Below, piece by piece: positions 1 to 64,000 of a DNA stretch of 64,000 nucleotides; the first letter of the stretch is position 1; each line of letters begins with the position of its first letter. Source of the stretch: Providencia hangzhouensis. Lineage in GTDB: Bacteria > Pseudomonadota > Gammaproteobacteria > Enterobacterales > Enterobacteriaceae. The notes below the pieces were generated by a model. The model had not been told where the DNA came from. It saw only the letters and a list, made by a program, of their open reading frames with translations, and ran no database searches. Both the position numbers and the translations under genes were made by a program. The stretch is taken from contig NZ_CP135052.1 of assembly GCF_029193595.2 (NCBI RefSeq), forward strand, positions 682,001 through 746,000. The letters are read 5' to 3'.

Positions 1-136
1 ATATTCTGTCAATCTCCTAAAATAATAAAAAAACCGATGACCATCTTACCAAAGATAAGAGAAATAGCATTGCTCTGTTGGCGCTATTAATCCCCTTTGA
101 TAAGATGTGGTTGTAAAATTGCGACTGGAAAATCAA

Positions 137-547
137 ATGACACGACGTGACAGGCTTTTAGAACAAATGGGGATCACTCAATGGATGGTGAGAAATCCTG
201 CCGTGTTACGTGGTGAACGTGGTGTAAGGATCCCAGCGTCGACTAAGCTTATTATTATTACTGATGAGAACCTTGATTTAAATAGCCAATTGCTAAAAGA
301 TATTTTTCTTTCCATGAATATTGCACAGGACGATGTGGTTTGTGTCAATTCAGAGCAATTAGGTTTAATCCCAACACCAATAATAACACCATGTTGGGTA
401 TTAGGTGATGAAATCCAGCCTGAAGGTTCAAAAGTCATGTTTACTTCACCTGTTTTGTCTGAGCTAAGTACAAGCTATAGCGCTAAACGGGCACTATGGA
501 AACAAATTTATCAATATGATGAAAATTTCAACACTAAAGCAATCTGA
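137..547 (+). CDS. holD: DNA polymerase III psi subunit
   Basis: HolD is the small clamp-loader subunit that binds chi (HolC) and ties the gamma complex to SSB. The N-terminal segment RRDRLLEQMGITQW and the C-terminal RALWKQIYQYDENF match the conserved ends of the enterobacterial psi family, and the 136-residue length is right. An in-frame GTG lies 30 bases upstream (107), but the ATG at 137 is preferred because it gives MTRRD, the usual psi N-terminus; neither has a strong ribosome binding site. The 3' end overlaps rimI by about 30 bases, the same gene order and overlap as in E. coli, so translation is probably coupled. The middle of psi is poorly conserved, as is typical. Confidence 0.93.
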   Translation: MTRRDRLLEQMGITQWMVRNPAVLRGERGVRIPASTKLIIITDENLDLNSQLLKDIFLSMNIAQDDVVCVNSEQLGLIPTPIITPCWVLGDEIQPEGSKVMFTSPVLSELSTSYSAKRALWKQIYQYDENFNTKAI

Positions 548-968
548 TCTCGCAACTGCTTACTTAATTGAAAAGTTAAGCCATGATTTTCCATGGACTG
601 AGCGAGTTTTTTATGGGAACCAAGGGGAAAAGTACCATAACATAAAAATATCCGTTAATAATCAGATTATTGGTTATGCAATAACACAGTGTGTTCTTGA
701 TGAAGCGACTTTGTTTAATATTGCCATACACCCTGATTACCAAGGGAAAGGCTATGGCCGTTTGTTGCTAGAACAGCTCATCGAAGAACTTGTAAAGAAA
801 GGCATTCTCACGTTATGGCTAGAAGTGAGGGAATCAAATACATCTGCTTTGCATCTATACGATAAGTTAGGTTTTCACCAAGTGACGGTACGTAAAGATT
901 ACTACCCTGCTAAAAAAGGCCGAGAAGATGCTTTAGTACTTGCTTTGACTCTATTTTCTGATGAATAA
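516..968 (+). CDS. rimI: Ribosomal protein bS18 N-alpha-acetyltransferase
   Basis: RimI acetylates the N-terminal alanine of ribosomal protein S18 in the cytoplasm. The 150-residue protein is a single GNAT domain: substrate-side motif FPWTERVF near residue 26, the block DEATLFNIAIHPDYQGKGYG (residues about 62-81) ending in the acetyl-CoA pyrophosphate loop QGKGYG, and the C-terminal ESNTSALHLYDKLGF signature. The start overlaps the end of holD, and two adjacent ATG codons (516, 519) are possible. The gene ends just before a bidirectional terminator shared with the convergent BCCT carrier gene. Confidence 0.95.
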   Translation: MMKISTLKQSDLATAYLIEKLSHDFPWTERVFYGNQGEKYHNIKISVNNQIIGYAITQCVLDEATLFNIAIHPDYQGKGYGRLLLEQLIEELVKKGILTLWLEVRESNTSALHLYDKLGFHQVTVRKDYYPAKKGREDALVLALTLFSDE

Positions 969-1003
969 ATTTAAGTAACGAATAATTTATTATTAATATA
1001 ATT

Positions 1004-1039
1004 AAAACCCCAATATGTGTCATAACATATTGGGGTTTT
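1004..1039. terminator. Bidirectional rho-independent terminator
   Basis: A 15-bp stem (AAAACCCCAATATGT paired with ACATATTGGGGTTTT) with a 6-base loop is flanked by A and T runs on both sides, between the convergent rimI and BCCT genes. Confidence 0.9.
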
Positions 1040-1055
1040 GTGCTTTTATGGACGA

Positions 1056-2615
1056 CTATTTTTCAATTTCAGGAAGAATAGGTTTATTAATTAGTTGGAT
1101 ATTATCTTTTAACTCTTTTTTTGCCGCAGCTTGTGCGTTAACTTCTTCATTGAGGCCTTTATATGTGGAATAACACATAATTAGCATCATGATGGATAAC
1201 GGTACAGCCATGGCGACCAGTGCAGATTGCAAACCAGATAATCCGCCGGTCATAATTAGTACGATCGCGATTGCTGCAATAATGACACCCCAAATGGTTT
1301 TAGTGACATGAGACGGATTTGGGTTCCCATTTTCACTGACCATTCCCAGTACAAATACCGCCGAGTTAGCTGATGTGATAAAGAAAATCAGTACCAAGGC
1401 AATAGCTAAGACACTAATAAATGTCGATGCAGGGAAATAATCTAAGAACTTAAACAGTGCAGATGTGACATCGGTTTTTACAGCATCTGCTAGTGCGGTT
1501 TGCCCTAAGTTTTGAATTAAATGGATGGCAGAACCGCCCATAACTGCAAACCATGCAAAAGCACTTAATACAGGAATAAATACTGCGCCAATCATAAATT
1601 CTTTGATTGTTCTTCCTTTTGAAATACGAGCCACAAAGCTGCCAACTAACGGTGCCCATGCTATCCACCAACCAAAGTAAAACAGTGTCCAGTTAGCAAT
1701 CCAAGTACCGTCATTATAGGGTTCAGTACGAAATGACATACTGACAAAATTTTGGACGTAATCACCAATACCTTGGAATAAAACTTTTAAGATAGTTTGG
1801 GTTGGGCCAGATAGAAAGATAAATGCCATTAATCCGAGAGCAAGTATGATATTTAAGTTTGATAGGTGTTTTATTGCCCCTTGTAACCCGGAAATCGTCG
1901 AAGCAATATAAACAACAGTAATAATAGCAATCAAACCAATTTGTACATAAATACTAATGGGCAATCCCCATAAGTAATTCATACCACTGTTAACTTGTAG
2001 TGTACCAAAGCCTAATGATGTGGCGATACCAATGACGACGGATAACATCACCAATATATTGATCCATTTCCCGACAGAGCCGTAGATCCGATCCCCAATC
2101 AATGGATAGAAAACAGAGCTGAGTGAAGATGGTAGTTTTTTTCTAAATTGGAAATAGCCTAAAGCTACACCGACAAGCGCATAACAGGCCCATGCAGAAA
2201 CCCCCCAATGCAGATAGACATATTGCATGGCTGCTTTAGCAGACTGTTCTGTTGAACCTTGGCCAATCGGCGGGCTGATATAATAGGAAACAGGCTCTGC
2301 TACCCCCCAGAACATCAAACTTATACCAATTGAGGCACTGAATAACATCGCAATCCAAGTGACTGTACGGTATTCCGGTTTGTCATTATCATCGCCAAGG
2401 CGTATGTGACCAAATTTGGAAAAACCAAGAAACATACAGAAGCTGAAAAAGATAAAAACGGAACCTAGAATAAACCAACCTAGATTGTTATAGATAAAAC
2501 TTAAGGCGGAATTTGAAAAAGCTTCCAGCTTATCAGGAATAAATGCACCAAAACTGATTAACGCTAGGCTAAAAGCTAGCGACACGTAAAATACGGATTT
2601 TTTGTTATTCATCAT
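1056..2615 (-). CDS. BCCT-family carnitine/betaine/choline transporter (YeaV-like)
   Basis: A secondary transporter of the inner membrane with about 12 hydrophobic helices. BCCT hallmarks are visible: SIGISLMFWGVAEPVSYY in helix 3, and the tryptophan-rich family signature FGWWIAWAPLVGSF followed by ARISKGRTIKEF. The ORF extends to a GTG at 2636, but the ATG ATG pair at 2615/2612 directly follows GGAGAAGAGG and is the better start. It is divergent from cntA, as yeaV lies beside yeaW in E. coli, so carnitine or a related quaternary amine is the likely substrate. The transport mode (Na+ symport or exchange) cannot be read from sequence alone. It resembles CaiT/BetT paralogues, so the exact substrate is inference. 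Confidence 0.88.
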   Translation of the reverse strand: MMNNKKSVFYVSLAFSLALISFGAFIPDKLEAFSNSALSFIYNNLGWFILGSVFIFFSFCMFLGFSKFGHIRLGDDNDKPEYRTVTWIAMLFSASIGISLMFWGVAEPVSYYISPPIGQGSTEQSAKAAMQYVYLHWGVSAWACYALVGVALGYFQFRKKLPSSLSSVFYPLIGDRIYGSVGKWINILVMLSVVIGIATSLGFGTLQVNSGMNYLWGLPISIYVQIGLIAIITVVYIASTISGLQGAIKHLSNLNIILALGLMAFIFLSGPTQTILKVLFQGIGDYVQNFVSMSFRTEPYNDGTWIANWTLFYFGWWIAWAPLVGSFVARISKGRTIKEFMIGAVFIPVLSAFAWFAVMGGSAIHLIQNLGQTALADAVKTDVTSALFKFLDYFPASTFISVLAIALVLIFFITSANSAVFVLGMVSENGNPNPSHVTKTIWGVIIAAIAIVLIMTGGLSGLQSALVAMAVPLSIMMLIMCYSTYKGLNEEVNAQAAAKKELKDNIQLINKPILPEIEK

Positions 2616-2934
2616 ACCTCTTCTCCAGTTGCTCACTTATTTTTCTTTTATGAGAGTTGGCTTGCAGGGAATACTCGTTGTGTTTTAAGGATACTTTTTT
2701 ATTAGATGCTACTTTTGGTTTACAAAGAATAGCCATGCAAAGATTGTGCAGTCAACAAGAAATTAACCAATTATTAACAGGTGAGTTAAGGGTGATTGGT
2801 TTAACTGATTGTTATTATTAATTTAATCGTTTTTGGTTAAAAAATTATCAATATTTCATTTGATCATTAATGCGATCTGCATTAACATTCCTAAAAAAGA
2901 TGTTAACTATAAGTTTACATAAGTGAGGGCAATT
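2616..2934. promoter_or_regulatory. Divergent BCCT/cntA promoter region
   Basis: About 320 bases of A+T-rich DNA between the divergent carrier and oxygenase genes. No ORF is supported. It must hold the promoters of both units. I could not identify a confident operator; the neighbouring XRE-PAS and LysR regulators are the obvious candidates to bind here. Confidence 0.5.
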
Positions 2935-4062
2935 ATGAGCAATGCAGCTAAAGTCATTTCGATTAATGATCACCTTGATATTGATAACGCATGGACAATC
3001 CCTGCGCGTTATTACACGTCTAATGATGTTTTTGAGTATGAAAAAGAAAAAATATTTGCTAATTCATGGGTTTGTGTCGCTCATGTTAGTGAAGTAAAAG
3101 AAAAAAATTCCTATATCACTCGTGAGCTCATTGGCGAAAGCCTTGTGATTGTTCGTGGTCGTGATGATGTATTACGTGGTTTTTATAATGTATGTCCACA
3201 CCGTGGACACCAGTTGATCAGCGGTGAAAGTGGCAAAGTCAAAAATGTGATTACTTGCCCTTACCACGCGTGGGCATTCAAGCTAGATGGCCAATTAGCA
3301 CATGCGACTAATTGTGAAAATGTAAATAATTTTGAAGCCGATGCAATGTCATTAAGTAGCTTCCATGTTATTGAACATGCAGGGTTTATCTATGTAAATA
3401 TGACTGTAGGTGATCCTCAGCCTATTGAAGAGCAACTTCCTGGCTTAGCCGAAAAAATGCAAGAAGCTTGTGGAGTCATTAGCGATTTAAAATTGGCAGC
3501 GCGTTTTGTTAGCCATACTCCTGCTAATTGGAAAACTATCGTTGATAACTATATTGAATGTTATCACTGCCCAACCAATCATGTGAGTTTCGCCAGTTCC
3601 GTGGATGTCAACGTATACGAACACCAATTATTGGATAATTGGACTGTTCAAATTGGCAAGGCAAAACCCTCTGAATCCTCCTATCAGTTTGATGAATCTG
3701 TTTTAGATCCACGTTTCTTTGGTTTTTGGATTTGGCCAAGTACCATGTTCAATATGCCTCCAGGCGGGGATTTCATGACGGTAATTTATGAGTTTCCAGT
3801 GAACGCAGGGGAAACCTTGCAGCACTATGATATTTATTTCCTCAATGAAGAACTGACCGAATATCAGAAAAACTTAGTGGAATGGTATCGCACCGTATTC
3901 CGCCCAGAAGATCTGCGCTTGGTAGAAAGTGTACAAAAAGGATTACGCTCACGGGGTTATCGTGGCCAAGGCCGCATTATGGCAGATAGGCAACGTAGCG
4001 GGATCAGCGAGCACGGCGTTGCCCATTTCCATAAAATCGTCGCTGGTGCGCACACTGAGTAA
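2935..4062 (+). CDS. cntA: Carnitine monooxygenase, oxygenase subunit
   Basis: A Rieske non-haem iron oxygenase of the CntA/YeaW type, which splits carnitine into trimethylamine and malic semialdehyde using O2 and electrons from CntB. The Rieske cluster ligands are C87-P-H89 (NVCPHRGH) and C108-P-Y-H111 (TCPYHAW). The mononuclear iron site follows in VDNYIECYHCPTNH, with H211 and H216 as ligands, E208 at the position of the glutamate that distinguishes CntA from most Rieske oxygenases, and D204 nearby. The long C-terminal RLVESVQKGLRSRGYRGQGR block matches YeaW. ATG 2935 is chosen over the upstream GTG (2923) because GTGAGGG sits at proper distance. It heads a probable operon with the aldehyde dehydrogenase and cntB. 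Confidence 0.93.
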   Translation: MSNAAKVISINDHLDIDNAWTIPARYYTSNDVFEYEKEKIFANSWVCVAHVSEVKEKNSYITRELIGESLVIVRGRDDVLRGFYNVCPHRGHQLISGESGKVKNVITCPYHAWAFKLDGQLAHATNCENVNNFEADAMSLSSFHVIEHAGFIYVNMTVGDPQPIEEQLPGLAEKMQEACGVISDLKLAARFVSHTPANWKTIVDNYIECYHCPTNHVSFASSVDVNVYEHQLLDNWTVQIGKAKPSESSYQFDESVLDPRFFGFWIWPSTMFNMPPGGDFMTVIYEFPVNAGETLQHYDIYFLNEELTEYQKNLVEWYRTVFRPEDLRLVESVQKGLRSRGYRGQGRIMADRQRSGISEHGVAHFHKIVAGAHTE

Positions 4063-4101
4063 TCACGTTATTTATTATAAAAATAAAAGGAGAAGTCACA
4101 A

Positions 4102-5550
4102 ATGCATCATTTAACTCACCCTGCACTATTTCGTCAGTTATGTTACATCAATGGGCAATGGGTTGATTCAGATAAAAAAATCCCTGTGACTAATCCTTTT
4201 GACCAATCTGTGCTGGGAACGATCCCCAGCCTGTCTGCAACACAAGTGGATGAGGCGATTGAATATGCTCATTCTGCAATGGAAGGTTGGAGTAAGCTGA
4301 CTGCTAAAGCGCGTTCTATCATTCTACGCCGCTGGTTTGAGCTGATTGAAGCCCATGTTGATGATCTTGGGCGTTTAATGACGCTCGAGCAAGGTAAGCC
4401 ACTGAATGAGGCAAAAGGTGAAATTCGCTATGCCGCTTCCTTTATTGAATGGTTTGCGGAAGAGGGGAAACGTGTTTATGGGGAAACCATCCCGCAAACA
4501 GTGGGAAGTAACCGCATTTCAACGATTAAACAACCGATCGGTGTGTGTAGTGCGATTACTCCGTGGAATTTCCCCGCAGCGATGATCACCCGTAAAGCAG
4601 CACCAGCACTGGCCGCAGGTTGTAGTATCATCATTAAGCCTGCAACAGAAACGCCTTTTACGGCGCTTGCCTTAGCACAGTTAGCAGATGAAGCGGGCAT
4701 TCCTGCTGGAATATTTAACGTCATTACTGGGGACTCTCGTGTTCTAGGCGAACGTCTAACTAAACATGAGCTTATCAGTAAATTTTCGTTCACCGGTTCA
4801 ACGCAAGTTGGCCGAGTTCTATCTGAGCAGTGCGCATCGACGATTAAGAAAACATCACTCGAACTGGGAGGAAATGCGCCTTTTATTGTTTTTGATGATT
4901 CTGATATCGATAAAGCGGTAAAAAGTGCGGTTCAAGCCAAATTTCGCAATGGTGGGCAAACCTGTGTTTGTGTGAACCGTTTTTATATTCAAGATACGAT
5001 TTTCGATGAATTTCAGACCAAGTTCGTTGCAGAAGTCGCCAAATTGCAAGTCGGTAATGGCCTTAAAGCGGGAATTGATATTGGGCCTATGATAACGACA
5101 CGTGCTATTGATGGTATGAATGAGCTATTACAGGATGCACTAGCGAAAGGTGCACGCCAATTAACCTTAGGTAATGAAGTAGCGGAGTATGGCAATTTCT
5201 TTAATCCAAAAGTCCTTGTTGATGTTGATGACTCAATGAAGATTGTTCATGAGGAAATTTTTGGCCCCATTGCAACATTGATTCGTTTTAGTGATGAAAA
5301 TGAAGTGATTACTCGCGCCAATAATACGATTTATGGCTTAGCGGCTTATTTCTTTTCTCGTGATGTGAGTCGTGTATATCGTGTAGCTGAAAAACTACAA
5401 AGTGGCATGGTCGGTATCAATACAGGCTTAATTTCTAATGAAGTTGCTCCCTTTGGTGGAGTGAAACAATCAGGTTTAGGAAAAGAAGGCTCTCGATATG
5501 GTATTGAGGATTATTTAAGTACTAAGTATCTGTGTTTAGATATTGAATGA
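4102..5550 (+). CDS. NAD(P)-dependent aldehyde dehydrogenase, probable malic semialdehyde dehydrogenase
   Basis: A 482-residue ALDH-superfamily enzyme of the succinate-semialdehyde-dehydrogenase (GabD/YneI) type. Visible residues: TPWNFP with N156, K179 in IIIKPA, the nucleotide-site FTGSTQVG, general base E254 in LELGGN, and catalytic C288 in GGQTCVC. A strong AGGAGAAG precedes ATG 4102. It lies 39 bases after cntA and just before cntB, so it is placed between the two subunits of the carnitine monooxygenase. CntAB releases malic semialdehyde, and oxidation of that product to malate is the natural job for this enzyme. The fold and catalytic residues are seen; the substrate is inferred from context. 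E. coli yeaWX lacks such a gene. Confidence 0.88.
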   Translation: MHHLTHPALFRQLCYINGQWVDSDKKIPVTNPFDQSVLGTIPSLSATQVDEAIEYAHSAMEGWSKLTAKARSIILRRWFELIEAHVDDLGRLMTLEQGKPLNEAKGEIRYAASFIEWFAEEGKRVYGETIPQTVGSNRISTIKQPIGVCSAITPWNFPAAMITRKAAPALAAGCSIIIKPATETPFTALALAQLADEAGIPAGIFNVITGDSRVLGERLTKHELISKFSFTGSTQVGRVLSEQCASTIKKTSLELGGNAPFIVFDDSDIDKAVKSAVQAKFRNGGQTCVCVNRFYIQDTIFDEFQTKFVAEVAKLQVGNGLKAGIDIGPMITTRAIDGMNELLQDALAKGARQLTLGNEVAEYGNFFNPKVLVDVDDSMKIVHEEIFGPIATLIRFSDENEVITRANNTIYGLAAYFFSRDVSRVYRVAEKLQSGMVGINTGLISNEVAPFGGVKQSGLGKEGSRYGIEDYLSTKYLCLDIE

Positions 5551-5566
5551 TGAGAGGGGCACTGTG

Positions 5567-6520
5567 ATGAACCAACAAAAAATTGCAGTCAATGTCAGTC
5601 GAATTGAGCAAATTAGCCCAAATATTAAAATGTTCGAGTTTGTTGCACAAGAGGGCGCGCTAATGCCTTTTAGCGCAGGCAGTCACATTACCGTTCATAT
5701 GGGCGAGCAGGCTGGTTTACAACGTGCATATTCGTTAATCAGCGACCCGCAGCAGTGTGGCAGTTATTGTATTTCTGTCTTGCGTGATGAAAACTCGAAA
5801 GGCGGTTCTGCATTTATGCATGAGCAGCTATCGCCAGGGGATAGCTTGTATCTGTCCCCAGCACAGAATTTTTTCTCGTTAGCACCGGATAACCAATGTA
5901 AGCATATTTTGATCGCCGGTGGGATTGGGATCACGCCTTTTCTCTCTTATCTCTATGAATTAGAAGAAAATGGAATGGATTTTGAACTTCATTACTGTTT
6001 TCGTGATAGTACAACGGTGGCATTTCTTGAACATTTACAACAGCGTATTGGCTCGCGTTTATTTCTTTATGACGGTAGCCAAGGGCAGCGAATGTCTGTC
6101 GAACAGTTAGTTAAAGCACAAGGAAGTAATAGCCATCTGTATGTATGTGGCCCTCAATCATTAATTAATGAGGTGATTGAAAAGGGTCATCAGCACCTGG
6201 GTGAATCACAGGTTCATTTTGAAAATTTTGGCGAAGTTGCCAGCGAAGGGGATTCATTTGAAGTCTATTTCCAACGCTCAGGCTTTAGTTTGGAAGTCGG
6301 TAAAGATGAGTCTATTTTGCAGGTAATCGAAGCAGATAAGCGCATTAACGTGGAATGTTTATGCCGTAATGGGGTTTGTGGAACCTGCGAAACGGCAATA
6401 CTTGAGGGAGAGGCTGATCATCGTGACCACTACCTCGATGATGATGAAAAAGCTGAGCAGAAAACGATGATGTTGTGCGTTTCGCGAGCTAAATCTAAAC
6501 GATTAGTCCTTGATTTATAA
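5567..6520 (+). CDS. cntB: Carnitine monooxygenase, reductase subunit
   Basis: A class IA-type oxygenase reductase of 317 residues that passes electrons from NAD(P)H to CntA. Domain order: FMN/flavin-binding barrel (RAYSLISDP), nucleotide-binding domain (ILIAGGIGITPFLSYL, YVCGPQSLI), then a plant-type [2Fe-2S] ferredoxin domain whose cysteines are in CLCRNGVCGTCET with the last one in LCVSRA. The ORF can be extended to a TTG (5543) and a GTG (5564), but ATG 5567 has GAGAGGGG seven bases upstream. The ALDH stop codon is 16 bases away, indicating co-transcription. It matches E. coli YeaX in length and order of domains. Confidence 0.92.
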   Translation: MNQQKIAVNVSRIEQISPNIKMFEFVAQEGALMPFSAGSHITVHMGEQAGLQRAYSLISDPQQCGSYCISVLRDENSKGGSAFMHEQLSPGDSLYLSPAQNFFSLAPDNQCKHILIAGGIGITPFLSYLYELEENGMDFELHYCFRDSTTVAFLEHLQQRIGSRLFLYDGSQGQRMSVEQLVKAQGSNSHLYVCGPQSLINEVIEKGHQHLGESQVHFENFGEVASEGDSFEVYFQRSGFSLEVGKDESILQVIEADKRINVECLCRNGVCGTCETAILEGEADHRDHYLDDDEKAEQKTMMLCVSRAKSKRLVLDL

Positions 6521-6526
6521 TCAAAG

Positions 6527-6554
6527 TTGCCCCGCTTAGGCCATAAGTGGGGCA
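6527..6554. terminator. Terminator between cntB and the XRE-PAS gene
   Basis: A 12-bp stem, TTGCCCCGCTTA with TAAGTGGGGCAA (one G-T pair) and a 4-5 base loop, lies between the convergent genes and is followed by A/T-rich sequence. Confidence 0.75.
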
Positions 6555-6565
6555 AAATACCTGTT

Positions 6566-7471
6566 TTAAATATCTTTTAATTCAAACATTAAAAAAGGCT
6601 GTTTTTCATCATTAAAGTGTTGATAAGCCGTAATTTGCTTGTCTTGAAATACGATTTGACCACGCCCTGTACGAAATACTTCATCTAACCATGGCTTATG
6701 GTTGATCACTAATTGATATAATAAACGTTGTAGTTCAAGGTAATCTATTTCAGTCGATTGATTGTGTAAGTTGCTGGCTAATATTTCGCCTGCTTTATCT
6801 GTAAATACGACTAAATGATTGAAATGAGATAATAATACATCAAAATAGCATTTGATTTTACGTAGGCGTAGTTCGGTATTCTTACGTTCGGTGTTGTCTA
6901 AACTGATCCCAACCAGCTTTGTCACTTTGCCATTAGGGCCTCTGACTCCTGTTGCTCGGGATGTGATCCAACGGTAATCGCCTTCCCAGTTAATTTTAAA
7001 ATCCATTTCATGGGCACCGCCTTCACGAATAATTTTGGAATATCCATTAACCAATTTTTCTTTGGAGTCATGGCTCATTAAAGCCCAGAAATCTTCATTA
7101 CTGGTGATTTTGATACCATAAACGGCTTCAACGTTGTCCGAGTAGTTCAATTCCCCAGTTAATAAGTCCCACTCCCAGGTCACGATATCTGCGGATTCTT
7201 GAAGATGGACTTCGTTGATGTTGCGCATGACGCCTGAATTGCTAACAGTGACTTGGTTATTGGTATACTCACCGTATTTCAACCATATCTTGTCGACATC
7301 CAATAACGTGGCGAGCTTTTCAAGATTATCTTCATCAATCATGCCGCCTTTCGTCCATTTGTTAACCGCCGTTCGGGAAACACCAAGGGCTTCAGCGGCT
7401 TTTAATTGACTCATTTTTTTCTGTTTTAGCAATTTCAACAAACGTTCTTTGAATGTCTCTGTTTCTGTCAT
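6566..7471 (-). CDS. XRE-type helix-turn-helix regulator with PAS domain
   Basis: A cytoplasmic sensor-regulator of about 301 residues. Residues 6-60 form a Cro/CI-like HTH (MSQLKAAEALGVSRTAVNKW). Residues about 90-195 form a PAS domain with a PAC end (WITSRATGVRGPNGKVTKLVGISLDNTERK); a weaker second PAS-like stretch follows to the C-terminus. This fusion is unlike the CaiF or LysR regulators usually linked to carnitine genes. ATG 7471 is used; the preceding TTG is in frame but less likely. It sits convergent to cntB and beside the LysR gene, so it may control the carnitine operon. The ligand and target are unknown. Confidence 0.75.
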   Translation of the reverse strand: MTETETFKERLLKLLKQKKMSQLKAAEALGVSRTAVNKWTKGGMIDEDNLEKLATLLDVDKIWLKYGEYTNNQVTVSNSGVMRNINEVHLQESADIVTWEWDLLTGELNYSDNVEAVYGIKITSNEDFWALMSHDSKEKLVNGYSKIIREGGAHEMDFKINWEGDYRWITSRATGVRGPNGKVTKLVGISLDNTERKNTELRLRKIKCYFDVLLSHFNHLVVFTDKAGEILASNLHNQSTEIDYLELQRLLYQLVINHKPWLDEVFRTGRGQIVFQDKQITAYQHFNDEKQPFLMFELKDI

Positions 7472-7505
7472 CAATTCATGTTTACCTTATAACTTATGGA
7501 GTTAA

Positions 7506-8420
7506 CTAAAAACCATGTGATAAGTGAGTAGCAAGGTATTGCTCTAGATTTTCGATAAAGACTCTAAGATTAGCACTCGTTCGGAGGCTTCTCGAATATA
7601 CAGCATAAACATCTGCAGTTTGATGCCATTGCGGTAACACTCGTACTAATTGGCCTGACTGTAACTCAGGCCGCACACTCCATTGGGAGCGCAATAGGAT
7701 CCCTTCACCACTTAAGCACCATTGCTTGGCGACTTCACCATTATTGACGGTTAATTTGCTATTGGGAGTGACCGTCATACTTTCTTGCTGGTATTCAAGC
7801 TTCCATACCGCGGGGGCTTGGTTACGTTCTTTAATCGCAATACAAAAGTGCTTTTGTTCCAGTTCTTGTGGGTATTTTGGGTAGCCGTGTGTTGCTAAGT
7901 AGGTTGGAGAAGCGCACAGAATACGCTGGTTCCGTGCAATTCGCCTAGCAATAAATTGCTCAGCTATCGTACCGCCAATACAGATATCAACGTCAATGTT
8001 TTCACTAATAATATCGACAGACTTATCGGTCAAAGTGAGATCAATGCCTAATAAAGGATGACTCCCCCGTAATGTGAGTATAAACGGGTTAATATAAGTA
8101 CTGCCAAACCCTGTGCTACAACTGATACGTAGATTGCCGCGGATCTCTTCGCGACAGGCGTTGAGTTGTTGTTGCATCTGTTCCAGTTCAGCTAGCATCA
8201 CTTCACTGCTACGTAAAATAATTTGCCCTTCGTGAGTCAGCTTAATTGAGCGAGCCGTTCTAAAAAATAAAGTTTGTCCTAAATTTTCTTCTAGCAACTT
8301 AATGCGTTTAGAAACATAAGCTGGGGATACCAACAGCTGTGATGCGGCTTGAGAGAAACTCATCAAACGGGCAACCGTGACAAAAACGCGGATATCCTCT
8401 AACGAAGGAAGCTTGTTCAT
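7506..8420 (-). CDS. dmlR: LysR-family transcriptional regulator (DmlR-like)
   Basis: A 304-residue LysR regulator: N-terminal winged HTH (SFSQAASQLLVSPAYVSKRIKLLE, split across residues about 21-44) and a periplasmic-binding-protein-like effector domain from about residue 90. It is divergent from the D-malate/tartrate dehydrogenase gene, with about 100 bases between starts, which is the standard arrangement for a LysR activator of its neighbour and the order seen for dmlR-dmlA in E. coli. The DmlR assignment therefore rests on position and family. The effector is presumably D-malate or tartrate. Confidence 0.78.
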   Translation of the reverse strand: MNKLPSLEDIRVFVTVARLMSFSQAASQLLVSPAYVSKRIKLLEENLGQTLFFRTARSIKLTHEGQIILRSSEVMLAELEQMQQQLNACREEIRGNLRISCSTGFGSTYINPFILTLRGSHPLLGIDLTLTDKSVDIISENIDVDICIGGTIAEQFIARRIARNQRILCASPTYLATHGYPKYPQELEQKHFCIAIKERNQAPAVWKLEYQQESMTVTPNSKLTVNNGEVAKQWCLSGEGILLRSQWSVRPELQSGQLVRVLPQWHQTADVYAVYSRSLRTSANLRVFIENLEQYLATHLSHGF

Positions 8421-8522
8421 AGTTTGTAAACCTAAGGATTACACTTCATATCTATACTTTATCACAGCAACCCCTAAACTGGAGAACAAACAGACATAAT
8501 TCATTTATCAGAGGTTTTCACA

Positions 8523-9587
8523 ATGTCACAATTTAACATAGCGGTTATTCCTGGTGATGGTATTGGTACTGAAGTGATCCCTGAAGGATTAAAAGTATTA
8601 GCAGCGGCAGCCAATAAACACAATGTAAAACTTAACTTTACCCATTTTGATTGGTCGTGTGAAACCTATCACCGTACAGGGCGTATGATGCCTGAAGATG
8701 GTTTAGAACAATTAAAAAAATTTGATGCGATTTTTCTCGGTGCGGTAGGGTTCCCTGGTGTTCCTGATCATATTTCGTTATGGGGGCTGTTATTACCTAT
8801 CCGTCGTGCTTTCAACCAATATGTTAATTTGCGTCCTGTTCGTTTATTTGATGGCATTAAATGCCCATTAGCAGATAAAAAACCGGGAGATATTGATTTT
8901 TATGTCGTGCGTGAAAATGTTGAGGGGGAATACTCTGCGATTGGCGGTATTCAGTACGAAGGTACGGATGAAGAAATGGTACTGCAACAAAGCGTTTTTA
9001 CCCGTAAAGGTACCGACCGTATCTTAAAATATGCTTTTGATTTGGCGCAGTCACGTGAGAAAAAACATTTAAGTTCAGCGACGAAATCCAATGGGCTATT
9101 TCATTCAATGCCTTATTGGGATAGCCGTGTAGCCGAAATGGCGAAGCAATACCCAGATATCAAAGTTGACCAATTTCATATTGATATCTTTGCTGCAAAC
9201 TTAGTGAGAATGCCAGAGTTCTACGATGTGATTGTAGGGTCAAATCTATTTGGCGATATTTTGTCTGATTTAGGGCCTGCTTGTACGGGAACTATTGCGA
9301 TTGCACCCTCGGCCAATATTAACCCAGAAAAACAATTCCCATCGATGTTTGAGCCTGTTCACGGGTCAGCACCTGATATCGCAGGGCAAAATATTGCTAA
9401 TCCGATTGGTACGATTTGGGCAGCCGCCATGATGATGCAGCATTTGGGATGTCCTGAAATGCATGATTCGATTATGTCCGCAGTAGAAACAGCGATTAAA
9501 CAACGCCAACATTTGACTCGTGATATGGGCGGCGATGCCAGTACGCAGGCGTTAGGGGATGAAATAGCCCGTTTGGTCAGTGCTTAG
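8523..9587 (+). CDS. dmlA: D-malate dehydrogenase / tartrate dehydrogenase
   Basis: A 354-residue member of the isocitrate/isopropylmalate dehydrogenase family that oxidatively decarboxylates D-malate to pyruvate (some homologues also use tartrate). Motifs: IPGDGIGTEVIPEG at the N-terminus, substrate-binding arginines in NLRPVRLF, catalytic FYVVRENVEGEYS, the TKSNG motif, metal-site aspartates in SNLFGDILSDLGP, and the NAD-binding EPVHGSAPDIAGQNIANP. In this cluster it completes a route from carnitine-derived malate to pyruvate. It closely matches E. coli DmlA (YeaU), which also lies beside yeaVWX. Confidence 0.9.
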   Translation: MSQFNIAVIPGDGIGTEVIPEGLKVLAAAANKHNVKLNFTHFDWSCETYHRTGRMMPEDGLEQLKKFDAIFLGAVGFPGVPDHISLWGLLLPIRRAFNQYVNLRPVRLFDGIKCPLADKKPGDIDFYVVRENVEGEYSAIGGIQYEGTDEEMVLQQSVFTRKGTDRILKYAFDLAQSREKKHLSSATKSNGLFHSMPYWDSRVAEMAKQYPDIKVDQFHIDIFAANLVRMPEFYDVIVGSNLFGDILSDLGPACTGTIAIAPSANINPEKQFPSMFEPVHGSAPDIAGQNIANPIGTIWAAAMMMQHLGCPEMHDSIMSAVETAIKQRQHLTRDMGGDASTQALGDEIARLVSA

Positions 9588-9629
9588 TTGATGCATAAAG
9601 ACGGTGTTTATTGAGTCAATTTAGTGAGC

Positions 9630-9661
9630 CATCGAGGGACTGTTTTGCCTGTTCCTCGATG
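9630..9661 (+). terminator. Possible terminator after dmlA
   Basis: A perfect 8-bp stem CATCGAGG/CCTCGATG with a 16-base loop lies about 45 bases after the dmlA stop. There is no clear T run, so it may be a weak terminator or a simple 3' hairpin. Confidence 0.4.
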
Positions 9662-9800
9662 CTTTGATTGTTAATACCCCCAAGATCTGCGAAAATATCC
9701 GCCAATTTTGATTAACAAGACGGATTTGCGACGCCAAGAGCCACATTGAGCCTCTTCGAATGCTTATACAAATCTGTATATAAACGAAAAGAACGGTTAA

Positions 9801-11390
9801 ATGACAGATCAGAACTTTCTCCATGAAGTTAGCACACGCAGAACGTTTGCTATCATATCCCACCCCGATGCGGGTAAAACCACAATAACCGAAAAAGTGT
9901 TATTGTTTGGGCACGCTATTCAACGTGCTGGTACGGTAAAAGGCCGTGGCTCTAACCAACACGCTAAATCTGACTGGATGGAAATGGAAAAGCAGCGTGG
10001 TATTTCGATTACCACCTCTGTTATGCAGTTTCCTTATAATGATTGTCTTGTTAACTTATTGGATACCCCAGGTCACGAAGACTTCTCTGAAGATACTTAT
10101 CGTACATTAACGGCAGTTGACTGCTGCTTGATGGTCATTGACTCGGGTAAAGGGGTTGAAGACCGGACACGTAAACTGATGGAAGTCACTCGTCTACGTG
10201 ACACTCCAATCTTAACTTTCATGAATAAGTTGGACCGTGATATTCGTGACCCAATGGAATTAATGGATGAAGTGGAAAATGAGCTGAAAATTGCTTGTTG
10301 TCCAATCACATGGCCTATTGGTTGTGGTAAATTATTCAAGGGTGTTTATCATTTATTACGTGATGAAACAATCCTATACCAAACAGGCCAAGGTCACACT
10401 ATTCAAGAAGTCCGTATAATTAAAGGGCTGAATAACCCAGATCTTGATGCTGCCGTAGGTGATGAATTAGCGGCACAGTTACGTGATGAGTTGGAATTGG
10501 TTCAAGGGGCATCTCATGAATTTGACCATGACGCATTCTTGCAGGGTGAATTAACCCCTGTCTTTTTCGGAACAGCGTTAGGTAACTTTGGTGTTGACCA
10601 TATGCTAGATGGCCTAGTGGAATGGGCTCCTCAGCCACAACCGCGCCAAACAGATTTACGCCAAGTTAATGCGACAGAAGAAAAGTTCACCGGTTTCGTA
10701 TTTAAAATCCAAGCAAATATGGACCCGAAACACCGTGATCGTGTTGCGTTTATGCGTATTGTTTCAGGTACTTATGAAAAAGGCATGAAACTACGCCAAG
10801 TGCGTATCAAAAAAGACGTGGTCATTTCTGATGCTTTAACCTTTATGGCGGGGGATCGCTCTCAGGTCGAAAACGCCTATGCAGGGGACATCATTGGGTT
10901 ACATAACCATGGTACGATTCAAATCGGTGATACCTTCACACAAGGTGAAGAGCTCAAATTTACGGGTATTCCTAACTTTGCCCCTGAATTATTCCGCCGT
11001 ATTCGCTTACGTGATCCGCTAAAACAAAAACAACTGTTAAAAGGCCTCGTTCAGTTATCTGAAGAGGGTGCAGTACAGGTGTTCCGCCCGTTAACTAACA
11101 ATGATTTAATTGTTGGTGCGGTAGGTGTGCTGCAGTTTGACGTGGTGGTTTCGCGTTTGAAAAGCGAATATAACGTTGAAGCTATTTATGAAGCCGTTAA
11201 CGTTTCTACTGCGCGTTGGGTTGAGTGTGATGATGCGAAGAAATTCGAAGAGTTTAAACGCAAAAATGAGCAAAACTTAGCCCTTGATGGTGGCGACAAC
11301 TTGTCTTATATCGCACCGACTATGGTGAATTTGAACCTGACTAGTGAACGTTACCCTGACGTTAAATTCCGCAAAACACGCGAACACTAA
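9801..11390 (+). CDS. prfC: Peptide chain release factor 3
   Basis: A translational GTPase that recycles RF1/RF2 from the ribosome after termination. At 529 residues it has the length of E. coli RF3. The G domain shows G1 HPDAGKTT, the G2 region with GISITTS, G3 DTPGHEDF and G4 NKLD; domains II and III follow with the family's [14 protein letters not shown] and [18 protein letters not shown] blocks. It is a monocistronic unit with a hairpin terminator right after it. The product is part of the core genome and lies in the usual order before the osmY-position gene. Confidence 0.97.
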
Positions 11391-11398
11391 TTGTGTTT

Positions 11399-11430
11399 AT
11401 GACCCACGACTAGCATAGTTAGTGGGTCAT
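11399..11430 (+). terminator. Hairpin terminator after prfC
   Basis: ATGACCCAC pairs with GTGGGTCAT around a 14-base loop, starting 8 bases after the prfC stop and followed by CTTATTTCG, a weak T tract. Confidence 0.65.
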
Positions 11431-11581
11431 CTTATTTCGAACTTCATTTAAAGCAACTTTCCCTGTTTTTTTATGCTTATCATCAAGAATATTCTGTCTT
11501 TATCACCTTTCTCTTTATTTTTTATGTTTTTTTACTTAGGCTATATTATTCGTTGTCCATTGCAGTGAAAGGAAGGTTTTT

Positions 11582-11992
11582 ATGAAAAAAGCAAAACTAT
11601 TGAGTTTGTTAGGAGTTATTGGGTTGAGCTGGGCGCTCGCGGCTTGTAGCTCATCATCAGATAGCGCTTTGAAAAAACAAGCCTCAGAAACCTGGGACAG
11701 TGCATCTAAGACCGTTGAAATGGCAGGTAAAGATACTGGGAATGCCATTTCGAGTGGCGCTAAAAACACCGGTGACTACATTGATGACTCCGCGATTACG
11801 GCGGATGTAAAAGGAAAATTACTGGGTACGAAAGGTATTTCGAGTAACAGCGTATCAGTAAAAACAGTCAATGGTGTTGTTTACTTATCAGGCTTTGTTA
11901 AATCAGCCGATCAAATTGATAAAATTACCCAAGTGGCATCGCAAGTCAATGGGGTAAAATCAGTACAAAATGGTTTAGTCATCGCTAACTAA
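11582..11992 (+). CDS. BON-domain lipoprotein at the osmY locus
   Basis: A 136-residue exported lipoprotein. Residues 1-22 form a lipoprotein signal with lipobox LAAC (C22). A low-complexity Ser/Ala/Lys-rich linker (about 23-64) follows, then one BON domain (about 65-136; ADVKGKLLGTKGISSNSVSV, VNGVVYLSGFV, VNGVKSVQNGLVI). BON domains are thought to bind membrane or phospholipid. It occupies the osmY position between prfC and yjjU, but E. coli OsmY is a soluble periplasmic protein with two BON domains, so this is a shortened, membrane-anchored counterpart. AAAGGAAGG precedes ATG 11582. A CTATATT element about 35 bases upstream of the start could be a sigma-S type -10, which is only suggestive. 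Confidence 0.85.
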   Translation: MKKAKLLSLLGVIGLSWALAACSSSSDSALKKQASETWDSASKTVEMAGKDTGNAISSGAKNTGDYIDDSAITADVKGKLLGTKGISSNSVSVKTVNGVVYLSGFVKSADQIDKITQVASQVNGVKSVQNGLVIAN

Positions 11993-12124
11993 TCAGTAAA
12001 TAAATGTCTCAATAGCTCATATTGCTGAATATTTATTGTACAATGCGGATAGAATGGGCTTTCAAAGGGAAGCTCATTCTGTTTTTGAGCTATTTAAAGT
12101 GAACTTCTGTCATTCAGAGGCATT

Positions 12125-13222
12125 ATGGGAAAACACGTTTCAGTTACACTCGGCACGATTGAGCCGCTTGCATTCTTTGATAATATCAACTCGGGAAAAA
12201 CTGCCCTGATTTGTGAAGGTGGCGGTCAACGAGGAATTTTTACTGCGGGTGTACTGGATGAGTTTCTTATCTCTGATTTCAACCCTTTTGACCTGATGAT
12301 AGGCACTTCAGCTGGGGCTCAAAATCTTTCTGCGTATATTTGTGGGCAAGCAGGTTATGCACGCCGTGTGATCACGCGTTATACGACTAATTCGGCATTT
12401 TTCAATCCACTGCGCTTTATCCGCGGCGGTCATCTGATTGATTTAGATTGGCTCGTCGACACCACAGCAAAGGAATTCCCATTACGTATACAAGCAGGGC
12501 TCGATTTATTAAATTCAGGCCGTGAATTCTATATGGGAGCAAGCCGCAGTGATGATTTTTCCGCTGCTTTTCTAAAGCCTGACGCAGACAACTGGCTCGA
12601 TATTATTCGTGCATCCAGCGCTATTCCGGGCTTTTATCGTGAAGGTGTCGAATTTGATGGCACGCTTTACCAAGATGGTGGCATTAGTGCTGCTATCCCA
12701 GTTGAAGAGGCATACCGCCGCGGTGCAGAGACTATTGTGGTGATCCGTACCGTTCCTTCCCAAATGTATTTTACCCCTGAATGGGTGAAAAGAATGACTC
12801 GGTGGCTGGAAGGGGATAAAAATGGCCTACAACGTATGGCCGCGATGCTAAAAGTTCATCTGAAAAGCTACCGTAGAACACAAGAATTTATTGAAAACCC
12901 ACCAAAAGATGTACAGGTCTTTGAGATTTATCCACCTGTTCCACTGAAAAGTAGTGCGCTGGGTAGTAAGGTATCTTCGCTTAATCAAGATTACCATACG
13001 GGGCGCCGGTGTGGTCGCTATTTTATTGCAGCACTGGGTGATGCCTTTGACCACAACACAAATCGCTTTAGCCATACTTTGGCACAGAAAATTGAGTCTA
13101 ACCCATTAGATATTCAGCTTGAGCCACAAGTACCGAATGAGCTCATTCCTGAATTGGCGGCGGAGCCTGTTACCTCAATGCCTTTGGCCGCAATATCCGC
13201 AAATGAAAATCGTGATGGCTAA
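12125..13222 (+). CDS. yjjU: Patatin-like phospholipase family protein
   Basis: A 365-residue patatin-fold hydrolase. The oxyanion motif GEGGGQRGIF (near residue 35), the nucleophile elbow GTSAG (Ser near 63) and the catalytic Asp in QDGGIS (near 184) make a complete Ser-Asp dyad. Family members hydrolyse acyl esters; the physiological substrate of YjjU is unknown. No signal peptide is evident, so it is probably cytoplasmic. The stop codon overlaps the start of yjjV, the same pair as in E. coli, so the two are likely co-transcribed and translationally coupled. Confidence 0.9.
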   Translation: MGKHVSVTLGTIEPLAFFDNINSGKTALICEGGGQRGIFTAGVLDEFLISDFNPFDLMIGTSAGAQNLSAYICGQAGYARRVITRYTTNSAFFNPLRFIRGGHLIDLDWLVDTTAKEFPLRIQAGLDLLNSGREFYMGASRSDDFSAAFLKPDADNWLDIIRASSAIPGFYREGVEFDGTLYQDGGISAAIPVEEAYRRGAETIVVIRTVPSQMYFTPEWVKRMTRWLEGDKNGLQRMAAMLKVHLKSYRRTQEFIENPPKDVQVFEIYPPVPLKSSALGSKVSSLNQDYHTGRRCGRYFIAALGDAFDHNTNRFSHTLAQKIESNPLDIQLEPQVPNELIPELAAEPVTSMPLAAISANENRDG

Positions 13223-14000
13223 ACGTCAATTTATTGATACTCATTGCCATTTTGATTTCCCACCTTTTAGTGATTCCTTCACTGAAAGTTTGCAGCTTGC
13301 TCAACAAAGTGGGGTGAGTGATATTATCATTCCTACAGTGAGTATGGATAATTTTGCACGAGTTTGGCAACTGGCACAGCAGTACCCGCAGCTGCATGCC
13401 GCTATGGGGTTTCATCCGTTATATTTGAGTCAGTTTCAAGAGCAACATATTGATATATTGACTGATTATCTAGCTAAAAAGAATAAAAAGTGTGTGGCGA
13501 TAGGGGAGATTGGGCTTGACCTCTATATGCAAAACCCGCAATTTGAGCGCCAGCAAGTGGTGTTGTCCGCACAATTAAAGTTAGCGAAACAGTTTGATTT
13601 ACCAGTTATTTTACATTCACGTAAAAGCCATGACCCATTAGCTGCGATGCTACGTCGTTTTGATGTCCCAGCTCGTGGCGTTGTGCATGGTTTTGCCGGC
13701 AGTCTATCTCAAGCCCAAGCCTTTGTTAAACTTGGCTATTATATTGGTGTTGGTGGCACAATTACTTATGACAGAGCGAATAAAACTCGCCATGTGATGT
13801 CGCAACTCCCTTTGACTTCATTATTATTCGAAACGGATGCCCCTGATATGCCAGTTTCAGGTTTTCAAGGCGAACCAAATCGTCCTGAACGTATTGAGTG
13901 GGTTTTTCGTTCATTATGTGAGCTTCGCCACGAATCCCCTGCAGAAATAGCCCAACAACTTTACAACAATAGTTTGTCGTTATTTAATCTCACCAAGTAA
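13215..14000 (+). CDS. yjjV: TatD-family metal-dependent hydrolase
   Basis: A TIM-barrel metal-dependent hydrolase of the TatD DNase family. Metal ligands are visible as D-T-H-C-H near the N-terminus, GEIGLD in the middle, HSR, HGF and the terminal ETDAP motif. The product is about 261 residues. The reading frame extends upstream, but ATG 13215 (8-base overlap with the yjjU stop) or ATG 13203 are the only plausible starts, because homologues begin a few residues before FIDTHCH. I chose 13215. The likely activity is 3'-5' exonuclease or deoxyribonuclease; the role of YjjV itself is not settled. Confidence 0.9.
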   Translation: MAKRQFIDTHCHFDFPPFSDSFTESLQLAQQSGVSDIIIPTVSMDNFARVWQLAQQYPQLHAAMGFHPLYLSQFQEQHIDILTDYLAKKNKKCVAIGEIGLDLYMQNPQFERQQVVLSAQLKLAKQFDLPVILHSRKSHDPLAAMLRRFDVPARGVVHGFAGSLSQAQAFVKLGYYIGVGGTITYDRANKTRHVMSQLPLTSLLFETDAPDMPVSGFQGEPNRPERIEWVFRSLCELRHESPAEIAQQLYNNSLSLFNLTK

Positions 14001-14123
14001 AATCGCATACGGAATCATAAATAATATTTATATAATTTCACTAATTGGCTATTAAAATCTATTTAGTTTTTATTGTGCTTAATTGGGACTTTAGTGCCTT
14101 TACAGATTAAACTGAATAGTTTT

Positions 14124-14139
14124 TGTGACTTTTGTCACA
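14124..14139 (+). promoter_or_regulatory. CRP-cAMP binding site upstream of the nucleoside transporter
   Basis: TGTGACTTTTGTCACA is a perfect match to the TGTGA-N6-TCACA core. It lies about 155 bases before the CNT start codon, with room for a class II promoter just downstream. The 290-base gap around it has no gene. Confidence 0.8.
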
Positions 14140-14293
14140 TTATGTGAATTTTTGTTGTTTATTGCAGTATGTATTTGTGATGAGTATTGCGGGTTATTGG
14201 TGATGACTAGGTATAATCATCAAATTAAGAGTCAAGGTGACTTACACGTTTCCTTATATATCAACCTAAAATAAAGTGAACAGGGATCCTTCC

Positions 14294-15589
14294 ATGCAGC
14301 TCATTATGAGTATTATCGGAATGGCGGTACTTATCGCGATAGCTATTCTATTTTCCAGCAATCGCCGAGCAATTAGACTACGCACAGTTGGCGGCGCATT
14401 TTTAATTCAATTAGCCATTGGTGCATTTGTTCTTTATGTTCCAGCGGGGCGTAGTGTGCTCCAAGGGATGTCTGACGCGGTTTCTAAAGTTATTGGATAT
14501 GGTCAAGATGGGATGAGCTTCATCTTTGGCGGCCTTGTTTCCGATAAAATGTTTGAACTGTTTGGTGGCGGTGGCTTTATTTTCGCTTTCCGCGTTTTAC
14601 CAATTATTGTTTTCTTCTCATCATTAATTGCTGTCCTTTATTATTTAGGGATCATGCAGTTAGTGATTAAAGTTCTTGGTGGTGGTCTGCAAAAAATATT
14701 GGGAACCTCAAGAACAGAATCGTTATCTGCAACAGCAAATATTTTTGTTGGGCAAACGGAAGCACCATTGGTTGTTCGCCCTTATATTGCAACAATGACG
14801 ACATCAGAGCTGTTTGCCATTATGTGTGGTGGTTTAGCTTCTGTAGCGGGTTCAGTTTTGGCCGGCTACGCCCAAATGGGTGTACCAATGGAATACCTGA
14901 TTGCTGCCTCCTTTATGGCCGCTCCAGGTGGTTTATTATTCGCCAAACTGATGGTTCCAGAAACAGAAGATGTAAAAGATAGGGTTGATGCGACAGATTT
15001 AGTCGCTGAAGATGAACGCCCTGCCAATATCATTGATGCGGCCGCTTCTGGGGCATCATCAGGGATGCAACTAGCGCTGAACGTGGGGGCAATGTTATTG
15101 GCCTTTATCGCTTTGATTGCATTGATCAATGGCATCTTAGGTGGTATTGGTGGCTGGTTTGATTATCCACAATTATCACTGGAATTATTATTAGGTTGGC
15201 TATTTGCCCCAATCGCATACTTGATTGGTGTGCCGTGGAGTGAAGCGACAATTGCCGGTTCTTTTATCGGCCAAAAAGTTGTTGTGAATGAGTTTGTCGC
15301 ATTCATGAACTTCGGTGAATACATGAAAGCGGATGCTGAAGTACTGGCGGCAGGTAAACAAGTGCTTTCCGACCATACTAAAGCGATTATTTCGTTTGCA
15401 TTATGTGGTTTTGCTAACCTTTCATCCGTCGCTATCTTACTCGGTGGTTTAGGCGGAATGGCGCCAAATCGCCGTGGTGATGTCGCTCGTTTAGGTATGA
15501 AAGCGGTTATGGCTGGTACCCTGTCTAACTTAATGAGTGCAACCATTGCTGGCTTTTTCTTGACGTTAGGCGCAGCAGCCGTAATTTAA
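14294..15589 (+). CDS. Concentrative nucleoside transporter (NupC/CNT family)
   Basis: An inner-membrane nucleoside importer of about 431 residues. The CNT signatures are clear: [13 protein letters not shown] in the first substrate-binding half, the [16 protein letters not shown] segment, NEFVAFMNF and CGFANLSS in the second half. These resemble the Na+-coupled Vibrio cholerae CNT more than the H+-coupled E. coli NupC, which has GQSEN at the first site, so Na+ coupling is likely but inferred. ATG 14294 follows CAGGGA; the in-frame GTG 14276 has no site. It sits before the deo genes, with a CRP site upstream and its own terminator, so uptake and breakdown of deoxynucleosides are probably co-induced. 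Confidence 0.92.
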
Positions 15590-15617
15590 TTTATATTTGC
15601 TATCAGCTAATCCAATT

Positions 15618-15646
15618 AAACGGAAGGGGATTAATCCTTCCGTTTT
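15618..15646 (+). terminator. Rho-independent terminator after the CNT gene
   Basis: AAACGGAAGG/CCTTCCGTTT stem of 10 bp with an 8-base loop and T run, 28 bases after the stop codon. Confidence 0.9.
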
Positions 15647-15785
15647 CATTTTGATTCGTTATATTCTTTTATGACTTTTTATATCAATCGTAAATTTTCA
15701 ACTATTCTTAACTTAGTCAATCAATGATAAAGAAAATATTGAAAAAGCCATTTGAGAGAAGAATTGATGGCGATAGATGGTATAA

Positions 15786-15801
15786 TTTGATCTATATCAC
15801 A
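15786..15801 (+). promoter_or_regulatory. Upstream CRP site of the deo promoter
   Basis: TTTGATCTATATCACA fits TGTGA-N6-TCACA with one weak half. Its centre is 52 bp from the second CRP site, close to the 53-bp spacing of the paired CRP sites of E. coli deoP2. Confidence 0.7.
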
Positions 15802-15837
15802 TTTTTTATTTTAATAATGTAACATTCAGTCGATTAA

Positions 15838-15853
15838 TGTGATTTGTAGCACA
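15838..15853 (+). promoter_or_regulatory. Proximal CRP site of the deo promoter
   Basis: TGTGATTTGTAGCACA fits the CRP core well. Between the two CRP sites, AATGTAAC (15816-15823) resembles an inverted CytR recognition octamer, as expected if CytR bridges the two CRP dimers. A transcription start near 15886 would place this site at about -41; the -10 (TCAAAT) is weak. Confidence 0.7.
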
Positions 15854-15885
15854 TAAAATGGCATCATTCCATGGTCAAATAGGCA

Positions 15886-16063
15886 TTAGTAAGCTGCTAT
15901 GGAACTGCTAGTTCTCAGAGTCTAGGACTCTAGGGCATGATGCGGTGAGAAGGATCTCAGCTGCTCAGTTCGGAAAGAATCCGACTAGCATCTTTAAGGA
16001 ACCAAGCCCGCTCGCCAACAAAGAACGTGTCGTTCTGAAGAATTAACAACGTTGGAGAGTTAT
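15886..16063 (+). other. Long structured 5' leader of the deo operon
   Basis: About 180 bases of untranslated leader precede deoC. It can fold into a closed four-way junction: outer helix TGCTAGT (15906-15912) with ACTAGCA (15984-15990), enclosing hairpins AGAGTC-TAG-GACTCT (15917-15931), TGAGA-AGGA-TCTCA (15946-15959) and CGGA-AAGAA-TCCG (15971-15983). A further hairpin AGAACG-TGT-CGTTCT (16022-16036) precedes the ribosome binding site GGAGAG. The outline recalls a tRNA cloverleaf, but the conserved tRNA bases are missing. No known riboswitch was recognised. The pairing is read by eye; its function is unknown. Confidence 0.5.
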
Positions 16064-16843
16064 ATGACTGATTTAAAAGCGGCCGCACAACGCGCGCTGT
16101 CACTTATGGATTTAACCACTTTAAATGATGACGATACTGATGCGAAAGTCATCGCACTGTGTCATCAGGCGAAAAGCCCAGCAGGCAATACCGCTGCAAT
16201 CTGTATTTACCCTCGTTTTATTCCCATTGCACGTAAAACATTACGTGAGCAAGGCACTCCAGATGTGCGTATTGCAACGGTTACGAATTTCCCACACGGT
16301 AACGATGATATTGATATCGCATTAGCTGAAACCAAAGCAGCAATTGCTTACGGTGCGGATGAAGTTGATGTTGTTTTCCCTTATCGTGCGCTGATTGCCG
16401 GTAATGAACAAATTGGTTTTGATTTAGTGAAAGCCTGTAAAGACGCTTGTGCGGCTGCGAATGTGTTGCTGAAAGTAATCATTGAGACAGGTGAGTTAAA
16501 AGATGCAGCACTAATCCGTAAGGCTTCTGAAATTTCAATTAAAGCGGGCGCTGATTTTATTAAAACCTCGACAGGTAAAGTACCTGTTAATGCAACATTA
16601 GAAAGCGCGGAAATCATGATGCAAGTCATCCGTGATATGGGCGTTGAAAAAACAGTCGGCTTTAAACCTGCTGGTGGTGTACGTACCGCAGAAGAAGCAG
16701 CAGAATACTTAGCGTTAGCGGGACGAATTTTAGGTGACAATTGGGCAGATAGCCGCCACTTCCGTTTTGGTGCTTCTAGCCTATTAGCAAATTTATTAAA
16801 TACGCTAGGTTTTGACGTTAAAAAATCAAGCAGCAGTTATTAA
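16064..16843 (+). CDS. deoC: Deoxyribose-phosphate aldolase
   Basis: A class I aldolase that cleaves 2-deoxyribose-5-phosphate to glyceraldehyde-3-phosphate and acetaldehyde in the cytoplasm, the last step of deoxynucleoside breakdown. It is 259 residues, as in E. coli. The Schiff-base lysine is K167 in FIKTSTGK; D102 (EVDVVF) and the lysine of [10 protein letters not shown] complete the proton relay. ATG 16064 follows GGAGAG; the upstream TTG (16052) is in frame but overlaps that site. It is first in the deoCAB operon, under the paired CRP sites. Confidence 0.97.
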
Positions 16844-16891
16844 TTTTCGCAATATTGTTAGCCGATAAATTCGACTTTAAAGGAGAATATT

Positions 16892-18214
16892 GTGTTTCTG
16901 GCACAAGAAATTATCCGTAAAAAACGTGATGGTAAGCCATTAAGCGAAGAAGAAATTCGTTTCTTTATCAATGGTGTTCGCGATAACTCAGTTTCAGAAG
17001 GTCAAATTGCTGCATTGGCAATGACTATCTATTTTAATGATATGACCATGCCTGAGCGCGTTGCATTAACGTTAGCAATGCGTGATTCAGGTACGGTTCT
17101 GAACTGGAAATCACTCAACCTCAATGGCCCATTAGTTGATAAACACTCAACTGGCGGCGTGGGTGATGTGACTTCACTGATGCTTGGCCCTATGGTCGCT
17201 GCTTGTGGCGGTTATGTACCGATGATCTCAGGCCGTGGTTTAGGCCATACTGGTGGAACACTAGACAAGCTTGAAGCGATCCCTAATTTCGATATCTTCC
17301 CGGATGACCTTCGTTTCCGCGACATTATCAAAGATGTCGGGGTGGCAATTATTGGGCAAACTAATTCATTAGCACCTGCCGATAAACGTTTCTATGCGAC
17401 CCGTGATATTACAGCGACAGTGGATTCAATTCCGCTAATTACCGCTTCAATCTTAGGTAAAAAATTGGCTGAAGGCCTTGATGCTCTGGTGATGGACGTT
17501 AAAGTCGGCTCAGGCGCATTTATGCCAACTTATGAGAAGTCAGAAGAGTTGGCTGAGTCAATTGTGAAGGTCGCTAATGGGGCGGGTTGTAAAACTACGG
17601 CATTATTGACTGACATGAATGAAGTGCTAGCTTCCAGCGCAGGTAACGCAGTTGAAGTTCGTGAAGCGGTTCAATTCTTAACGGGTGAATACCGTAACCC
17701 ACGTCTTTATGAAGTCACCATGGCGTTATGTGTAGAAATGCTGGTATCTGGTTCATTAGCAGCAAACCGCGAAGAAGCACGCCAAAAATTACAGGCAGTA
17801 TTAGACAATGGTAAAGCGGCAGAAGTGTTTGGCCGTATGGTAGCAGCTCAAAAAGGGCCTGCTGATTTTGTTGAAAATTACAACAAATACCTGCCGACTG
17901 CGGTACTGAGCAAAGCCGTTTATGCACCAAAAGATGGCATTATCACGCAAATGGATACACGTGCGCTGGGAATGTCCGTAGTGACGTTAGGCGGTGGTCG
18001 CCGTAAAGCGACAGACCCAATTGATTATAGCGTTGGTTTGAGTGATATCGCTGCGTTAGGCGCCAAAGTGGATACCCAAACGCCACTGGCAATTATCCAT
18101 GCAAATAGTGAAAAAGCGTGGGAAGAAGCGGCGAAAGAAGTGCGTGAAGCGATGGTGATTGGAGACAAATCTCCTGAAACAACACCAATGGTTTATCGCC
18201 AAATCAGCGAGTAA
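16892..18214 (+). CDS. deoA: Thymidine phosphorylase
   Basis: Phosphorolyses thymidine and deoxyuridine to base and 2-deoxyribose-1-phosphate. The 440-residue length equals the E. coli enzyme. Visible signatures: [11 protein letters not shown] phosphate site, [15 protein letters not shown] pyrimidine nucleoside phosphorylase motif, and the C-terminal MGGGRR-type loop (LGGGRRKA). It begins with GTG 16892 after AAGGAGAAT. It lies 48 bases after deoC and is the second gene of the operon. Confidence 0.97.
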
Positions 18215-18266
18215 TACAAATAGATTTTAGTGGTATATCGTTTTAAAAATACCGCAGGAGAAAAAT

Positions 18267-19490
18267 ATGAAACGCACATTTATTATGGTTTTGGATTCCT
18301 TTGGGATCGGTGCAGCACATGATGCACATAAATTTGGTGATGAAGGTTCCAATACATTGGGTCACATCGCAGATGCTTGCGCCCGTGGCGAAGCGGATAT
18401 TGGTCGTAAAGGGCCTCTGCATTTACCTAATTTAACAAAATTAGGTTTAGGTAAAGCAGGAGAAGAATCAAGCGGTTCATTCCCTGCAGGTCTTGACCCT
18501 AATGCAGAAATTATTGGTGCGTATGGTTATGCGAGCGAAATTTCTTCAGGCAAAGATACGCCATCAGGCCACTGGGAAATCGCAGGTGTTCCTGTGTTAT
18601 TCGATTGGGGATATTTTTCTGATGAAGAAAATAGTTTCCCTCAAGAGTTACTGGATACGTTAGTTGAGAAAGCGAATTTACCGGGTTACTTAGGTAACTG
18701 CCACTCATCAGGTACGGTTATTTTGGATCAACTGGGTGAAGAGCATATGAAAACCGGGAAACCTATTTTCTATACCTCTGCTGACTCCGTATTCCAAATT
18801 GCGTGTCACGAAGAAACTTACGGCTTAGATAAACTGTATGAGCTGTGTGAAATTGCGCGTGAAGAGTTAACCAAAGGTGGTTATAACATTGGCCGTGTTA
18901 TCGCGCGTCCATTTGTTGGCGACAAAGCGGGTAACTTCACACGTACAGGTAACCGTCATGATTTAGCGGTAGAGCCACCAGCACCAACCGTATTGAAAAA
19001 ATTAGTTGATGAAAAACAAGGTGAAGTTGTTTCTATCGGTAAAATTGCGGATATTTACGCTCATGTCGGTATCACCAAGAAAATTAAAGCCACTGGTATC
19101 GATGCGCTATTCGATGCAACGGTAGAAGAAATGAAACTGGCAGGTGACAACACTATCGTTTTCACTAACTTTGTGGACTTTGACTCTGCATATGGCCACC
19201 GCCGTGATGTGGCAGGTTATGCTGCGGCATTAGAATTATTTGACCGCCGTTTACCTGAACTAATGAAATTAGTTAAAGAAGACGACATTCTAATTTTAAC
19301 GGCAGACCACGGTTGTGACCCAACCTGGCCAGGTACAGACCATACCCGTGAGCACATCCCAGTGTTGATTTATGGTCCAAAAGTGAAACCAGGTTCATTA
19401 GGTCACCGTGAAACTTTCGCAGATATTGGCCAGACTGTCGCGAAATACTTTGATTTGTCGCCGATGGATTATGGTAAACCAATGCTCTAA
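18267..19490 (+). CDS. deoB: Phosphopentomutase
   Basis: Interconverts (deoxy)ribose-1-phosphate and 5-phosphate, linking DeoA and DeoD to DeoC. At 407 residues it is an alkaline-phosphatase-superfamily enzyme with Mn-binding sites in [10 protein letters not shown] near the N-terminus, [10 protein letters not shown] carrying the phosphorylated threonine, and [21 protein letters not shown] near the C-terminus. GCAGGAGA precedes the ATG. It lies 52 bases after deoA. The usual close link to deoD is broken here by an ERIC element. Confidence 0.97.
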
Positions 19491-19495
19491 CACCC

Positions 19496-19622
19496 ATTAC
19501 CCGTCATACTTTGAGCTGTAGCGGTGTTGGCTGCATAAAATCCCCCTAGTCACATACTGATGTATGCTCATAGGGATGATTTTCTTTGCCGCCTAGCTAC
19601 AACTCAAATTATTTAGGGTAAT
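19496..19622 (+). repeat. ERIC element, copy 1 (deoB-deoD)
   Basis: A 127-bp imperfect palindrome starting CCCGTCATACTTTGAGC and ending CAAATTATTTAGGGTAAT, with the central CACATACTGATGTATG, matches the enterobacterial repetitive intergenic consensus. It would be transcribed within the deo operon. Confidence 0.9.
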
Positions 19623-19670
19623 AGGTAAGTATGAAAGGTAGTGAGCGAGCTATTGAAGGGTAATAAGCTA

Positions 19671-19706
19671 GCTGTAGTTCGTTGGCTACGATTCAAATTG
19701 CTTAGG
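19671..19706. repeat. Possible ERIC remnant
   Basis: GCTGTAG...GTTGGCTACGATTCAAATTGCTTAGG joins ERIC left-arm and right-arm sequence without the centre, as an internally deleted copy would. The match is short and uncertain. Confidence 0.3.
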
Positions 19707-19729
19707 CCAGTAAGATACAGATTATTAAT

Positions 19730-19753
19730 AATAAGGTGGGAAGCCACCTTATT
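19730..19753 (+). other. Stem-loop upstream of deoD
   Basis: AATAAGGTGG-GAAG-CCACCTTATT is a perfect 10-bp stem with a 4-base loop, 37 bases before the deoD start. There is no following T run, so an RNA-stability or processing hairpin is more likely than a terminator. Confidence 0.6.
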
Positions 19754-19790
19754 CATTTGAAAATATTTAATCGTTTAAAGGGAAATAATC

Positions 19791-20507
19791 ATGGCAACTC
19801 CACATATTAATGCAGAAATGGGTGATTTCGCTGATGTCGTTCTGATGCCAGGCGATCCATTACGTGCAAAATACATCGCTGAAACCTTCCTTCAGGATGT
19901 TCGCCAAGTCAATAATGTGCGTGGCATGTTAGGTTTTACAGGGACTTATAAAGGTCGTAAAATTTCTGTTATGGGTCACGGTATGGGGATCCCTTCATGC
20001 TCCATTTATGCGAAAGAACTGATCACTGATTTTGGTGTAAAAGTGATTATTCGTGTGGGTTCATGTGGCGCAGTAATGGATGACGTAAAATTGCGTGATG
20101 TTGTGATCGGTATGGGCGCTTGTACTGATTCACGCGTTAACCGTCAACGCTTTAAAGAAAATGATTTTGCAGCGATCGCAGACTATGACTTAGTTCATAA
20201 TGCCGTTGAAGCAGCAAAAGCAAGAAACGTGAATGTACGTGTGGGTAACCTATTCTCAGCAGACCTATTCTACTCACCAGATCCTGATATGTTCAAAGTG
20301 ATGGAAAAATACGGCATCCTGGGCGTTGAAATGGAAGCCGCGGGTATCTATGGTGTTGCCGCGGAGTTTGGCGCACGCGCACTGACGATTTGTACTGTTT
20401 CTGATCACATCAAAACTGGCGAACAAACAACATCAGAAGAACGTCAAACCACATTCAATGAAATGATTGAGATTGCACTGGATTCAGTGTTGTTAGGCGA
20501 TAAATAG
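19791..20507 (+). CDS. deoD: Purine-nucleoside phosphorylase
   Basis: Phosphorolyses purine (deoxy)nucleosides to base and (deoxy)ribose-1-phosphate; the bacterial enzyme is a trimer-of-dimers hexamer. 238 residues, with [13 protein letters not shown] phosphate site, [14 protein letters not shown], the [13 protein letters not shown] ribose/base signature and catalytic Asp in [18 protein letters not shown] precedes the ATG. It lies 300 bases after deoB, so it may be read from the deo promoters through the ERIC or from a local promoter. Confidence 0.97.
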
Positions 20508-20536
20508 TCGTTAATTACATACTGAGATGATTTTTT

Positions 20537-20564
20537 AAATGCCACGTATAGCGTGGCATTTTTT
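20537..20564 (+). terminator. Rho-independent terminator after deoD
   Basis: AATGCCACG/CGTGGCATT stem, 5-base loop, followed by a T run. It also serves the convergent ccdB end. Confidence 0.9.
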
Positions 20565-20578
20565 GTGAAATAAAAGCT

Positions 20579-20899
20579 CTAAATCCCCGAAATGATCATG
20601 TCAACAGCCGAAATAATTTTTGCATGAACATTCGGGATGATACAGACGAGGTCACGTGGTTTAAGTTTATTAATGGAAATAGTGGTTATGGATTTAGTGA
20701 TAATTACATGGTGAATACCATTAATATAAACCACAGGGGTTAGAGCCTTAACTTGTGAATTGTTATGCAATAATGGCGATATAGGCATGATAACACGTGA
20801 GTGATAGTCACTCAGTAGGTCATTTTGGATATCAATAAGATAAGGATATTGGTCTTTCGACCTGATTGATTTATTACGATAAACAGCATATTGAGGCAT
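20579..20899 (-). CDS. ccdB: CcdB-like toxin, variant C-terminus
   Basis: A 106-residue member of the CcdB/MazF-fold family. F-plasmid CcdB poisons DNA gyrase. The N-terminal Y-x-V-Y pattern, YLIDIQNDLL, RVIMPISPL and PVVYI blocks and the C-terminal end all align with CcdB. The terminal tripeptide of F CcdB is Trp-Gly-Ile and is needed for gyrase killing; here it is Ser-Gly-Ile, so the key Trp is missing. It starts in a TAATG overlap with the ccdA stop. It may be non-toxic or act differently; activity is not predictable from sequence. Confidence 0.82.
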   Translation of the reverse strand: MPQYAVYRNKSIRSKDQYPYLIDIQNDLLSDYHSRVIMPISPLLHNNSQVKALTPVVYINGIHHVIITKSITTISINKLKPRDLVCIIPNVHAKIISAVDMIISGI

Positions 20900-21087
20900 T
20901 AAATCACCCCATACTCATTATCATCAGTAAATAGCCCTGCTTGTTGTTCAAATTCGTTAAAGCTATCAATGTTTGTTCTATTTTTTTCTTTCCATTTGGC
21001 ATCAGAGCTTTGTTTGATAGTAAGGGGGAAATCTTGTTGTAGGTTTGCCTTATTTTGCATCTCAGTGAAATGATTTTGCGTTTTCAT
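20899..21087 (-). CDS. ccdA: CcdA-like antitoxin with atypical N-terminus
   Basis: A 62-residue antitoxin. The C-terminal half (KWKEKN ... FNEFEQQAGLFTDDNEYG) matches the toxin-wrapping tail of CcdA. The N-terminal 30 residues lack the ribbon-helix-helix beta strand seen in CcdA, and the protein is about 10 residues short. The 84 bases upstream contain no frame that restores it. AAGGTAGCCC precedes ATG 21087. It is translationally coupled to ccdB. Autoregulation by DNA binding, standard for CcdA, is therefore doubtful here. Confidence 0.78.
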   Translation of the reverse strand: MKTQNHFTEMQNKANLQQDFPLTIKQSSDAKWKEKNRTNIDSFNEFEQQAGLFTDDNEYGVI

Positions 21088-21171
21088 GGGCTACCTTAAA
21101 TTAAGTGGATAAGATGGGTATTACTTTAGGGTAGCACCACTATGCTGGCAACTGCGCTGGGCGTTTTAAGA

Positions 21172-21684
21172 CTAACTTTTTATCCGGCTCATCATCACGG
21201 CATCAACATATTGCCCATCACGAAATGCATAATCTTTCATGCGGCCTTCTAGCTCGAAGCCAAACTTTTCATACAGCCCAATGCCACTGCCATTTGCTGC
21301 GAATACTTCTAGCTCTATGCGATGGACATTGAGCCAGTTATCGCAGTAATCCACCATTACTTGCATCAGTTGTGAGCCAATACCTTTGCCTTGGTGAGTT
21401 TCACTAACGGTAATTCCGAAAGTTGCAACATGGCGACGGCGCACTTGGCTCGGTTGGCTAATTACAAGCAAACCCACAACGTCGTCACCAATAGTAGCAA
21501 CAAACTGGGTAACGAGCGGGTCATTTGCCCCAAGGCGAGCCTCCCACGTTTTTTCTGTTGGGTAAGGTAGCTGTAAGGTGTTGGCATACGCCGAATAGGC
21601 AGCGTGCATCTGGGTAACTGCCGGGACATCGTTTAATGTTGCTCTGCGGATGGTTATGTTGCCCACATCAAGTCTCTTTATCAT
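21172..21684 (-). CDS. GNAT acetyltransferase (AaaT/YhhY-like)
   Basis: A 170-residue single-domain GNAT protein. RRRHVATFGITVSETHQGKGIGSQLM carries the acetyl-CoA loop QGKGIG, and the C-terminal LYEKFGFELEGRMKDYAFRDGQYVDAVMM block closely resembles YhhY/AaaT, which acetylates free amino acids. It lies on the same strand, 84 bases upstream of ccdA. The substrate is inferred from the family only. The start is ATG 21684, although no clear Shine-Dalgarno sequence precedes it. Confidence 0.82.
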   Translation of the reverse strand: MIKRLDVGNITIRRATLNDVPAVTQMHAAYSAYANTLQLPYPTEKTWEARLGANDPLVTQFVATIGDDVVGLLVISQPSQVRRRHVATFGITVSETHQGKGIGSQLMQVMVDYCDNWLNVHRIELEVFAANGSGIGLYEKFGFELEGRMKDYAFRDGQYVDAVMMSRIKS

Positions 21685-21871
21685 TATTTATTACATATAA
21701 GGATGTTAATCCCACTCAATTGCCGCTGTGTCAATTAGATTATGCTAGATGTCAATGTGTTATTTAAATATACCATCTATGCATGGGAGTAGCGCTATCT
21801 GATATCGAATGTTTATCTATTTATCTATTATTTCTAAATATAATTTTCTATTAAAAAAGAGGAATAAAATT

Positions 21872-22960
21872 ATGGGGATTAATTTCATGAAAAATGATAC
21901 AAAGATAGTCAGCAGTGACACATTGGCTATAATGATTCAAAAGAAAGGAAATAAAGATAGCATAACTAAAAAAACAAAAAAAATAATTACTAATGAAATA
22001 GAAAGGTTAATACAGACTAAATCAGAAGAAAATTCAAAGATGTTATGTAGTAGCTGGTTATCTTTGGATAAGATAAAGTCTTATAAAGTAAAGCAAGAGT
22101 TAATGATGTGTTTTTCTGATAATATGATTAAAGTTGATAATGCTCACCCAACCATAGGGAGTAGAAAATCAAATCATGAGGTTAATGAACCTATAGCTTT
22201 ATCAGGAGAAGACAATCAAAAATCAAACAGTAGTAATGGTATTGAAAAAGGAAAACCAATGAATCTAAATGATAATTATTTAGATTCATCATCTATAGAT
22301 GGAGAATTACAGTTGAGGATATCACTTAACTGTGACTCTTCTATAAAGAAACTGAAAGAGTCTTTGATATCTTACTTGGCAGGAAAGGAAATAACGGAAT
22401 GTAAAATCAAAAAAATCACAAAACTAATTGATGAGTTAAATAAAAAACAAGATTTAATCGTGATTAAAACAAGAATAGCAGAAGCGTTTGGAATTACTTC
22501 ATTAAATGATAGTAATCCTGAAGAAATAGTGAATATCTTCATTGGTAAACTAAATGGTAAAATTAGTAATATTGAATTTAAAAATAAGGCTACATCAACT
22601 ACTGATCTGATGGAATTCCATATTAAAAATATTTTAAATTACAATGACTTAATGGATGATTTTAAACCGGAAATCCCTATTGAATTAAAGGCGGACATTG
22701 ATTCGGCTATTGAGAAAAATGATTTTCATAGAGTTAAATCTCTATTGAATAAAATAAAAAGAAATAAAGTTTCAGATATTTACTCATCAGTCAGAAGTTA
22801 CTTGAGGTATGGGAAAATTTTTCCGAATGGAAGTGACGATGATGAGAAAATAGAAAAAATCATTCATGAGATAGAAAACCCAAGTGTTAAACACAGAATT
22901 TTAAATTTCTTTATGGATATGAAATTTAAAATATTAAAATTATATAATAAATTATTTTAA
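21872..22960 (+). CDS. A+T-rich orphan protein of unknown function
   Basis: I do not recognise this 362-residue protein. It is rich in Lys, Asn, Ser and Ile, has no transmembrane segment and no signal peptide, and its base composition is visibly more A+T-rich than the flanking genes, which suggests transfer. The N-terminal 130 residues look disordered and polar. The C-terminal half is predicted mostly helical, with KIKKITKLIDELNKK and a basic end (KFKILKLYNKLF). ATG 21872 follows AAAGAGGAAT; the frame is open upstream to 21809. It is a lone gene ending at a hairpin terminator. A secreted effector or defence protein are both possible but unsupported. Confidence 0.7.
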   Translation: MGINFMKNDTKIVSSDTLAIMIQKKGNKDSITKKTKKIITNEIERLIQTKSEENSKMLCSSWLSLDKIKSYKVKQELMMCFSDNMIKVDNAHPTIGSRKSNHEVNEPIALSGEDNQKSNSSNGIEKGKPMNLNDNYLDSSSIDGELQLRISLNCDSSIKKLKESLISYLAGKEITECKIKKITKLIDELNKKQDLIVIKTRIAEAFGITSLNDSNPEEIVNIFIGKLNGKISNIEFKNKATSTTDLMEFHIKNILNYNDLMDDFKPEIPIELKADIDSAIEKNDFHRVKSLLNKIKRNKVSDIYSSVRSYLRYGKIFPNGSDDDEKIEKIIHEIENPSVKHRILNFFMDMKFKILKLYNKLF

Positions 22961-23003
22961 ATGGACTCTGCTTAGAGAGTTATATGAAAAAAGTCAATCT
23001 TAG

Positions 23004-23039
23004 AAAGAATGGCTAACAGCTGTTTGATAGCCATTCTTT
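23004..23039. terminator. Bidirectional terminator
   Basis: AAAGAATGGCTA pairs with TAGCCATTCTTT around a 12-base loop, between the orphan gene and the convergent pqqL end, followed by TTTTA. Confidence 0.85.
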
Positions 23040-23053
23040 TATTTATTAGGCAA

Positions 23054-25843
23054 TCAAGGCGTCATCATAAATACTTTTGAATTTCGCCCTAAATATTGAT
23101 GTGCTAAACGGTTAATATCCTCAACCGTGAGTTGGCGAATAATATCTTGCTCTTGGTTTAACCGCTGAAATTGACCATCATCGCTGGCAATCTGCGCTAG
23201 AGCCTCAGTCCAGTAGCTCGAGCTATCAGTGACTTGTGAATTTTCAGTGAGCCAAGTATTTTTCGCTTCGGTTAATTCTTTTTCACTTATACCCGTTTGA
23301 CGAATTTGCCCAATCGTTTTTTGGGCGATTTGCGTCATTTCCTGTGCACGTTCTGGCGAGGTGGTGAAATTCAAGCGCGCGAGGTAATACGGTTGCGGTT
23401 TCTTCGCGAGCATCTGTGAAAAGCCAAGCGCATAAATACCACTCGCTTTCTCACGTAGTTCACCACGTAAGCGTTGGCTCACAATGGTATCAATTAATTG
23501 AATCGCTAAGCTGTCTTGCTGGTTCCAGACAGCAGGTGACGCGAACTGAATACTCACCATGCTCTTATCGCTGCTGCTGATAGGATAAGTTTTATTAAAA
23601 CTCGCCATTTTTGGCATGATCCCTTGGTCGCGAGATACCAGTTTTTGGTTACTGTGTGGCAGTGAGGCAACCCATTGCTCTAACAGAGGTTTTAGATCAC
23701 GGCTATTCATTGCACCTGTAATGACCAGTGTCATATCTGCTGTTGAGGTGAGTAATTGGCGGTTAGCTTGCTGCAACTGCTGAGCCGTAAATTGCTGCCA
23801 GCTGCCCTTTGGGTTAATCACCAAAAATTCACCGTGGGTATAGCTTTCCCGATTAATATTATCAAGGAAAGTGCGTTCTACGGGAGTTTTGGATAAGTTT
23901 AAAGTAAAAGATTGTTTTTGTTGCTCTAATTTTTCACCACTAAATTGCGGAGCGGTGAGTTTTAAATTGAGTAACTGTAGCGCTGTTTCGAGGTTATCGA
24001 CAGGGGCTTTTCCGCGAAAACCATGTGTCAGCAATTCACTGTATGGGCGAACGCTAATTTGGTTTTGTTTTGCCAGCAGAGCCAGATCACGCGCACTGTA
24101 ATTTCCATAACCGCTGCTTTCAGGAAGTTTCAACGCCCAATCCGTTAAACCTGCCGTTTGTTGTGTTTCTAACGAACGGCCACCCGGTAATTGCAAGTTA
24201 AATTGAATATCATCTTTCAGGTTTTTATCTGTTTTAACAATTACCTGAATGCCATTACTCAAAGTCCAATGTTCCGTTTTTTCAACGGGCAGCTTAGATT
24301 GATCAACAATACTGCCTTTTATGGATTGGGGTAATTGCAGTTGAATGGCTTTGGAGCGCAGCGTAAATGGCCCTGGTGTGCTTTGGCGTATTTTAAGCCA
24401 TTGCTGATTAAATGCCGATTTATCAATAGTAGGGGCATCAGTATCAGGCCCAATTAATGCTAAACGCGGGGAAGCGGTTTGTAGGAATTTAGCGACATGC
24501 TGTTGTAAGTCCTGCGGCTTAACGGATTTCATTAACTGGTAGCTGTTATCTAACTGTTGGCGCTTATTCCACATTGGCATGTCGTATTCAAGCGCCGTCG
24601 TCAGTTGCCCTGCTAAATATTCATTACTATAACGTTGCTCTGAAGCGGCTTGCAGGCTGAATTTTTTCAACATCGCTTGCTTTGCAGAATCAAGTTCTTC
24701 TTGGGTAACCGGCTCAGTAGCAAGGCGTTGTAATTCTGTAAATAAAATCTCAGTTGCACCTTGGTAATCATTACCTTTCGGGTGGATGATCATCAACTGT
24801 TGTAAGCGCTGGTTATCTAACATTGCCCCTTGTTCATTGATGCTAATCGACGGCAAAATGCCGTTATCCACCATAACGGAGAAACGTTGGTTTAAAATGG
24901 CCAACCAGAGGTTATCCAGTAAATCTTCCGACTGCCCTAAACGGGTATTTAGCGGTGCGCTAACATCCTTTTGTAAGGCAAATTGCACATAACGCGCCCC
25001 TTGCTCTTTATCAAATACACCTTGCACTAACATATTGGTTGAATGGGCAAATTGTTTCCATTGCGGGTTATCTTCTGCCACTTTTTTGGGTTTAGGGAGC
25101 GCAAATAAATTATCAACCTGATTGCGTACTGATGAACTATTGAAATCACCAATAATTAATAGTGACATTCGCTGAGGCTGATACCATGTTTGATAATAGT
25201 CTTTCGCTTGCTCAATCGGAGCATTGCGTACCACATCTAATGAGCCAATTGGGTTGCGATCGACGTAACGGCTACCGTGGTAGCGTAATTTTTCTAAGCT
25301 GTCATTGATGCGATAGCCCATCCCTTGGCGTAAGCGCCACTCTTCGACAATTACAGGGCGCTCTTTTTCAAAGGCTTCTTGGTCAAAGGTCATATTTGAC
25401 GCCCAATCGGCCATCACTTGTAAGCCTGTGGCGACTTGTGCTGTCGTGGCTTCGGGGAGTGATAATTTATATAGCGTGGAATTTAAACTCGTAATGGCAT
25501 TCACATGGCTACCGAGTTTAAGCCCTTGGTGTTCCAGCTGTTTGAACCCCGTGGTTCCCGGAAAATGTTTGGTGCCTTTAAACGCCATATGTTCAGTAAA
25601 GTGTGCGAGGCCAAGCTGCTGTTCATTTTCTTGTAATGAGCCGCTACTGACCAATAAACGCAGTTCAACTCCGGGTTGATTACGTTGCAGAAGGTAAACT
25701 TGTAGCCCATTGTCGAGTTGATAGTGTTGAAGGTCACCGCGCACAGGTAACAGTGAGGTTGAATTTTGGCTCACCGATGTACTGCCTGCGCAGCCACCGA
25801 GCAGAATGCTTATTAATGTGGCGAAGGTAATTTTATGAAGCAT
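23054..25843 (-). CDS. pqqL: M16 zinc metallopeptidase, PqqL/FusC-like lipoprotein
   Basis: A 929-residue M16 peptidase built of two homologous halves. The inverted zinc motif H81-F-T-E84-H85 is intact and the distal glutamate lies in ERPVIVEEW. The N-terminus carries a lipobox LGGC (C18), so it is tethered in the periplasm. PqqL/FusC proteases degrade imported ferredoxin to release its iron in Pectobacterium and some E. coli. The gene overlaps the yddA-like ABC gene by 11 bases and is the last of the receptor-ABC-protease run, matching the E. coli order yddA, yddB, pqqL with the receptor moved first. The substrate here is inferred. PQQ synthesis is not implied. Confidence 0.88.
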   Translation of the reverse strand: MLHKITFATLISILLGGCAGSTSVSQNSTSLLPVRGDLQHYQLDNGLQVYLLQRNQPGVELRLLVSSGSLQENEQQLGLAHFTEHMAFKGTKHFPGTTGFKQLEHQGLKLGSHVNAITSLNSTLYKLSLPEATTAQVATGLQVMADWASNMTFDQEAFEKERPVIVEEWRLRQGMGYRINDSLEKLRYHGSRYVDRNPIGSLDVVRNAPIEQAKDYYQTWYQPQRMSLLIIGDFNSSSVRNQVDNLFALPKPKKVAEDNPQWKQFAHSTNMLVQGVFDKEQGARYVQFALQKDVSAPLNTRLGQSEDLLDNLWLAILNQRFSVMVDNGILPSISINEQGAMLDNQRLQQLMIIHPKGNDYQGATEILFTELQRLATEPVTQEELDSAKQAMLKKFSLQAASEQRYSNEYLAGQLTTALEYDMPMWNKRQQLDNSYQLMKSVKPQDLQQHVAKFLQTASPRLALIGPDTDAPTIDKSAFNQQWLKIRQSTPGPFTLRSKAIQLQLPQSIKGSIVDQSKLPVEKTEHWTLSNGIQVIVKTDKNLKDDIQFNLQLPGGRSLETQQTAGLTDWALKLPESSGYGNYSARDLALLAKQNQISVRPYSELLTHGFRGKAPVDNLETALQLLNLKLTAPQFSGEKLEQQKQSFTLNLSKTPVERTFLDNINRESYTHGEFLVINPKGSWQQFTAQQLQQANRQLLTSTADMTLVITGAMNSRDLKPLLEQWVASLPHSNQKLVSRDQGIMPKMASFNKTYPISSSDKSMVSIQFASPAVWNQQDSLAIQLIDTIVSQRLRGELREKASGIYALGFSQMLAKKPQPYYLARLNFTTSPERAQEMTQIAQKTIGQIRQTGISEKELTEAKNTWLTENSQVTDSSSYWTEALAQIASDDGQFQRLNQEQDIIRQLTVEDINRLAHQYLGRNSKVFMMTP

Positions 25844-27539
25844 ATTCAGGCGTTCCTGTATTTAAGGATTTTTCACTCGCAGGTTCAACGAGCAATATTT
25901 GTTGTTCCGCAAATTGAGCAACGAAGCTTTGATGGCTAACCAAAACAATGGCGCTGTCATGTAACTCAGCTTTCAATAGAGCGAGGAGTTCTAATGCGCT
26001 GTTTTCATCAAGGGCGGAGGTGGTTTCATCCAATAAAAGCAGTTTTGGTCGGTTGAGCAATAAACGCGCAAACATAATGCGCTGCTGTTCTCCACCAGAT
26101 AGGCGGTTGTTCCAATCGGTTTCGAGTGCTAATTGATGATGCAGTTTTTCCAAACCGACTAACATCAATGCATATTGAAAATCTTGCTGGCTAAATTGGG
26201 ATGCCGCTTTGGGATAAGCTAATAAGCTATCAAGCCGACTAATTGGTAAATAGAGACGCTGTGGGATCCACATAACTTTTTCTGTTCGGCTAATAGTACC
26301 GTTGAAGAAAGGCCAATGCCCACTTAGCGTACGTAATAAGGTGGATTTTCCAATGCCAGAACGGCCACTAATCAAGGTTAATTCACCTTGTTTGGCGGTG
26401 ATATTCACGGAATTAATTAAACAGCGGTTGTCTGCGGTAGAAATGGATAACTTAGCCACCAGAGGTGGCGATTTTTCGTCGATAGTAACCACAGCTTTGT
26501 TATCGTTTTCCAATAAAACCACAAAGTTGTATAAACGGGAGACCGTGGCTTGCCATGCGGCGATTTCTTTATAGGCAAAAATAAACCAACCGAGTGAAGT
26601 CGCAACACTGGTAAAGGCTTGGCGCAATTGCATTAAGCCACCTAACATGATTTCACCCGCAAGGAATTTAGGCAGTGCGAGTAATACAGGTGCTAAAGCG
26701 GTAACTTGTTGGTAACCCACTGTATAAAAAGATAAATTTCTTTCACAGCGAATAAGGCGGTTCCAGTTGCTGATAATTTCACCAAAGCGCCCCATCAGTT
26801 CTTTTCTATCTTGAGTTTCACCGCGTTGCCCTGCGATGGCATCACCGTGTTGGCGGCAATTAATTAGCGAGCTACGGTAATCCGCTTCGCGGCGCTGCTT
26901 ATCCATATGCAAACGGCGTAGCGGAAAACCTATCCATTGGGTAAGTGCAATACCAATGAGGGTATAAATAATACAAGCCCAGAACATATACCCGGGGATG
27001 GTCCAGTCGCTATCGGCAAAATTAAACGACAGGCTACCGGAAAGCGTCCAAAGAATGGCGGCAAATGAAATCAGCGTTAGCATTGAGTGAAGGAATGTCA
27101 CCACTAAATTTAATGTTGATTCAATCAGTAAACGGATATCTTCAGCGATACGTTGGTCTGGGTTATCGGGTTCTTGTGATGTCAGCCTTAACAGGTAATG
27201 TTTACTATTGGGGGATAACCAACGGCTAAGTACTTGCTCAGTCATGCCTTTGCGCCAGCGGATAATCAGCATTTGTTTTAGGTAATTACCCATAACGACG
27301 ACAAAAATCAGCCCACTAACTAAGATCACAAAGTACTGCAACAGTCCATATAGGGCTTGGCCGTCGAGTTTTTGTAGGGCGTTATAAAAGTCGCCGTTCC
27401 ACATGTTCATTTTGACGTTGAACCACACCGAGGACAAGGTGAGCCCGAGTGAGGCAAACAGCAGTATCCAGCACAAAAGGGCAGCACGCTGCCCCCAAAA
27501 AGGTTTTACTAAATAGAAAAATTGTTTCAGTGTCTTCAT
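25833..27539 (-). CDS. yddA: SbmA/BacA-type ABC transporter, YddA/FusD-like
   Basis: A 568-residue fused half-transporter of the inner membrane. Residues 1 to about 335 form an SbmA/BacA-like membrane domain (MNMWNGDFYNALQ, six hydrophobic segments). The C-terminal ATPase domain has Walker A GRSGIGKST, signature LSGGEQQR, Walker B LLLLDETTS and switch His in LVSHQSF. Two chains would form a homodimer. In Fus systems FusD is thought to clear peptide fragments or move products across the inner membrane; the direction is not known. It starts 62 bases after the receptor gene stop and overlaps pqqL. Confidence 0.87.
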   Translation of the reverse strand: MKTLKQFFYLVKPFWGQRAALLCWILLFASLGLTLSSVWFNVKMNMWNGDFYNALQKLDGQALYGLLQYFVILVSGLIFVVVMGNYLKQMLIIRWRKGMTEQVLSRWLSPNSKHYLLRLTSQEPDNPDQRIAEDIRLLIESTLNLVVTFLHSMLTLISFAAILWTLSGSLSFNFADSDWTIPGYMFWACIIYTLIGIALTQWIGFPLRRLHMDKQRREADYRSSLINCRQHGDAIAGQRGETQDRKELMGRFGEIISNWNRLIRCERNLSFYTVGYQQVTALAPVLLALPKFLAGEIMLGGLMQLRQAFTSVATSLGWFIFAYKEIAAWQATVSRLYNFVVLLENDNKAVVTIDEKSPPLVAKLSISTADNRCLINSVNITAKQGELTLISGRSGIGKSTLLRTLSGHWPFFNGTISRTEKVMWIPQRLYLPISRLDSLLAYPKAASQFSQQDFQYALMLVGLEKLHHQLALETDWNNRLSGGEQQRIMFARLLLNRPKLLLLDETTSALDENSALELLALLKAELHDSAIVLVSHQSFVAQFAEQQILLVEPASEKSLNTGTPEYAS

Positions 27540-27601
27540 GACGTTTTATTCATTTGTTGTTTTAATTGTTTAACGAGTTTTATTGCTCACATTGCTGGGA
27601 A

Positions 27602-30367
27602 TTACAGGTCGTAATTGACTTGTAACCAGAACTGACGGCCCGGATCGTAAGATTTCAATACGCGATCTTCAAATACGAAGCGGTCAGCAACATTTTTATT
27701 GTTAAGAATATTGTTCACTTCGACGGAGAAGCCAAAACCGTGAGCAAATTCAGGCTTCCAGCCAAGACGGGTATCCCACGTATATTTACTGGAGAAATGT
27801 TGCTTGGTGTACTTACGAACTTGTCCATACTCAGGGTCGACTGCGTAGGCATTGTCGTAGCGAACCGCTTGGTCTCGGGCTCCCCACCATTGCAGGCGGT
27901 TATACCAAGTTAGATCATAATCGTCCCAAACACTGGTCAGTTCTAAGTTAAATTTGAACGGGGAGTTAAAGCTAGTTGAAGGCAACTTTGATGCGTCAAT
28001 AATTTTGCCGTCATACCAAACTTTGTTGAGGTTAACTTTATTGGCTGGATCGAATGAGTTATAGCCAGAATCTTTTGGCGTATTACTTTCACTTTGCTGC
28101 CATGTGAGTGATGCTGTCATTACATGGGAAGCTTCTGCCCACTCCCAAGGTTGGCTGTTATTAACGGATAGGGTTACGGTGTCGTGTGAGCTACGGCCGC
28201 CATTGTCATACATACGAATACTGCGTTTATCGGCATCACGAGTATCATATTTGGTACGAGTTCGAACTTCATCGTAACCTTCACGATGCACATATTGTAA
28301 ACGCCATGTGGTTGACATTATTTCTTGTTGCAAGGCAAGGGTAAGTTCATCGTTATACGGTGTTTTTAGTGAATCTATGCCTTCGTAGTCTTTTTTATTA
28401 TCCCAATCATTTAAATTTGGATCTAATGAACAGCCCCAATTACAGTTTTGCATACCTGCATTTTGTGCACCATATAAGGCATAGGTTAGCATTGAACGGC
28501 CATAATAACGGTTAGCACCAGCGATCAATAACGTTGAATTGTCGCCAAAAATGTCATATGAACCAGAAAATCGAGGGGCAATATTTGTACGACTCACAAA
28601 GTCATCACGATCTAAACGGATGCCAGGACGTAGTGTTAATTTGCCATATTGTAAGTTGTCATCGAGAAATAATGCGTAGTTAGTATAATCTGCGGAATGC
28701 TTACCTGCTTGGAACCGAGTGATATTGGTAAGTTGGCCATTCCAATAATCATTTTTATCAATGACACCTGAATAGTTATAACGATAGAAATCACTATCTC
28801 GTTTATACGTCCCTTTAGTATAGCTGAGCTCACTACCAATAGTTGGCTTATGCGTAATACCTAACCCATCTTCCATTGAAGTGAATCTCATAACTGCTTT
28901 TGCTGTTTGGCTATTTTGTTCAGAGATTAAATCACCTTGTCCGCCACTACGTAGGTATTTCCGGTTATCCCAGTTATAGTCAGAGTCCATTGCGAGAACT
29001 TCGACATAATAGTTTTGGTCATTGACTCGTTCATCTTTTAGTTGCTGAGTACTTGCTGTTAGCTCTAACTGACCAACTTCAAATTGGTGTTTGAAAACGC
29101 CCGTAAAACCTAAACCTTTATGTGTACTGTCATAGCCTGAATTCATGATAGTGGAAGTAAATAAGCGACTATCATAGTCAGCATAGTTTGCAGAAAGGTC
29201 TAAGGAACTTTTATCAGAGAGATCAATGGTATACTTCAAAAAATAGTTATCAGAAATCCTTTTTTGATCTTTTTTTCCAGTTAGGCCGTCTGTCATTTCC
29301 AATTCACCATTGCCATTGATCATTGCGGCGCCATCATTGGCGAGCGTCATTGGAATAGTCGAACTACGACGTGAGGCCGAGAATACGAGCCCTGAATTTT
29401 CACTCACCCCTAATTCAAACCAGCCACCAAAGTCATTTTTATCATAGCGGTTTTGGAAACGAGCAGGATTTGCCGTATCATTTTTGGTAGTATCAATCCT
29501 TTGCGATGAATCGTGGAACAAATTATTCCAACCAGAGCGGGTTAGGCGGTAATAGGCGTGAGCACTATTTTCCCCTTGCCAGCGGCGGCTGTTCACCTCA
29601 ACGGTGCCCCCTGTAAATCCACCAAATTCGACAGGAATATTATTGTCATACACTGTCATGCTGTCGATCAGACGGCTGTCTATGTAGATCCCTTGGTCGC
29701 TACTGCTCAGACGGGTAGTTGTTTCACCGAGACCACTGTCTGCGGGGTCAAAATCGTTGTTAAAGCTCACTCCATCAAGGCGATAGGCGTTTTGGTAGCT
29801 GCTTGAACCGTGGATTGAGATGCGGGAAGGCTTGATTTCCCCTTGGTTCATCGAGTTACTGTCATTGTTAGCAAATTGGACAGCAGGGTTAGTCTTCATT
29901 AAATCGGTGATATTGCCATCACCGGTATTTTTCTGGCTAATCTCTTCAGAAGTCACGTATTGTGGTGCGGACATCACATCTGTCGCGGGGTGGTTCTGAA
30001 CAACGCCAGATACTTGAGTTTCCGGTAATACCAATGTGCCTTGGCTTAAATTTTGCTGACGAATAACGAAAACACCATTTTCATTGACTAACTCTAAGCC
30101 GCTACCGATAAGTATTTTTTGTAATGCGGTTTGTGCGGAGTAGTTGCCAGACAATGCAGGTGCACGTAAGCCATTTAACTGACCTTTATCATAGATCAAT
30201 TGGATTTGCCCTTGGCGGCTAATTTCAGCCACAGAGGTAGCAAGTGATTGTTCTGGTAGTGAAAATGCGAGTTCTTGTGCTGATGCAGACTGACAAACAA
30301 TGGCGCTACTCACCGCAATAGCAAGGGCGAGCGGCCTTAATCGGCTTTGAGTAAACTGAATAGACAT
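27602..30367 (-). CDS. TonB-dependent outer-membrane receptor with signalling domain
   Basis: A 921-residue outer-membrane barrel receptor. Signal peptide 1-30 (ending ASA). Residues about 32-105 form a secretin/TonB N-terminal (STN) domain (SLATSVAEISRQGQIQLIYD, TALQKILIGSGLELV), which contacts FecR and marks a signal-transducing receptor. A plug follows (about 125-250), then a beta barrel ending in WLQVNYDL, with Leu instead of the usual final aromatic residue. It is large, like FusA/YddB receptors for ferredoxin. Its ligand is inferred from the neighbouring protease and ABC gene. Upstream lie a candidate Fur box and fecIR, so both iron and ligand signals probably control it. Confidence 0.88.
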   Translation of the reverse strand: MSIQFTQSRLRPLALAIAVSSAIVCQSASAQELAFSLPEQSLATSVAEISRQGQIQLIYDKGQLNGLRAPALSGNYSAQTALQKILIGSGLELVNENGVFVIRQQNLSQGTLVLPETQVSGVVQNHPATDVMSAPQYVTSEEISQKNTGDGNITDLMKTNPAVQFANNDSNSMNQGEIKPSRISIHGSSSYQNAYRLDGVSFNNDFDPADSGLGETTTRLSSSDQGIYIDSRLIDSMTVYDNNIPVEFGGFTGGTVEVNSRRWQGENSAHAYYRLTRSGWNNLFHDSSQRIDTTKNDTANPARFQNRYDKNDFGGWFELGVSENSGLVFSASRRSSTIPMTLANDGAAMINGNGELEMTDGLTGKKDQKRISDNYFLKYTIDLSDKSSLDLSANYADYDSRLFTSTIMNSGYDSTHKGLGFTGVFKHQFEVGQLELTASTQQLKDERVNDQNYYVEVLAMDSDYNWDNRKYLRSGGQGDLISEQNSQTAKAVMRFTSMEDGLGITHKPTIGSELSYTKGTYKRDSDFYRYNYSGVIDKNDYWNGQLTNITRFQAGKHSADYTNYALFLDDNLQYGKLTLRPGIRLDRDDFVSRTNIAPRFSGSYDIFGDNSTLLIAGANRYYGRSMLTYALYGAQNAGMQNCNWGCSLDPNLNDWDNKKDYEGIDSLKTPYNDELTLALQQEIMSTTWRLQYVHREGYDEVRTRTKYDTRDADKRSIRMYDNGGRSSHDTVTLSVNNSQPWEWAEASHVMTASLTWQQSESNTPKDSGYNSFDPANKVNLNKVWYDGKIIDASKLPSTSFNSPFKFNLELTSVWDDYDLTWYNRLQWWGARDQAVRYDNAYAVDPEYGQVRKYTKQHFSSKYTWDTRLGWKPEFAHGFGFSVEVNNILNNKNVADRFVFEDRVLKSYDPGRQFWLQVNYDL

Positions 30368-30449
30368 GGTTATCCCTTATTCTTAAGCTGCACAAAAAGT
30401 GTGCGAAAATAGGTCAGCAAAATGATGACTAGCTAAGAAGAGGGTGAAA

Positions 30450-30464
30450 TGAGAATTATCCTCA
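30450..30464 (-). promoter_or_regulatory. Candidate Fur box upstream of the receptor gene
   Basis: TGAGAATTATCCTCA is a 7-1-7 palindrome matching the Fur core TGATAATNATTATCA at 11 of 14 defined positions, about 85 bases upstream of the receptor start. Confidence 0.5.
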
Positions 30465-30484
30465 CCTGCAAATGAAAATATTTT

Positions 30485-31471
30485 TTATTTATTTTTTTTA
30501 TTTTGAATAATCAATACGTTATTTTTATCTCGATAGACGACTTGTACCGGAAGTAATGAAGGAAGGGCTTGAAAAAACTGTTCTGGCTGATGGGTATTGA
30601 TGCGACCTGAGATTTTACTCTTCGCTAATTGAGCGGGAGAAAGCTCGATATTTATCGATGAATAGTTTTTAAGTTCATCGAGGACTTCTGAAAGTGGTTT
30701 ATCGACAAAAATTAATTCACCAAAACGCCAACGAGCCACATCTAGCGGGTTGATGTGTTGGCGAGCGATTGGGCTGTTCGGCGATTGACTGACTGCACTG
30801 TCACCAGCAAGTAGGAAAACGGGTTGTTTGCTTGCGGCATCTTCAAAGCTGACAATGCCTTGGCTGACATTCACAGCAACTTGCTGAGCCACTTTGTTCA
30901 CTTCAAATTCTGTTCCCACCACTTGAATACGCCGGTTATCAGCTTGAATTATAAAAGGCCGATAGGGGTTGGATTTGACTTTAAAATAAACATTTCCCTG
31001 TTCCAGATACAGGTTACGTACTGGAGTTTCATAGGCGACATGAATACGGGTATTGCGGTTAAGAAACAGCTGGGAACCATCAGGTAAAGTAACTTCTTTA
31101 GGCGTATCCGTTGCCACTAAGGTCATATTATTGAGCAACATCGAAGGTAAGTGGCTGTATGGCAAAAACAAAATAGCCGCAATAAAAAATGCTGCTAAGG
31201 TATTGCCCAAAGGGCGCCATAAGCGAAAAAAAGGGCGTTTTTCCTTGGGAAGTATTGTGCTAGCAGGGCGTGGCATACCATCAAAATCGCGCCATAGTCC
31301 AGCAATGGCATCATACGCTTTTGCATGTTCAGGTGATGCAGCAATCCATTGTTTGAATTGCTCTGTTTCAAGGGCGCTGATACGTTGGCTGTGCATGCGG
31401 GTAAACCACAGCGCAGCTTCTTCATCAATGCGGCTTTCATCATCTGATGTTTGCAAAGAGTCGTGTGTCAT
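30485..31471 (-). CDS. fecR: FecR-family sigma factor regulator
   Basis: A 328-residue single-pass inner-membrane protein. The cytoplasmic N-terminal part has the DUF4880-type segment (EEAALWFTRM...WIAASPEHAKAYD), one membrane helix lies near residues 90-107 (TLAAFFIAAILFLPYS), and the periplasmic FecR domain follows (EVTLPDGSQLFLNRNTRI, GTEFEVN) with a C-terminal STN-like contact region. It relays ligand binding at the receptor to the sigma factor. Its start overlaps the fecI stop (TAATG), so the pair is translationally coupled. Confidence 0.92.
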   Translation of the reverse strand: MTHDSLQTSDDESRIDEEAALWFTRMHSQRISALETEQFKQWIAASPEHAKAYDAIAGLWRDFDGMPRPASTILPKEKRPFFRLWRPLGNTLAAFFIAAILFLPYSHLPSMLLNNMTLVATDTPKEVTLPDGSQLFLNRNTRIHVAYETPVRNLYLEQGNVYFKVKSNPYRPFIIQADNRRIQVVGTEFEVNKVAQQVAVNVSQGIVSFEDAASKQPVFLLAGDSAVSQSPNSPIARQHINPLDVARWRFGELIFVDKPLSEVLDELKNYSSINIELSPAQLAKSKISGRINTHQPEQFFQALPSLLPVQVVYRDKNNVLIIQNKKNK

Positions 31472-32007
31472 TACGAATTATTGCCCTGATTATCAAGGTG
31501 TTTTTTACAGTGAACAAGCGCCGCCGCGATATGTTTTTCCACCATACTGATTGAAATTTCCATTCGTTCAGCAATCTCACTTTGAGATAAGCCATCAAAA
31601 CGATACAGCAAAAATGCTTCTCGTCGACGGGGGGGTAACGTTTCAAGCGCTTCGCTTAGCCGTTGGATGCGTTGCTGATGTTCCAAGATTTCACTGGGAT
31701 CAGCTTGGCTTTGTTCAAAATGCGGTTCATGAGTAACATCATCAATGGATGTTTCTGATTTAGTTTGGCGCTGGTTACGTCGCCAATGGTCAATCAAAAC
31801 ATGATTCGCAATTTTAAACAGATAAGCGCGGCTCTCTTTTACAGGCGTTTGTTCTTTACGGTTTAGCCATAGTGTAAACACATCCTGTGATAAATCATCA
31901 GCATCATTGCTGTTATCTAGCCGATTGCGGAAAAAGCGCACAAGTTGGCTATATGTTGACTGATACGCACCGCTAATTTTACGGGCAAGAGATTTATCAA
32001 TAGTCAT
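31471..32007 (-). CDS. fecI: FecI-type ECF sigma factor
   Basis: A 178-residue ECF sigma factor. Region 2 (NDADDLSQDVFTLWLNR, AYLFKIANHVLIDHWRR) binds the -10 and core RNA polymerase. Region 4 (LPPRRREAFLLYRFDGLSQSEIAERMEISISMVEKHI) binds the -35. It probably directs transcription of the receptor-ABC-protease genes downstream. ATG 32007 gives the standard N-terminus; an in-frame GTG at 32037 is possible. The gene is divergent from the tonB-like gene with a candidate Fur box between. Confidence 0.92.
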   Translation of the reverse strand: MTIDKSLARKISGAYQSTYSQLVRFFRNRLDNSNDADDLSQDVFTLWLNRKEQTPVKESRAYLFKIANHVLIDHWRRNQRQTKSETSIDDVTHEPHFEQSQADPSEILEHQQRIQRLSEALETLPPRRREAFLLYRFDGLSQSEIAERMEISISMVEKHIAAALVHCKKHLDNQGNNS

Positions 32008-32118
32008 TTTACTGGTGTTAATGTCATAAAAGAGCACAATTGTGCTGATTAATAATCTGCTCAGATTACTTTATTATTTAAATCAATAAGTTGTTTTAAT
32101 AATTATGTTTTTACTAAT

Positions 32119-32137
32119 AATAATGAATATCATTTTT
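32119..32137. promoter_or_regulatory. Candidate Fur box between fecI and the tonB-like gene
   Basis: AATAATGAATATCATTTTT matches the 19-bp Fur consensus at 14 positions. It lies between the divergent starts and could repress both fecIR and the tonB-like gene in iron-replete cells. Confidence 0.6.
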
Positions 32138-32186
32138 GTTTGTATTATGCCTATAATCTGCAAAAAATAAAGTCGTGAGGCAGAAT

Positions 32187-32969
32187 ATGAGCAGTATGAC
32201 GGGCCAGTTAGAGCGTCCGATTTTCCGTCCACTAGGCGGTTTGGTTTTAAGTTGTCTTTTCCATGGAACACTGGCAATCATTTTTATCGGCTGGTTTACT
32301 TCTTCAATTCCGAAGACCGGAGTACTACCACCGGCAATTTCGTTGCAGCTGGGTGTTTATCAGCTTGAAAAACAGGCAGAGCCTGAAATTAATCATGCCC
32401 CTAAACAACACATGACGACGCGTGAAGAGTCATTGCCTGAATTGGTTGAAAAGGTAGATAAATTGCCTGAAACTGCGATCGTTGATAATGGCACATTGAC
32501 GAAAGTTAGTGAGAAAAAACGACCACCGAAAAAGACAATTCCACAAGAGAAAAAAGTGATCGACGAAGCCCCTGTAACTACGCAGGAATCGATGGTGACT
32601 TCCGCTCCTGCATCAGGGAGTGAATCCAGTAGCAGTGCGAATTTCTCCAGTAATGCGTCTGCGGCAGTGAGTGGGCACCAAGGCTGGCAAAGTGAGGTTC
32701 ATCAGCGGATAGCCAAGACCAAACGCTATCCACGTGCAGCGTTGCGTTACCGCTCAACTGGGGTCTCTCATATAAAAGTGGTTTTGGATAGTCGGGGTGA
32801 AGTGATTGTCGCCAGCTTATTGAATTCATCCGGTACGAAAATATTGGATAAAGAAGCGTTGGCGACAATTTCACGTGCTGCGCCTTTTCCTACCCCGCCA
32901 GAAACATTGTTGGTAGATGGCCGGGTCGAGTTTATTGCGCCAATCGTGTTCGATACAACGTCTATTTAA
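32187..32969 (+). CDS. TonB-family energy transducer (dedicated, FusB-like)
   Basis: A 260-residue TonB-like protein. An N-terminal membrane anchor (LVLSCLFHGTLAIIFIGWF, about residues 19-37, with the conserved Ser/His on one face), a Glu/Lys/Pro spacer (EKKRPPKKTIPQEKK), a Ser-rich stretch, and a C-terminal TonB domain from about residue 165 with the RYPRAA motif and DSRGEVIVASLLNSSG. ATG 32187 follows GTGAGG; an in-frame GTG (32175) is less likely. Its place beside the receptor locus suggests it serves that receptor, as FusB does for FusA. It is not the housekeeping TonB, which lies elsewhere in enterics. Confidence 0.87.
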   Translation: MSSMTGQLERPIFRPLGGLVLSCLFHGTLAIIFIGWFTSSIPKTGVLPPAISLQLGVYQLEKQAEPEINHAPKQHMTTREESLPELVEKVDKLPETAIVDNGTLTKVSEKKRPPKKTIPQEKKVIDEAPVTTQESMVTSAPASGSESSSSANFSSNASAAVSGHQGWQSEVHQRIAKTKRYPRAALRYRSTGVSHIKVVLDSRGEVIVASLLNSSGTKILDKEALATISRAAPFPTPPETLLVDGRVEFIAPIVFDTTSI

Positions 32970-32977
32970 ATTCAACT

Positions 32978-33001
32978 AAATAGCCCTTTTTAGGGCTATT
33001 T
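32978..33001. terminator. Bidirectional terminator, tonB-like gene / ytjB
   Basis: AAATAGCCCT/AGGGCTATTT stem of 10 bp with a TTTT loop. It covers the stop codon region of the minus-strand ytjB gene. Confidence 0.85.
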
Positions 33002-33769
33002 ATCAGGTGAATTTGGTCTGTTTTTTGGGGTCGGTCGTTTAGGGCGATAAGGACGAGGTTCTTTCTTTCGTTTCAAACGTGCTGGCTTAGTAGCAGGTGT
33101 CCCTTTGCTCTCTTGCTTGCCATCTTCATTACTGTCGTCATCTCCATTATCATCTTGATTTTCCTCTGTATTAACGACGAGCGGAGGGGCTTGTTTGTGG
33201 CCTTTCTTTTTCTTTAAACGCAGTAATGTATTTGCTAAAACGAAGCCAATACATAAGGCAAGTAGAATAAAAATTCGTAATACATTGGTGCTGTTATCCG
33301 CTTGTTGAATTTCAGCGGCAAGGAGCTCCGTATCAATGGTTAAACGCAAATAGCCTTTTGGCTCTTTTGTGCCTTGGATGGGAACGACAAGCTGGTATTG
33401 AAAGTTTTGTAGTGAGGAGTTGTCATCGATGGCCAGCCGTTCTTTCACCGTTGTCGGCTCACCGACTTGAGTGACCAGTGTGCCACTGGCAGTATAGATA
33501 CTGGCATCTAAAATATACCTATCTTTCACCACGTTATTTAAATTGGCATTAATTCGCTCTAAATTAAAATCTTTACTGCCGGGAACAATATAATCAGATA
33601 AGCTGAAAGCAACTTGCTCAGCAAGAACATAAGTCAATTGTTTAAATTGCTCAATTCTGCCTTGGTTTTGGCTATTTCCTAAATAAGAAATACCATGCAT
33701 AAGTAAAGTTACCAACGCAACGCAGATAACGATAATGACTGTTTTGTGGAGCCTAAAGGTAAGTTTCAT
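32996..33769 (-). CDS. ytjB: Membrane protein YtjB (Smp)
   Basis: A 257-residue inner-membrane protein of the Smp/YtjB family. It has helix 1 near residues 9-27, a periplasmic domain of about 130 residues (DASIYTASGTLVTQVGE, KGYLRLTIDTELLAAEIQQADN), helix 2 near 167-186, and a cytoplasmic tail rich in Lys, Asp and Pro. The tail is longer than in E. coli (214 residues in total) and very charged. The function of the family is not established. It is divergent from serB, the E. coli arrangement. Confidence 0.9.
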   Translation of the reverse strand: MKLTFRLHKTVIIVICVALVTLLMHGISYLGNSQNQGRIEQFKQLTYVLAEQVAFSLSDYIVPGSKDFNLERINANLNNVVKDRYILDASIYTASGTLVTQVGEPTTVKERLAIDDNSSLQNFQYQLVVPIQGTKEPKGYLRLTIDTELLAAEIQQADNSTNVLRIFILLALCIGFVLANTLLRLKKKKGHKQAPPLVVNTEENQDDNGDDDSNEDGKQESKGTPATKPARLKRKKEPRPYRPKRPTPKNRPNSPDK

Positions 33770-33935
33770 TGCTTTATTGGTGCTCTCGACTTATTTTGAG
33801 TATAAAGATGCCGTTATACTTTAGCGAATATGGGGTTATCTTCAGTTTTAACAGTAAATACATAAGGTCACAAAGCCTTAAAATTTAGTATAGTGGCTTC
33901 GTTCGGCTGCTCGCAACTTATCATTATAAAAAAGT

Positions 33936-34062
33936 TACACTCTAAATAATTCGAGTTGTATGTAGGCGACAAACGAAGATAGTCCGATGAGCATACATAA
34001 GTATGTGATTCGGCTAGCTGAGCGTAGTCAACAACCAGACAACTTGAAGTATGACGAGTATA
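33936..34062 (-). repeat. ERIC element, copy 2 (ytjB-serB)
   Basis: A 127-bp ERIC palindrome in reverse orientation (TCTAAATAATTCGAGTTG ... CAACTTGAAGTATGACGAG), with the centre CATACATAAGTATG. It fills nearly half of the 315-base ytjB-serB gap, ending about 20 bases before the serB start, so the serB promoter must lie upstream of it or in it. Confidence 0.9.
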
Positions 34063-34084
34063 TCGATTACAGGAGCTAATTTTC

Positions 34085-35062
34085 ATGTCAACGAGCTTGA
34101 CCTATTGTTATCTACCCGACGAAATCCAAAAATGGCCAGGGTTGCCATTGTCATTAAGTGGTGAAGAAGTGATGCCATTGGATTATCGTGCTGGGGACAG
34201 TGGGTGGTTATTATATGGCCGCGGCTTAGATAAAGCGCGTATCAGTAATTTCCAACAGCGATTAGGGATCGCTATCGTAATTGTCTCTTCGTGGCGTATT
34301 GATGACTACCAAGTGGTCAGAATCGCTGGGAGTATTACACCTCGAATTAAAAAACTCGCTGACGAATGTTTATTAGATGTCGTGCCATTAGGGCAAATTC
34401 CACGTTTGCGTTCACCGGGCCTATTACTGATGGATATGGACTCGACAGCGATTCAAATTGAATGTATCGATGAAATTGCTCGCTTAGCAGGGGTTGGAGA
34501 GCAGGTTGCTGAAGTGACCGAGCGAGCCATGCTAGGGGAACTCGATTTTACGGAAAGTTTACGAGCACGCGTTAGCTTACTTGAAGGTGCCGACGTCGCT
34601 ATTCTTGACCAAGTGATGGAAACATTGCCTTTAATGCCGGGCTTAACGAACCTTGTGCGTAAGTTACAAGCGATGAATTGGCACATTGCGATAGCATCCG
34701 GTGGTTTTACTTTCTTTGCTAATAACTTGCAACAGCGATTGAAACTTGTGGCGGCGGTTGCTAATCAACTTGAAGTCAAAAATGGTAAGTTAACAGGCAA
34801 AGTCAAAGGCCCAATTGTAGATGCTAAATATAAAGCGCAAACCTTGGTTAAATTGGCGGAAAAACTGGAAATTCCCATTGAGCAAACTGTTGCCATTGGT
34901 GACGGGGCAAATGACCTGAAAATGATCCGTAAAGCAGGGCTGGGTATTGCATATCATGCGAAACCAAAGGTGTATGCAAGGGCGAAGGTTGCGATTCGTC
35001 ATGCAGATCTGATGGGGGTGATGTGTGTGTTGAGCGGGGGCCTCAAACACGAAGAACGCTAA
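34085..35062 (+). CDS. serB: Phosphoserine phosphatase
   Basis: Hydrolyses O-phosphoserine, the last step of serine biosynthesis. It is 325 residues. An N-terminal ACT-like domain (1 to about 105) precedes a HAD domain with the nucleophile D117-M-D119-S-T motif, substrate-specificity ECIDEIA, the SGGFTFF motif and metal-binding GDGANDLKMI. ATG 34085 follows CAGGAGC. It stands alone before radA, separated by three tandem ERIC copies. Confidence 0.97.
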   Translation: MSTSLTYCYLPDEIQKWPGLPLSLSGEEVMPLDYRAGDSGWLLYGRGLDKARISNFQQRLGIAIVIVSSWRIDDYQVVRIAGSITPRIKKLADECLLDVVPLGQIPRLRSPGLLLMDMDSTAIQIECIDEIARLAGVGEQVAEVTERAMLGELDFTESLRARVSLLEGADVAILDQVMETLPLMPGLTNLVRKLQAMNWHIAIASGGFTFFANNLQQRLKLVAAVANQLEVKNGKLTGKVKGPIVDAKYKAQTLVKLAEKLEIPIEQTVAIGDGANDLKMIRKAGLGIAYHAKPKVYARAKVAIRHADLMGVMCVLSGGLKHEER

Positions 35063-35188
35063 ATATTCTTCATATTTCGTGCTGTAGCGGTGTTGGCTGC
35101 ACTCGGCTGCTTGGGTCACATACTTGTGTATGCTCCCCAAGACATCCTCTTTTGCCGCCTAGCCACAACCCGAACTATTTTGAATATT
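35062..35188 (+). repeat. ERIC element, copy 3 (tandem unit A)
   Basis: 127-bp ERIC copy directly after the serB stop, flanked by AATATTC/GAATATT. First of three head-to-tail copies with a 131-bp period. Confidence 0.92.
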
Positions 35189-35192
35189 GATA

Positions 35193-35319
35193 TCGATATT
35201 TTATGGTTTGTGCTGTGGCGGTGTTGGCTGCACTCGGCTGCTTGGGTCACATACTGGTGTATGCTCCCCAAGACATCCTCTTTTGCCGCCTAGCCACAAC
35301 CCGAACTATTTTGAATATT
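35193..35319 (+). repeat. ERIC element, copy 4 (tandem unit B)
   Basis: Second unit. It is nearly identical to unit C, including the inter-unit sequence TGATATCGATATTTTATGG, and slightly diverged from unit A. Confidence 0.92.
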
Positions 35320-35323
35320 GATA

Positions 35324-35450
35324 TCGATATTTTATGGTTTGTGCTGTGGCGGTGTTGGCTGCACTCGACTGCTTGGGTCACATACTGGTGTATGCTCCCC
35401 AAGACATCCTCCTTTGCCGCCTTGCCACAACGTGAACTATCTAGAGTATT
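35324..35450 (+). repeat. ERIC element, copy 5 (tandem unit C)
   Basis: Third unit, ending CTAGAGTATT. Its right end differs from A and B, as expected if the inner units arose by duplication between the original ends. Confidence 0.92.
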
Positions 35451-35473
35451 ACGGCTAAAGTGTTATGGATAAT

Positions 35474-35500
35474 AAGAACTAAGAACTAAGAACTAAGAAC
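35474..35500 (+). repeat. Heptanucleotide tandem repeat upstream of radA
   Basis: The unit AAGAACT is repeated 3.9 times without error, ending about 12 bases before the radA Shine-Dalgarno sequence AAGAGGAG. Confidence 0.95.
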
Positions 35501-35527
35501 AAAATTGAATTTTAAGAGGAGTTTGCT

Positions 35528-36913
35528 GTGGCAAAAGGGGTTAAAAGGGCGTTTGTCTGTAATGATTGCGGGGCGGATTATCCGCGTTGGCAAGGGCAAT
35601 GCAGCGCGTGTCATGCATGGAACACCATTACGGAAGTGCGTCTGGCCTCCACAAATTCTTCATCACGTACTGACCGTTTAACGGGGTATGCAGGTAATGC
35701 GGCTGGGGTAAGTAAGGTTCAGAAGCTGTCTGAAATTAGCCTTGAAGAACTTCCTCGTTTTACTACAGGGTTTAAAGAGTTTGACCGCGTACTTGGCGGG
35801 GGAGTCGTACCGGGCAGTGCTATCCTAATTGGAGGTAACCCGGGAGCGGGTAAGAGTACCTTATTGCTGCAAACCATGTGTTTGTTGTCGCGTGAAATGA
35901 AAACCTTATATGTGACAGGGGAAGAGTCACTTCAACAAGTTGCGATGCGAGCGCACCGTTTAGGGCTACCGACTGACTCACTCAATATGCTGTCAGAAAC
36001 CAGTATTGAGCAAATTTGTTTAACAGCGGAGCAAGAACAGCCCAAACTGATGGTGATTGACTCCATCCAAGTGATGCATATGGCAGATATTCAATCCTCT
36101 CCGGGCAGTGTGGCACAAGTCAGGGAAACCGCGGCTTACCTTACCCGTTTTGCGAAAACCCGTGGCGTTGCCATTATTATGGTTGGCCACGTCACTAAAG
36201 ATGGCTCATTAGCAGGACCTAAAGTCCTCGAACACTGTATTGACTGTTCTATCATGCTAGATGGCGATGCGGATAACCGCTTTCGTACCTTACGTAGCCA
36301 TAAAAACCGCTTTGGGGCAGTCAATGAGTTAGGCGTATTTGCCATGACAGAACAAGGGCTTAAAGAGGTCAGTAATCCTTCTGCAATTTTCCTAAGTCGT
36401 GGTGACGAAATTACCTCAGGTAGCTCCGTGATGGTAGTATGGGAAGGGACAAGACCGCTGCTGGTGGAGATCCAAGCGCTAGTAGACCATTCGATGATGT
36501 CTAACCCACGGCGTGTTGCGGTCGGGCTTGAACAAAACCGTTTGGCCATTTTATTGGCAGTATTACACCGTCATGGTGGCTTGCAAATGTCAGATCAAGA
36601 CGTTTTTGTCAACGTCGTGGGTGGGGTAAAAGTAACTGAAACCAGTGCGGATTTAGCACTATTACTTTCTTTGGTTTCGAGTTTTCGCGACCGCCCATTA
36701 CCTAGAGATCTGGTGGTCTTTGGTGAGGTGGGGCTTGCAGGGGAAATTCGTCCAGTTCCAAGTGGTCAGGAACGTATCTCTGAAGCAGCAAAACATGGTT
36801 TTAAGCGTGCTATTGTGCCCCATGCGAATATGCCAAAGAAATCACCGCCAGATATGAAAGTGTATGGCGTGAAAAAGTTAGCGGACGCATTAAGTATTTT
36901 GGATGAACTATAA
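35528..36913 (+). CDS. radA: DNA repair protein RadA (Sms)
   Basis: A RecA-like branch-migration helicase active in recombination. 461 residues. Zinc finger C11-x2-C14...C25-x2-C28, Walker A GGNPGAGKS at 102-110, the RadA-specific KNRFG motif near residue 257, and a C-terminal Lon-protease-like domain (VFGEVGLAGEIRPV). It starts with GTG 35528 after AAGAGGAG. It is followed closely by nadR, as in E. coli. Confidence 0.96.
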   Translation: MAKGVKRAFVCNDCGADYPRWQGQCSACHAWNTITEVRLASTNSSSRTDRLTGYAGNAAGVSKVQKLSEISLEELPRFTTGFKEFDRVLGGGVVPGSAILIGGNPGAGKSTLLLQTMCLLSREMKTLYVTGEESLQQVAMRAHRLGLPTDSLNMLSETSIEQICLTAEQEQPKLMVIDSIQVMHMADIQSSPGSVAQVRETAAYLTRFAKTRGVAIIMVGHVTKDGSLAGPKVLEHCIDCSIMLDGDADNRFRTLRSHKNRFGAVNELGVFAMTEQGLKEVSNPSAIFLSRGDEITSGSSVMVVWEGTRPLLVEIQALVDHSMMSNPRRVAVGLEQNRLAILLAVLHRHGGLQMSDQDVFVNVVGGVKVTETSADLALLLSLVSSFRDRPLPRDLVVFGEVGLAGEIRPVPSGQERISEAAKHGFKRAIVPHANMPKKSPPDMKVYGVKKLADALSILDEL

Positions 36914-36942
36914 GCTTTTAATCTAGGGTAAAAGGAAAATAC

Positions 36943-38178
36943 ATGGCTGAATTTGACTATCTTAAAAACGCAATCAAACGAGCGGGTTACACGCTCCAGC
37001 AAGTTGCGGATGCGACAGATATGACCAAAGGCTATCTCAGCCAGTTGATTAACGACAAAATTAAAAGCCCCAGCGCACAAAAAATCGCGGCATTGCATCG
37101 TTTTTTAGGCCTTGAATACCCTATTCAGCAAAAAACGATTGGCGTGGTGTTTGGCAAATTTTATCCATTACATACTGGGCATATTTATTTGATTCAACGG
37201 GCATGTAGCCAAGTCGATGAGCTCCACGTCATTCTCTGCCATGATGAACCCCGTGATAAGGACTTGTTTGTTAACAGTTCTATGTCTCAACAACCCACAG
37301 TAAGCGACCGTTTACGCTGGTTATTACAAACTTTTAAATATCAAAAGAATATTCATATTCACTCATTTGATGAAAATGGCATAGAGCCATATCCACACGG
37401 TTGGGAAGTGTGGAGTGATGGAATGAAAGGCTTTTTGAAAAAGCATAATATTAATCCAAGTTTTATCTATTCAGGGGAAGTGAATGACGTGCCGCGGTAT
37501 AAAAAATACTTAGGTATCGAAACCATCTTGATTGACCCTGAGCGCACGTTTATGAATATTAGCGGTAACCAAATTCGTCAGGCGCCGTTTCGTTATTGGG
37601 AATATATTCCAACTGAAGTGAAACCCTTTTTTGTGCGTAAAGTCGCTATTCTTGGTGGCGAGTCAAGTGGTAAATCGACGTTAGTCAATAAGTTAGCCAA
37701 TATTTTCAATACATCCAGTGCATGGGAATATGGCCGAGACTATGTGTTTAGTCACTTAGGTGGTGATGAGATGGCATTGCAATATTCTGACTACGACAAA
37801 ATCGCCTTGGGACACGCTCAATATATTGATTTTGCAGTGAAATATGCTAATAAAGTGGCATTTATTGATACCGACTTTGTCACGACTCAAGCCTTTTGTT
37901 TGCGCTATGAAGGCAAAGAGCATCCATTTGTTCAGGCATTGATAGACGAATACCGATTCGATTTAGTAATAGTTTTAGAGAATAACACCCCTTGGGTCGC
38001 TGATGGTTTAAGAAGCTTGGGGAGTGATAAAGACCGGAAAGCGTTCCAAGGCTTACTCATTGAAATGCTTAAGAAAAACAATATTGAATTTGTGCGTGTA
38101 GAATCCTCAGATTATGACACACGTTTCTTGGAGTGCGTCACCCTTGTTCAGCAGTTACTGATGTTGGATGACTTATAA
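36943..38178 (+). CDS. nadR: NAD metabolism regulator / NMN adenylyltransferase / ribosylnicotinamide kinase
   Basis: A 411-residue trifunctional protein. The N-terminal HTH (YTLQQVADATDMTKGYLSQLIND) represses NAD synthesis genes. The nucleotidyltransferase domain (VVFGKFYPLHTGHIYLIQRA) makes NAD from NMN. The C-terminal kinase domain (ILGGESSGKSTLVNKLA) phosphorylates nicotinamide riboside. AGGGTAAAAGG lies before the ATG. It is 29 bases after radA, probably co-transcribed. Confidence 0.96.
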   Translation: MAEFDYLKNAIKRAGYTLQQVADATDMTKGYLSQLINDKIKSPSAQKIAALHRFLGLEYPIQQKTIGVVFGKFYPLHTGHIYLIQRACSQVDELHVILCHDEPRDKDLFVNSSMSQQPTVSDRLRWLLQTFKYQKNIHIHSFDENGIEPYPHGWEVWSDGMKGFLKKHNINPSFIYSGEVNDVPRYKKYLGIETILIDPERTFMNISGNQIRQAPFRYWEYIPTEVKPFFVRKVAILGGESSGKSTLVNKLANIFNTSSAWEYGRDYVFSHLGGDEMALQYSDYDKIALGHAQYIDFAVKYANKVAFIDTDFVTTQAFCLRYEGKEHPFVQALIDEYRFDLVIVLENNTPWVADGLRSLGSDKDRKAFQGLLIEMLKKNNIEFVRVESSDYDTRFLECVTLVQQLLMLDDL

Positions 38179-38194
38179 ATAAAGTCACCCAATG

Positions 38195-38222
38195 AAAAAC
38201 GGCATCGAATGATGCCGTTTTG
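38195..38222 (+). terminator. Rho-independent terminator after nadR
   Basis: AAAACGGCATC-GAAT-GATGCCGTTTT, 11-bp stem, 16 bases after the stop. Confidence 0.92.
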
Positions 38223-38242
38223 ATTCTATCTATATGATATCG

Positions 38243-38368
38243 ATCCCTTAAATAATTTGAATTATAGGTAGGCGGCAAGAGAGTGAGTCCCTAGGAGCAT
38301 ACACCAGTATGTGACTAGGGCTCACGAAAGCAGCCAACACCGCTATAATTCTAAATTATGACAGGGAT
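38243..38368 (-). repeat. ERIC element, copy 6 (nadR-ettA)
   Basis: A reverse-orientation ERIC bounded by ATCCCT/AGGGAT. Its right end coincides with the last base of the ettA stop codon, so the element supplies the immediate 3' end of the ettA message. Confidence 0.9.
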
Positions 38369-40035
38369 TATTTGGTCATACGCTTATACTTCATACGATG
38401 TGGCTGCAACGCTTCCGCGCCTAACGTCCGTTTTTTGTAATCTTCATATTCAGAGAAGTTACCTTCGAAGAACGTAATATTACCTTCGTCTTGGTAATCA
38501 ATGATATGCGTTGCAATACGGTCAAGGAACCAACGGTCATGGGAAATAACCATGGCACAGCCCGGGAACTCTAACAGGGCGTTTTCCAGCGCACGTAAAG
38601 TTTCAACGTCGAGGTCGTTGGTTGGTTCATCGAGTAACAGGACGTTACCGCCCACTTGCAGTAATTTGGCTAAGTGTAAACGGCCACGTTCACCACCAGA
38701 TAACTCACCAACACGTTTACCTTGGTCAACGCCTTTAAAGTTAAAGCGACCCACATAAGCGCGACTTGGAATTTCAAAGTTACCAATACGCATGATGTCT
38801 TGGCCGTTAGAAATTTCTTCCCAGACAGTTTTGCTGTCGTCCATCGCATCACGGAACTGGTCAACAGAGGCAATTTTCACGGTATCACCTAACGTGATTG
38901 AGCCAGAGTCCGGTTGCTCTTGGCCCGATATCATACGGAACAGAGTGGATTTACCTGCACCGTTAGGACCGATAATTCCCACAATTGCCCCTTTCGGGAT
39001 TGAGAAATTCAGGTTATCAATCAGAACACGATCACCATAGGATTTACTTAGGTTTTCAACCTCGATAACTTTATCCCCTAAACGCGGTCCAGGTGGAATA
39101 AAGAGTTCGCTGGTTTCATTACGTTTTTGATATTCCACGCTATTGAGTTCTTCAAATCGAGCCAAACGCGCCTTACCTTTAGCCTGACGGCCTTTTGGAT
39201 TTTGGCGGATCCACTCAAGCTCTTTTTCGATAGATTTACGACGAGCGGCTTCTGTAGAGGCTTCTTGCGCCAAACGTTCATCTTTTTGCTCAAGCCAAGA
39301 AGAGTAGTTACCTTCCCAAGGAATACCTTCACCACGGTCAAGTTCGAGGATCCAACCCGCGACGTTATCTAAGAAGTAACGGTCATGCGTGATAGCCACA
39401 ACAGTACCTTCGTAGTCGTGTAAGAAACGCTCTAACCAGGCAACAGACTCGGCATCCAAGTGGTTGGTTGGCTCATCGAGCAGCAACATATCGGGTTTTT
39501 CGAGTAGTAAGCGGCAAATGGCGACACGACGACGTTCACCCCCAGAAAGGTTTTCAATTTTAGCATCCCAAGCTGGCAGGCGCAGTGCATCCGCCGCTCG
39601 CTCTAATTGGTTGTCTAAATTATGACCATCTTGTGCGGAGATAATGGCTTCTAACTCGCCTTGCTCTTTCGCGAGTTTATCGAAATCTGCCCCTTCTTCC
39701 GCGTAAGCTGCATAAACTTCGTCTAAGCGTGTTAATGCATTTTTCACTTCGCTAACCGCTTCTTCAACAGCTTCGCGTACGGTGTGCTCAAGGTTTAGCT
39801 TCGGTTCTTGCGGAAGATAACCGATTTTCAGACCCGGTTGTGGACGTGCTTCACCTTCAATATCGGTATCAATACCCGCCATAATACGCAGTAACGTTGA
39901 TTTACCGGCACCGTTAAGACCTAAAACACCGATCTTAGCCCCCGGAAAGAAGCTCAGAGAGATATTTTTTAAAATATGACGTTTCGGTGGAACAATTTTT
40001 CCAACCCGATACATACTGTAGACGTATTGAGCCAA
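38368..40035 (-). CDS. ettA: Energy-dependent translational throttle protein
   Basis: A 555-residue ABC-F protein that binds the ribosomal E site and gates the first peptide bond according to the ATP/ADP ratio. Two ABC domains (Walker A GLNGAGKST and GPNGAGKST, signatures LSGGERRR and LSGGERGR, Walker B LLLDEPTNHLD and LLLDEPTNDLD) are joined by the linker with the basic RQNPKGRQAKGKARLARFEEL arm. The length equals E. coli EttA. There is no membrane domain. Confidence 0.97.
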   Translation of the reverse strand: MAQYVYSMYRVGKIVPPKRHILKNISLSFFPGAKIGVLGLNGAGKSTLLRIMAGIDTDIEGEARPQPGLKIGYLPQEPKLNLEHTVREAVEEAVSEVKNALTRLDEVYAAYAEEGADFDKLAKEQGELEAIISAQDGHNLDNQLERAADALRLPAWDAKIENLSGGERRRVAICRLLLEKPDMLLLDEPTNHLDAESVAWLERFLHDYEGTVVAITHDRYFLDNVAGWILELDRGEGIPWEGNYSSWLEQKDERLAQEASTEAARRKSIEKELEWIRQNPKGRQAKGKARLARFEELNSVEYQKRNETSELFIPPGPRLGDKVIEVENLSKSYGDRVLIDNLNFSIPKGAIVGIIGPNGAGKSTLFRMISGQEQPDSGSITLGDTVKIASVDQFRDAMDDSKTVWEEISNGQDIMRIGNFEIPSRAYVGRFNFKGVDQGKRVGELSGGERGRLHLAKLLQVGGNVLLLDEPTNDLDVETLRALENALLEFPGCAMVISHDRWFLDRIATHIIDYQDEGNITFFEGNFSEYEDYKKRTLGAEALQPHRMKYKRMTK

Positions 40036-40221
40036 TTTATTTACCTTTTGATTTGTAAAGGGAATTTTAGTTTTTTAGTCTATTTTTGCTTTAACAAGCT
40101 TAGGCTGAAAAGCATTTAATAAACAGCTATATAATTTTCTAGAACTATACCTGAACATCAGAAGATCATCCATCCCTCTCAGTGATACAAGCTTGATGAC
40201 TTTCTATTATCAATTTGTGGG

Positions 40222-40247
40222 TGTATAGTGTGTCTATACGCTATACA
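40222..40247. promoter_or_regulatory. Candidate higBA operator
   Basis: The inverted repeat TGTATAG...CTATACA, with an extra internal CTATAC half-site, lies just upstream of the higB Shine-Dalgarno sequence. HigA-type antitoxins bind such short inverted repeats to autoregulate. Confidence 0.6.
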
Positions 40248-40258
40248 AGGAGTTGGCC

Positions 40259-40540
40259 ATGATAAAAAGTTTTAAACATAAAGGAATTGAACACTTTTTT
40301 AAAATGGGCATTACGTCTGGTATTCAATCGAAGCACATAACAAAGTTACGGGTACAACTGACTGCGCTCAATGTTGCTAAAAAACCACAAGATATGTCTG
40401 CACCAAGTTGGAATCTCCATCAATTAAAACGGGGAGATTTGCAGCATCATTGGGCAATATCAGTGAATGGAAACTGGCGACTCACATTTAAATTTGAGGG
40501 TGAAGATGCCATTCTCGTTGATTATCAAGATTATCATTAA
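40259..40540 (+). CDS. higB: HigB-family toxin (RelE/ParE fold mRNA interferase)
   Basis: A 93-residue toxin. HigB proteins cut mRNA on the ribosome. Conserved stretches: [10 protein letters not shown] at the N-terminus, [24 protein letters not shown] and the terminal [14 protein letters not shown] 40259 follows AAGGAG; the in-frame TTG 40253 is inside that site region and less likely. As usual for hig, the toxin gene precedes the antitoxin, 14 bases away. The pair lies between ettA and slt, both backbone genes, so it is an inserted accessory module. Confidence 0.9.
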
Positions 40541-40554
40541 GTAAGGTGAACATA

Positions 40555-40860
40555 ATGAGCAAAATGCATAATCCAGTACATCCGGGTATCGTTTTACGTG
40601 AATATTTAGAGGGTATTTCAGTCACTGAAGCTGCAAAAGCATTGGAGGTAACACGTACAACTCTCTCGCGTATTCTCAACGGTAAGAGCGGTATTTCGGC
40701 AGATATGGCGATACGATTAGAAATGGCACTCGGAACCAGTGCTGAAATGTGGGTTGAGATGCAAGCCCAGTATGAACTTTGGCGAGCTTCTTTGGAAAAA
40801 CGCCCCGCCATTAAACCTTTATTTCCGCGGAGGGAAGGTTGTAAGTCATTCATGGACTGA
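40555..40860 (+). CDS. higA: HigA-family antitoxin
   Basis: A 101-residue XRE-family antitoxin. [14 protein letters not shown] at the N-terminus and the helix-turn-helix [26 protein letters not shown] are typical of HigA/VapI antitoxins, followed by the [16 protein letters not shown] segment. AAGGTG precedes ATG 40555; an in-frame GTG (40546) is possible. It neutralises HigB and probably represses the operon through the inverted repeat upstream. Confidence 0.92.
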
Positions 40861-40959
40861 ATGGTACGTAAAAGACTGTAAAGTCGAAAAATTCAAGAAC
40901 TCTCTGCTGTTACTAAATAAAAACTTTCGGTAGCATTAACATTATTGATATATGTTTAA

Positions 40960-41101
40960 TATACCCATAATCCTTCAAGTCGCAGCGCTTTTCGTTGAGG
41001 TATAAGTGACTACGCTCAGCTAGCCGAGTCGCATAGTTTATCTATGCTCCCTGTCTATCTTCGCTTGTCGCTGGCCTGTAACTCGAATTATTTGGGGTAT
41101 A
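40960..41101 (+). repeat. ERIC element, copy 7 (higA-slt), enlarged
   Basis: A 142-bp copy bounded by TATACCC/GGGGTATA. It carries about 15 extra bases in the left arm (around TTCGTTGAGGTATAAG), a known type of ERIC length variation. Confidence 0.85.
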
Positions 41102-41143
41102 TATAGGTTAAGGTCTTTCCTGTATTTTGACTTTAGTTTAGCG

Positions 41144-43072
41144 ATGGAGCGAGTGAATATGAAAGGTTGGTTAGCGGCAGTACCTGTGACAATGTTGCTG
41201 GTTTCCAGCGCAGTATGGGCGGATTCCTTACAGGCACAACGGGAGCGTTATCAGGCAATTAAGGTTGCATGGGATGCCAATAAAATGGATGAAGTCGAGC
41301 GCTTGCTGCCGACCTTGCATGATTACCCACTTTACCCTTATCTCGCTTATCGTGAGTTAACTCAAGACTTGGATATTATCTCGCCACGACAAGTTCAGGA
41401 GTTTATTAATACCTACCCAACCTTGCCTGTCGCTAAAAATCTCAAAACACGCTTTGTCAACGAACTAGCTCGCCGCCAAGAGTGGAAATCGCTGCTTGAA
41501 TTTAGCCCTGAGGCGCCAAAACCTGCCGAAGCCCAATGTAATTTTTATTTTGCTAATTGGGCTGTGGGAAATAAACAAGTTGCTTGGCAAGGGGCAGAAA
41601 AAGCTTGGTTAAATGGCCGTTCAATGCCGAGTGCTTGTGATAAATTATTTAACGAATGGGAAAAAGCGGGTTATTTAACCCCTGAGATGACCCTTGAACG
41701 TATTAATTTAGCCATAAAAGAGGGCAATACATCGATTGCTAGTTATTTAGCAAAACGCTTACCAACCAGTTATAAAACGATTGGTGATGCGCTAGTGAAA
41801 TTACAAAATGACCCAGCCTCAGTCGTGACATTCGCTAAAACGATGACGCCAACGGATTTTACTCGCCAAGCCACCATCGCGGCCTTTAGCCGTTATGCGC
41901 GCCAATCTCCTGATGCGGCTCGTACAGTACTTAATAGCATAAGTTCTGCACAAAAAATGAATATGGCAGAAAAGCAGTTACTTAAAGACAGTATTGCTTG
42001 GCAATATATGGGTGATGTGACCCCTGAACAGGCCCAATGGCGTGATGAGACCATTCAAGAAAGCAATTCATCGTCATTGAAAGAGCGTCGTGTTCGTTTA
42101 GCGTTGGGAGCTGGTGATAAAACCGGTGTCGCGTCATGGTTAAAACGCTTGCCAGCGGAAGTGAAAAATAAAGAAGAGTGGCAATATTGGCAGGCCATCA
42201 CGTTAATTGATGCAGGTAAAAAAGCAGAAGGTGAGACGTTACTTCGCCAATTAACTGAAAAACGCGGTTTCTACCCAATGGTTGCAGCACAAGTCTTAGA
42301 AGTAGATTACCCTGTATACGTTAAAACGGCCGTTAAGCCAGACTCAAGCATTAATAAACTCCCAGAAGTTCAGCGGGTTAGAGAGTTAATGTATTGGGAG
42401 CTAGACAACCTCGCTCGTTCTGAATGGGTGAGTTTAGTGGCATCGCTTCCAGCAAACCAGCAAGAGCAATTGGCTCGTTATGCGTTTGATAATAAATGGG
42501 CTGACCTCAGTGTTCAAGCGACTATCACAGCTAAACTTTGGGATCACCTAGAAGAACGTTTCCCATTAGCATGGGATAAAGAATTCAATTTATATACCAA
42601 GTCGAAAGATATTCAAAAAAGCTATGCAATGGCCATTGCTCGCCAAGAAAGTGCATGGAACCCACAAGCTCGCTCGCCCGTTGGTGCGACAGGTTTGATG
42701 CAGTTGATGCCAGCGACAGCAAAACATACCGCACAAAAGCAAGGTATTAATTATGTGAATGCGAGCCAGTTGACCAATCCTACGACCAATATTGAACTAG
42801 GGACGGCGTATCTGGAAGATGTTTATCAGCAATTTGGTAATAACCGTATTTTAGCCAGTGCGGCTTATAATGCAGGCCCATCCCGTGTGACTCGTTGGTT
42901 AGGTAACAGTGGTGGGCGTATTGATGCAGTCGCATTTGTTGAAAGCATCCCGTTCTCAGAAACCCGCGGTTATGTGAAAAATGTTCTATCGTATGATTTA
43001 TTTTATCGACATTTTATGGGGCAGAAGAATAGTAAGGTGTTGCTTTCGAATGAATGGAATATGAAATACTAA
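41144..43072 (+). CDS. slt: Soluble lytic murein transglycosylase Slt70
   Basis: A periplasmic enzyme that cleaves peptidoglycan between MurNAc and GlcNAc, forming 1,6-anhydro ends. 642 residues (E. coli 645). A signal peptide ends at VWA-DS. The alpha-helical U and L superhelix domains follow, then the catalytic C domain with MAIARQESAWNPQARSPVGA (catalytic Glu in RQES), GLMQLMPATA and AAYNAGPSRV. The start is placed at ATG 41144 because MER aligns with the E. coli MEK start; ATG 41159 has the better Shine-Dalgarno (GGAG). Confidence 0.95.
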   Translation: MERVNMKGWLAAVPVTMLLVSSAVWADSLQAQRERYQAIKVAWDANKMDEVERLLPTLHDYPLYPYLAYRELTQDLDIISPRQVQEFINTYPTLPVAKNLKTRFVNELARRQEWKSLLEFSPEAPKPAEAQCNFYFANWAVGNKQVAWQGAEKAWLNGRSMPSACDKLFNEWEKAGYLTPEMTLERINLAIKEGNTSIASYLAKRLPTSYKTIGDALVKLQNDPASVVTFAKTMTPTDFTRQATIAAFSRYARQSPDAARTVLNSISSAQKMNMAEKQLLKDSIAWQYMGDVTPEQAQWRDETIQESNSSSLKERRVRLALGAGDKTGVASWLKRLPAEVKNKEEWQYWQAITLIDAGKKAEGETLLRQLTEKRGFYPMVAAQVLEVDYPVYVKTAVKPDSSINKLPEVQRVRELMYWELDNLARSEWVSLVASLPANQQEQLARYAFDNKWADLSVQATITAKLWDHLEERFPLAWDKEFNLYTKSKDIQKSYAMAIARQESAWNPQARSPVGATGLMQLMPATAKHTAQKQGINYVNASQLTNPTTNIELGTAYLEDVYQQFGNNRILASAAYNAGPSRVTRWLGNSGGRIDAVAFVESIPFSETRGYVKNVLSYDLFYRHFMGQKNSKVLLSNEWNMKY

Positions 43073-43073
43073 A

Positions 43074-43201
43074 AATACTCTTCATATTTCGAATTGTAGG
43101 GGTGTTGGCTACGTTTGCTAACCCTAGTCACATACTTGTGTATGCTCCTAGGGCTTAGCATCACTTGCCGCCTACCTACAATCCGAACTATTTTGAGTAT
43201 T
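43074..43201 (+). repeat. ERIC element, copy 8 (slt-trpR)
   Basis: A 128-bp copy two bases after the slt stop, bounded by AATACTC/GAGTATT. It is nearly identical to copy 11, 819 bases downstream on the other side of trpR. Confidence 0.9.
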
Positions 43202-43203
43202 CA

Positions 43204-43321
43204 TATTTTTATATTTCGATTTATAGGGGCTTCGTATGTTAGCTTTAGTTGCATACAGGTGTATGCTCCCCGAGCTATCCTCGCTGGTCGCCTAGTCACA
43301 ACTCAAACTATTTAGCGTATT
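43204..43321 (+). repeat. ERIC element, copy 9 (slt-trpR), degenerate
   Basis: A shortened, diverged copy (TTTCGATTTATAGGGGC ... CACAACTCAAACTATTTAGCGTATT) head-to-tail after copy 8. Confidence 0.75.
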
Positions 43322-43416
43322 AACGCAGTAACTAAATGAAATTTGGTTATTTTTTGTATTGTTGAAGCTTGAAAAGCGTTTGGTTGATGATTTCTAATAA
43401 GAGTGTGTTATTATTT

Positions 43417-43434
43417 GTACTAGTTAAATAGTAT
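43417..43434. promoter_or_regulatory. Candidate trp operator of trpR
   Basis: GTACTAGTTAAATAGTAT is very close to the symmetric trp operator core GnACTAGTTAACTAGTnC. It lies 13 bases before the trpR ATG, downstream of a TTGATG/TTATTAT promoter-like pair, consistent with autorepression. Confidence 0.75.
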
Positions 43435-43447
43435 GGGTGGATAAACG

Positions 43448-43765
43448 ATGACAGTAAATCAACAACATGACCCGGCGCTGACTGCCGATGAGAACGCTGA
43501 CTGGCTGCGCTTTGTGAATTTATTACAATTGGCATTTGAACAAGATATTCATCTGCCAGTTCTTCAGTTATTACTCACGCCAGATGAGCGTACAGCGTTA
43601 GCGACTCGCGTTAAAATTGTACAAGAACTGATGCGCGGTGAAATGAGCCAAAGAGAACTGAAAAATGAGCTAGGAGTGGGAATAGCAACTATTACTCGGG
43701 GTTCGAATAGCTTAAAGTCAGCGCCTATTTCTGTGAAGGAGTGGTTAGAGCAGCAACTTCTCTAA
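43448..43765 (+). CDS. trpR: Trp operon repressor
   Basis: A 105-residue all-helical dimeric repressor that binds L-tryptophan and the trp operators. [53 protein letters not shown] covers helices C to E with the helix-turn-helix. The length and gene position after slt match E. coli. Regulated by its own product through the operator upstream. It is boxed between five ERIC copies. Confidence 0.97.
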
Positions 43766-43892
43766 AATACGCGTCATATTTTGCGCTGTGGCGTTGTTGG
43801 CTGCATTCGGTTACCCGAATCGCATACTTGTGTATGCTCATCGGGATAACCTCACTTGCCGCCTAGCCACAACCCAAACTATTTAGCGTATT
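43766..43892 (+). repeat. ERIC element, copy 10 (trpR-yjjX)
   Basis: A 127-bp copy beginning one base after the trpR stop, bounded by AATACGC/GCGTATT. First of three head-to-tail copies. Confidence 0.9.
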
Positions 43893-44020
43893 GGTATTTA
43901 TTGTATTTCAAATTGTAGGGGTGTTGGCTACGTTTGCTAACCCTAGTCACATACTTGTGTATGCTCCTAGGGCTTAGCATCATTTGCCGCCGACCTACAA
44001 TTCGAACTATTTTGAGTATT
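43893..44020 (+). repeat. ERIC element, copy 11 (trpR-yjjX)
   Basis: A 128-bp copy immediately adjoining copy 10. Its body is almost the same as copy 8, including the variant GCTAACCCTAGTCACATAC. Confidence 0.9.
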
Positions 44021-44022
44021 CA

Positions 44023-44139
44023 TATTTTTATATTTCAATTTGTAGGGGGGTTGGCTTAGTTCATTCGCCCTAGTCACATACTTGTGTATGCTGCTGCTCT
44101 CTTGCCGCTTTTTTCCCACAATCCGAACTATTTAGAATA
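44023..44139 (+). repeat. ERIC element, copy 12 (trpR-yjjX), degenerate
   Basis: A third copy, about 117 bp, with a damaged right arm (GCTGCTGCTCTCTTGCCGC) and a T-rich insertion before the ACAATCCGAACTATTTAGAATATG end. Confidence 0.8.
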
Positions 44140-44171
44140 TGAAAGGGATGTATATTTCAGGTAAATAGGTA

Positions 44172-44198
44172 CAAAAAAAGTATGGTTTCCCATACTTT
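44172..44198 (-). terminator. Rho-independent terminator for yjjX
   Basis: Read on the minus strand, AAAGTATGG-GAAA-CCATACTTT is followed by a T run (T7). Confidence 0.85.
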
Positions 44199-44254
44199 AG
44201 TGTGAAAAGAGTGGTGTTTAATCGCACATGCAATTTTAATTATTTTAAGTATAA

Positions 44255-44791
44255 TTAATCTTCTACTTGGTTTAGCTCTTTATAAATTTCATGCTTAATG
44301 GGAACTAAGGCCAATATCAAGGCTTGTTGGTAAACACTAGTGCGAGTTAATACCCCATCAGTGAAAAAACCAATGGCACCACCTTGTTGTTTGATATTAT
44401 CGATGCCTGTTAAAAAGGCCATTTCATCACCGAGTTCGCGGCCTTCACGAATACCCGCCAGAATTTTTTCTGGGATCATAATACTGGCAGAGCGAGATTC
44501 GCCGCGTATTTGCTTATGCTCAATCACTATCCAAGCAAATGTCATATCGTCTTCGATACCTGCTTCAATACCAACCCAAAAATCCGCTTCGGGGCGAACT
44601 TGCCTAGAGGCCATAACGCGCTGTCTAGCCCCAGTACGGGTTTCATTATTACCGATAGGTTGCTGTGGAACACTGCTATCGACATTAATATCTTCAATTT
44701 GATAACTGCCAGCCCCAAAAACAGCATCGAAAGCAAGATGAATCGCTTTAATTTTGGCAGGATTAGTCGTTGCAGCTATAACTTGGTACAT
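44255..44791 (-). CDS. yjjX: Inosine/xanthosine triphosphatase
   Basis: A house-cleaning NTPase that hydrolyses ITP and XTP to the diphosphates, keeping deaminated purines out of nucleic acids. 178 residues (E. coli 170). The family features [31 protein letters not shown] and [26 protein letters not shown] are all present. It is divergent from gpmB with about 50 bases between starts, so promoters overlap. Confidence 0.95.
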
Positions 44792-44843
44792 TAATTATTT
44801 TCCTTTGAACACATACTTCGAAAAGTAATAACGGAACACATCT

Positions 44844-45491
44844 ATGTTACAGGTTTATCTTGTTCGCCATGGCGAAACTGAATGGAATTTAGCTCGTCGC
44901 ATCCAGGGACAATCCGATAGCCCCCTGACCGCCACTGGACGACTGCAAGCAAGGCAGGTGGCTGAGAGGATAAAGTCAGAAGGCATTACCCATATTATCA
45001 CTAGTGATATGGGACGCACACTGGAAACTGCACAAATAATTGCAAGTGTATGCGAATGTGAAATTACCACAGAACCGCGTCTACGTGAACTAAATATGGG
45101 CGTTCTTGAACAAAGAGCAATAGAGTCGTTAACGCCAGAGGAAGAACAGTGGCGCAAAAGCTTAATTGATGGGACTCGTGGAGGACGAATTCCAGAGGGT
45201 GAATCAATGGAGGAGCTGTATACACGTATGTTTGCAGCACTAAATAGCTGTTTAGATTTGCCTGAAGGTAGCCGCCCACTGATTGTTAGCCATGGTATTG
45301 CGCTAAGTACGTTAATTAGCCGTATTATGGGGGTTCCTGCCTATTCAGAACGCCGTCTACGTTTACGTAACTGTTCGTTATCTCGTGTTGATTACCAAAA
45401 TAGCCCATGGCTTGCGAATGGTTGGATAGTTGAAACAGCCGGTGAGGTTACACACTTATCGCAGCCAGCTCTCGATGAGCAACAAGGTTAA
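44844..45491 (+). CDS. gpmB: Phosphoglycerate mutase-like histidine phosphatase
   Basis: A 215-residue histidine phosphatase superfamily protein. The phosphoacceptor motif VRHGETEWN (His9) is followed by SDSPLT and SDMGRTLETAQI; the second His is in VSHGIALSTLI. The family name suggests 2,3-phosphoglycerate mutase, but GpmB-type proteins act mainly as phosphatases, so the substrate is open. Length and order match E. coli. Confidence 0.94.
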   Translation: MLQVYLVRHGETEWNLARRIQGQSDSPLTATGRLQARQVAERIKSEGITHIITSDMGRTLETAQIIASVCECEITTEPRLRELNMGVLEQRAIESLTPEEEQWRKSLIDGTRGGRIPEGESMEELYTRMFAALNSCLDLPEGSRPLIVSHGIALSTLISRIMGVPAYSERRLRLRNCSLSRVDYQNSPWLANGWIVETAGEVTHLSQPALDEQQG

Positions 45492-45502
45492 CTATTTAGA
45501 AA

Positions 45503-45528
45503 AGGAGTTTCAACAAACTGAAACTCCT
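45503..45528. terminator. Bidirectional hairpin, gpmB / rob
   Basis: AGGAGTTTCA-ACAAAC-TGAAACTCCT, a perfect 10-bp stem between the convergent genes. Confidence 0.8.
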
Positions 45529-45533
45529 CTGCT

Positions 45534-46448
45534 TTAAGGGGTTATGGTCGAACCTGTTTTGATTGGTACATAATAATCAAAGGTATCGATGTGTGTCTTG
45601 GGGTCATCATTTTCTGGGGTGATATGACGTAAATCGATGTTTTTTAATCGATAATGTTCGATATCATAACCTGGTCGACGCGTTAAATTCAGCTTAGGCA
45701 AATATACGCCATAAATTTGGTACAAAAACTCTTGTAATGCATCTCGAGTTGGCGTCCCATTGAACGAAAATTTAACATAATGGCCACTTGGTAACGTTAA
45801 ACTCGTGTACTGGTCAGTGTTAAAACTCGCATCCTCAGGTTTTACCGCAGTGGTATAGAATACCGTTTGTTCATCTTCTTTTTCTGGATTATGAATGGCA
45901 TGGTGCAAGCCAAAAACTTCAGACGCAATAGTCGTCGTATTATCCAAATAGTAGTGCCAAAATGTTTGGCGCATTTGGGAACAAGCGGTCGACCACTCTT
46001 CTAGTGCATAAGAGCAACTTTGTTCCAAGCCAACCAGCTCTTGTGCTGGCATTTGTAGGAATTCATGTTCAATATTGGTGTGATTATCTAAAATAATCGG
46101 TGGGCAAATACCTGCAGCGCACCATTCTTCACTCCGACGATAAAACGCTGGAGTTAGGTTAAATTGCTTTTTAAAGGCTCGAGTAAAAGTTTGTTGCGAA
46201 TCAAATCGATACTGCAGAGCAATATCAAGAATTGGTCGGCTTGTTAGCCGCAATGCAACCGCTGCACGAGAAAGCCTTCTAGCTCGAATATAAGCCCCAA
46301 TCGCTTGGTCTGTCACCTCTTTGAACATTCTTTGTAAATGCCACTTAGAGTAGCCCGCTTTTGCGGCAACATTATCTAGCGAGAGTGGTTTATCCAGATT
46401 GTCATCTATCCAGCGAAGCAAGTCGCGAATAATATTAGTTTGATCCAT
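45534..46448 (-). CDS. rob: AraC-family right-origin-binding regulator Rob
   Basis: A 304-residue regulator (E. coli 289). An N-terminal AraC/XylS DNA-binding domain with two HTHs (LSLDNVAAKAGYSKWHLQRMFK; ILDIALQYRFDSQQTFTRAFKKQF) is followed by a GyrI-like effector-binding domain from about residue 125. Rob activates the mar/sox/rob regulon (efflux, solvent and drug tolerance). It sits between gpmB and creA, as in E. coli. Confidence 0.95.
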   Translation of the reverse strand: MDQTNIIRDLLRWIDDNLDKPLSLDNVAAKAGYSKWHLQRMFKEVTDQAIGAYIRARRLSRAAVALRLTSRPILDIALQYRFDSQQTFTRAFKKQFNLTPAFYRRSEEWCAAGICPPIILDNHTNIEHEFLQMPAQELVGLEQSCSYALEEWSTACSQMRQTFWHYYLDNTTTIASEVFGLHHAIHNPEKEDEQTVFYTTAVKPEDASFNTDQYTSLTLPSGHYVKFSFNGTPTRDALQEFLYQIYGVYLPKLNLTRRPGYDIEHYRLKNIDLRHITPENDDPKTHIDTFDYYVPIKTGSTITP

Positions 46449-46633
46449 GTATATCCCCAGCCAATGCGACTTATAGAACAGATATAATCTATCAATGAAT
46501 TGCTATTCTATATCAAGTTATCTTTTTCGTTTATAGTAAATGAGTTGTATTTGATAATTAGTTAAGAAAGTGAATAATAAATCTTGTGCCACTACGAGGT
46601 TTTATCGATTTTTAGTTGAATAGGAAATTCAGT

Positions 46634-47110
46634 ATGCGTCGTTCCAGATTAAAAAATATCGTACTTGCAGCATTATTATCAGCGTTGCCGAGCATCACAT
46701 TTGCTGAAGAAATCGGTTCAGTCGATACTGTTTTTAAAATTTTCGGCCCTGATCATAAAATTGTTGTTGAAGCATTTGATGACCCTGATGTTGACAATGT
46801 GACTTGTTATTTAAGTCGTTCAAAAACAGGGGGGATCAAAGGGGGTTTAGGTTTAGCAGAAGACACCTCTGATGCCGCCATTTCATGTCAGCAAGTTGGG
46901 CCAATTGAGCTAAATGACCGTGTCAAACGCAAACCGACGAAAGGGCAAGTTGTCTTTCAAAAACGAACGTCTTTAGTCTTCAAAAAATTACAGGTTGTAC
47001 GCTTTTACGATCCAAAACGTAATGCATTAATTTATTTGACTTATTCAGATAAGATGATCGACGGCTCACCAAAAAATGCGTTAAGTGCAGTACCGATTAT
47101 GCCTTGGTGA
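46634..47110 (+). CDS. creA: CreA family periplasmic protein
   Basis: A 158-residue exported protein with a cleavable signal peptide (cut after ITFA, about residue 25) and the conserved [26 protein letters not shown] and [20 protein letters not shown] blocks (two Cys likely disulphide-bonded: C near residue 58 and C near 86). The function is unknown. AGGAAA precedes ATG 46634; the frame extends to a TTG at 46616. creBCD do not follow here; arcA lies next, on the other strand. Confidence 0.93.
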
Positions 47111-47124
47111 TTAATTAAGATGAT

Positions 47125-47152
47125 AAAAAACCGGCTAAATAGCCGGTTTTTT
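47125..47152. terminator. Bidirectional terminator, creA / arcA
   Basis: AAAAAACCGGCT-AAAT-AGCCGGTTTTTT, a strong symmetric hairpin between convergent genes. Confidence 0.95.
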
Positions 47153-47172
47153 GAATATCAATTCAAAATTGA

Positions 47173-47889
47173 TTATTCGTCTAAATCACCGCAAAAGCGA
47201 TAGCCTTCACCGTGGATGGTTGCAATGATTTCTGGCGTATCAGGTGTTGATTCAAAATGTTTACGAATACGACGGATCGTTACGTCAACAGTTCTATCAT
47301 GTGGTTTCAATTCACGGCCTGTCATTTTCTTCAGCAGGTCTGCGCGAGTCTGAATTTTTCCTGGGTTTTCACAGAAATGTAGCATCGCACGGAATTCACT
47401 ACGTGGTAATTTGTAGTGTTCACCAGCAGGGCTGACTAATGAACGGCTGTTGATGTCTAATTCCCAACCATTAAACTTATAGCTTTCCACTAAACGACGT
47501 TCTTCCGTACCACCCGCTAAATTCATAGTACGAGACAGTAGGTTGCGCGCACGAATAGTCAGTTCACGTGGGTTAAATGGTTTAGTGATATAGTCATCAG
47601 CACCAATTTCAAGGCCAAGGATTTTATCGACTTCGTTATCACGTCCTGTTAAGAACATTAACGCAATGCTTTCTTGTTCACGAAGTTCGCGAGCAAGTAG
47701 TAAACCGTTTTTACCTGGTAAATTAATATCCATGATGACTAAATTGATGTCATGCTCAGAGAGAACATTATTCATCTCTTCGCCATCAGTTGCCTCATGA
47801 ACCACATAGCCTTCCGCTTCAAATATGCTTTTAAGCGTATTGCGTGTGACAATTTCATCTTCAACAATCAAAATGTGTGGGGTCTGCAT
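47173..47889 (-). CDS. arcA: Two-component response regulator ArcA (aerobic respiration control)
   Basis: A 238-residue OmpR/PhoB-type regulator that represses aerobic respiration genes when phosphorylated by ArcB. Receiver domain with E10-D11, phospho-acceptor D54 (VIMDINLPG) and the conserved Lys in ITKPFNP; a C-terminal winged HTH ([34 protein letters not shown]). The promoter region upstream has a perfect FNR box, in line with anaerobic induction. Confidence 0.97.
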
Positions 47890-48907
47890 AGTTGCTACCT
47901 AAAGTATTAAAATAAAAATACTGAACTCACAAGCCGTTTCCAGTTAGGTGGTTATTGATATTTTTCTCTGGAAAAACACGTTTATGAGTATAAATTTGTT
48001 TTGAAATTCAATAGTGCCATTATGTTGCCATCTTGGGCAAAAGACTTTAACAACAAGCCAAAATATAAGCACTTTCCCAATATTGTACTGTTAACAGCAA
48101 TATAACAGCTAATACTGCATTTACCACCTAAAAAACTAACTTTTGTTGATACATATCAAAATCAATTGTAGCACGTTAACAAAAATTGTTAGGTAGATAA
48201 TTATATAAATTAATGCAGTGTTTAGGAATCAGATAGCGTCTAAAAAAGGGGAATAGTTGATACCCAAGGGGGCTTCGGCTGGGTATTAATGAATATAGTC
48301 TTCAATGGGTTAAATATACCATCATAAATAATGTTTAATTTGTGACTTACCTCCAATTTTGAAATGTTATTTTGCTACAAAAAAAGGTGAAAAATTTATC
48401 TTGTTAGAGATAACGGGATGTAAATATTTAGTCTGTAATTTTTTGTTTCATTTAATTAGGAAAAATGCTTATTTTGTTTTGATGTGACTAATTTTTAACA
48501 ACTCCATAACATTTGTTTGTGATTTAAACGAATGAAAAAATCATGAGGCTAAGTATCAATACGTACCTGTGTAATCTGTTGCTATTGGCGCTCATGTATT
48601 GATGAGCATGGGGGTAAATGATAAGAAATATAGCTGCTAAATGCATCAATTAACCTGGTCGTTGTTGCTCATCTTCTCATCTTGATTCTCTTCACAGGAA
48701 ATTACTGAAGGCTATCTCTATTGCCTATTTAATAGTCATTTTGGTTTTTTATTGAGTAAAAAATTATTAATCTTTAAATATTTGTTATCTTGGTTTTTAA
48801 CACTGCATTTGATGTAATGAGTGTCTTTTTGTGGATGAGTTTTTCGTGCTGGTAGATAATTTATCGAATAAAAAAAGGGAGATAAAAGGGATGTTTTGCA
48901 AATAAAT
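47890..48907. other. arcA-thrL intergenic region, no gene supported
   Basis: About 1 kb of A+T-rich sequence between the arcA start and the thr promoter. I find no ORF with a credible ribosome binding site; the E. coli genes that lie here (trmJ-like yjtD and small yjjY) are absent. It holds the arcA promoter with the FNR box and a weak TACCCA...TGGGTA hairpin near 48261-48286. The rest shows nothing I can name; sRNA content cannot be excluded. Confidence 0.6.
48146..48159 (-). promoter_or_regulatory. FNR binding site upstream of arcA
   Basis: TTGATACATATCAA is a perfect FNR palindrome (TTGAT-N4-ATCAA), about 260 bases upstream of the arcA start. On the minus strand a TAAATG -10-like hexamer (48123-48118) would place it near -41. 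Confidence 0.8.
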
Positions 48908-48942
48908 TTGACAAAATATACCAATTGCTTTAACCGTATAGG
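48908..48942 (+). promoter_or_regulatory. thr operon promoter
   Basis: TTGACA (48908-48913) is followed after about 17 bases by TAACCGTATAGG, the same arrangement as the E. coli thr promoter (TTGACT ... TTAACCAATATAGG). thrL begins about 37 bases downstream. Confidence 0.75.
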
Positions 48943-48978
48943 GAGAAACTTAAAGAATCTAAGAGACAGACAGAATCT

Positions 48979-49047
48979 ATGCGTAATATCAGCCTGACTA
49001 TTATTATTACCACCACCACCGTAACCACAGGAAACGGGGCGGGCTGA
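48979..49047 (+). CDS. thrL: thr operon leader peptide
   Basis: A 22-residue attenuation peptide rich in Thr and Ile: three Ile then four Thr codons, then VTTGNGAG, ending at TGA 49047. Stalling of the ribosome at the Thr/Ile codons when charged tRNAs are scarce prevents the terminator just downstream. The C-terminal TTGNGAG is the same as in E. coli ThrL. Confidence 0.96.
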   Translation: MRNISLTIIITTTTVTTGNGAG

Positions 49048-49070
49048 CGCATCCAAAAAATAAAAATGAA

Positions 49071-49107
49071 AAAGCCCGCATACTTAACCGATGCGGGCTT
49101 TTTTTTG
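49071..49107 (+). terminator. thr attenuator terminator
   Basis: AAAGCCCGCAT...ATGCGGGCTTT followed by a run of T, placed between thrL and thrA. It is the regulated terminator of the attenuation system. Confidence 0.95.
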
Positions 49108-49131
49108 GTGTTAATTCAGGAGAGAAATACC

Positions 49132-51591
49132 ATGCGTGTGCTTAAATTTGGCGGTACTTCGGTTGCAAATGACGAACGAGTACTGAATGTTGCTGACATC
49201 GCTGAAAGTAAACTAGCAGATGGACAAGTGGCTTTGGTGCTATCTGCACCAGCAAAAATCACAAACCATCTGGTTGCTATGATTGAAAAAACGGTTGCAG
49301 GACAAGATGTCATCACGCATGTTAATGATGCTGAAATGATTTTTGCTAACCTTTTAAAAGGATTAAAAGAAAAACAACCTGGTTTTGAATATGATCGGTT
49401 AAAAAAACTGACAGAACAAGAATTCGCACAAATCAAACAAGTACTGCATGGTATTACTCTTCTCGGGCAATGTCCGGACAGCATTAACGCATCAATTATC
49501 TGCCGTGGTGAAAAGCTCTCTATCGCCATTATGGAATCAGTGCTAAAAGCACGCGGCCATAATGTGACGGTTATTAACCCAGTTGAGAGCTTACTCGCGA
49601 AAGGTCATTATCTTGAATCTACGGTTGATATAAATGAGTCAACTAAACGTATTGCCGATTTAAATATACCGAAAGATCATTTTGTTTTAATGGCAGGTTT
49701 CACAGCGGGTAATGAAAAAGGTGAATTAGTAGTATTAGGCCGTAATGGGTCTGATTATTCTGCTGCGGTTTTAGCGGCCTGCTTACGTGCTGATTGTTGT
49801 GAAATTTGGACTGATGTTGATGGGGTCTATACTTGTGACCCGCGTTTGGTGCCTGATGCGCGTTTGTTAAAAGGTATGTCATACCAAGAGGCCATGGAGT
49901 TATCCTACTTCGGAGCCAAAGTCCTTCACCCTCGTACCATCGCCCCAATTGCTCAATTCCAAATCCCTTGCCTGATAAAAAACACCACTAATTTAAGCGC
50001 TCCAGGTACTTTAATTGGTGATGGGCAAACCGATGAGAGCACGCCAGTGAAAGGGATCACCAACCTGAATAACATGGCGATGATCAACGTATCCGGCCCC
50101 GGAATGAAGGGGATGGTGGGGATGGCTGCTCGCATTTTCTCCGTCATGTCTCGCAAAGGGATCTCTGTCGTTCTGATCACACAGTCTTCATCGGAATACA
50201 GTATTAGTTTTTGTGTTCCGCAAAATGAGTTAGTGAGAGCTCGCGCTGCACTGGAAGAAGAATTTTACTTAGAGCTGAAAGATGGCGTACTTGATCCACT
50301 GGATGTGATGGAGCAGTTAGCGATTATTTCAGTTGTGGGGGATGGAATGCGCACTTTGAAGGGCATTTCGGCGCGTTTCTTCTCGGCTTTGACTCGCGGT
50401 AACATCAACATTGTCGCTATCGCACAGGGGTCTTCTGAACGTTCTATTTCTGCCGTTATTGCCAATGAGTCTGCCACAACAGCGGTACGCTTATGTCACC
50501 AAATGCTATTTAATGCAGAGCAAGTTATCGAAGCCTTTATCATCGGTGTGGGTGGTGTTGGTAATGCATTAATTGAACAAATTCACCGCCAGCAACAATG
50601 GTTAAAACAAAAGCATATTGATCTGCGTGTATGCGGTATTGCAAATTCACGCGCAATGTTAACGGATATGCAAGGGATTGATTTAGATAACTGGAAAGCG
50701 GAGCTAGCGGAAGCGAAAGAGCCATTTAGTTTAAGCCGTTTAATTCGCTTAGAACGTGAATACCATTTCTTGAACCCTGTCATTATTGATTGCACATCAA
50801 ATCAGGAAATCGCAGAGCAGTATGTCAATTTCTTGAAAGACGGCTTTAATGTGGTTACACCGAATAAAAAAGCCAATACATTATCGATGGATTACTACCA
50901 TCAATTACGTGCGGCAAGTGAAACCTCAAAACGTAAATTCCTCTATGACACTAACGTAGGTGCAGGGTTGCCAGTTATTGAAAACCTACAAAACTTACTG
51001 AATGCAGGGGATGAACTGGTTCACTTTAGCGGAATTTTATCAGGCTCTTTATCATTCATTTTTGGTAAATTAGACGAAGGTATGTCTTTATCAGAAGCCA
51101 CAACACTTGCGAAAGAAAAAGGTTTCACAGAACCAGATCCTCGTGATGATTTATCAGGTATGGATGTTGCGCGTAAATTATTAATTTTAGCGCGTGAAGC
51201 GGGTTATCATTTAGAATTGCAAGATATTGAAATTGAACCTGTTTTACCTTCGGACTTTGATAGCAGTGGCCCTGTTTCTGAGTTTATGGCACGTTTGCCA
51301 CAACTGGACGAGCAATTTGCACAGCGTATAAAAGCCGCAGAAGCGGAAGAAAAAGTGTTACGCTATGTTGGGCTGATTGAAGAAGGGCGCTGCCAAGTGA
51401 AAATCGTCGCTGTTGATGGCAATGACCCACTCTTCAAGGTTAAAAATGGTGAAAATGCACTGGCTTTCTATACACGCTATTACCAACCAATTCCTTTAGT
51501 ATTAAGAGGTTATGGCGCAGGTAATGATGTTACTGCTGCTGGTGTATTTGCGGATATGCTGCGTACCCTTTCATGGAAATTGGGAGTTTAA
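49132..51591 (+). CDS. thrA: Bifunctional aspartokinase I / homoserine dehydrogenase I
   Basis: An 819-residue fusion. The N-terminal aspartokinase ([15 protein letters not shown]) phosphorylates aspartate. Two ACT repeats ([36 protein letters not shown]) sense threonine. The C-terminal homoserine dehydrogenase has the NAD(P) motif [13 protein letters not shown] and [12 protein letters not shown]. The frame is open upstream to 49066 through the attenuator, but ATG 49132 follows AGGAGAG and gives the standard MRVLKFGG start. thrB follows three bases after the stop. Confidence 0.97.
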
Positions 51592-51594
51592 TAA

Positions 51595-52524
51595 GTGATT
51601 AAAGTTTATGCACCGGCTTCAATTGGTAATGTGAGCGTCGGGTTTGATGTCCTTGGGGCAGCTGTTTCGCCTGCTGACGGTTCACTATTAGGTGATTGTG
51701 TAACAATTGAAGCTGCGGATACTTTTTCCCTGACGAATCAAGGAAAATTCGTTGCTAAGCTGCCGAAAAAAAATGAACACAATATTGTTTACCAGTGCTG
51801 GCAGTTGTTTTGTGAGCGCCTTGGTAGGCCATTAAATGTCGCGATGACGCTTGAAAAAAATATGCCAATTGGTTCAGGGCTCGGTTCTAGCGCCTGTTCT
51901 GTTGTCGCTGCACTGATGGCGCTTAACGAATTTGCAGAGAAACCATTCGATGATACTCAACTGCTTGGCATGATGGGGGAGCTCGAAGGGCGTATTTCAG
52001 GAAGTGTGCACTATGATAACGTCGCACCGTGTTTTTTAGGTGGTTTGCAGCTGATTATCGAACAAAATGGCATTATTTCTCAGCCTGTACCTGCATTTGA
52101 AAATTGGTATTGGGTTATGGCTTACCCTGGAATTAAGGTATCGACAGCAGAAGCGCGTGCGATCCTGCCTGATAGCTATCCACGCCACGATATAGTAAAC
52201 CATGGCCGATACTTATCAGGGTTTATTCATGCATGCCATACAAACCAGCCGTTACTTGCCGCAACGATGATCCAAGATGTTGTCGCAGAACCTTATCGTA
52301 CACAATTATTACCCGGTTTTGCGGCAGCACGTCAAAATGCAAAAGAAATCGGTGCATTGGCTTGTGGTATCTCTGGCTCAGGGCCAACATTGTTTGCTAT
52401 TTGCGATGAGAAACATATCGCTGAAAAAATGGCGAGCTACTTGCAACAACATTATATTCAGAATGATGAAGGCTTTGTGCATATCTGCCGTTTGGATCTG
52501 GCCGGGGCAAGGACAATAGGGTAA
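51595..52524 (+). CDS. thrB: Homoserine kinase
   Basis: A GHMP-family kinase that makes O-phosphohomoserine. 309 residues, ATP loop [12 protein letters not shown] near residues 90-101, and [13 protein letters not shown] near the C-terminus. It starts with GTG 51595, three bases after the thrA stop, which supports translational coupling. Confidence 0.97.
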
Positions 52525-52527
52525 ATA

Positions 52528-53823
52528 ATGAAACTGTATAATTTAAAAGATAACAATGAACAAGTAAGTTTTGCACAAGCGGTTAAGCAGGGGTTAGGTA
52601 AGCAACAAGGTTTATTTTTTCCTCAAGACTTACCTGAGTTTACAGCGGCTGAAATCGACGAATTATTAAAATTAGATTTCGTCACACGTAGCAGCCGAAT
52701 TTTAAGTGCCTTTATTGGTGATGAAATTCCACAAGAAGAATTAGCTGCACGTGTTAAAACCGCGTTTGCTTTTCCTGCGCCAGTTTCTAAGGTTGAAGGT
52801 GATGTAGCAACGTTGGAGTTATATCATGGGCCAACACTCGCATTTAAAGACTTCGGTGGCAGATTTATGGCTCAGGCATTGGGCCAAGTAGCTGGTGAGC
52901 AGCCGGTGACCATTTTGACTGCTACTTCTGGGGATACAGGAGCCGCGGTTGCACACGCATTCTATCGTCTTAAAAACGTGCAAGTTGTTATTCTCTATCC
53001 AGAAGGAAAAATTAGCCCGCTGCAAGAGAAACTCTTCTGCACGCTGGGTGAAAATATTCATACGGTTGCGATTAAAGATGACTTCGATGCATGCCAGGCA
53101 TTAGTAAAACAATCATTTGATGATGAAGAGCTGAAAAAGGCGTTGTATTTAAACTCGGCGAACTCGATCAATATCAGTCGTTTGTTAGCACAAATTTGTT
53201 ATTACTTCGAAGCCGTCGCGCAGATCCCAGCAGAAAAACGTGATCAATTAGTGATCTCGGTTCCGAGTGGTAATTTTGGTGACCTTACGGCAGGTTTATT
53301 AGCTAAATCAATGGGCCTACCTGTTAAACGCTTTATTGCAGCAACTAACGTAAATGACACTGTGCCGCGTTACCTTGTTGATGGGCAATGGAAACCAAAG
53401 CAAACTGTGGCAACATTATCGAACGCCATGGATGTTAGCCAGCCAAACAACTGGCCTCGTATTGAAGAGTTATTCCGCCGTAAAGGTTGGTCCCTTGATG
53501 AATTAGGCCATGGAGCGGTGAGTGACGACGTGACTAAAGAGACAGTACGTGAATTAGATAAAAAAGGGTATTTATCTGAGCCACATGCTGCGGTTGCTTA
53601 TCGTGTGCTTCGTGACCAGTTGCAAGAAGGTGAATACGGGCTGTTTTTAGGCACGGCACACCCAGCTAAGTTTAAAGAAAGTGTTGAAGAAATTCTTAAT
53701 AAGGCAATACCTTTACCGAAAGAGTTAGCAGAGCGTGCGGAACTACCACTCCTCTCACACTTTTTACCATCTGACTTTGCACAATTACGCGCATTTTTAA
53801 TGAAATTAGCACCTAAGCAATAA
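52528..53823 (+). CDS. thrC: Threonine synthase
   Basis: A PLP enzyme converting O-phosphohomoserine to threonine, the last step of the pathway. 431 residues. The PLP lysine is K107 in PTLAFKDFGGRF; the TSGDTGAAVAHAF loop binds the cofactor phosphate and GTAHPAKF is near the end. It starts three bases after the thrB stop and ends the operon at a strong terminator. Confidence 0.97.
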   Translation: MKLYNLKDNNEQVSFAQAVKQGLGKQQGLFFPQDLPEFTAAEIDELLKLDFVTRSSRILSAFIGDEIPQEELAARVKTAFAFPAPVSKVEGDVATLELYHGPTLAFKDFGGRFMAQALGQVAGEQPVTILTATSGDTGAAVAHAFYRLKNVQVVILYPEGKISPLQEKLFCTLGENIHTVAIKDDFDACQALVKQSFDDEELKKALYLNSANSINISRLLAQICYYFEAVAQIPAEKRDQLVISVPSGNFGDLTAGLLAKSMGLPVKRFIAATNVNDTVPRYLVDGQWKPKQTVATLSNAMDVSQPNNWPRIEELFRRKGWSLDELGHGAVSDDVTKETVRELDKKGYLSEPHAAVAYRVLRDQLQEGEYGLFLGTAHPAKFKESVEEILNKAIPLPKELAERAELPLLSHFLPSDFAQLRAFLMKLAPKQ

Positions 53824-53840
53824 AAATTGCAAGTGTACGA

Positions 53841-53866
53841 AAAACGGAAGCGAAAGCTTCCGTTTT
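53841..53866 (+). terminator. Rho-independent terminator of the thr operon
   Basis: AAAACGGAAGC-GAAA-GCTTCCGTTTT, an 11-bp stem with a GNRA loop and T run. Confidence 0.95.
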
Positions 53867-53949
53867 TATTGGTAATACCATCTTTTATAAAGATAATTAT
53901 ATGGTTTCATATTGCCACATCACTTATTCACTTCTAACGGATTTATTTG

Positions 53950-54609
53950 TCACATTGAGCTAATGCTAATACCATCGTGCCCATCTCTACCGCCATCAGG
54001 TCCACCGCGTCCTCCTTTTCCTCCTTGGCTACCATTGCCCCCATTTCCACCATTACCACTACCAGAGCCGTTGCCCCCATTACCTCCGTTACCGCCATTA
54101 GTTCCACCATGTCCCCCATTTCCCCCATTGCCATTTACAGTTCCATTCCCGCCGTTCCCACCACTACCACCACCATCTCCATCACCGCCATTTCCGCCAT
54201 CACCTCCAGTTACACTGCCATTACCGCCATTTCCTCCATTGCCATTACTGCCTTTTTCTGCGTTTCCGCCATTGCTACCATTACCGTTATTTGATCCTGT
54301 TCCGCCATTCCCTCCATTTTGGCCATCACCACCGTGTCCACCATGACCACCGTTACCACCATGGCCACCTTGACTATCATTTCCAGCGTGACCCGAATTT
54401 CCGTTTTGTCCATAACTTACAAAGCTAAAAATTTTAGAATAGTAATATTGGCCATGGAGTATCGAACATACTTTATTATTAATTTCATTAATATTGAGTT
54501 CATTTTTTAATAAACAGTTAGATGGAGTATTAAATAAGGAGTGAGAGTATGCTGAAAATGAAATAGAACTAATTAATAAGACGCCAAGTGAAATGTAATT
54601 TTTATACAT
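53950..54609 (-). CDS. Exported Gly/Asn-rich repeat protein
   Basis: A 219-residue protein of unknown function. Residues 1-23 are a signal peptide (MYKNYISLGVLLISSISFSA). Residues 24-68 form a short non-repetitive head with two cysteines (C32, C48), which may pair. From about 69 to 207 it is almost entirely Gly-Gly-X with X mostly Asn, plus His, Asp and Ser (runs such as GGNGGNG, GGHGGHGG). The last residues are GISISSM. GGAGG precedes ATG 54609. GGX repeats can form polyglycine-II bundles, as in some phage adhesins; that fold is inference. The opposite strand is open as a Pro-rich shadow frame. It lies 61 bases downstream of the short paralogue, likely in the same transcript. Confidence 0.8.
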   Translation of the reverse strand: MYKNYISLGVLLISSISFSAYSHSLFNTPSNCLLKNELNINEINNKVCSILHGQYYYSKIFSFVSYGQNGNSGHAGNDSQGGHGGNGGHGGHGGDGQNGGNGGTGSNNGNGSNGGNAEKGSNGNGGNGGNGSVTGGDGGNGGDGDGGGSGGNGGNGTVNGNGGNGGHGGTNGGNGGNGGNGSGSGNGGNGGNGSQGGKGGRGGPDGGRDGHDGISISSM

Positions 54610-54670
54610 GGTAAATTCCTCCGTTCCCCCCTCATCGAGTGAGGAGGGAAATATTTAGTGACGAGATATA

Positions 54671-54856
54671 TTATCTACCGTTGCCGCCATTACCGCCGTT
54701 ACCACCATGGCCGCCATTCCCTCCATTTCCTCCATGGTTTTGTTCATAAATAGTAGAATAAGTCGAAGTATTGTCAGAATGTTTTTCTTGGAAAGAAGTT
54801 GCAGATGCTAGAATTGGGAATAATAAAGATACTATGACAATAGATGCTTTATACAT
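54671..54856 (-). CDS. Short exported Gly/Asn-rich peptide
   Basis: A 61-residue product of unknown function. The signal peptide MYKASIVIVSLLFPILASAT closely resembles that of the 63-residue gene upstream. The mature part is a polar stretch (SFQEKHSDNTSTYSTIYEQN) and then HGGNGGNGGHGGNGGNGGNG, a short form of the repeat of the next gene. GAGGA lies before ATG 54856. The upstream region holds a 15-base motif shared with the 63-residue gene. It might also be a truncated copy of the longer gene. Confidence 0.72.
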   Translation of the reverse strand: MYKASIVIVSLLFPILASATSFQEKHSDNTSTYSTIYEQNHGGNGGNGGHGGNGGNGGNGR

Positions 54857-55275
54857 ATAAAATCCTCGATTAAAAGTTTAAATTGAAGTGAACTGCAAGG
54901 AAATTGTAATTCATGATTTTGAATAAGTAATTAATATTTTCATCTAAGAGTGAAATTAAATTTAGTCCACTGTTAATATAAAATAACATTATTTATTTTT
55001 TTTGTGCGTATTTTAAATGATTTATTAATAATGAATCATTTGAGATAATTAATTAATAATTTGCCAGGTAATGTTTTGTTTTAAAATTAATTATCATAAG
55101 ATTAGGGTTTTATGGGGTAGGATAGTAAAGTGGAATATATTAAAATACAATTCCACTTTACCATTGATTTTAACAGCATATAGGCCTATGTTTCCTAATG
55201 TAGTATATTAAAAGGATATAAGGCTATATATTATGAAGGGAATTACCTTAAGCTTTGTTTGATGTCTTCTGAATT
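54857..55275. other. A+T-rich spacer with inverted repeat
   Basis: No gene is supported in these 420 bases. They contain the 15-base motif shared with the 63-residue gene (ATTGAAGTGAACTGC on the plus strand, 54882-54896) and a perfect 12-bp inverted repeat, GTAAAGTGGAAT (55125-55136) with ATTCCACTTTAC (55150-55161), 13 bases apart. No T run follows on either strand, so it could be an operator or an RNA hairpin of the 63-residue gene's 3' end. Confidence 0.55.
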
Positions 55276-55467
55276 TTATTTGATGTTCAGCCAAACATCA
55301 TCATCATCTCCTTTTACGTTAAACCAAACATCATCATCATCCCCGTTATAGGCTACGTTTACGTCTATATCTAGGATAGGTGGCTCTGGTGGGAAAGGAA
55401 GAATAGGAGTAGCGAAAGAGAGAGTTGGAAATAATAAAAATGCAAATATGATTGATTTTTTAAACAT
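55276..55467 (-). CDS. Exported Asp-rich tandem repeat peptide
   Basis: A 63-residue product of unknown function. The signal peptide MFKKSIIFAFLLFPTLSFA matches that of the short Gly-rich peptide. The mature part of about 44 residues has a proline-rich segment (PILPFPPEPP), the stretch ILDIDVNVAYN, and two tandem 11-residue repeats GDDDDVWFNVK and GDDDDVWLNIK ending the protein. The DDDD-Val-Trp unit looks like a calcium or cation-binding loop, but this is inference. AAAGGTGA precedes ATG 55467. Confidence 0.72.
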   Translation of the reverse strand: MFKKSIIFAFLLFPTLSFATPILPFPPEPPILDIDVNVAYNGDDDDVWFNVKGDDDDVWLNIK

Positions 55468-55676
55468 ATAATCACCTTTTAAAGTTAGTATTGAAATGAA
55501 CTGCCTAGAAATAATAACTTATTTTTCTTGATGTTCAATAAATATTCAATCAATTTAGTAATAAAAAATGAAATTGGTCAAATAAAAATCTATTTGTTGT
55601 GTCTATAACTAAATTTTATTTTTTTAATTTAAAACCATATTAATATTTATTTAATAATATGGTTTTAAAGTTCTAA

Positions 55677-56141
55677 TTAATTATTTTTTGAATATCCTAT
55701 TATTTTACTTTGTATAGAAGCAGATGAACTATTTTTATGAAAGTTTAACATGGTGACGGCTTTTTCATTTTCATTCATATCGGAAAATGGTTTTGCAACT
55801 TTTACCATCGATTTTTTATAGTTAGGTGATTGGTTTTGGTGGCTACTGATCATATTCTGCATTGCTGGGGAGGTACTATTTTGAGTAAAATTCAATGCGG
55901 TAGCAGCTTGAGTATGTCTATCTAATTGAAGAAATGATTGGGTTGAGTTGATATTATCGTTGACTGAAATACCCGCCTTACTCAAGTGGTCATTAATCGA
56001 TTTTTGATTAGAATACGATGTGTTATTCTCAGTGAAATTTAATGCATTCGCTGCATTATAATGTATTTCTTTTTCTGTTTGAGCGGTTGCTACATGTGTT
56101 GTTACAGTTACAAGTGTTAAAGCAAAAATAATTTTTTTCAT
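55677..56141 (-). CDS. SilE/PcoE-like periplasmic repeat protein with reduced metal ligands
   Basis: A 154-residue exported protein: signal peptide 1-20 (cut after ATA), then three repeats at about 31-52, 79-104 and 128-153, each with A-x-x-x-L-N-F-x-x-N-x-(S/T)-S. Repeat 2 lines up without gaps with the repeat of SilE/PcoE silver/copper-binding proteins, as I recall their sequence (A-A, N, A, Q, M, S-H-Q shared), but the His and Met of the H-x2-M ligand pairs are mostly Leu, Asn or Phe. The gene is downstream of cusS on the same strand, exactly where silE lies relative to silRS. Homology is inferred from pattern and position. Reduced or altered metal binding is likely. Confidence 0.68.
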   Translation of the reverse strand: MKKIIFALTLVTVTTHVATAQTEKEIHYNAANALNFTENNTSYSNQKSINDHLSKAGISVNDNINSTQSFLQLDRHTQAATALNFTQNSTSPAMQNMISSHQNQSPNYKKSMVKVAKPFSDMNENEKAVTMLNFHKNSSSASIQSKIIGYSKNN

Positions 56142-56209
56142 TACAAATCCTTATTAAGTTAGATAATTTATCTTGTAACTATAATAAGGCTTTATTTCTG
56201 TCTGAATAC

Positions 56210-56226
56210 TGACAACAAGATGACAA
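56210..56226 (-). promoter_or_regulatory. Candidate CusR site upstream of the silE-like gene
   Basis: On the plus strand, two TGACAA hexamers (56210 and 56221) are spaced exactly 11 bp apart, one helical turn, as OmpR/PhoB-type regulators prefer. TGACAA is also the half-site core of the CusR box between cusR and cusC. A TATTAT -10-like hexamer lies downstream on the minus strand. Confidence 0.5.
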
Positions 56227-56248
56227 AATTGCCATTTATGGTAGATAT

Positions 56249-57637
56249 TTAATTTGGTTCCTTAGGTAAAAATACAGTAAAACGTGTTGAAAAATCATCT
56301 GATGTTACAGTGATTCTTCCCTTATGCGCTAATATGATTGATTTGACGATAGCCAACCCAATTCCGCTCCCTTCATTTTTTCTTTGTCTTGATTTATCTA
56401 CTCGATAAAATCTGTCAAAGAGTTTTGCTAAATGTTCTTCTGGTATTTTCATGCCGGGATTGCTGATAATTAATTCAATACCATTTTTTACATTCGAAAT
56501 ATTAATACTGACAGAATCCCCCTTTGGGGTATAGCGGATAGCATTTGATATTAAGTTAGTAATTGCTCTTCTTAACATATCTTTATCGGCCATAATAGGG
56601 TCTGTATCACCAATTAGCTTAAGCTTTATTTCATTCTCTTCCGCGAGATATTCAAAATAATCAAATATGAGCTCTATTTCAGTTTTAATATTAATAACTT
56701 TTTTCTCAGGGATAAGCCTATTATCATCTGCTTGAGCAAGAAAAAGCATATCAGAGATCATTCGTGATAGACGGTTATATTCTTCTAAATTAGAATATAA
56801 CACTTCAACGAGTTCTTCTTTACTGCGATTTTTACTCAAAGATATTTGGGTTTCAGTCATTAAATTAGTGATAGGTGTACGCATTTCATGAGCTATATCT
56901 GCTGAGAAATTCGTTTGTCTTACGAAAACATCTTCAATTTTGACTAACATCTGATTAAATGATTTTGTTAATTGTTTTAATTCATTAGGTACAGAATCAG
57001 GGTCTAAACGCACACTTAAGTTTTCGGAAGTGACATTTTTGATTTCATCGCTCACATCTTTAAGGGGTTTTAATCCTTTAATTACAAGGAAATAAACGAC
57101 AAGAATAGTAAATAAGCACAATATAATAGCGCTGACAATTAAATTATTTATTAATGAACTCAGATAATCATGATGAAAATTTAATGATAATGCAGTAACC
57201 AACCGATATTGTTTAGACTCTGAAGGGGAATCTACCTGAATAATAATTTCAGATAGGCGATAATTTTTAAGCTCTTCTTGGTTATTTTTATGAGGATCAT
57301 AATTTTTTAAGTACGTAATGAGCTTATCTGTTGCATTGGGAGATATTAATTCATTTCCTTTTTTATCAATGAGATAAATAGTAATGTCTTGGTGCTCATT
57401 AATAATGGTTTTAATACGTGCATATTGTTCACTTTGTGAGTCTGTATTGTTATTTAACAAGCTACGGATCGTTAGGTTCAACTGGTTAAGTGTGTATTCA
57501 TCTTGCTGTTTAAAATGCAACATAACCGAATTGATCATGATCGAGCTAAATAGTAACAAGGCGAGGGAGAGAGTAATACTGATCAAAACAATAAGACGAA
57601 TTGAAATTGAGACAGGAGATCGAAAAAATTTAATCAT
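56249..57637 (-). CDS. cusS: Copper/silver-sensing histidine kinase
   Basis: A 462-residue sensor kinase of the CusS/SilS/PcoS type. Helix 1 near residues 12-32, a periplasmic sensor domain of about 130 residues, helix 2 near 165-190, a HAMP domain, then HisKA with the phosphorylated His in [11 protein letters not shown] and an HATPase domain ([23 protein letters not shown]). The preceding TTG is in frame (57652), but ATG 57637 is the likely start and overlaps the cusR stop by eight bases. It phosphorylates CusR in response to periplasmic Cu(I)/Ag(I). Confidence 0.93.
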
Positions 57638-58313
57638 TTTCAGGGATCTCAAGTAAATAGCCCATTCCCCTAATGGTATGGATCAATTTAGGCTCATAGC
57701 CTTGATCTATTTTAGCTCTTAATCTTTTCACTGCTACATCAATCACATTGGTATCACTATCAAAATTCATATCCCACACTTTTGAAGCGATAAGAGAACG
57801 AGAAAGTACTTCACCTTGGTGAAGAATAAAAAATTCCAATAAAGAAAACTCTTTACTGGTGAGTATAATTTTATCATTTTCACGGGTAACGCGTCGCTTA
57901 ATCAGGTCAACATGCAAGTTAGCAATGGTAAACTGTGTTTTTTGGATGCTGCTGTTGCCTCTGCGTAATAAAGTTCTTACTCGAGCGAGTAACTCCGAAA
58001 AATCAAATGGTTTAACGAGATAATCATCAGCACCTAACTCTAGTCCTTTGACTCGATGCTCAACATTACCTAATGCAGTGAGCATCAGTATTGGTGTATT
58101 TTTTCCTGAATTGCGTAAGCTCTTTGCAATTTCCCAGCCGTTAATATCAGGTAACATCACATCAAGAATAATTAAATCATAATCTTCAGTTGTGGCCATA
58201 TGCAGGCCTGTAATACCATTTTCGATTGCATCAACAATAAACCCGGACTCACTTAAGCCTTTAGACAGGTATTCTCTCGTTTTATGTTCATCTTCAACAA
58301 TAAGTAATTTCAT
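57630..58313 (-). CDS. cusR: Copper/silver response regulator
   Basis: A 227-residue OmpR/PhoB-type regulator. Receiver domain with the acidic pair VEDE, phospho-acceptor D51 ([10 protein letters not shown]) and KPFDF; C-terminal winged HTH ([39 protein letters not shown]). It binds the perfect CusR box in the adjacent divergent promoter region and thereby should activate both cusCFBA and itself. The gene pair is in the same arrangement as E. coli cusRS and plasmid silRS. Confidence 0.96.
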
Positions 58314-58373
58314 CTCAGACCTATCAGCCAGGTAAATAATGCAGCCATTCTAAGCACTACAGCAACGAAATGT

Positions 58374-58395
58374 AAAATGACAAATTTGTCATTTT
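58374..58395. promoter_or_regulatory. CusR box
   Basis: A perfect palindrome of arms AAAATGACAA and TTGTCATTTT separated by AT, the same as the E. coli CusR/PcoR box. It lies between the divergent cusRS and cusCFBA units. Confidence 0.95.
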
Positions 58396-58467
58396 CATGT
58401 CATCAATCTAACAGGAGGTCTTTTTTACTATAGCTCCAATTTTAATTACTAGAGGCATGGCTATACC

Positions 58468-59862
58468 ATGTATTCCCCAAAAATATTAATAATAGCTTAT
58501 GCCTTAACTTTGACGGGCTGTGTTTCGCTCGCTCCTGAATATCAACGCCCTAACCTTAATTTACCTCATCAATTCAATAGTCATGTTTCTGATGCAGCAA
58601 AGCAGGCTCAAACTGAATTATTGATCCCTAGTTGGGAACAATTTATTCAAGACCCTCAAATGAAAAACGTGATAGAAATTGCACTAGAGAAAAACAGCGA
58701 TTTATACCTTGCTGCGTTAGATGTAGAGGAAGCTCGTGTACGTTTTGGGCTCGCGGGGGCAGAAAAATATCCTCAAGTTAATTCATCGATGAGTGGTGAT
58801 TATAGTCAGTCGTTAGAGAGCGGGTCATCCTTTAATAAGAAATACAGCGTAGGCATTGATATCAGCTATGAGCTGGATTTTTTTGGGCGTATCAAAAATT
58901 TATCTGATGCAGACAAAGCAAAGTTTATTGCTTCTCAAGAGATGAGCCGTGCGACACAAATCATCACGATTAAAACGGTAGCAGAAGCGTACTTAGATGT
59001 GCTGTATAACCAAAAGCTATTATTAATTGCACAAGAGACGAAACAAAGTTATCTCAATAGTCAATCGATTGTAATGCAAAAAGTGGCGGCAGGAAAAGCC
59101 GCACTATCAGACCTAGAACAAGCTAAAGGGCAAGTACAGTCTATTTCTATTAATATCGAAAAAATTGAAAGTGAAATTGCAAAAAATGAAAATTTACTGA
59201 ATTTTTTGACAAATGACTATGCAACAAAAATAAACTTAGATCTAGGACGCTACGAGCCAAACTATCCTTTAATTACGACACCTCCAGATATTCCTTCTGA
59301 AATATTGCTAAAGCGCCCAGATATTATGGCTGCGGAGCAAAATATTATTTCTGAGAATGCCAATATAGGTGTAGCAAGAGCCGCTTTCTTTCCTTCTATT
59401 TCCTTTAATACAGGAATTGAAAACAGTAATGATTCTTTAACAAGGTTATTTGACTCTTCAAATGGTATTTGGAATTTTATTCCTAAAATTACGCTACCTA
59501 TTTTTACTGGTGGTACAAATAGCCGAAACTTAGAGTTAGCAAATATTAGAAAAAATAAAGCGATTGCTAATTACGAAAAAAGTATTCAAGTAGCATTTCG
59601 AGAAGTGAAAGATGCCTTAGCGATCAAATCGAGTTTAGAAAAACAACTCATCTCCCAAGTGCAATATGTTAACACGCTGCAAAACGTCTTAACACAGAAA
59701 CAAGCAAGTTATCGATATGGTGGTTTGAGTTATCTCGACGTTCTCGAAGCACAGCGTAGCTTATTTACAGAACAGCAAAATTTATTGATGTTGAAAATAG
59801 AACAGCAGAAGAATGAAATAAATTTATTCTCTGCATTAGGTGGCGGATTAATCAAATCATGA
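58468..59862 (+). CDS. cusC: Outer-membrane channel of the Cus/Sil efflux system
   Basis: A 464-residue TolC-family lipoprotein. The signal ends in lipobox LTGC (C18). Two outer-membrane efflux repeats follow (DLYLAALDVEEARVRFGLAGAEKYP; LLKRPDIMAAEQNI). In the tripartite pump it is the outer channel that CusA and CusB dock with. First gene of cusCFBA; its stop overlaps an upstream candidate ATG of cusF. Confidence 0.94.
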   Translation: MYSPKILIIAYALTLTGCVSLAPEYQRPNLNLPHQFNSHVSDAAKQAQTELLIPSWEQFIQDPQMKNVIEIALEKNSDLYLAALDVEEARVRFGLAGAEKYPQVNSSMSGDYSQSLESGSSFNKKYSVGIDISYELDFFGRIKNLSDADKAKFIASQEMSRATQIITIKTVAEAYLDVLYNQKLLLIAQETKQSYLNSQSIVMQKVAAGKAALSDLEQAKGQVQSISINIEKIESEIAKNENLLNFLTNDYATKINLDLGRYEPNYPLITTPPDIPSEILLKRPDIMAAEQNIISENANIGVARAAFFPSISFNTGIENSNDSLTRLFDSSNGIWNFIPKITLPIFTGGTNSRNLELANIRKNKAIANYEKSIQVAFREVKDALAIKSSLEKQLISQVQYVNTLQNVLTQKQASYRYGGLSYLDVLEAQRSLFTEQQNLLMLKIEQQKNEINLFSALGGGLIKS

Positions 59863-59870
59863 GGGTAAAA

Positions 59871-60212
59871 ATGAAAAAACTAAATACGGTATTTTTTGCA
59901 ATTTCAATAGCGATGTTAACAGCAACCAGCTATGCAAATGCTGCTGAACATAATCACTCTATTTATCCAGAAAAAGTGGCTGAACCAACAATTAACACTG
60001 AAGGAAAGCTAATCTCGATTGACAAAGATAATAAAAAATTAACGATAAATCATAAAGAAATAGAAAGTATTGGTTGGCCACCAATGACGATGCGTTTTAC
60101 ATATGAAGATGAAAATATGATCAACGGTTTACAAGAAAATGATGAATTGAAATTTTCATTTGTACAACAAGGTAATCTTTCAATGTTGAAATCCGTCGAA
60201 AAAATAAACTAA
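59871..60212 (+). CDS. cusF: Periplasmic copper/silver chaperone
   Basis: A 113-residue secreted protein; signal peptide ends near residue 24 (YANAAE). The metal site is complete: H61, W69, M72 and M74, with the same spacing (0, +8, +11, +13) as H36, W44, M47 and M49 of mature E. coli CusF, where Trp caps the metal by a cation-pi contact. It delivers Cu(I)/Ag(I) to CusB. ATG 59871 follows ATGAGGGT; the ATG at 59859 overlapping the cusC stop is less likely. Confidence 0.94.
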   Translation: MKKLNTVFFAISIAMLTATSYANAAEHNHSIYPEKVAEPTINTEGKLISIDKDNKKLTINHKEIESIGWPPMTMRFTYEDENMINGLQENDELKFSFVQQGNLSMLKSVEKIN

Positions 60213-60229
60213 ATAGGTAGAGAGATGTT

Positions 60230-61498
60230 ATGTCATTAGTTAACCTGACCAAATTGCTATTGGTAATTATTTTATCGAGCGTTATTTCAATTTTATTTTA
60301 CCGTTATTTTTTCGTTATAGAAAATATTAGCCAATCAGTTGAAAAACAAGAACGCACCGTATTGTATTGGTATGATCCCATGTATCCCAATACCAAGTTT
60401 GATCAACCAGGGAAATCCCCTTTTATGGACATGGATCTTGTTCCTAAATATGCGGATGAAAACTTGGCTTCAGCGAATAGCAAAGGGGTAACAATTAACC
60501 CAACACAGACACAAAATTTAGGGCTTAAAACGGTGGATGTGAAGTGGGGGAAATTAAACTATGACTTAACATTTCCAGCCGAAATTGCGTTTAATGATCA
60601 TCAATTTGCTATTGTACAAGCACGCGAAAATGGTTTTGTTGAAAAAGTTTATCTATTCACAGTAGGTGAGAGGATCCAAAAAGGCGTTCCTATTGCTGAG
60701 CTAACGATCCCTGCATGGGTTGAAGCACAAAGCGAATATCTTGCGCTTAAGCAAATGAATGCGAGCCAACAAGATCTTAATAGTGTCATTGAGCGTTTAC
60801 GTTTAAATGGCATGCCAGAAGGCGCGCTTTCTCAGTTTATTAAAACAGGAAAAGTGCAAACACGTTTTACTATTCAAGCTCCTATTTCCGGGGTAATTAC
60901 TGCACTTAATCTACGTTTAGGGATGAATGTATCCAAAGAAGTCGTTATCGCACAAATACAAGGAACAGATCCATTATGGATTAATGCATCTGTTCCTCAG
61001 TCAGTTGCTGAATTACTTAATCAACAAACACAATTTACAGTTTCTATTCCTGCCTACCCTTCGCAGTTATTTACTGTAAAAAACTGGTTGATATTACCCA
61101 GTGCAGATCAAGCAAGTCGTACAATTAATATTCGTACAGAAATTGCTGATCCTAACCATTTATTAAAATCAGGTATGACAGCATATTTAAATTTAGTTGC
61201 AGAAGGTAATGAAAGTTTATTGATCCCTTCACAAGCCATTGTGGACTCTGGGAAAGAACAGCATGTTATTGCTGTTGGTGAGAATGGTGAATTTATTCCC
61301 AAAAGAGTACGAGTGCTGAGTGAATCTCAACAAATGACAGCAATATCTGAAGGCTTACAAGTGGGTGAGCATATAGTGACTCAGGGTATTTTCCTGATTG
61401 ATTCTGAAGCGAATATTGCTGGTGCATTAGCCAAGATGGAAGCGCTTCCTGAAGTATCAGCGTCATCTAATCATTCATCACATAAATCTCAGGAGTAG
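60230..61498 (+). CDS. cusB: Periplasmic adaptor of the Cus/Sil efflux system
   Basis: A 422-residue membrane-fusion protein with an N-terminal membrane anchor (residues 7-25). Its metal-binding N-terminal domain has M51, M66 and M68 (DPMYPNTKFDQPGKSPFMDMD), the spacing of M21, M36 and M38 in mature CusB. The biotinyl-lipoyl-like and hairpin domains follow. Met-based transfer from CusF is therefore expected to be intact. It lies between cusF and cusA with short gaps. Confidence 0.95.
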   Translation: MSLVNLTKLLLVIILSSVISILFYRYFFVIENISQSVEKQERTVLYWYDPMYPNTKFDQPGKSPFMDMDLVPKYADENLASANSKGVTINPTQTQNLGLKTVDVKWGKLNYDLTFPAEIAFNDHQFAIVQARENGFVEKVYLFTVGERIQKGVPIAELTIPAWVEAQSEYLALKQMNASQQDLNSVIERLRLNGMPEGALSQFIKTGKVQTRFTIQAPISGVITALNLRLGMNVSKEVVIAQIQGTDPLWINASVPQSVAELLNQQTQFTVSIPAYPSQLFTVKNWLILPSADQASRTINIRTEIADPNHLLKSGMTAYLNLVAEGNESLLIPSQAIVDSGKEQHVIAVGENGEFIPKRVRVLSESQQMTAISEGLQVGEHIVTQGIFLIDSEANIAGALAKMEALPEVSASSNHSSHKSQE

Positions 61499-61501
61499 AG
61501 T

Positions 61502-64000
61502 ATGTTGGAATGGATTATAAGACGCTCGGTTGCTAACCGATTTCTAGTGTTAATGGGAGTCGTGTTTTTAGTCATTGCGGGTATTTGGAGCATTCGCAGT
61601 ACACCAGTTGATGCATTACCTGACTTATCTGATGTACAAGTGATCATCAAAACCACTTATCCAGGGCAAGCGCCGCAACTGGTCGAAAACCAAGTTACCT
61701 ACCCGATAACGACGACGATGCTATCTGTGCCGGGAGCAAAAACGGTGCGGGGGTTTTCTGCATTTGGTGACTCATATGTTTATGTTATTTTTGAAGATAA
61801 TACAGATTTATACTGGGCTCGTTCACGAGTTTTAGAATATTTAAATCAAGTCCAAAACCAATTACCCAAAGGTGCAGTAGCCTCCATTGGCCCTGATGCG
61901 ACAGGTGTTGGTTGGATTTTTGAATATGCTTTAGTGGATAAAACTGGAAAACATAATCTAGCAGAACTACGTTCATTACAAGATTGGTTTCTGAAATATG
62001 AATTGAAGGCTTTGCCTAATGTTTCAGAAGTGGCAACCGTTGGCGGTGTGGTTAAATCTTACCAAATCTTAGTTGACCCACTCAAGCTCAGCCAATTTTC
62101 AGTGACATTACCTGAAATAAAACAGGCCGTTGAAATGGCTAACCAAGAAGCTGGTGGTTCATCGATTGAAATTGCTGAAGCTGAATATATGGTTAGAGCA
62201 AGTGGTTATCTTCAATCTATTGATGACTTCAATAAAATCTACCTAAAAACGCCAGAAAATGGTGTACCTATTTACCTACAAGATGTTGCTCGAATACAGG
62301 AAGGCCCCGAAATGCGTCGTGGGGTTGCTGAGCTAAATGGAGAAGGAGAGGTCGTTGGGGGAGTTATTCTGCTTCGCTCTGGTGAAAATGCACGTAATGT
62401 GATTCAGGATGTAAAACAGAAACTTGAAGATTTAAGTGCTAGCTTGCCGGAAGGCATCGAAATTATCACGACTTATGATAGAAGCATTCTTATTGATAAC
62501 GCGATTGATAATTTAAGTTATAAGTTACTAGAAGAATTTATTGTTGTCGCATTAGTGTGTGCCGTTTTTTTATGGCATTTCCGTTCTGCTCTCGTGGCAA
62601 TTATTTCTTTGCCCCTTGGATTATTTATTGCCTTTATCGTCATGCGCTACCAAGGAATAAATGCAAATATTATGTCGTTAGGGGGCATTGCAATTGCGAT
62701 CGGAGCCATGGTGGATGCCGCCATTGTTATGATCGAAAATGCACATAAAAAATTAGAAAAATGGCAACATGAAAATGAAGATAAAGTCATTGATAATGCC
62801 CAGCGTTGGAAAGTTATTACGGATTCCGCTGTTGAAGTTGGGCCTGCATTATTTATCAGTTTATTAATTATCACATTGTCTTTTATTCCTATCTTTACGT
62901 TGGAAGGGCAAGAAGGCCGTTTATTTGGTCCACTTGCATTCACAAAAACCTATGCCATGGCGGGTGCTGCGGCTTTAGCGCTGATTGTTATTCCAATTCT
63001 AATGGGATATTGGATCCGCGGTAATATTCCAAATGAAAATAAAAACCCACTGAATCGTTGGTTGATCTCACTCTATAGCCCTATTTTAATTAAGGTATTA
63101 GCGTGGCCGAAAACCACCTTATTAATTGGCTTCTTATCTTTATTTACGGTGATATGGCCATTAAAACATTTAGGTGGTGAATTTCTTCCTGCAATTAATG
63201 AAGGTGACTTACTTTATATGCCTTCAACATTACCGGGTGTATCGCCTGCACAAGCGGCATTTTTACTACAAAATACGGATAAGTTAATCAAAACTATTCC
63301 AGAGGTGGATACGGTATTTGGAAAAGTTGGTAAAGCTGAAACAGCAACGGATTCAGCCCCGATGGAAATGATTGAAACAACGATACGTTTGAAGCCGCAA
63401 GTACAGTGGCGAGAAGGAATGACACTCGAAAAAATTATTGATGAGCTCGATGAAACTGTACGTTTACCTGGGGTTGCAAACTTATGGGTTCCACCTATTC
63501 GTAACCGTATTGATATGTTATCTACGGGAGTCAAAAGCCCTATAGGTATTAAAGTATCAGGCAGGGATCTTGAAGAAATCGATACATTAGCCCAAGAAAT
63601 TGAAAAAGTCACAAAATCGGTACCGGGGGTGGTTTCAGTTTTGGCTGAGAGGTTGGTAGGCGGACGCTATATTGATGTCAAAATTGATAGAGAAAAAGCG
63701 GCTCGTTTTGGTATGAGTGTCAGCGACGTACAAGTGTATATTTCAATGGCCACTGGTGGGGAAATGATTGGGGAAACAGTTGAAGGGATTGAGCGTTACC
63801 CAATTAGCATAAGATATCCTCAAGATTACCGAAATAGTGTATCTGCGATGAGGTTATTACCAATTTTAACGCCAAGCAAACAGCAAATAGTACTTAGTGA
63901 TGTTGCAGATGTCTCCGTGAATATGGGCGCTCCCATGTTGAAAACAGAGAACGCCAGACCGACTAGTTGGATTTATATTGATGCACGTGATCGTGATATG
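61502..64000 (+). CDS. cusA: RND heavy-metal efflux transporter, 3' truncated by window
   Basis: The inner-membrane proton-driven pump of the CusCBA complex; 833 codons are visible, open to the last base, so only the 3' part is missing. [16 protein letters not shown] begins as in Cus[14 protein letters not shown] and [20 protein letters not shown] (proton-relay Asp) follow. The periplasmic relay methionines M573 (LLYMPST), M623 (EMIET) and M672 (IDMLSTG) fall at exactly the same numbers as in E. coli CusA. No ORF caller would close it here; the frame was read directly. A silP/copper ATPase, if present, would lie beyond the window. Confidence 0.95.

Follow-up and report, generated by a model that had tools for sequence, protein, structure and literature searches.

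A conserved pair of putatively exported glycine-rich repeat proteins in Providencia with a predicted polyglycine-II fold

Between thrC and a cus-like copper/silver locus of Providencia lie a small and a large glycine-rich repeat gene, here called GGN genes, which we interpret, at a probability of roughly 0.45, as a two-gene operon of exported polyglycine-II proteins that form a structural or adhesive material. The elements of this reading differ in strength. Comparison of the sequences gives good support to the view that both genes are real, old and conserved, and that they encode real proteins of one old family. The fold is a probable one, derived from models of low confidence; a rare fold that is already known would here have a new setting, in exported bacterial proteins encoded by an operon. 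The material function of the pair is a guess, and so is the co-assembly of the small with the large protein, to which their shared chemistry points.

The polyglycine-II bundle is a rare fold. Should our reading be true, its function and assembly would become open to bacterial genetics. Moreover, a free-standing fold which, in the words of a 2023 paper, "appears unique to Collembola", the springtails (PMC10235112), would then be bacterial as well. The basis for such a bacterial version is a family that is constrained, apparently exported and present in most of the genus, that has a promoter-like module and a partner peptide, and that is met again as cassettes on Pantoea plasmids.

Organization of the locus

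The window, that is, the whole stretch of 64,000 nucleotides that was analysed (G000:C1:682001-746000, Providencia), holds three minus-strand open reading frames of 219, 61 and 63 amino acids in its thrC-to-cus-like gap, according to the ORF listing. They are flanked on the thr side by thrC (52528-53823) and on the other side by cus-like genes, for which Pfam recognizes a CusS sensor domain and a response regulator. A sequence-only reading of this DNA had described three adjacent genes for exported proteins at this place and on this strand, at the boundary of the thr operon and a metal-efflux locus; the genes and both flanks were all found where it had put them.

The large GGN gene, also designated type D (53950..54609, minus strand, as are all features of the three genes given below), encodes a glycine-rich protein with a signal-peptide-like start of about 22 residues (54544..54609), in which a charged start, a hydrophobic core and small residues are seen by eye. 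Its repeat domain (53953..54357, residues 85-219) has 70 glycines among 135 residues and is predicted to fold as a polyglycine-II/polyproline-II bundle. The small GGN gene (54671..54856) encodes a signal peptide (54797..54856) with a probable cleavage after A19 (LASA, by eye), a short linker, a (GGX)n tract and one terminal residue. The DDDDVW gene (55276..55467) combines a leader paralogous to that of the small GGN protein with two DDDDVW units. All three proteins start with a hydrophobic stretch that resembles a signal peptide, called from sequence and, for the large protein, also from a model helix at residues 2-19. Export of the GGN proteins is likely, the signal-peptide-like starts being in favour of the earlier claim.

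Next to the CusRS-like genes there is a further gene (55677-56141, minus strand) for an exported protein of 154 amino acids. Its residues 61-144 match SilE (NCBIfam NF047789.1) with an E-value of 1.8e-7 and 31.5 bits against a cut-off of 200, and it is classed on this match as a divergent SilE/PcoE-like relative.

Leaders and the DDDDVW gene

The three genes had been taken for a single family, in which a near-identical leader is attached to wholly different mature parts. The leader pattern quoted in support is exact for the proteins of 61 and 63 residues, yet "near-identical" is too strong a term, since direct comparison of their signal peptides gives 11 identical residues out of 20. The 80 bases upstream of both start codons also align, with a local score of 54, while the top score among 2000 mononucleotide shuffles was 38. 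On these alignments, the paralogy of the small GGN and DDDDVW genes extends over promoter region, 5' leader and signal peptide. The leader of the large gene, in contrast, looks by eye like a signal peptide of generic type without kinship to the other two, so that a common leader, with shared promoter region and 5' UTR, is left for two of the three genes. As to the mature parts, DDDDVW is indeed wholly different, but a GGX triplet repeat is common to both GGN proteins. The concept of one three-gene family with a conserved leader and diversified cargo is not supported: what the genus conserves is the small-large GGN pair.

The DDDDVW gene was detected in three of 60 relatives and in the same-species genome G426, which makes four of the 24 genus genomes. 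Because its leader and 5' regions (promoter region and 5' UTR, 55468..55547) are like those of the small GGN gene, GCAGT box included, it can be regarded as a partial copy of that gene with a different mature part. It would have arisen through copying of the small gene's promoter region and leader onto another short repeat. Five database sequences carry 3, 2, 1, 1 and 0 units, the one with none appearing frameshifted, and dN/dS is 0.22-0.63 (three pairs); the gene looks young and weakly constrained. Its promoter-like hexamers (55538-55511) are one of 16 such sites in the region, where 13.8 are expected by chance, and a scan of the same region found no terminators.

Conservation of the pair within the genus

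With a profile HMM, large GGN matches were obtained in 20 of the 24 Providencia genomes, and reading of the junctions confirmed that the pair is missing from the remaining four (G005, G013, G019 and G021). A search of 60 relatives retrieved the small gene from 18, each within the genus, and the gene was also read in G001 and G426; in every case it stands beside the large gene. A thrC tree of 26 rows (23 from the genus and 3 outgroup, with G426 left out; 9 of 23 inner branches well supported) demands four presence changes and is in keeping with a single gain at the genus base plus three losses.

Junctions read by eye carry both GGN and cus in 11 genus genomes, GGN only in nine, cus only in three and neither in one. 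As GGN occurs without cus in 9 of 24 genomes and cus without GGN in 3, the pair is independent of the metal locus. At this site cus is no fixed partner of the GGN pair. In G011 the cusA-like efflux gene reads as two shorter ORFs (L024:9421-11932); in most other cus loci listed it is a single ORF of about 1045 amino acids.

Selection and repeat behaviour

In ten chosen species pairs, dN/dS of the whole large gene amounts to 0.06-0.15, and that of its repeat part, after residue 80, to 0.02-0.12 with many synonymous changes, synonymous sites being saturated in several of the pairs. These ratios indicate purifying selection on the repeat domain of the large protein. Values for the small gene are 0.06-0.26 as a whole and 0.06-0.58 over the first 40 codons, with 2.75 in one pair that has a single synonymous change; these first codons are, by the same measure, less constrained than the whole. 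The low repeat dN/dS and the genus-wide conservation of the pair argue that the GGN repeats are not chance ORFs. Neutral decay had been named as an outcome that would speak against functional genes. The large gene is free of it, whereas frameshifts appear in 3 of 38 small GGN sequences (P0014, P0016 and P0017, inside the tract) and in one of five DDDDVW sequences (P0024, inside the repeat). These copies with an altered C-terminus may represent phase variation or decay in some strains.

Whole GGX triplets followed by the terminal residue are found in 35 of the 38 small GGN sequences (from 19 loci, from L078 and from 18 database proteins, with 36 distinct among them). Compared with the window, G426 has a large protein shorter by 26 residues, a small protein longer by 15 and a DDDDVW protein shorter by 11, differences that correspond to whole units of each repeat, and in G012 the repeats have shrunk with the frame kept. 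Autocorrelation in the large domain is highest at lags 3, 37, 6, 12, 9, 15, 34 and 25, and its repeat is one of triplets arranged in units of 12-13 residues, as judged from sequence. The most variable part of the large protein is the N-terminal segment ahead of the repeats.

Promoter-like module and intercistronic stem-loop

A putative sigma-70-like promoter module precedes the small gene in 19 of 19 loci. In the window it covers 54892..54931, with a weak -35-like hexamer (54926-54931), the -10 hexamer TACAAT (54903-54908) and GCAGT (54892-54896) near the expected transcription start. GCAGT is invariant in all 19 loci and is preceded in each, at 6-7 bases, by a TAnnnT -10 hexamer. The best -35-like hexamer is often TTGATT-like, at a spacing of 15-17 bases (16 in 17 of 19 loci), the script having chosen the best-scoring hexamers within a set range; the -35 of the window is poor. 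In the genome of the window, the 24-base promoter segment, with up to three mismatches, occurs at a single site, before the small GGN gene. GCAGT was not found in the 130 bases before eight other cassettes.

Between the two genes a stem-loop of 11 pairs (54624..54650) stops one base before the Shine-Dalgarno-like GGAG of the large gene (54619-54622). All 19 loci have such a structure of 8-14 pairs at the same place, ending beside this ribosome site or overlapping it; relative to mononucleotide shuffles, its folding z-scores run from -3.0 to -5.4. Covariation is weak (8 pairs, one two-sided change; RNAalifold, 18-row alignment) and the support therefore comes per sequence and not from covariation; Rfam gave no match in 53800-56300. 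The likely role that we infer for the stem-loop is unequal expression of the small and large genes.

Predicted fold and comparison with known systems

AF2 models of the large protein match, by Foldseek, two polyproline-II bundle antifreeze proteins of springtails, GrAFP (7jjv) and snow flea AFP (2pne), which are the closest structural matches. Confidence is low: mean pLDDT and pTM are 56.2 and 0.39 for the whole protein and 52.2 and 0.44 for the repeat domain alone, the best Foldseek E-value is 1.8e-3 and TM-scores range from 0.10 to 0.34. The two models are not independent, and 2pne, released in 2008, was presumably part of the AlphaFold training set. With this low confidence, the repeat domain is predicted to be an antiparallel bundle of polyglycine-II helices, in which about three GGX triplets are followed by a turn. 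Short runs of G-X-X triplets alternate with short loops, as reflected in the lags 3, 12, 25 and 37, and the ordered repeat units are kept across genera.

The springtail proteins possess a flat face made up of small residues, with much Ala as well as Ser, Thr and Val (PMC10235112). The GGN proteins differ in being bacterial, operonic and rich in Asn, Asp, Ser and His on their exterior, and an Ala-rich ice face is not apparent from the composition of the large domain: its 65 non-glycine residues include 1 Ala, 2 Val, 4 Thr and 11 Ser, with A+V+T+I+L+M+F making up 15% and N+D+H+S+Q+K+R+E 83%. The springtail proteins were not retrieved when PDB sequences were searched with a profile; the sole match obtained there, with alignment A3, was uS2m (E 0.033), which was taken as chance.

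A share of about half glycine is also typical of the long-tail-fibre adhesin gp38 of phage S16. Its polyglycine sandwich has more than 50% glycine and ten glycine-rich motifs split by short segments, with variable loops (PMC6851490). However, gp38 comes from a phage and carries an attachment domain and a beta-helix, whereas the large GGN protein would be a free-standing exported protein of the cell. Pfam and PHROGs gave the large protein no match, and its low-confidence model has no strand of three or more residues. The mycobacterial PE_PGRS proteins resemble it in their GGX triplets, which have been proposed to form polyglycine-II sandwiches that tolerate insertion and deletion of whole units (PMC10216338). 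In contrast to these, the GGN proteins have a signal-peptide-like start in place of a PE domain (Pfam), and the large domain is polar while PE_PGRS has a hydrophobic "sail foot". Plant glycine-rich proteins (Pfam GRP, PF07172) combine a signal peptide with glycine-rich repeats; the small GGN protein stays below the threshold of this family (23.3 against 30 bits) and the large protein does not match it.

The earlier opinion that these proteins belong to no described family still stands for the databases covered: Pfam, NCBIfam, PHROGs and PADLOC returned only sub-threshold or weak glycine-rich matches, and no description was found in the open-access literature searched. The large protein matched no Pfam family up to E 1 and no PHROGs entry; NCBIfam and PADLOC have no family for any of the three proteins; and the small protein hit phrog_3284, a family of unassigned function, in its glycine-rich stretch (E 0.00072, 20.3 bits).

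Possible functions

In the reading that we favour, the small protein, a GGX run without turns, would be one polyglycine-II strand, held by hydrogen bonds of the backbone to its own kind or to the bundle of the large protein, and the stem-loop would set unequal amounts of the two. Together they may produce a structural or adhesive material, hydrophilic and rich in Asn, that would lie in the periplasm, at the cell surface or beyond the cell. Such a lattice would tolerate gain or loss of whole triplets and of whole helix-turn units, and the observed size differences fit it because changes by whole units leave the lattice unbroken.

It could also be imagined that the polyglycine bundle is a scaffold for recognition or adhesion that shows its turn loops to a host surface, to other bacteria or to phage, as has been proposed for gp38 and for mycobacterial PGRS domains. 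The same kind of fold is predicted by the models, the glycine share is similar, and there is size polymorphism within one species. This is nevertheless an unlikely role: recognition loops should be hypervariable whereas the repeat core aligns between genera, variability is greatest in the N-terminal segment before the repeats, and Pfam detects no anchoring domain. Secretion of antimicrobial peptides or bacteriocins would suit small, exported, glycine-rich peptides, and the small protein has a weak similarity to the YxzE-like putative bacteriocin family of Pfam (E 0.0092, 17.4 bits, cut-off 40), a score that probably stems from low-complexity glycine. We hold it for improbable, as the leader of the small protein is hydrophobic with an AxA-like end and lacks the double glycine that closes the 15-18 residue leader of class II microcins (PMC10233263). 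Moreover, no dedicated exporter was recognized by eye in the window (50-60 kb, both strands) or at the L027, L036 and L037 junctions (both strands, ORFs of at least 150 amino acids). The same reading by eye showed no peptidase-containing ABC transporter or immunity gene at these places; at the other junctions it covered minus-strand ORFs or a part of the ORFs.

Springtail-like binding of ice, or protection against freezing and desiccation, would agree with antifreeze proteins being the top matches of the models and with relatives in Rahnella and in Pantoea, many Pantoea coming from plants. Neither Providencia nor Xenorhabdus is known as cold-adapted, and with its mostly polar non-glycine residues the large domain is very unlikely to serve this purpose. 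No more credit can be given to metal-binding accessory proteins of the neighbouring cus/sil-like locus: CusRS-like and SilE-like genes do adjoin in the window, and His residues and DDDDVW could bind metal, but the pair and cus occur without each other in the numbers given above and the pair has a promoter-like module of its own. Finally, repeat slippage could maintain low-complexity ORFs without any function, which would account for the differences in repeat number, for the frameshifted copies and for the weak constraint on DDDDVW. Purifying selection on the large repeat domain, the unit order conserved across genera and the conservation of both promoter-like module and stem-loop make this the least probable explanation.

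Relatives beyond the Providencia junction

The GGN family is easily missed, as its low complexity probably hid members from two sequence searches. A sequence-database search with the large protein, with scoring confined to the 8000 candidates that had most words in common with it, gave one unconvincing match, the search probably having been flooded by glycine-rich words. A genome-contig scan with alignment A1 yielded 587 pattern stretches, and tblastn verified none of them, low-complexity masking being a possible cause. Misframed annotation adds to this in the single Pantoea plasmid record whose genes were compared one at a time (L070), where 3 of 4 annotated CDS end elsewhere than the cassette ORFs, so that these genes are apparently annotated in another frame.

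A scan with a core DNA pattern returned 12 stretches: eight from Providencia, two from Xenorhabdus, one from Rahnella and one from Mycobacterium, the last in a PGRS-like ORF. This pattern identified relatives of the large protein in Rahnella inusitata, Xenorhabdus vietnamensis and X. yunnanensis; the loci there have three to four different glycine-rich genes next to one another, each with a signal-like start. Five loci on Pantoea plasmids were read: L070, L071 and L075 have four glycine-rich genes, L068 four and a fifth, and L067 three. The type D member of the cassettes aligns with the Providencia large protein along the core. Among 394 Enterobacterales genomes drawn evenly, two were matched by the Providencia profile at E 1e-6 and four by the type D profile at E 1e-5 (the window, Rahnella, Pantoea and G199), the G199 match being weak, with no glycine-rich ORF of at least 40 amino acids seen there. 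Outside Providencia, the GGN/type D family is, on these searches, rare and patchy. A wider proposal would be that Enterobacterales make an extracellular material from polyglycine-II, in which type D bundles and (GGN)n or (TNG)n strands, encoded together in gene cassettes, co-assemble into a lattice outside the cytoplasm, with strand number and length freely varied by repeat gain and loss. It would be a bacterial counterpart of silk or collagen; we offer this as a speculation that is rather doubtful.

The four-gene cassettes of exported glycine-rich proteins on Pantoea plasmids are located at L070:6026-7653, L071:4373-5984, L075:5026-6616 and L068:3225-4830, and their second and third genes overlap by four bases in L068, L070 and L075. 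Genome G007 contains a second pair (L077:4177-5300, minus strand), composed of a (TNG)n protein, which has two Cys and a signal-like start, and after it a type D protein of 97 amino acids; by eye, the adjoining ORFs are similar to an ECF sigma factor and to a FecR-like regulator. The Providencia rettgeri plasmid pVCSW10.1 encodes a protein of 159 amino acids (L073:4834-5313) with a signal-like start and several GGN blocks preceded by two Cys. On a Xenorhabdus bovienii megaplasmid (L072:4140-6068), two glycine-rich repeat proteins without an obvious signal peptide are in line with a pentapeptide-repeat protein and a polyketide synthase. GGN was met in one of 5426 E. coli genomes: in strain D8, a chromosomal stretch bears a GGN-repeat ORF with a signal-like start (L074:3945-4292) and also carries a site-specific integrase, a recombinase and an HNH endonuclease. 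Among phage records, two have short DNA matches, one of them a tail fibre. In viral contigs there are 34 core-motif stretches; 23 of the 29 positions examined lie in complete ORFs, 18 of these being 289-1001 amino acids long, and one viral contig (L084) encodes a type D protein.
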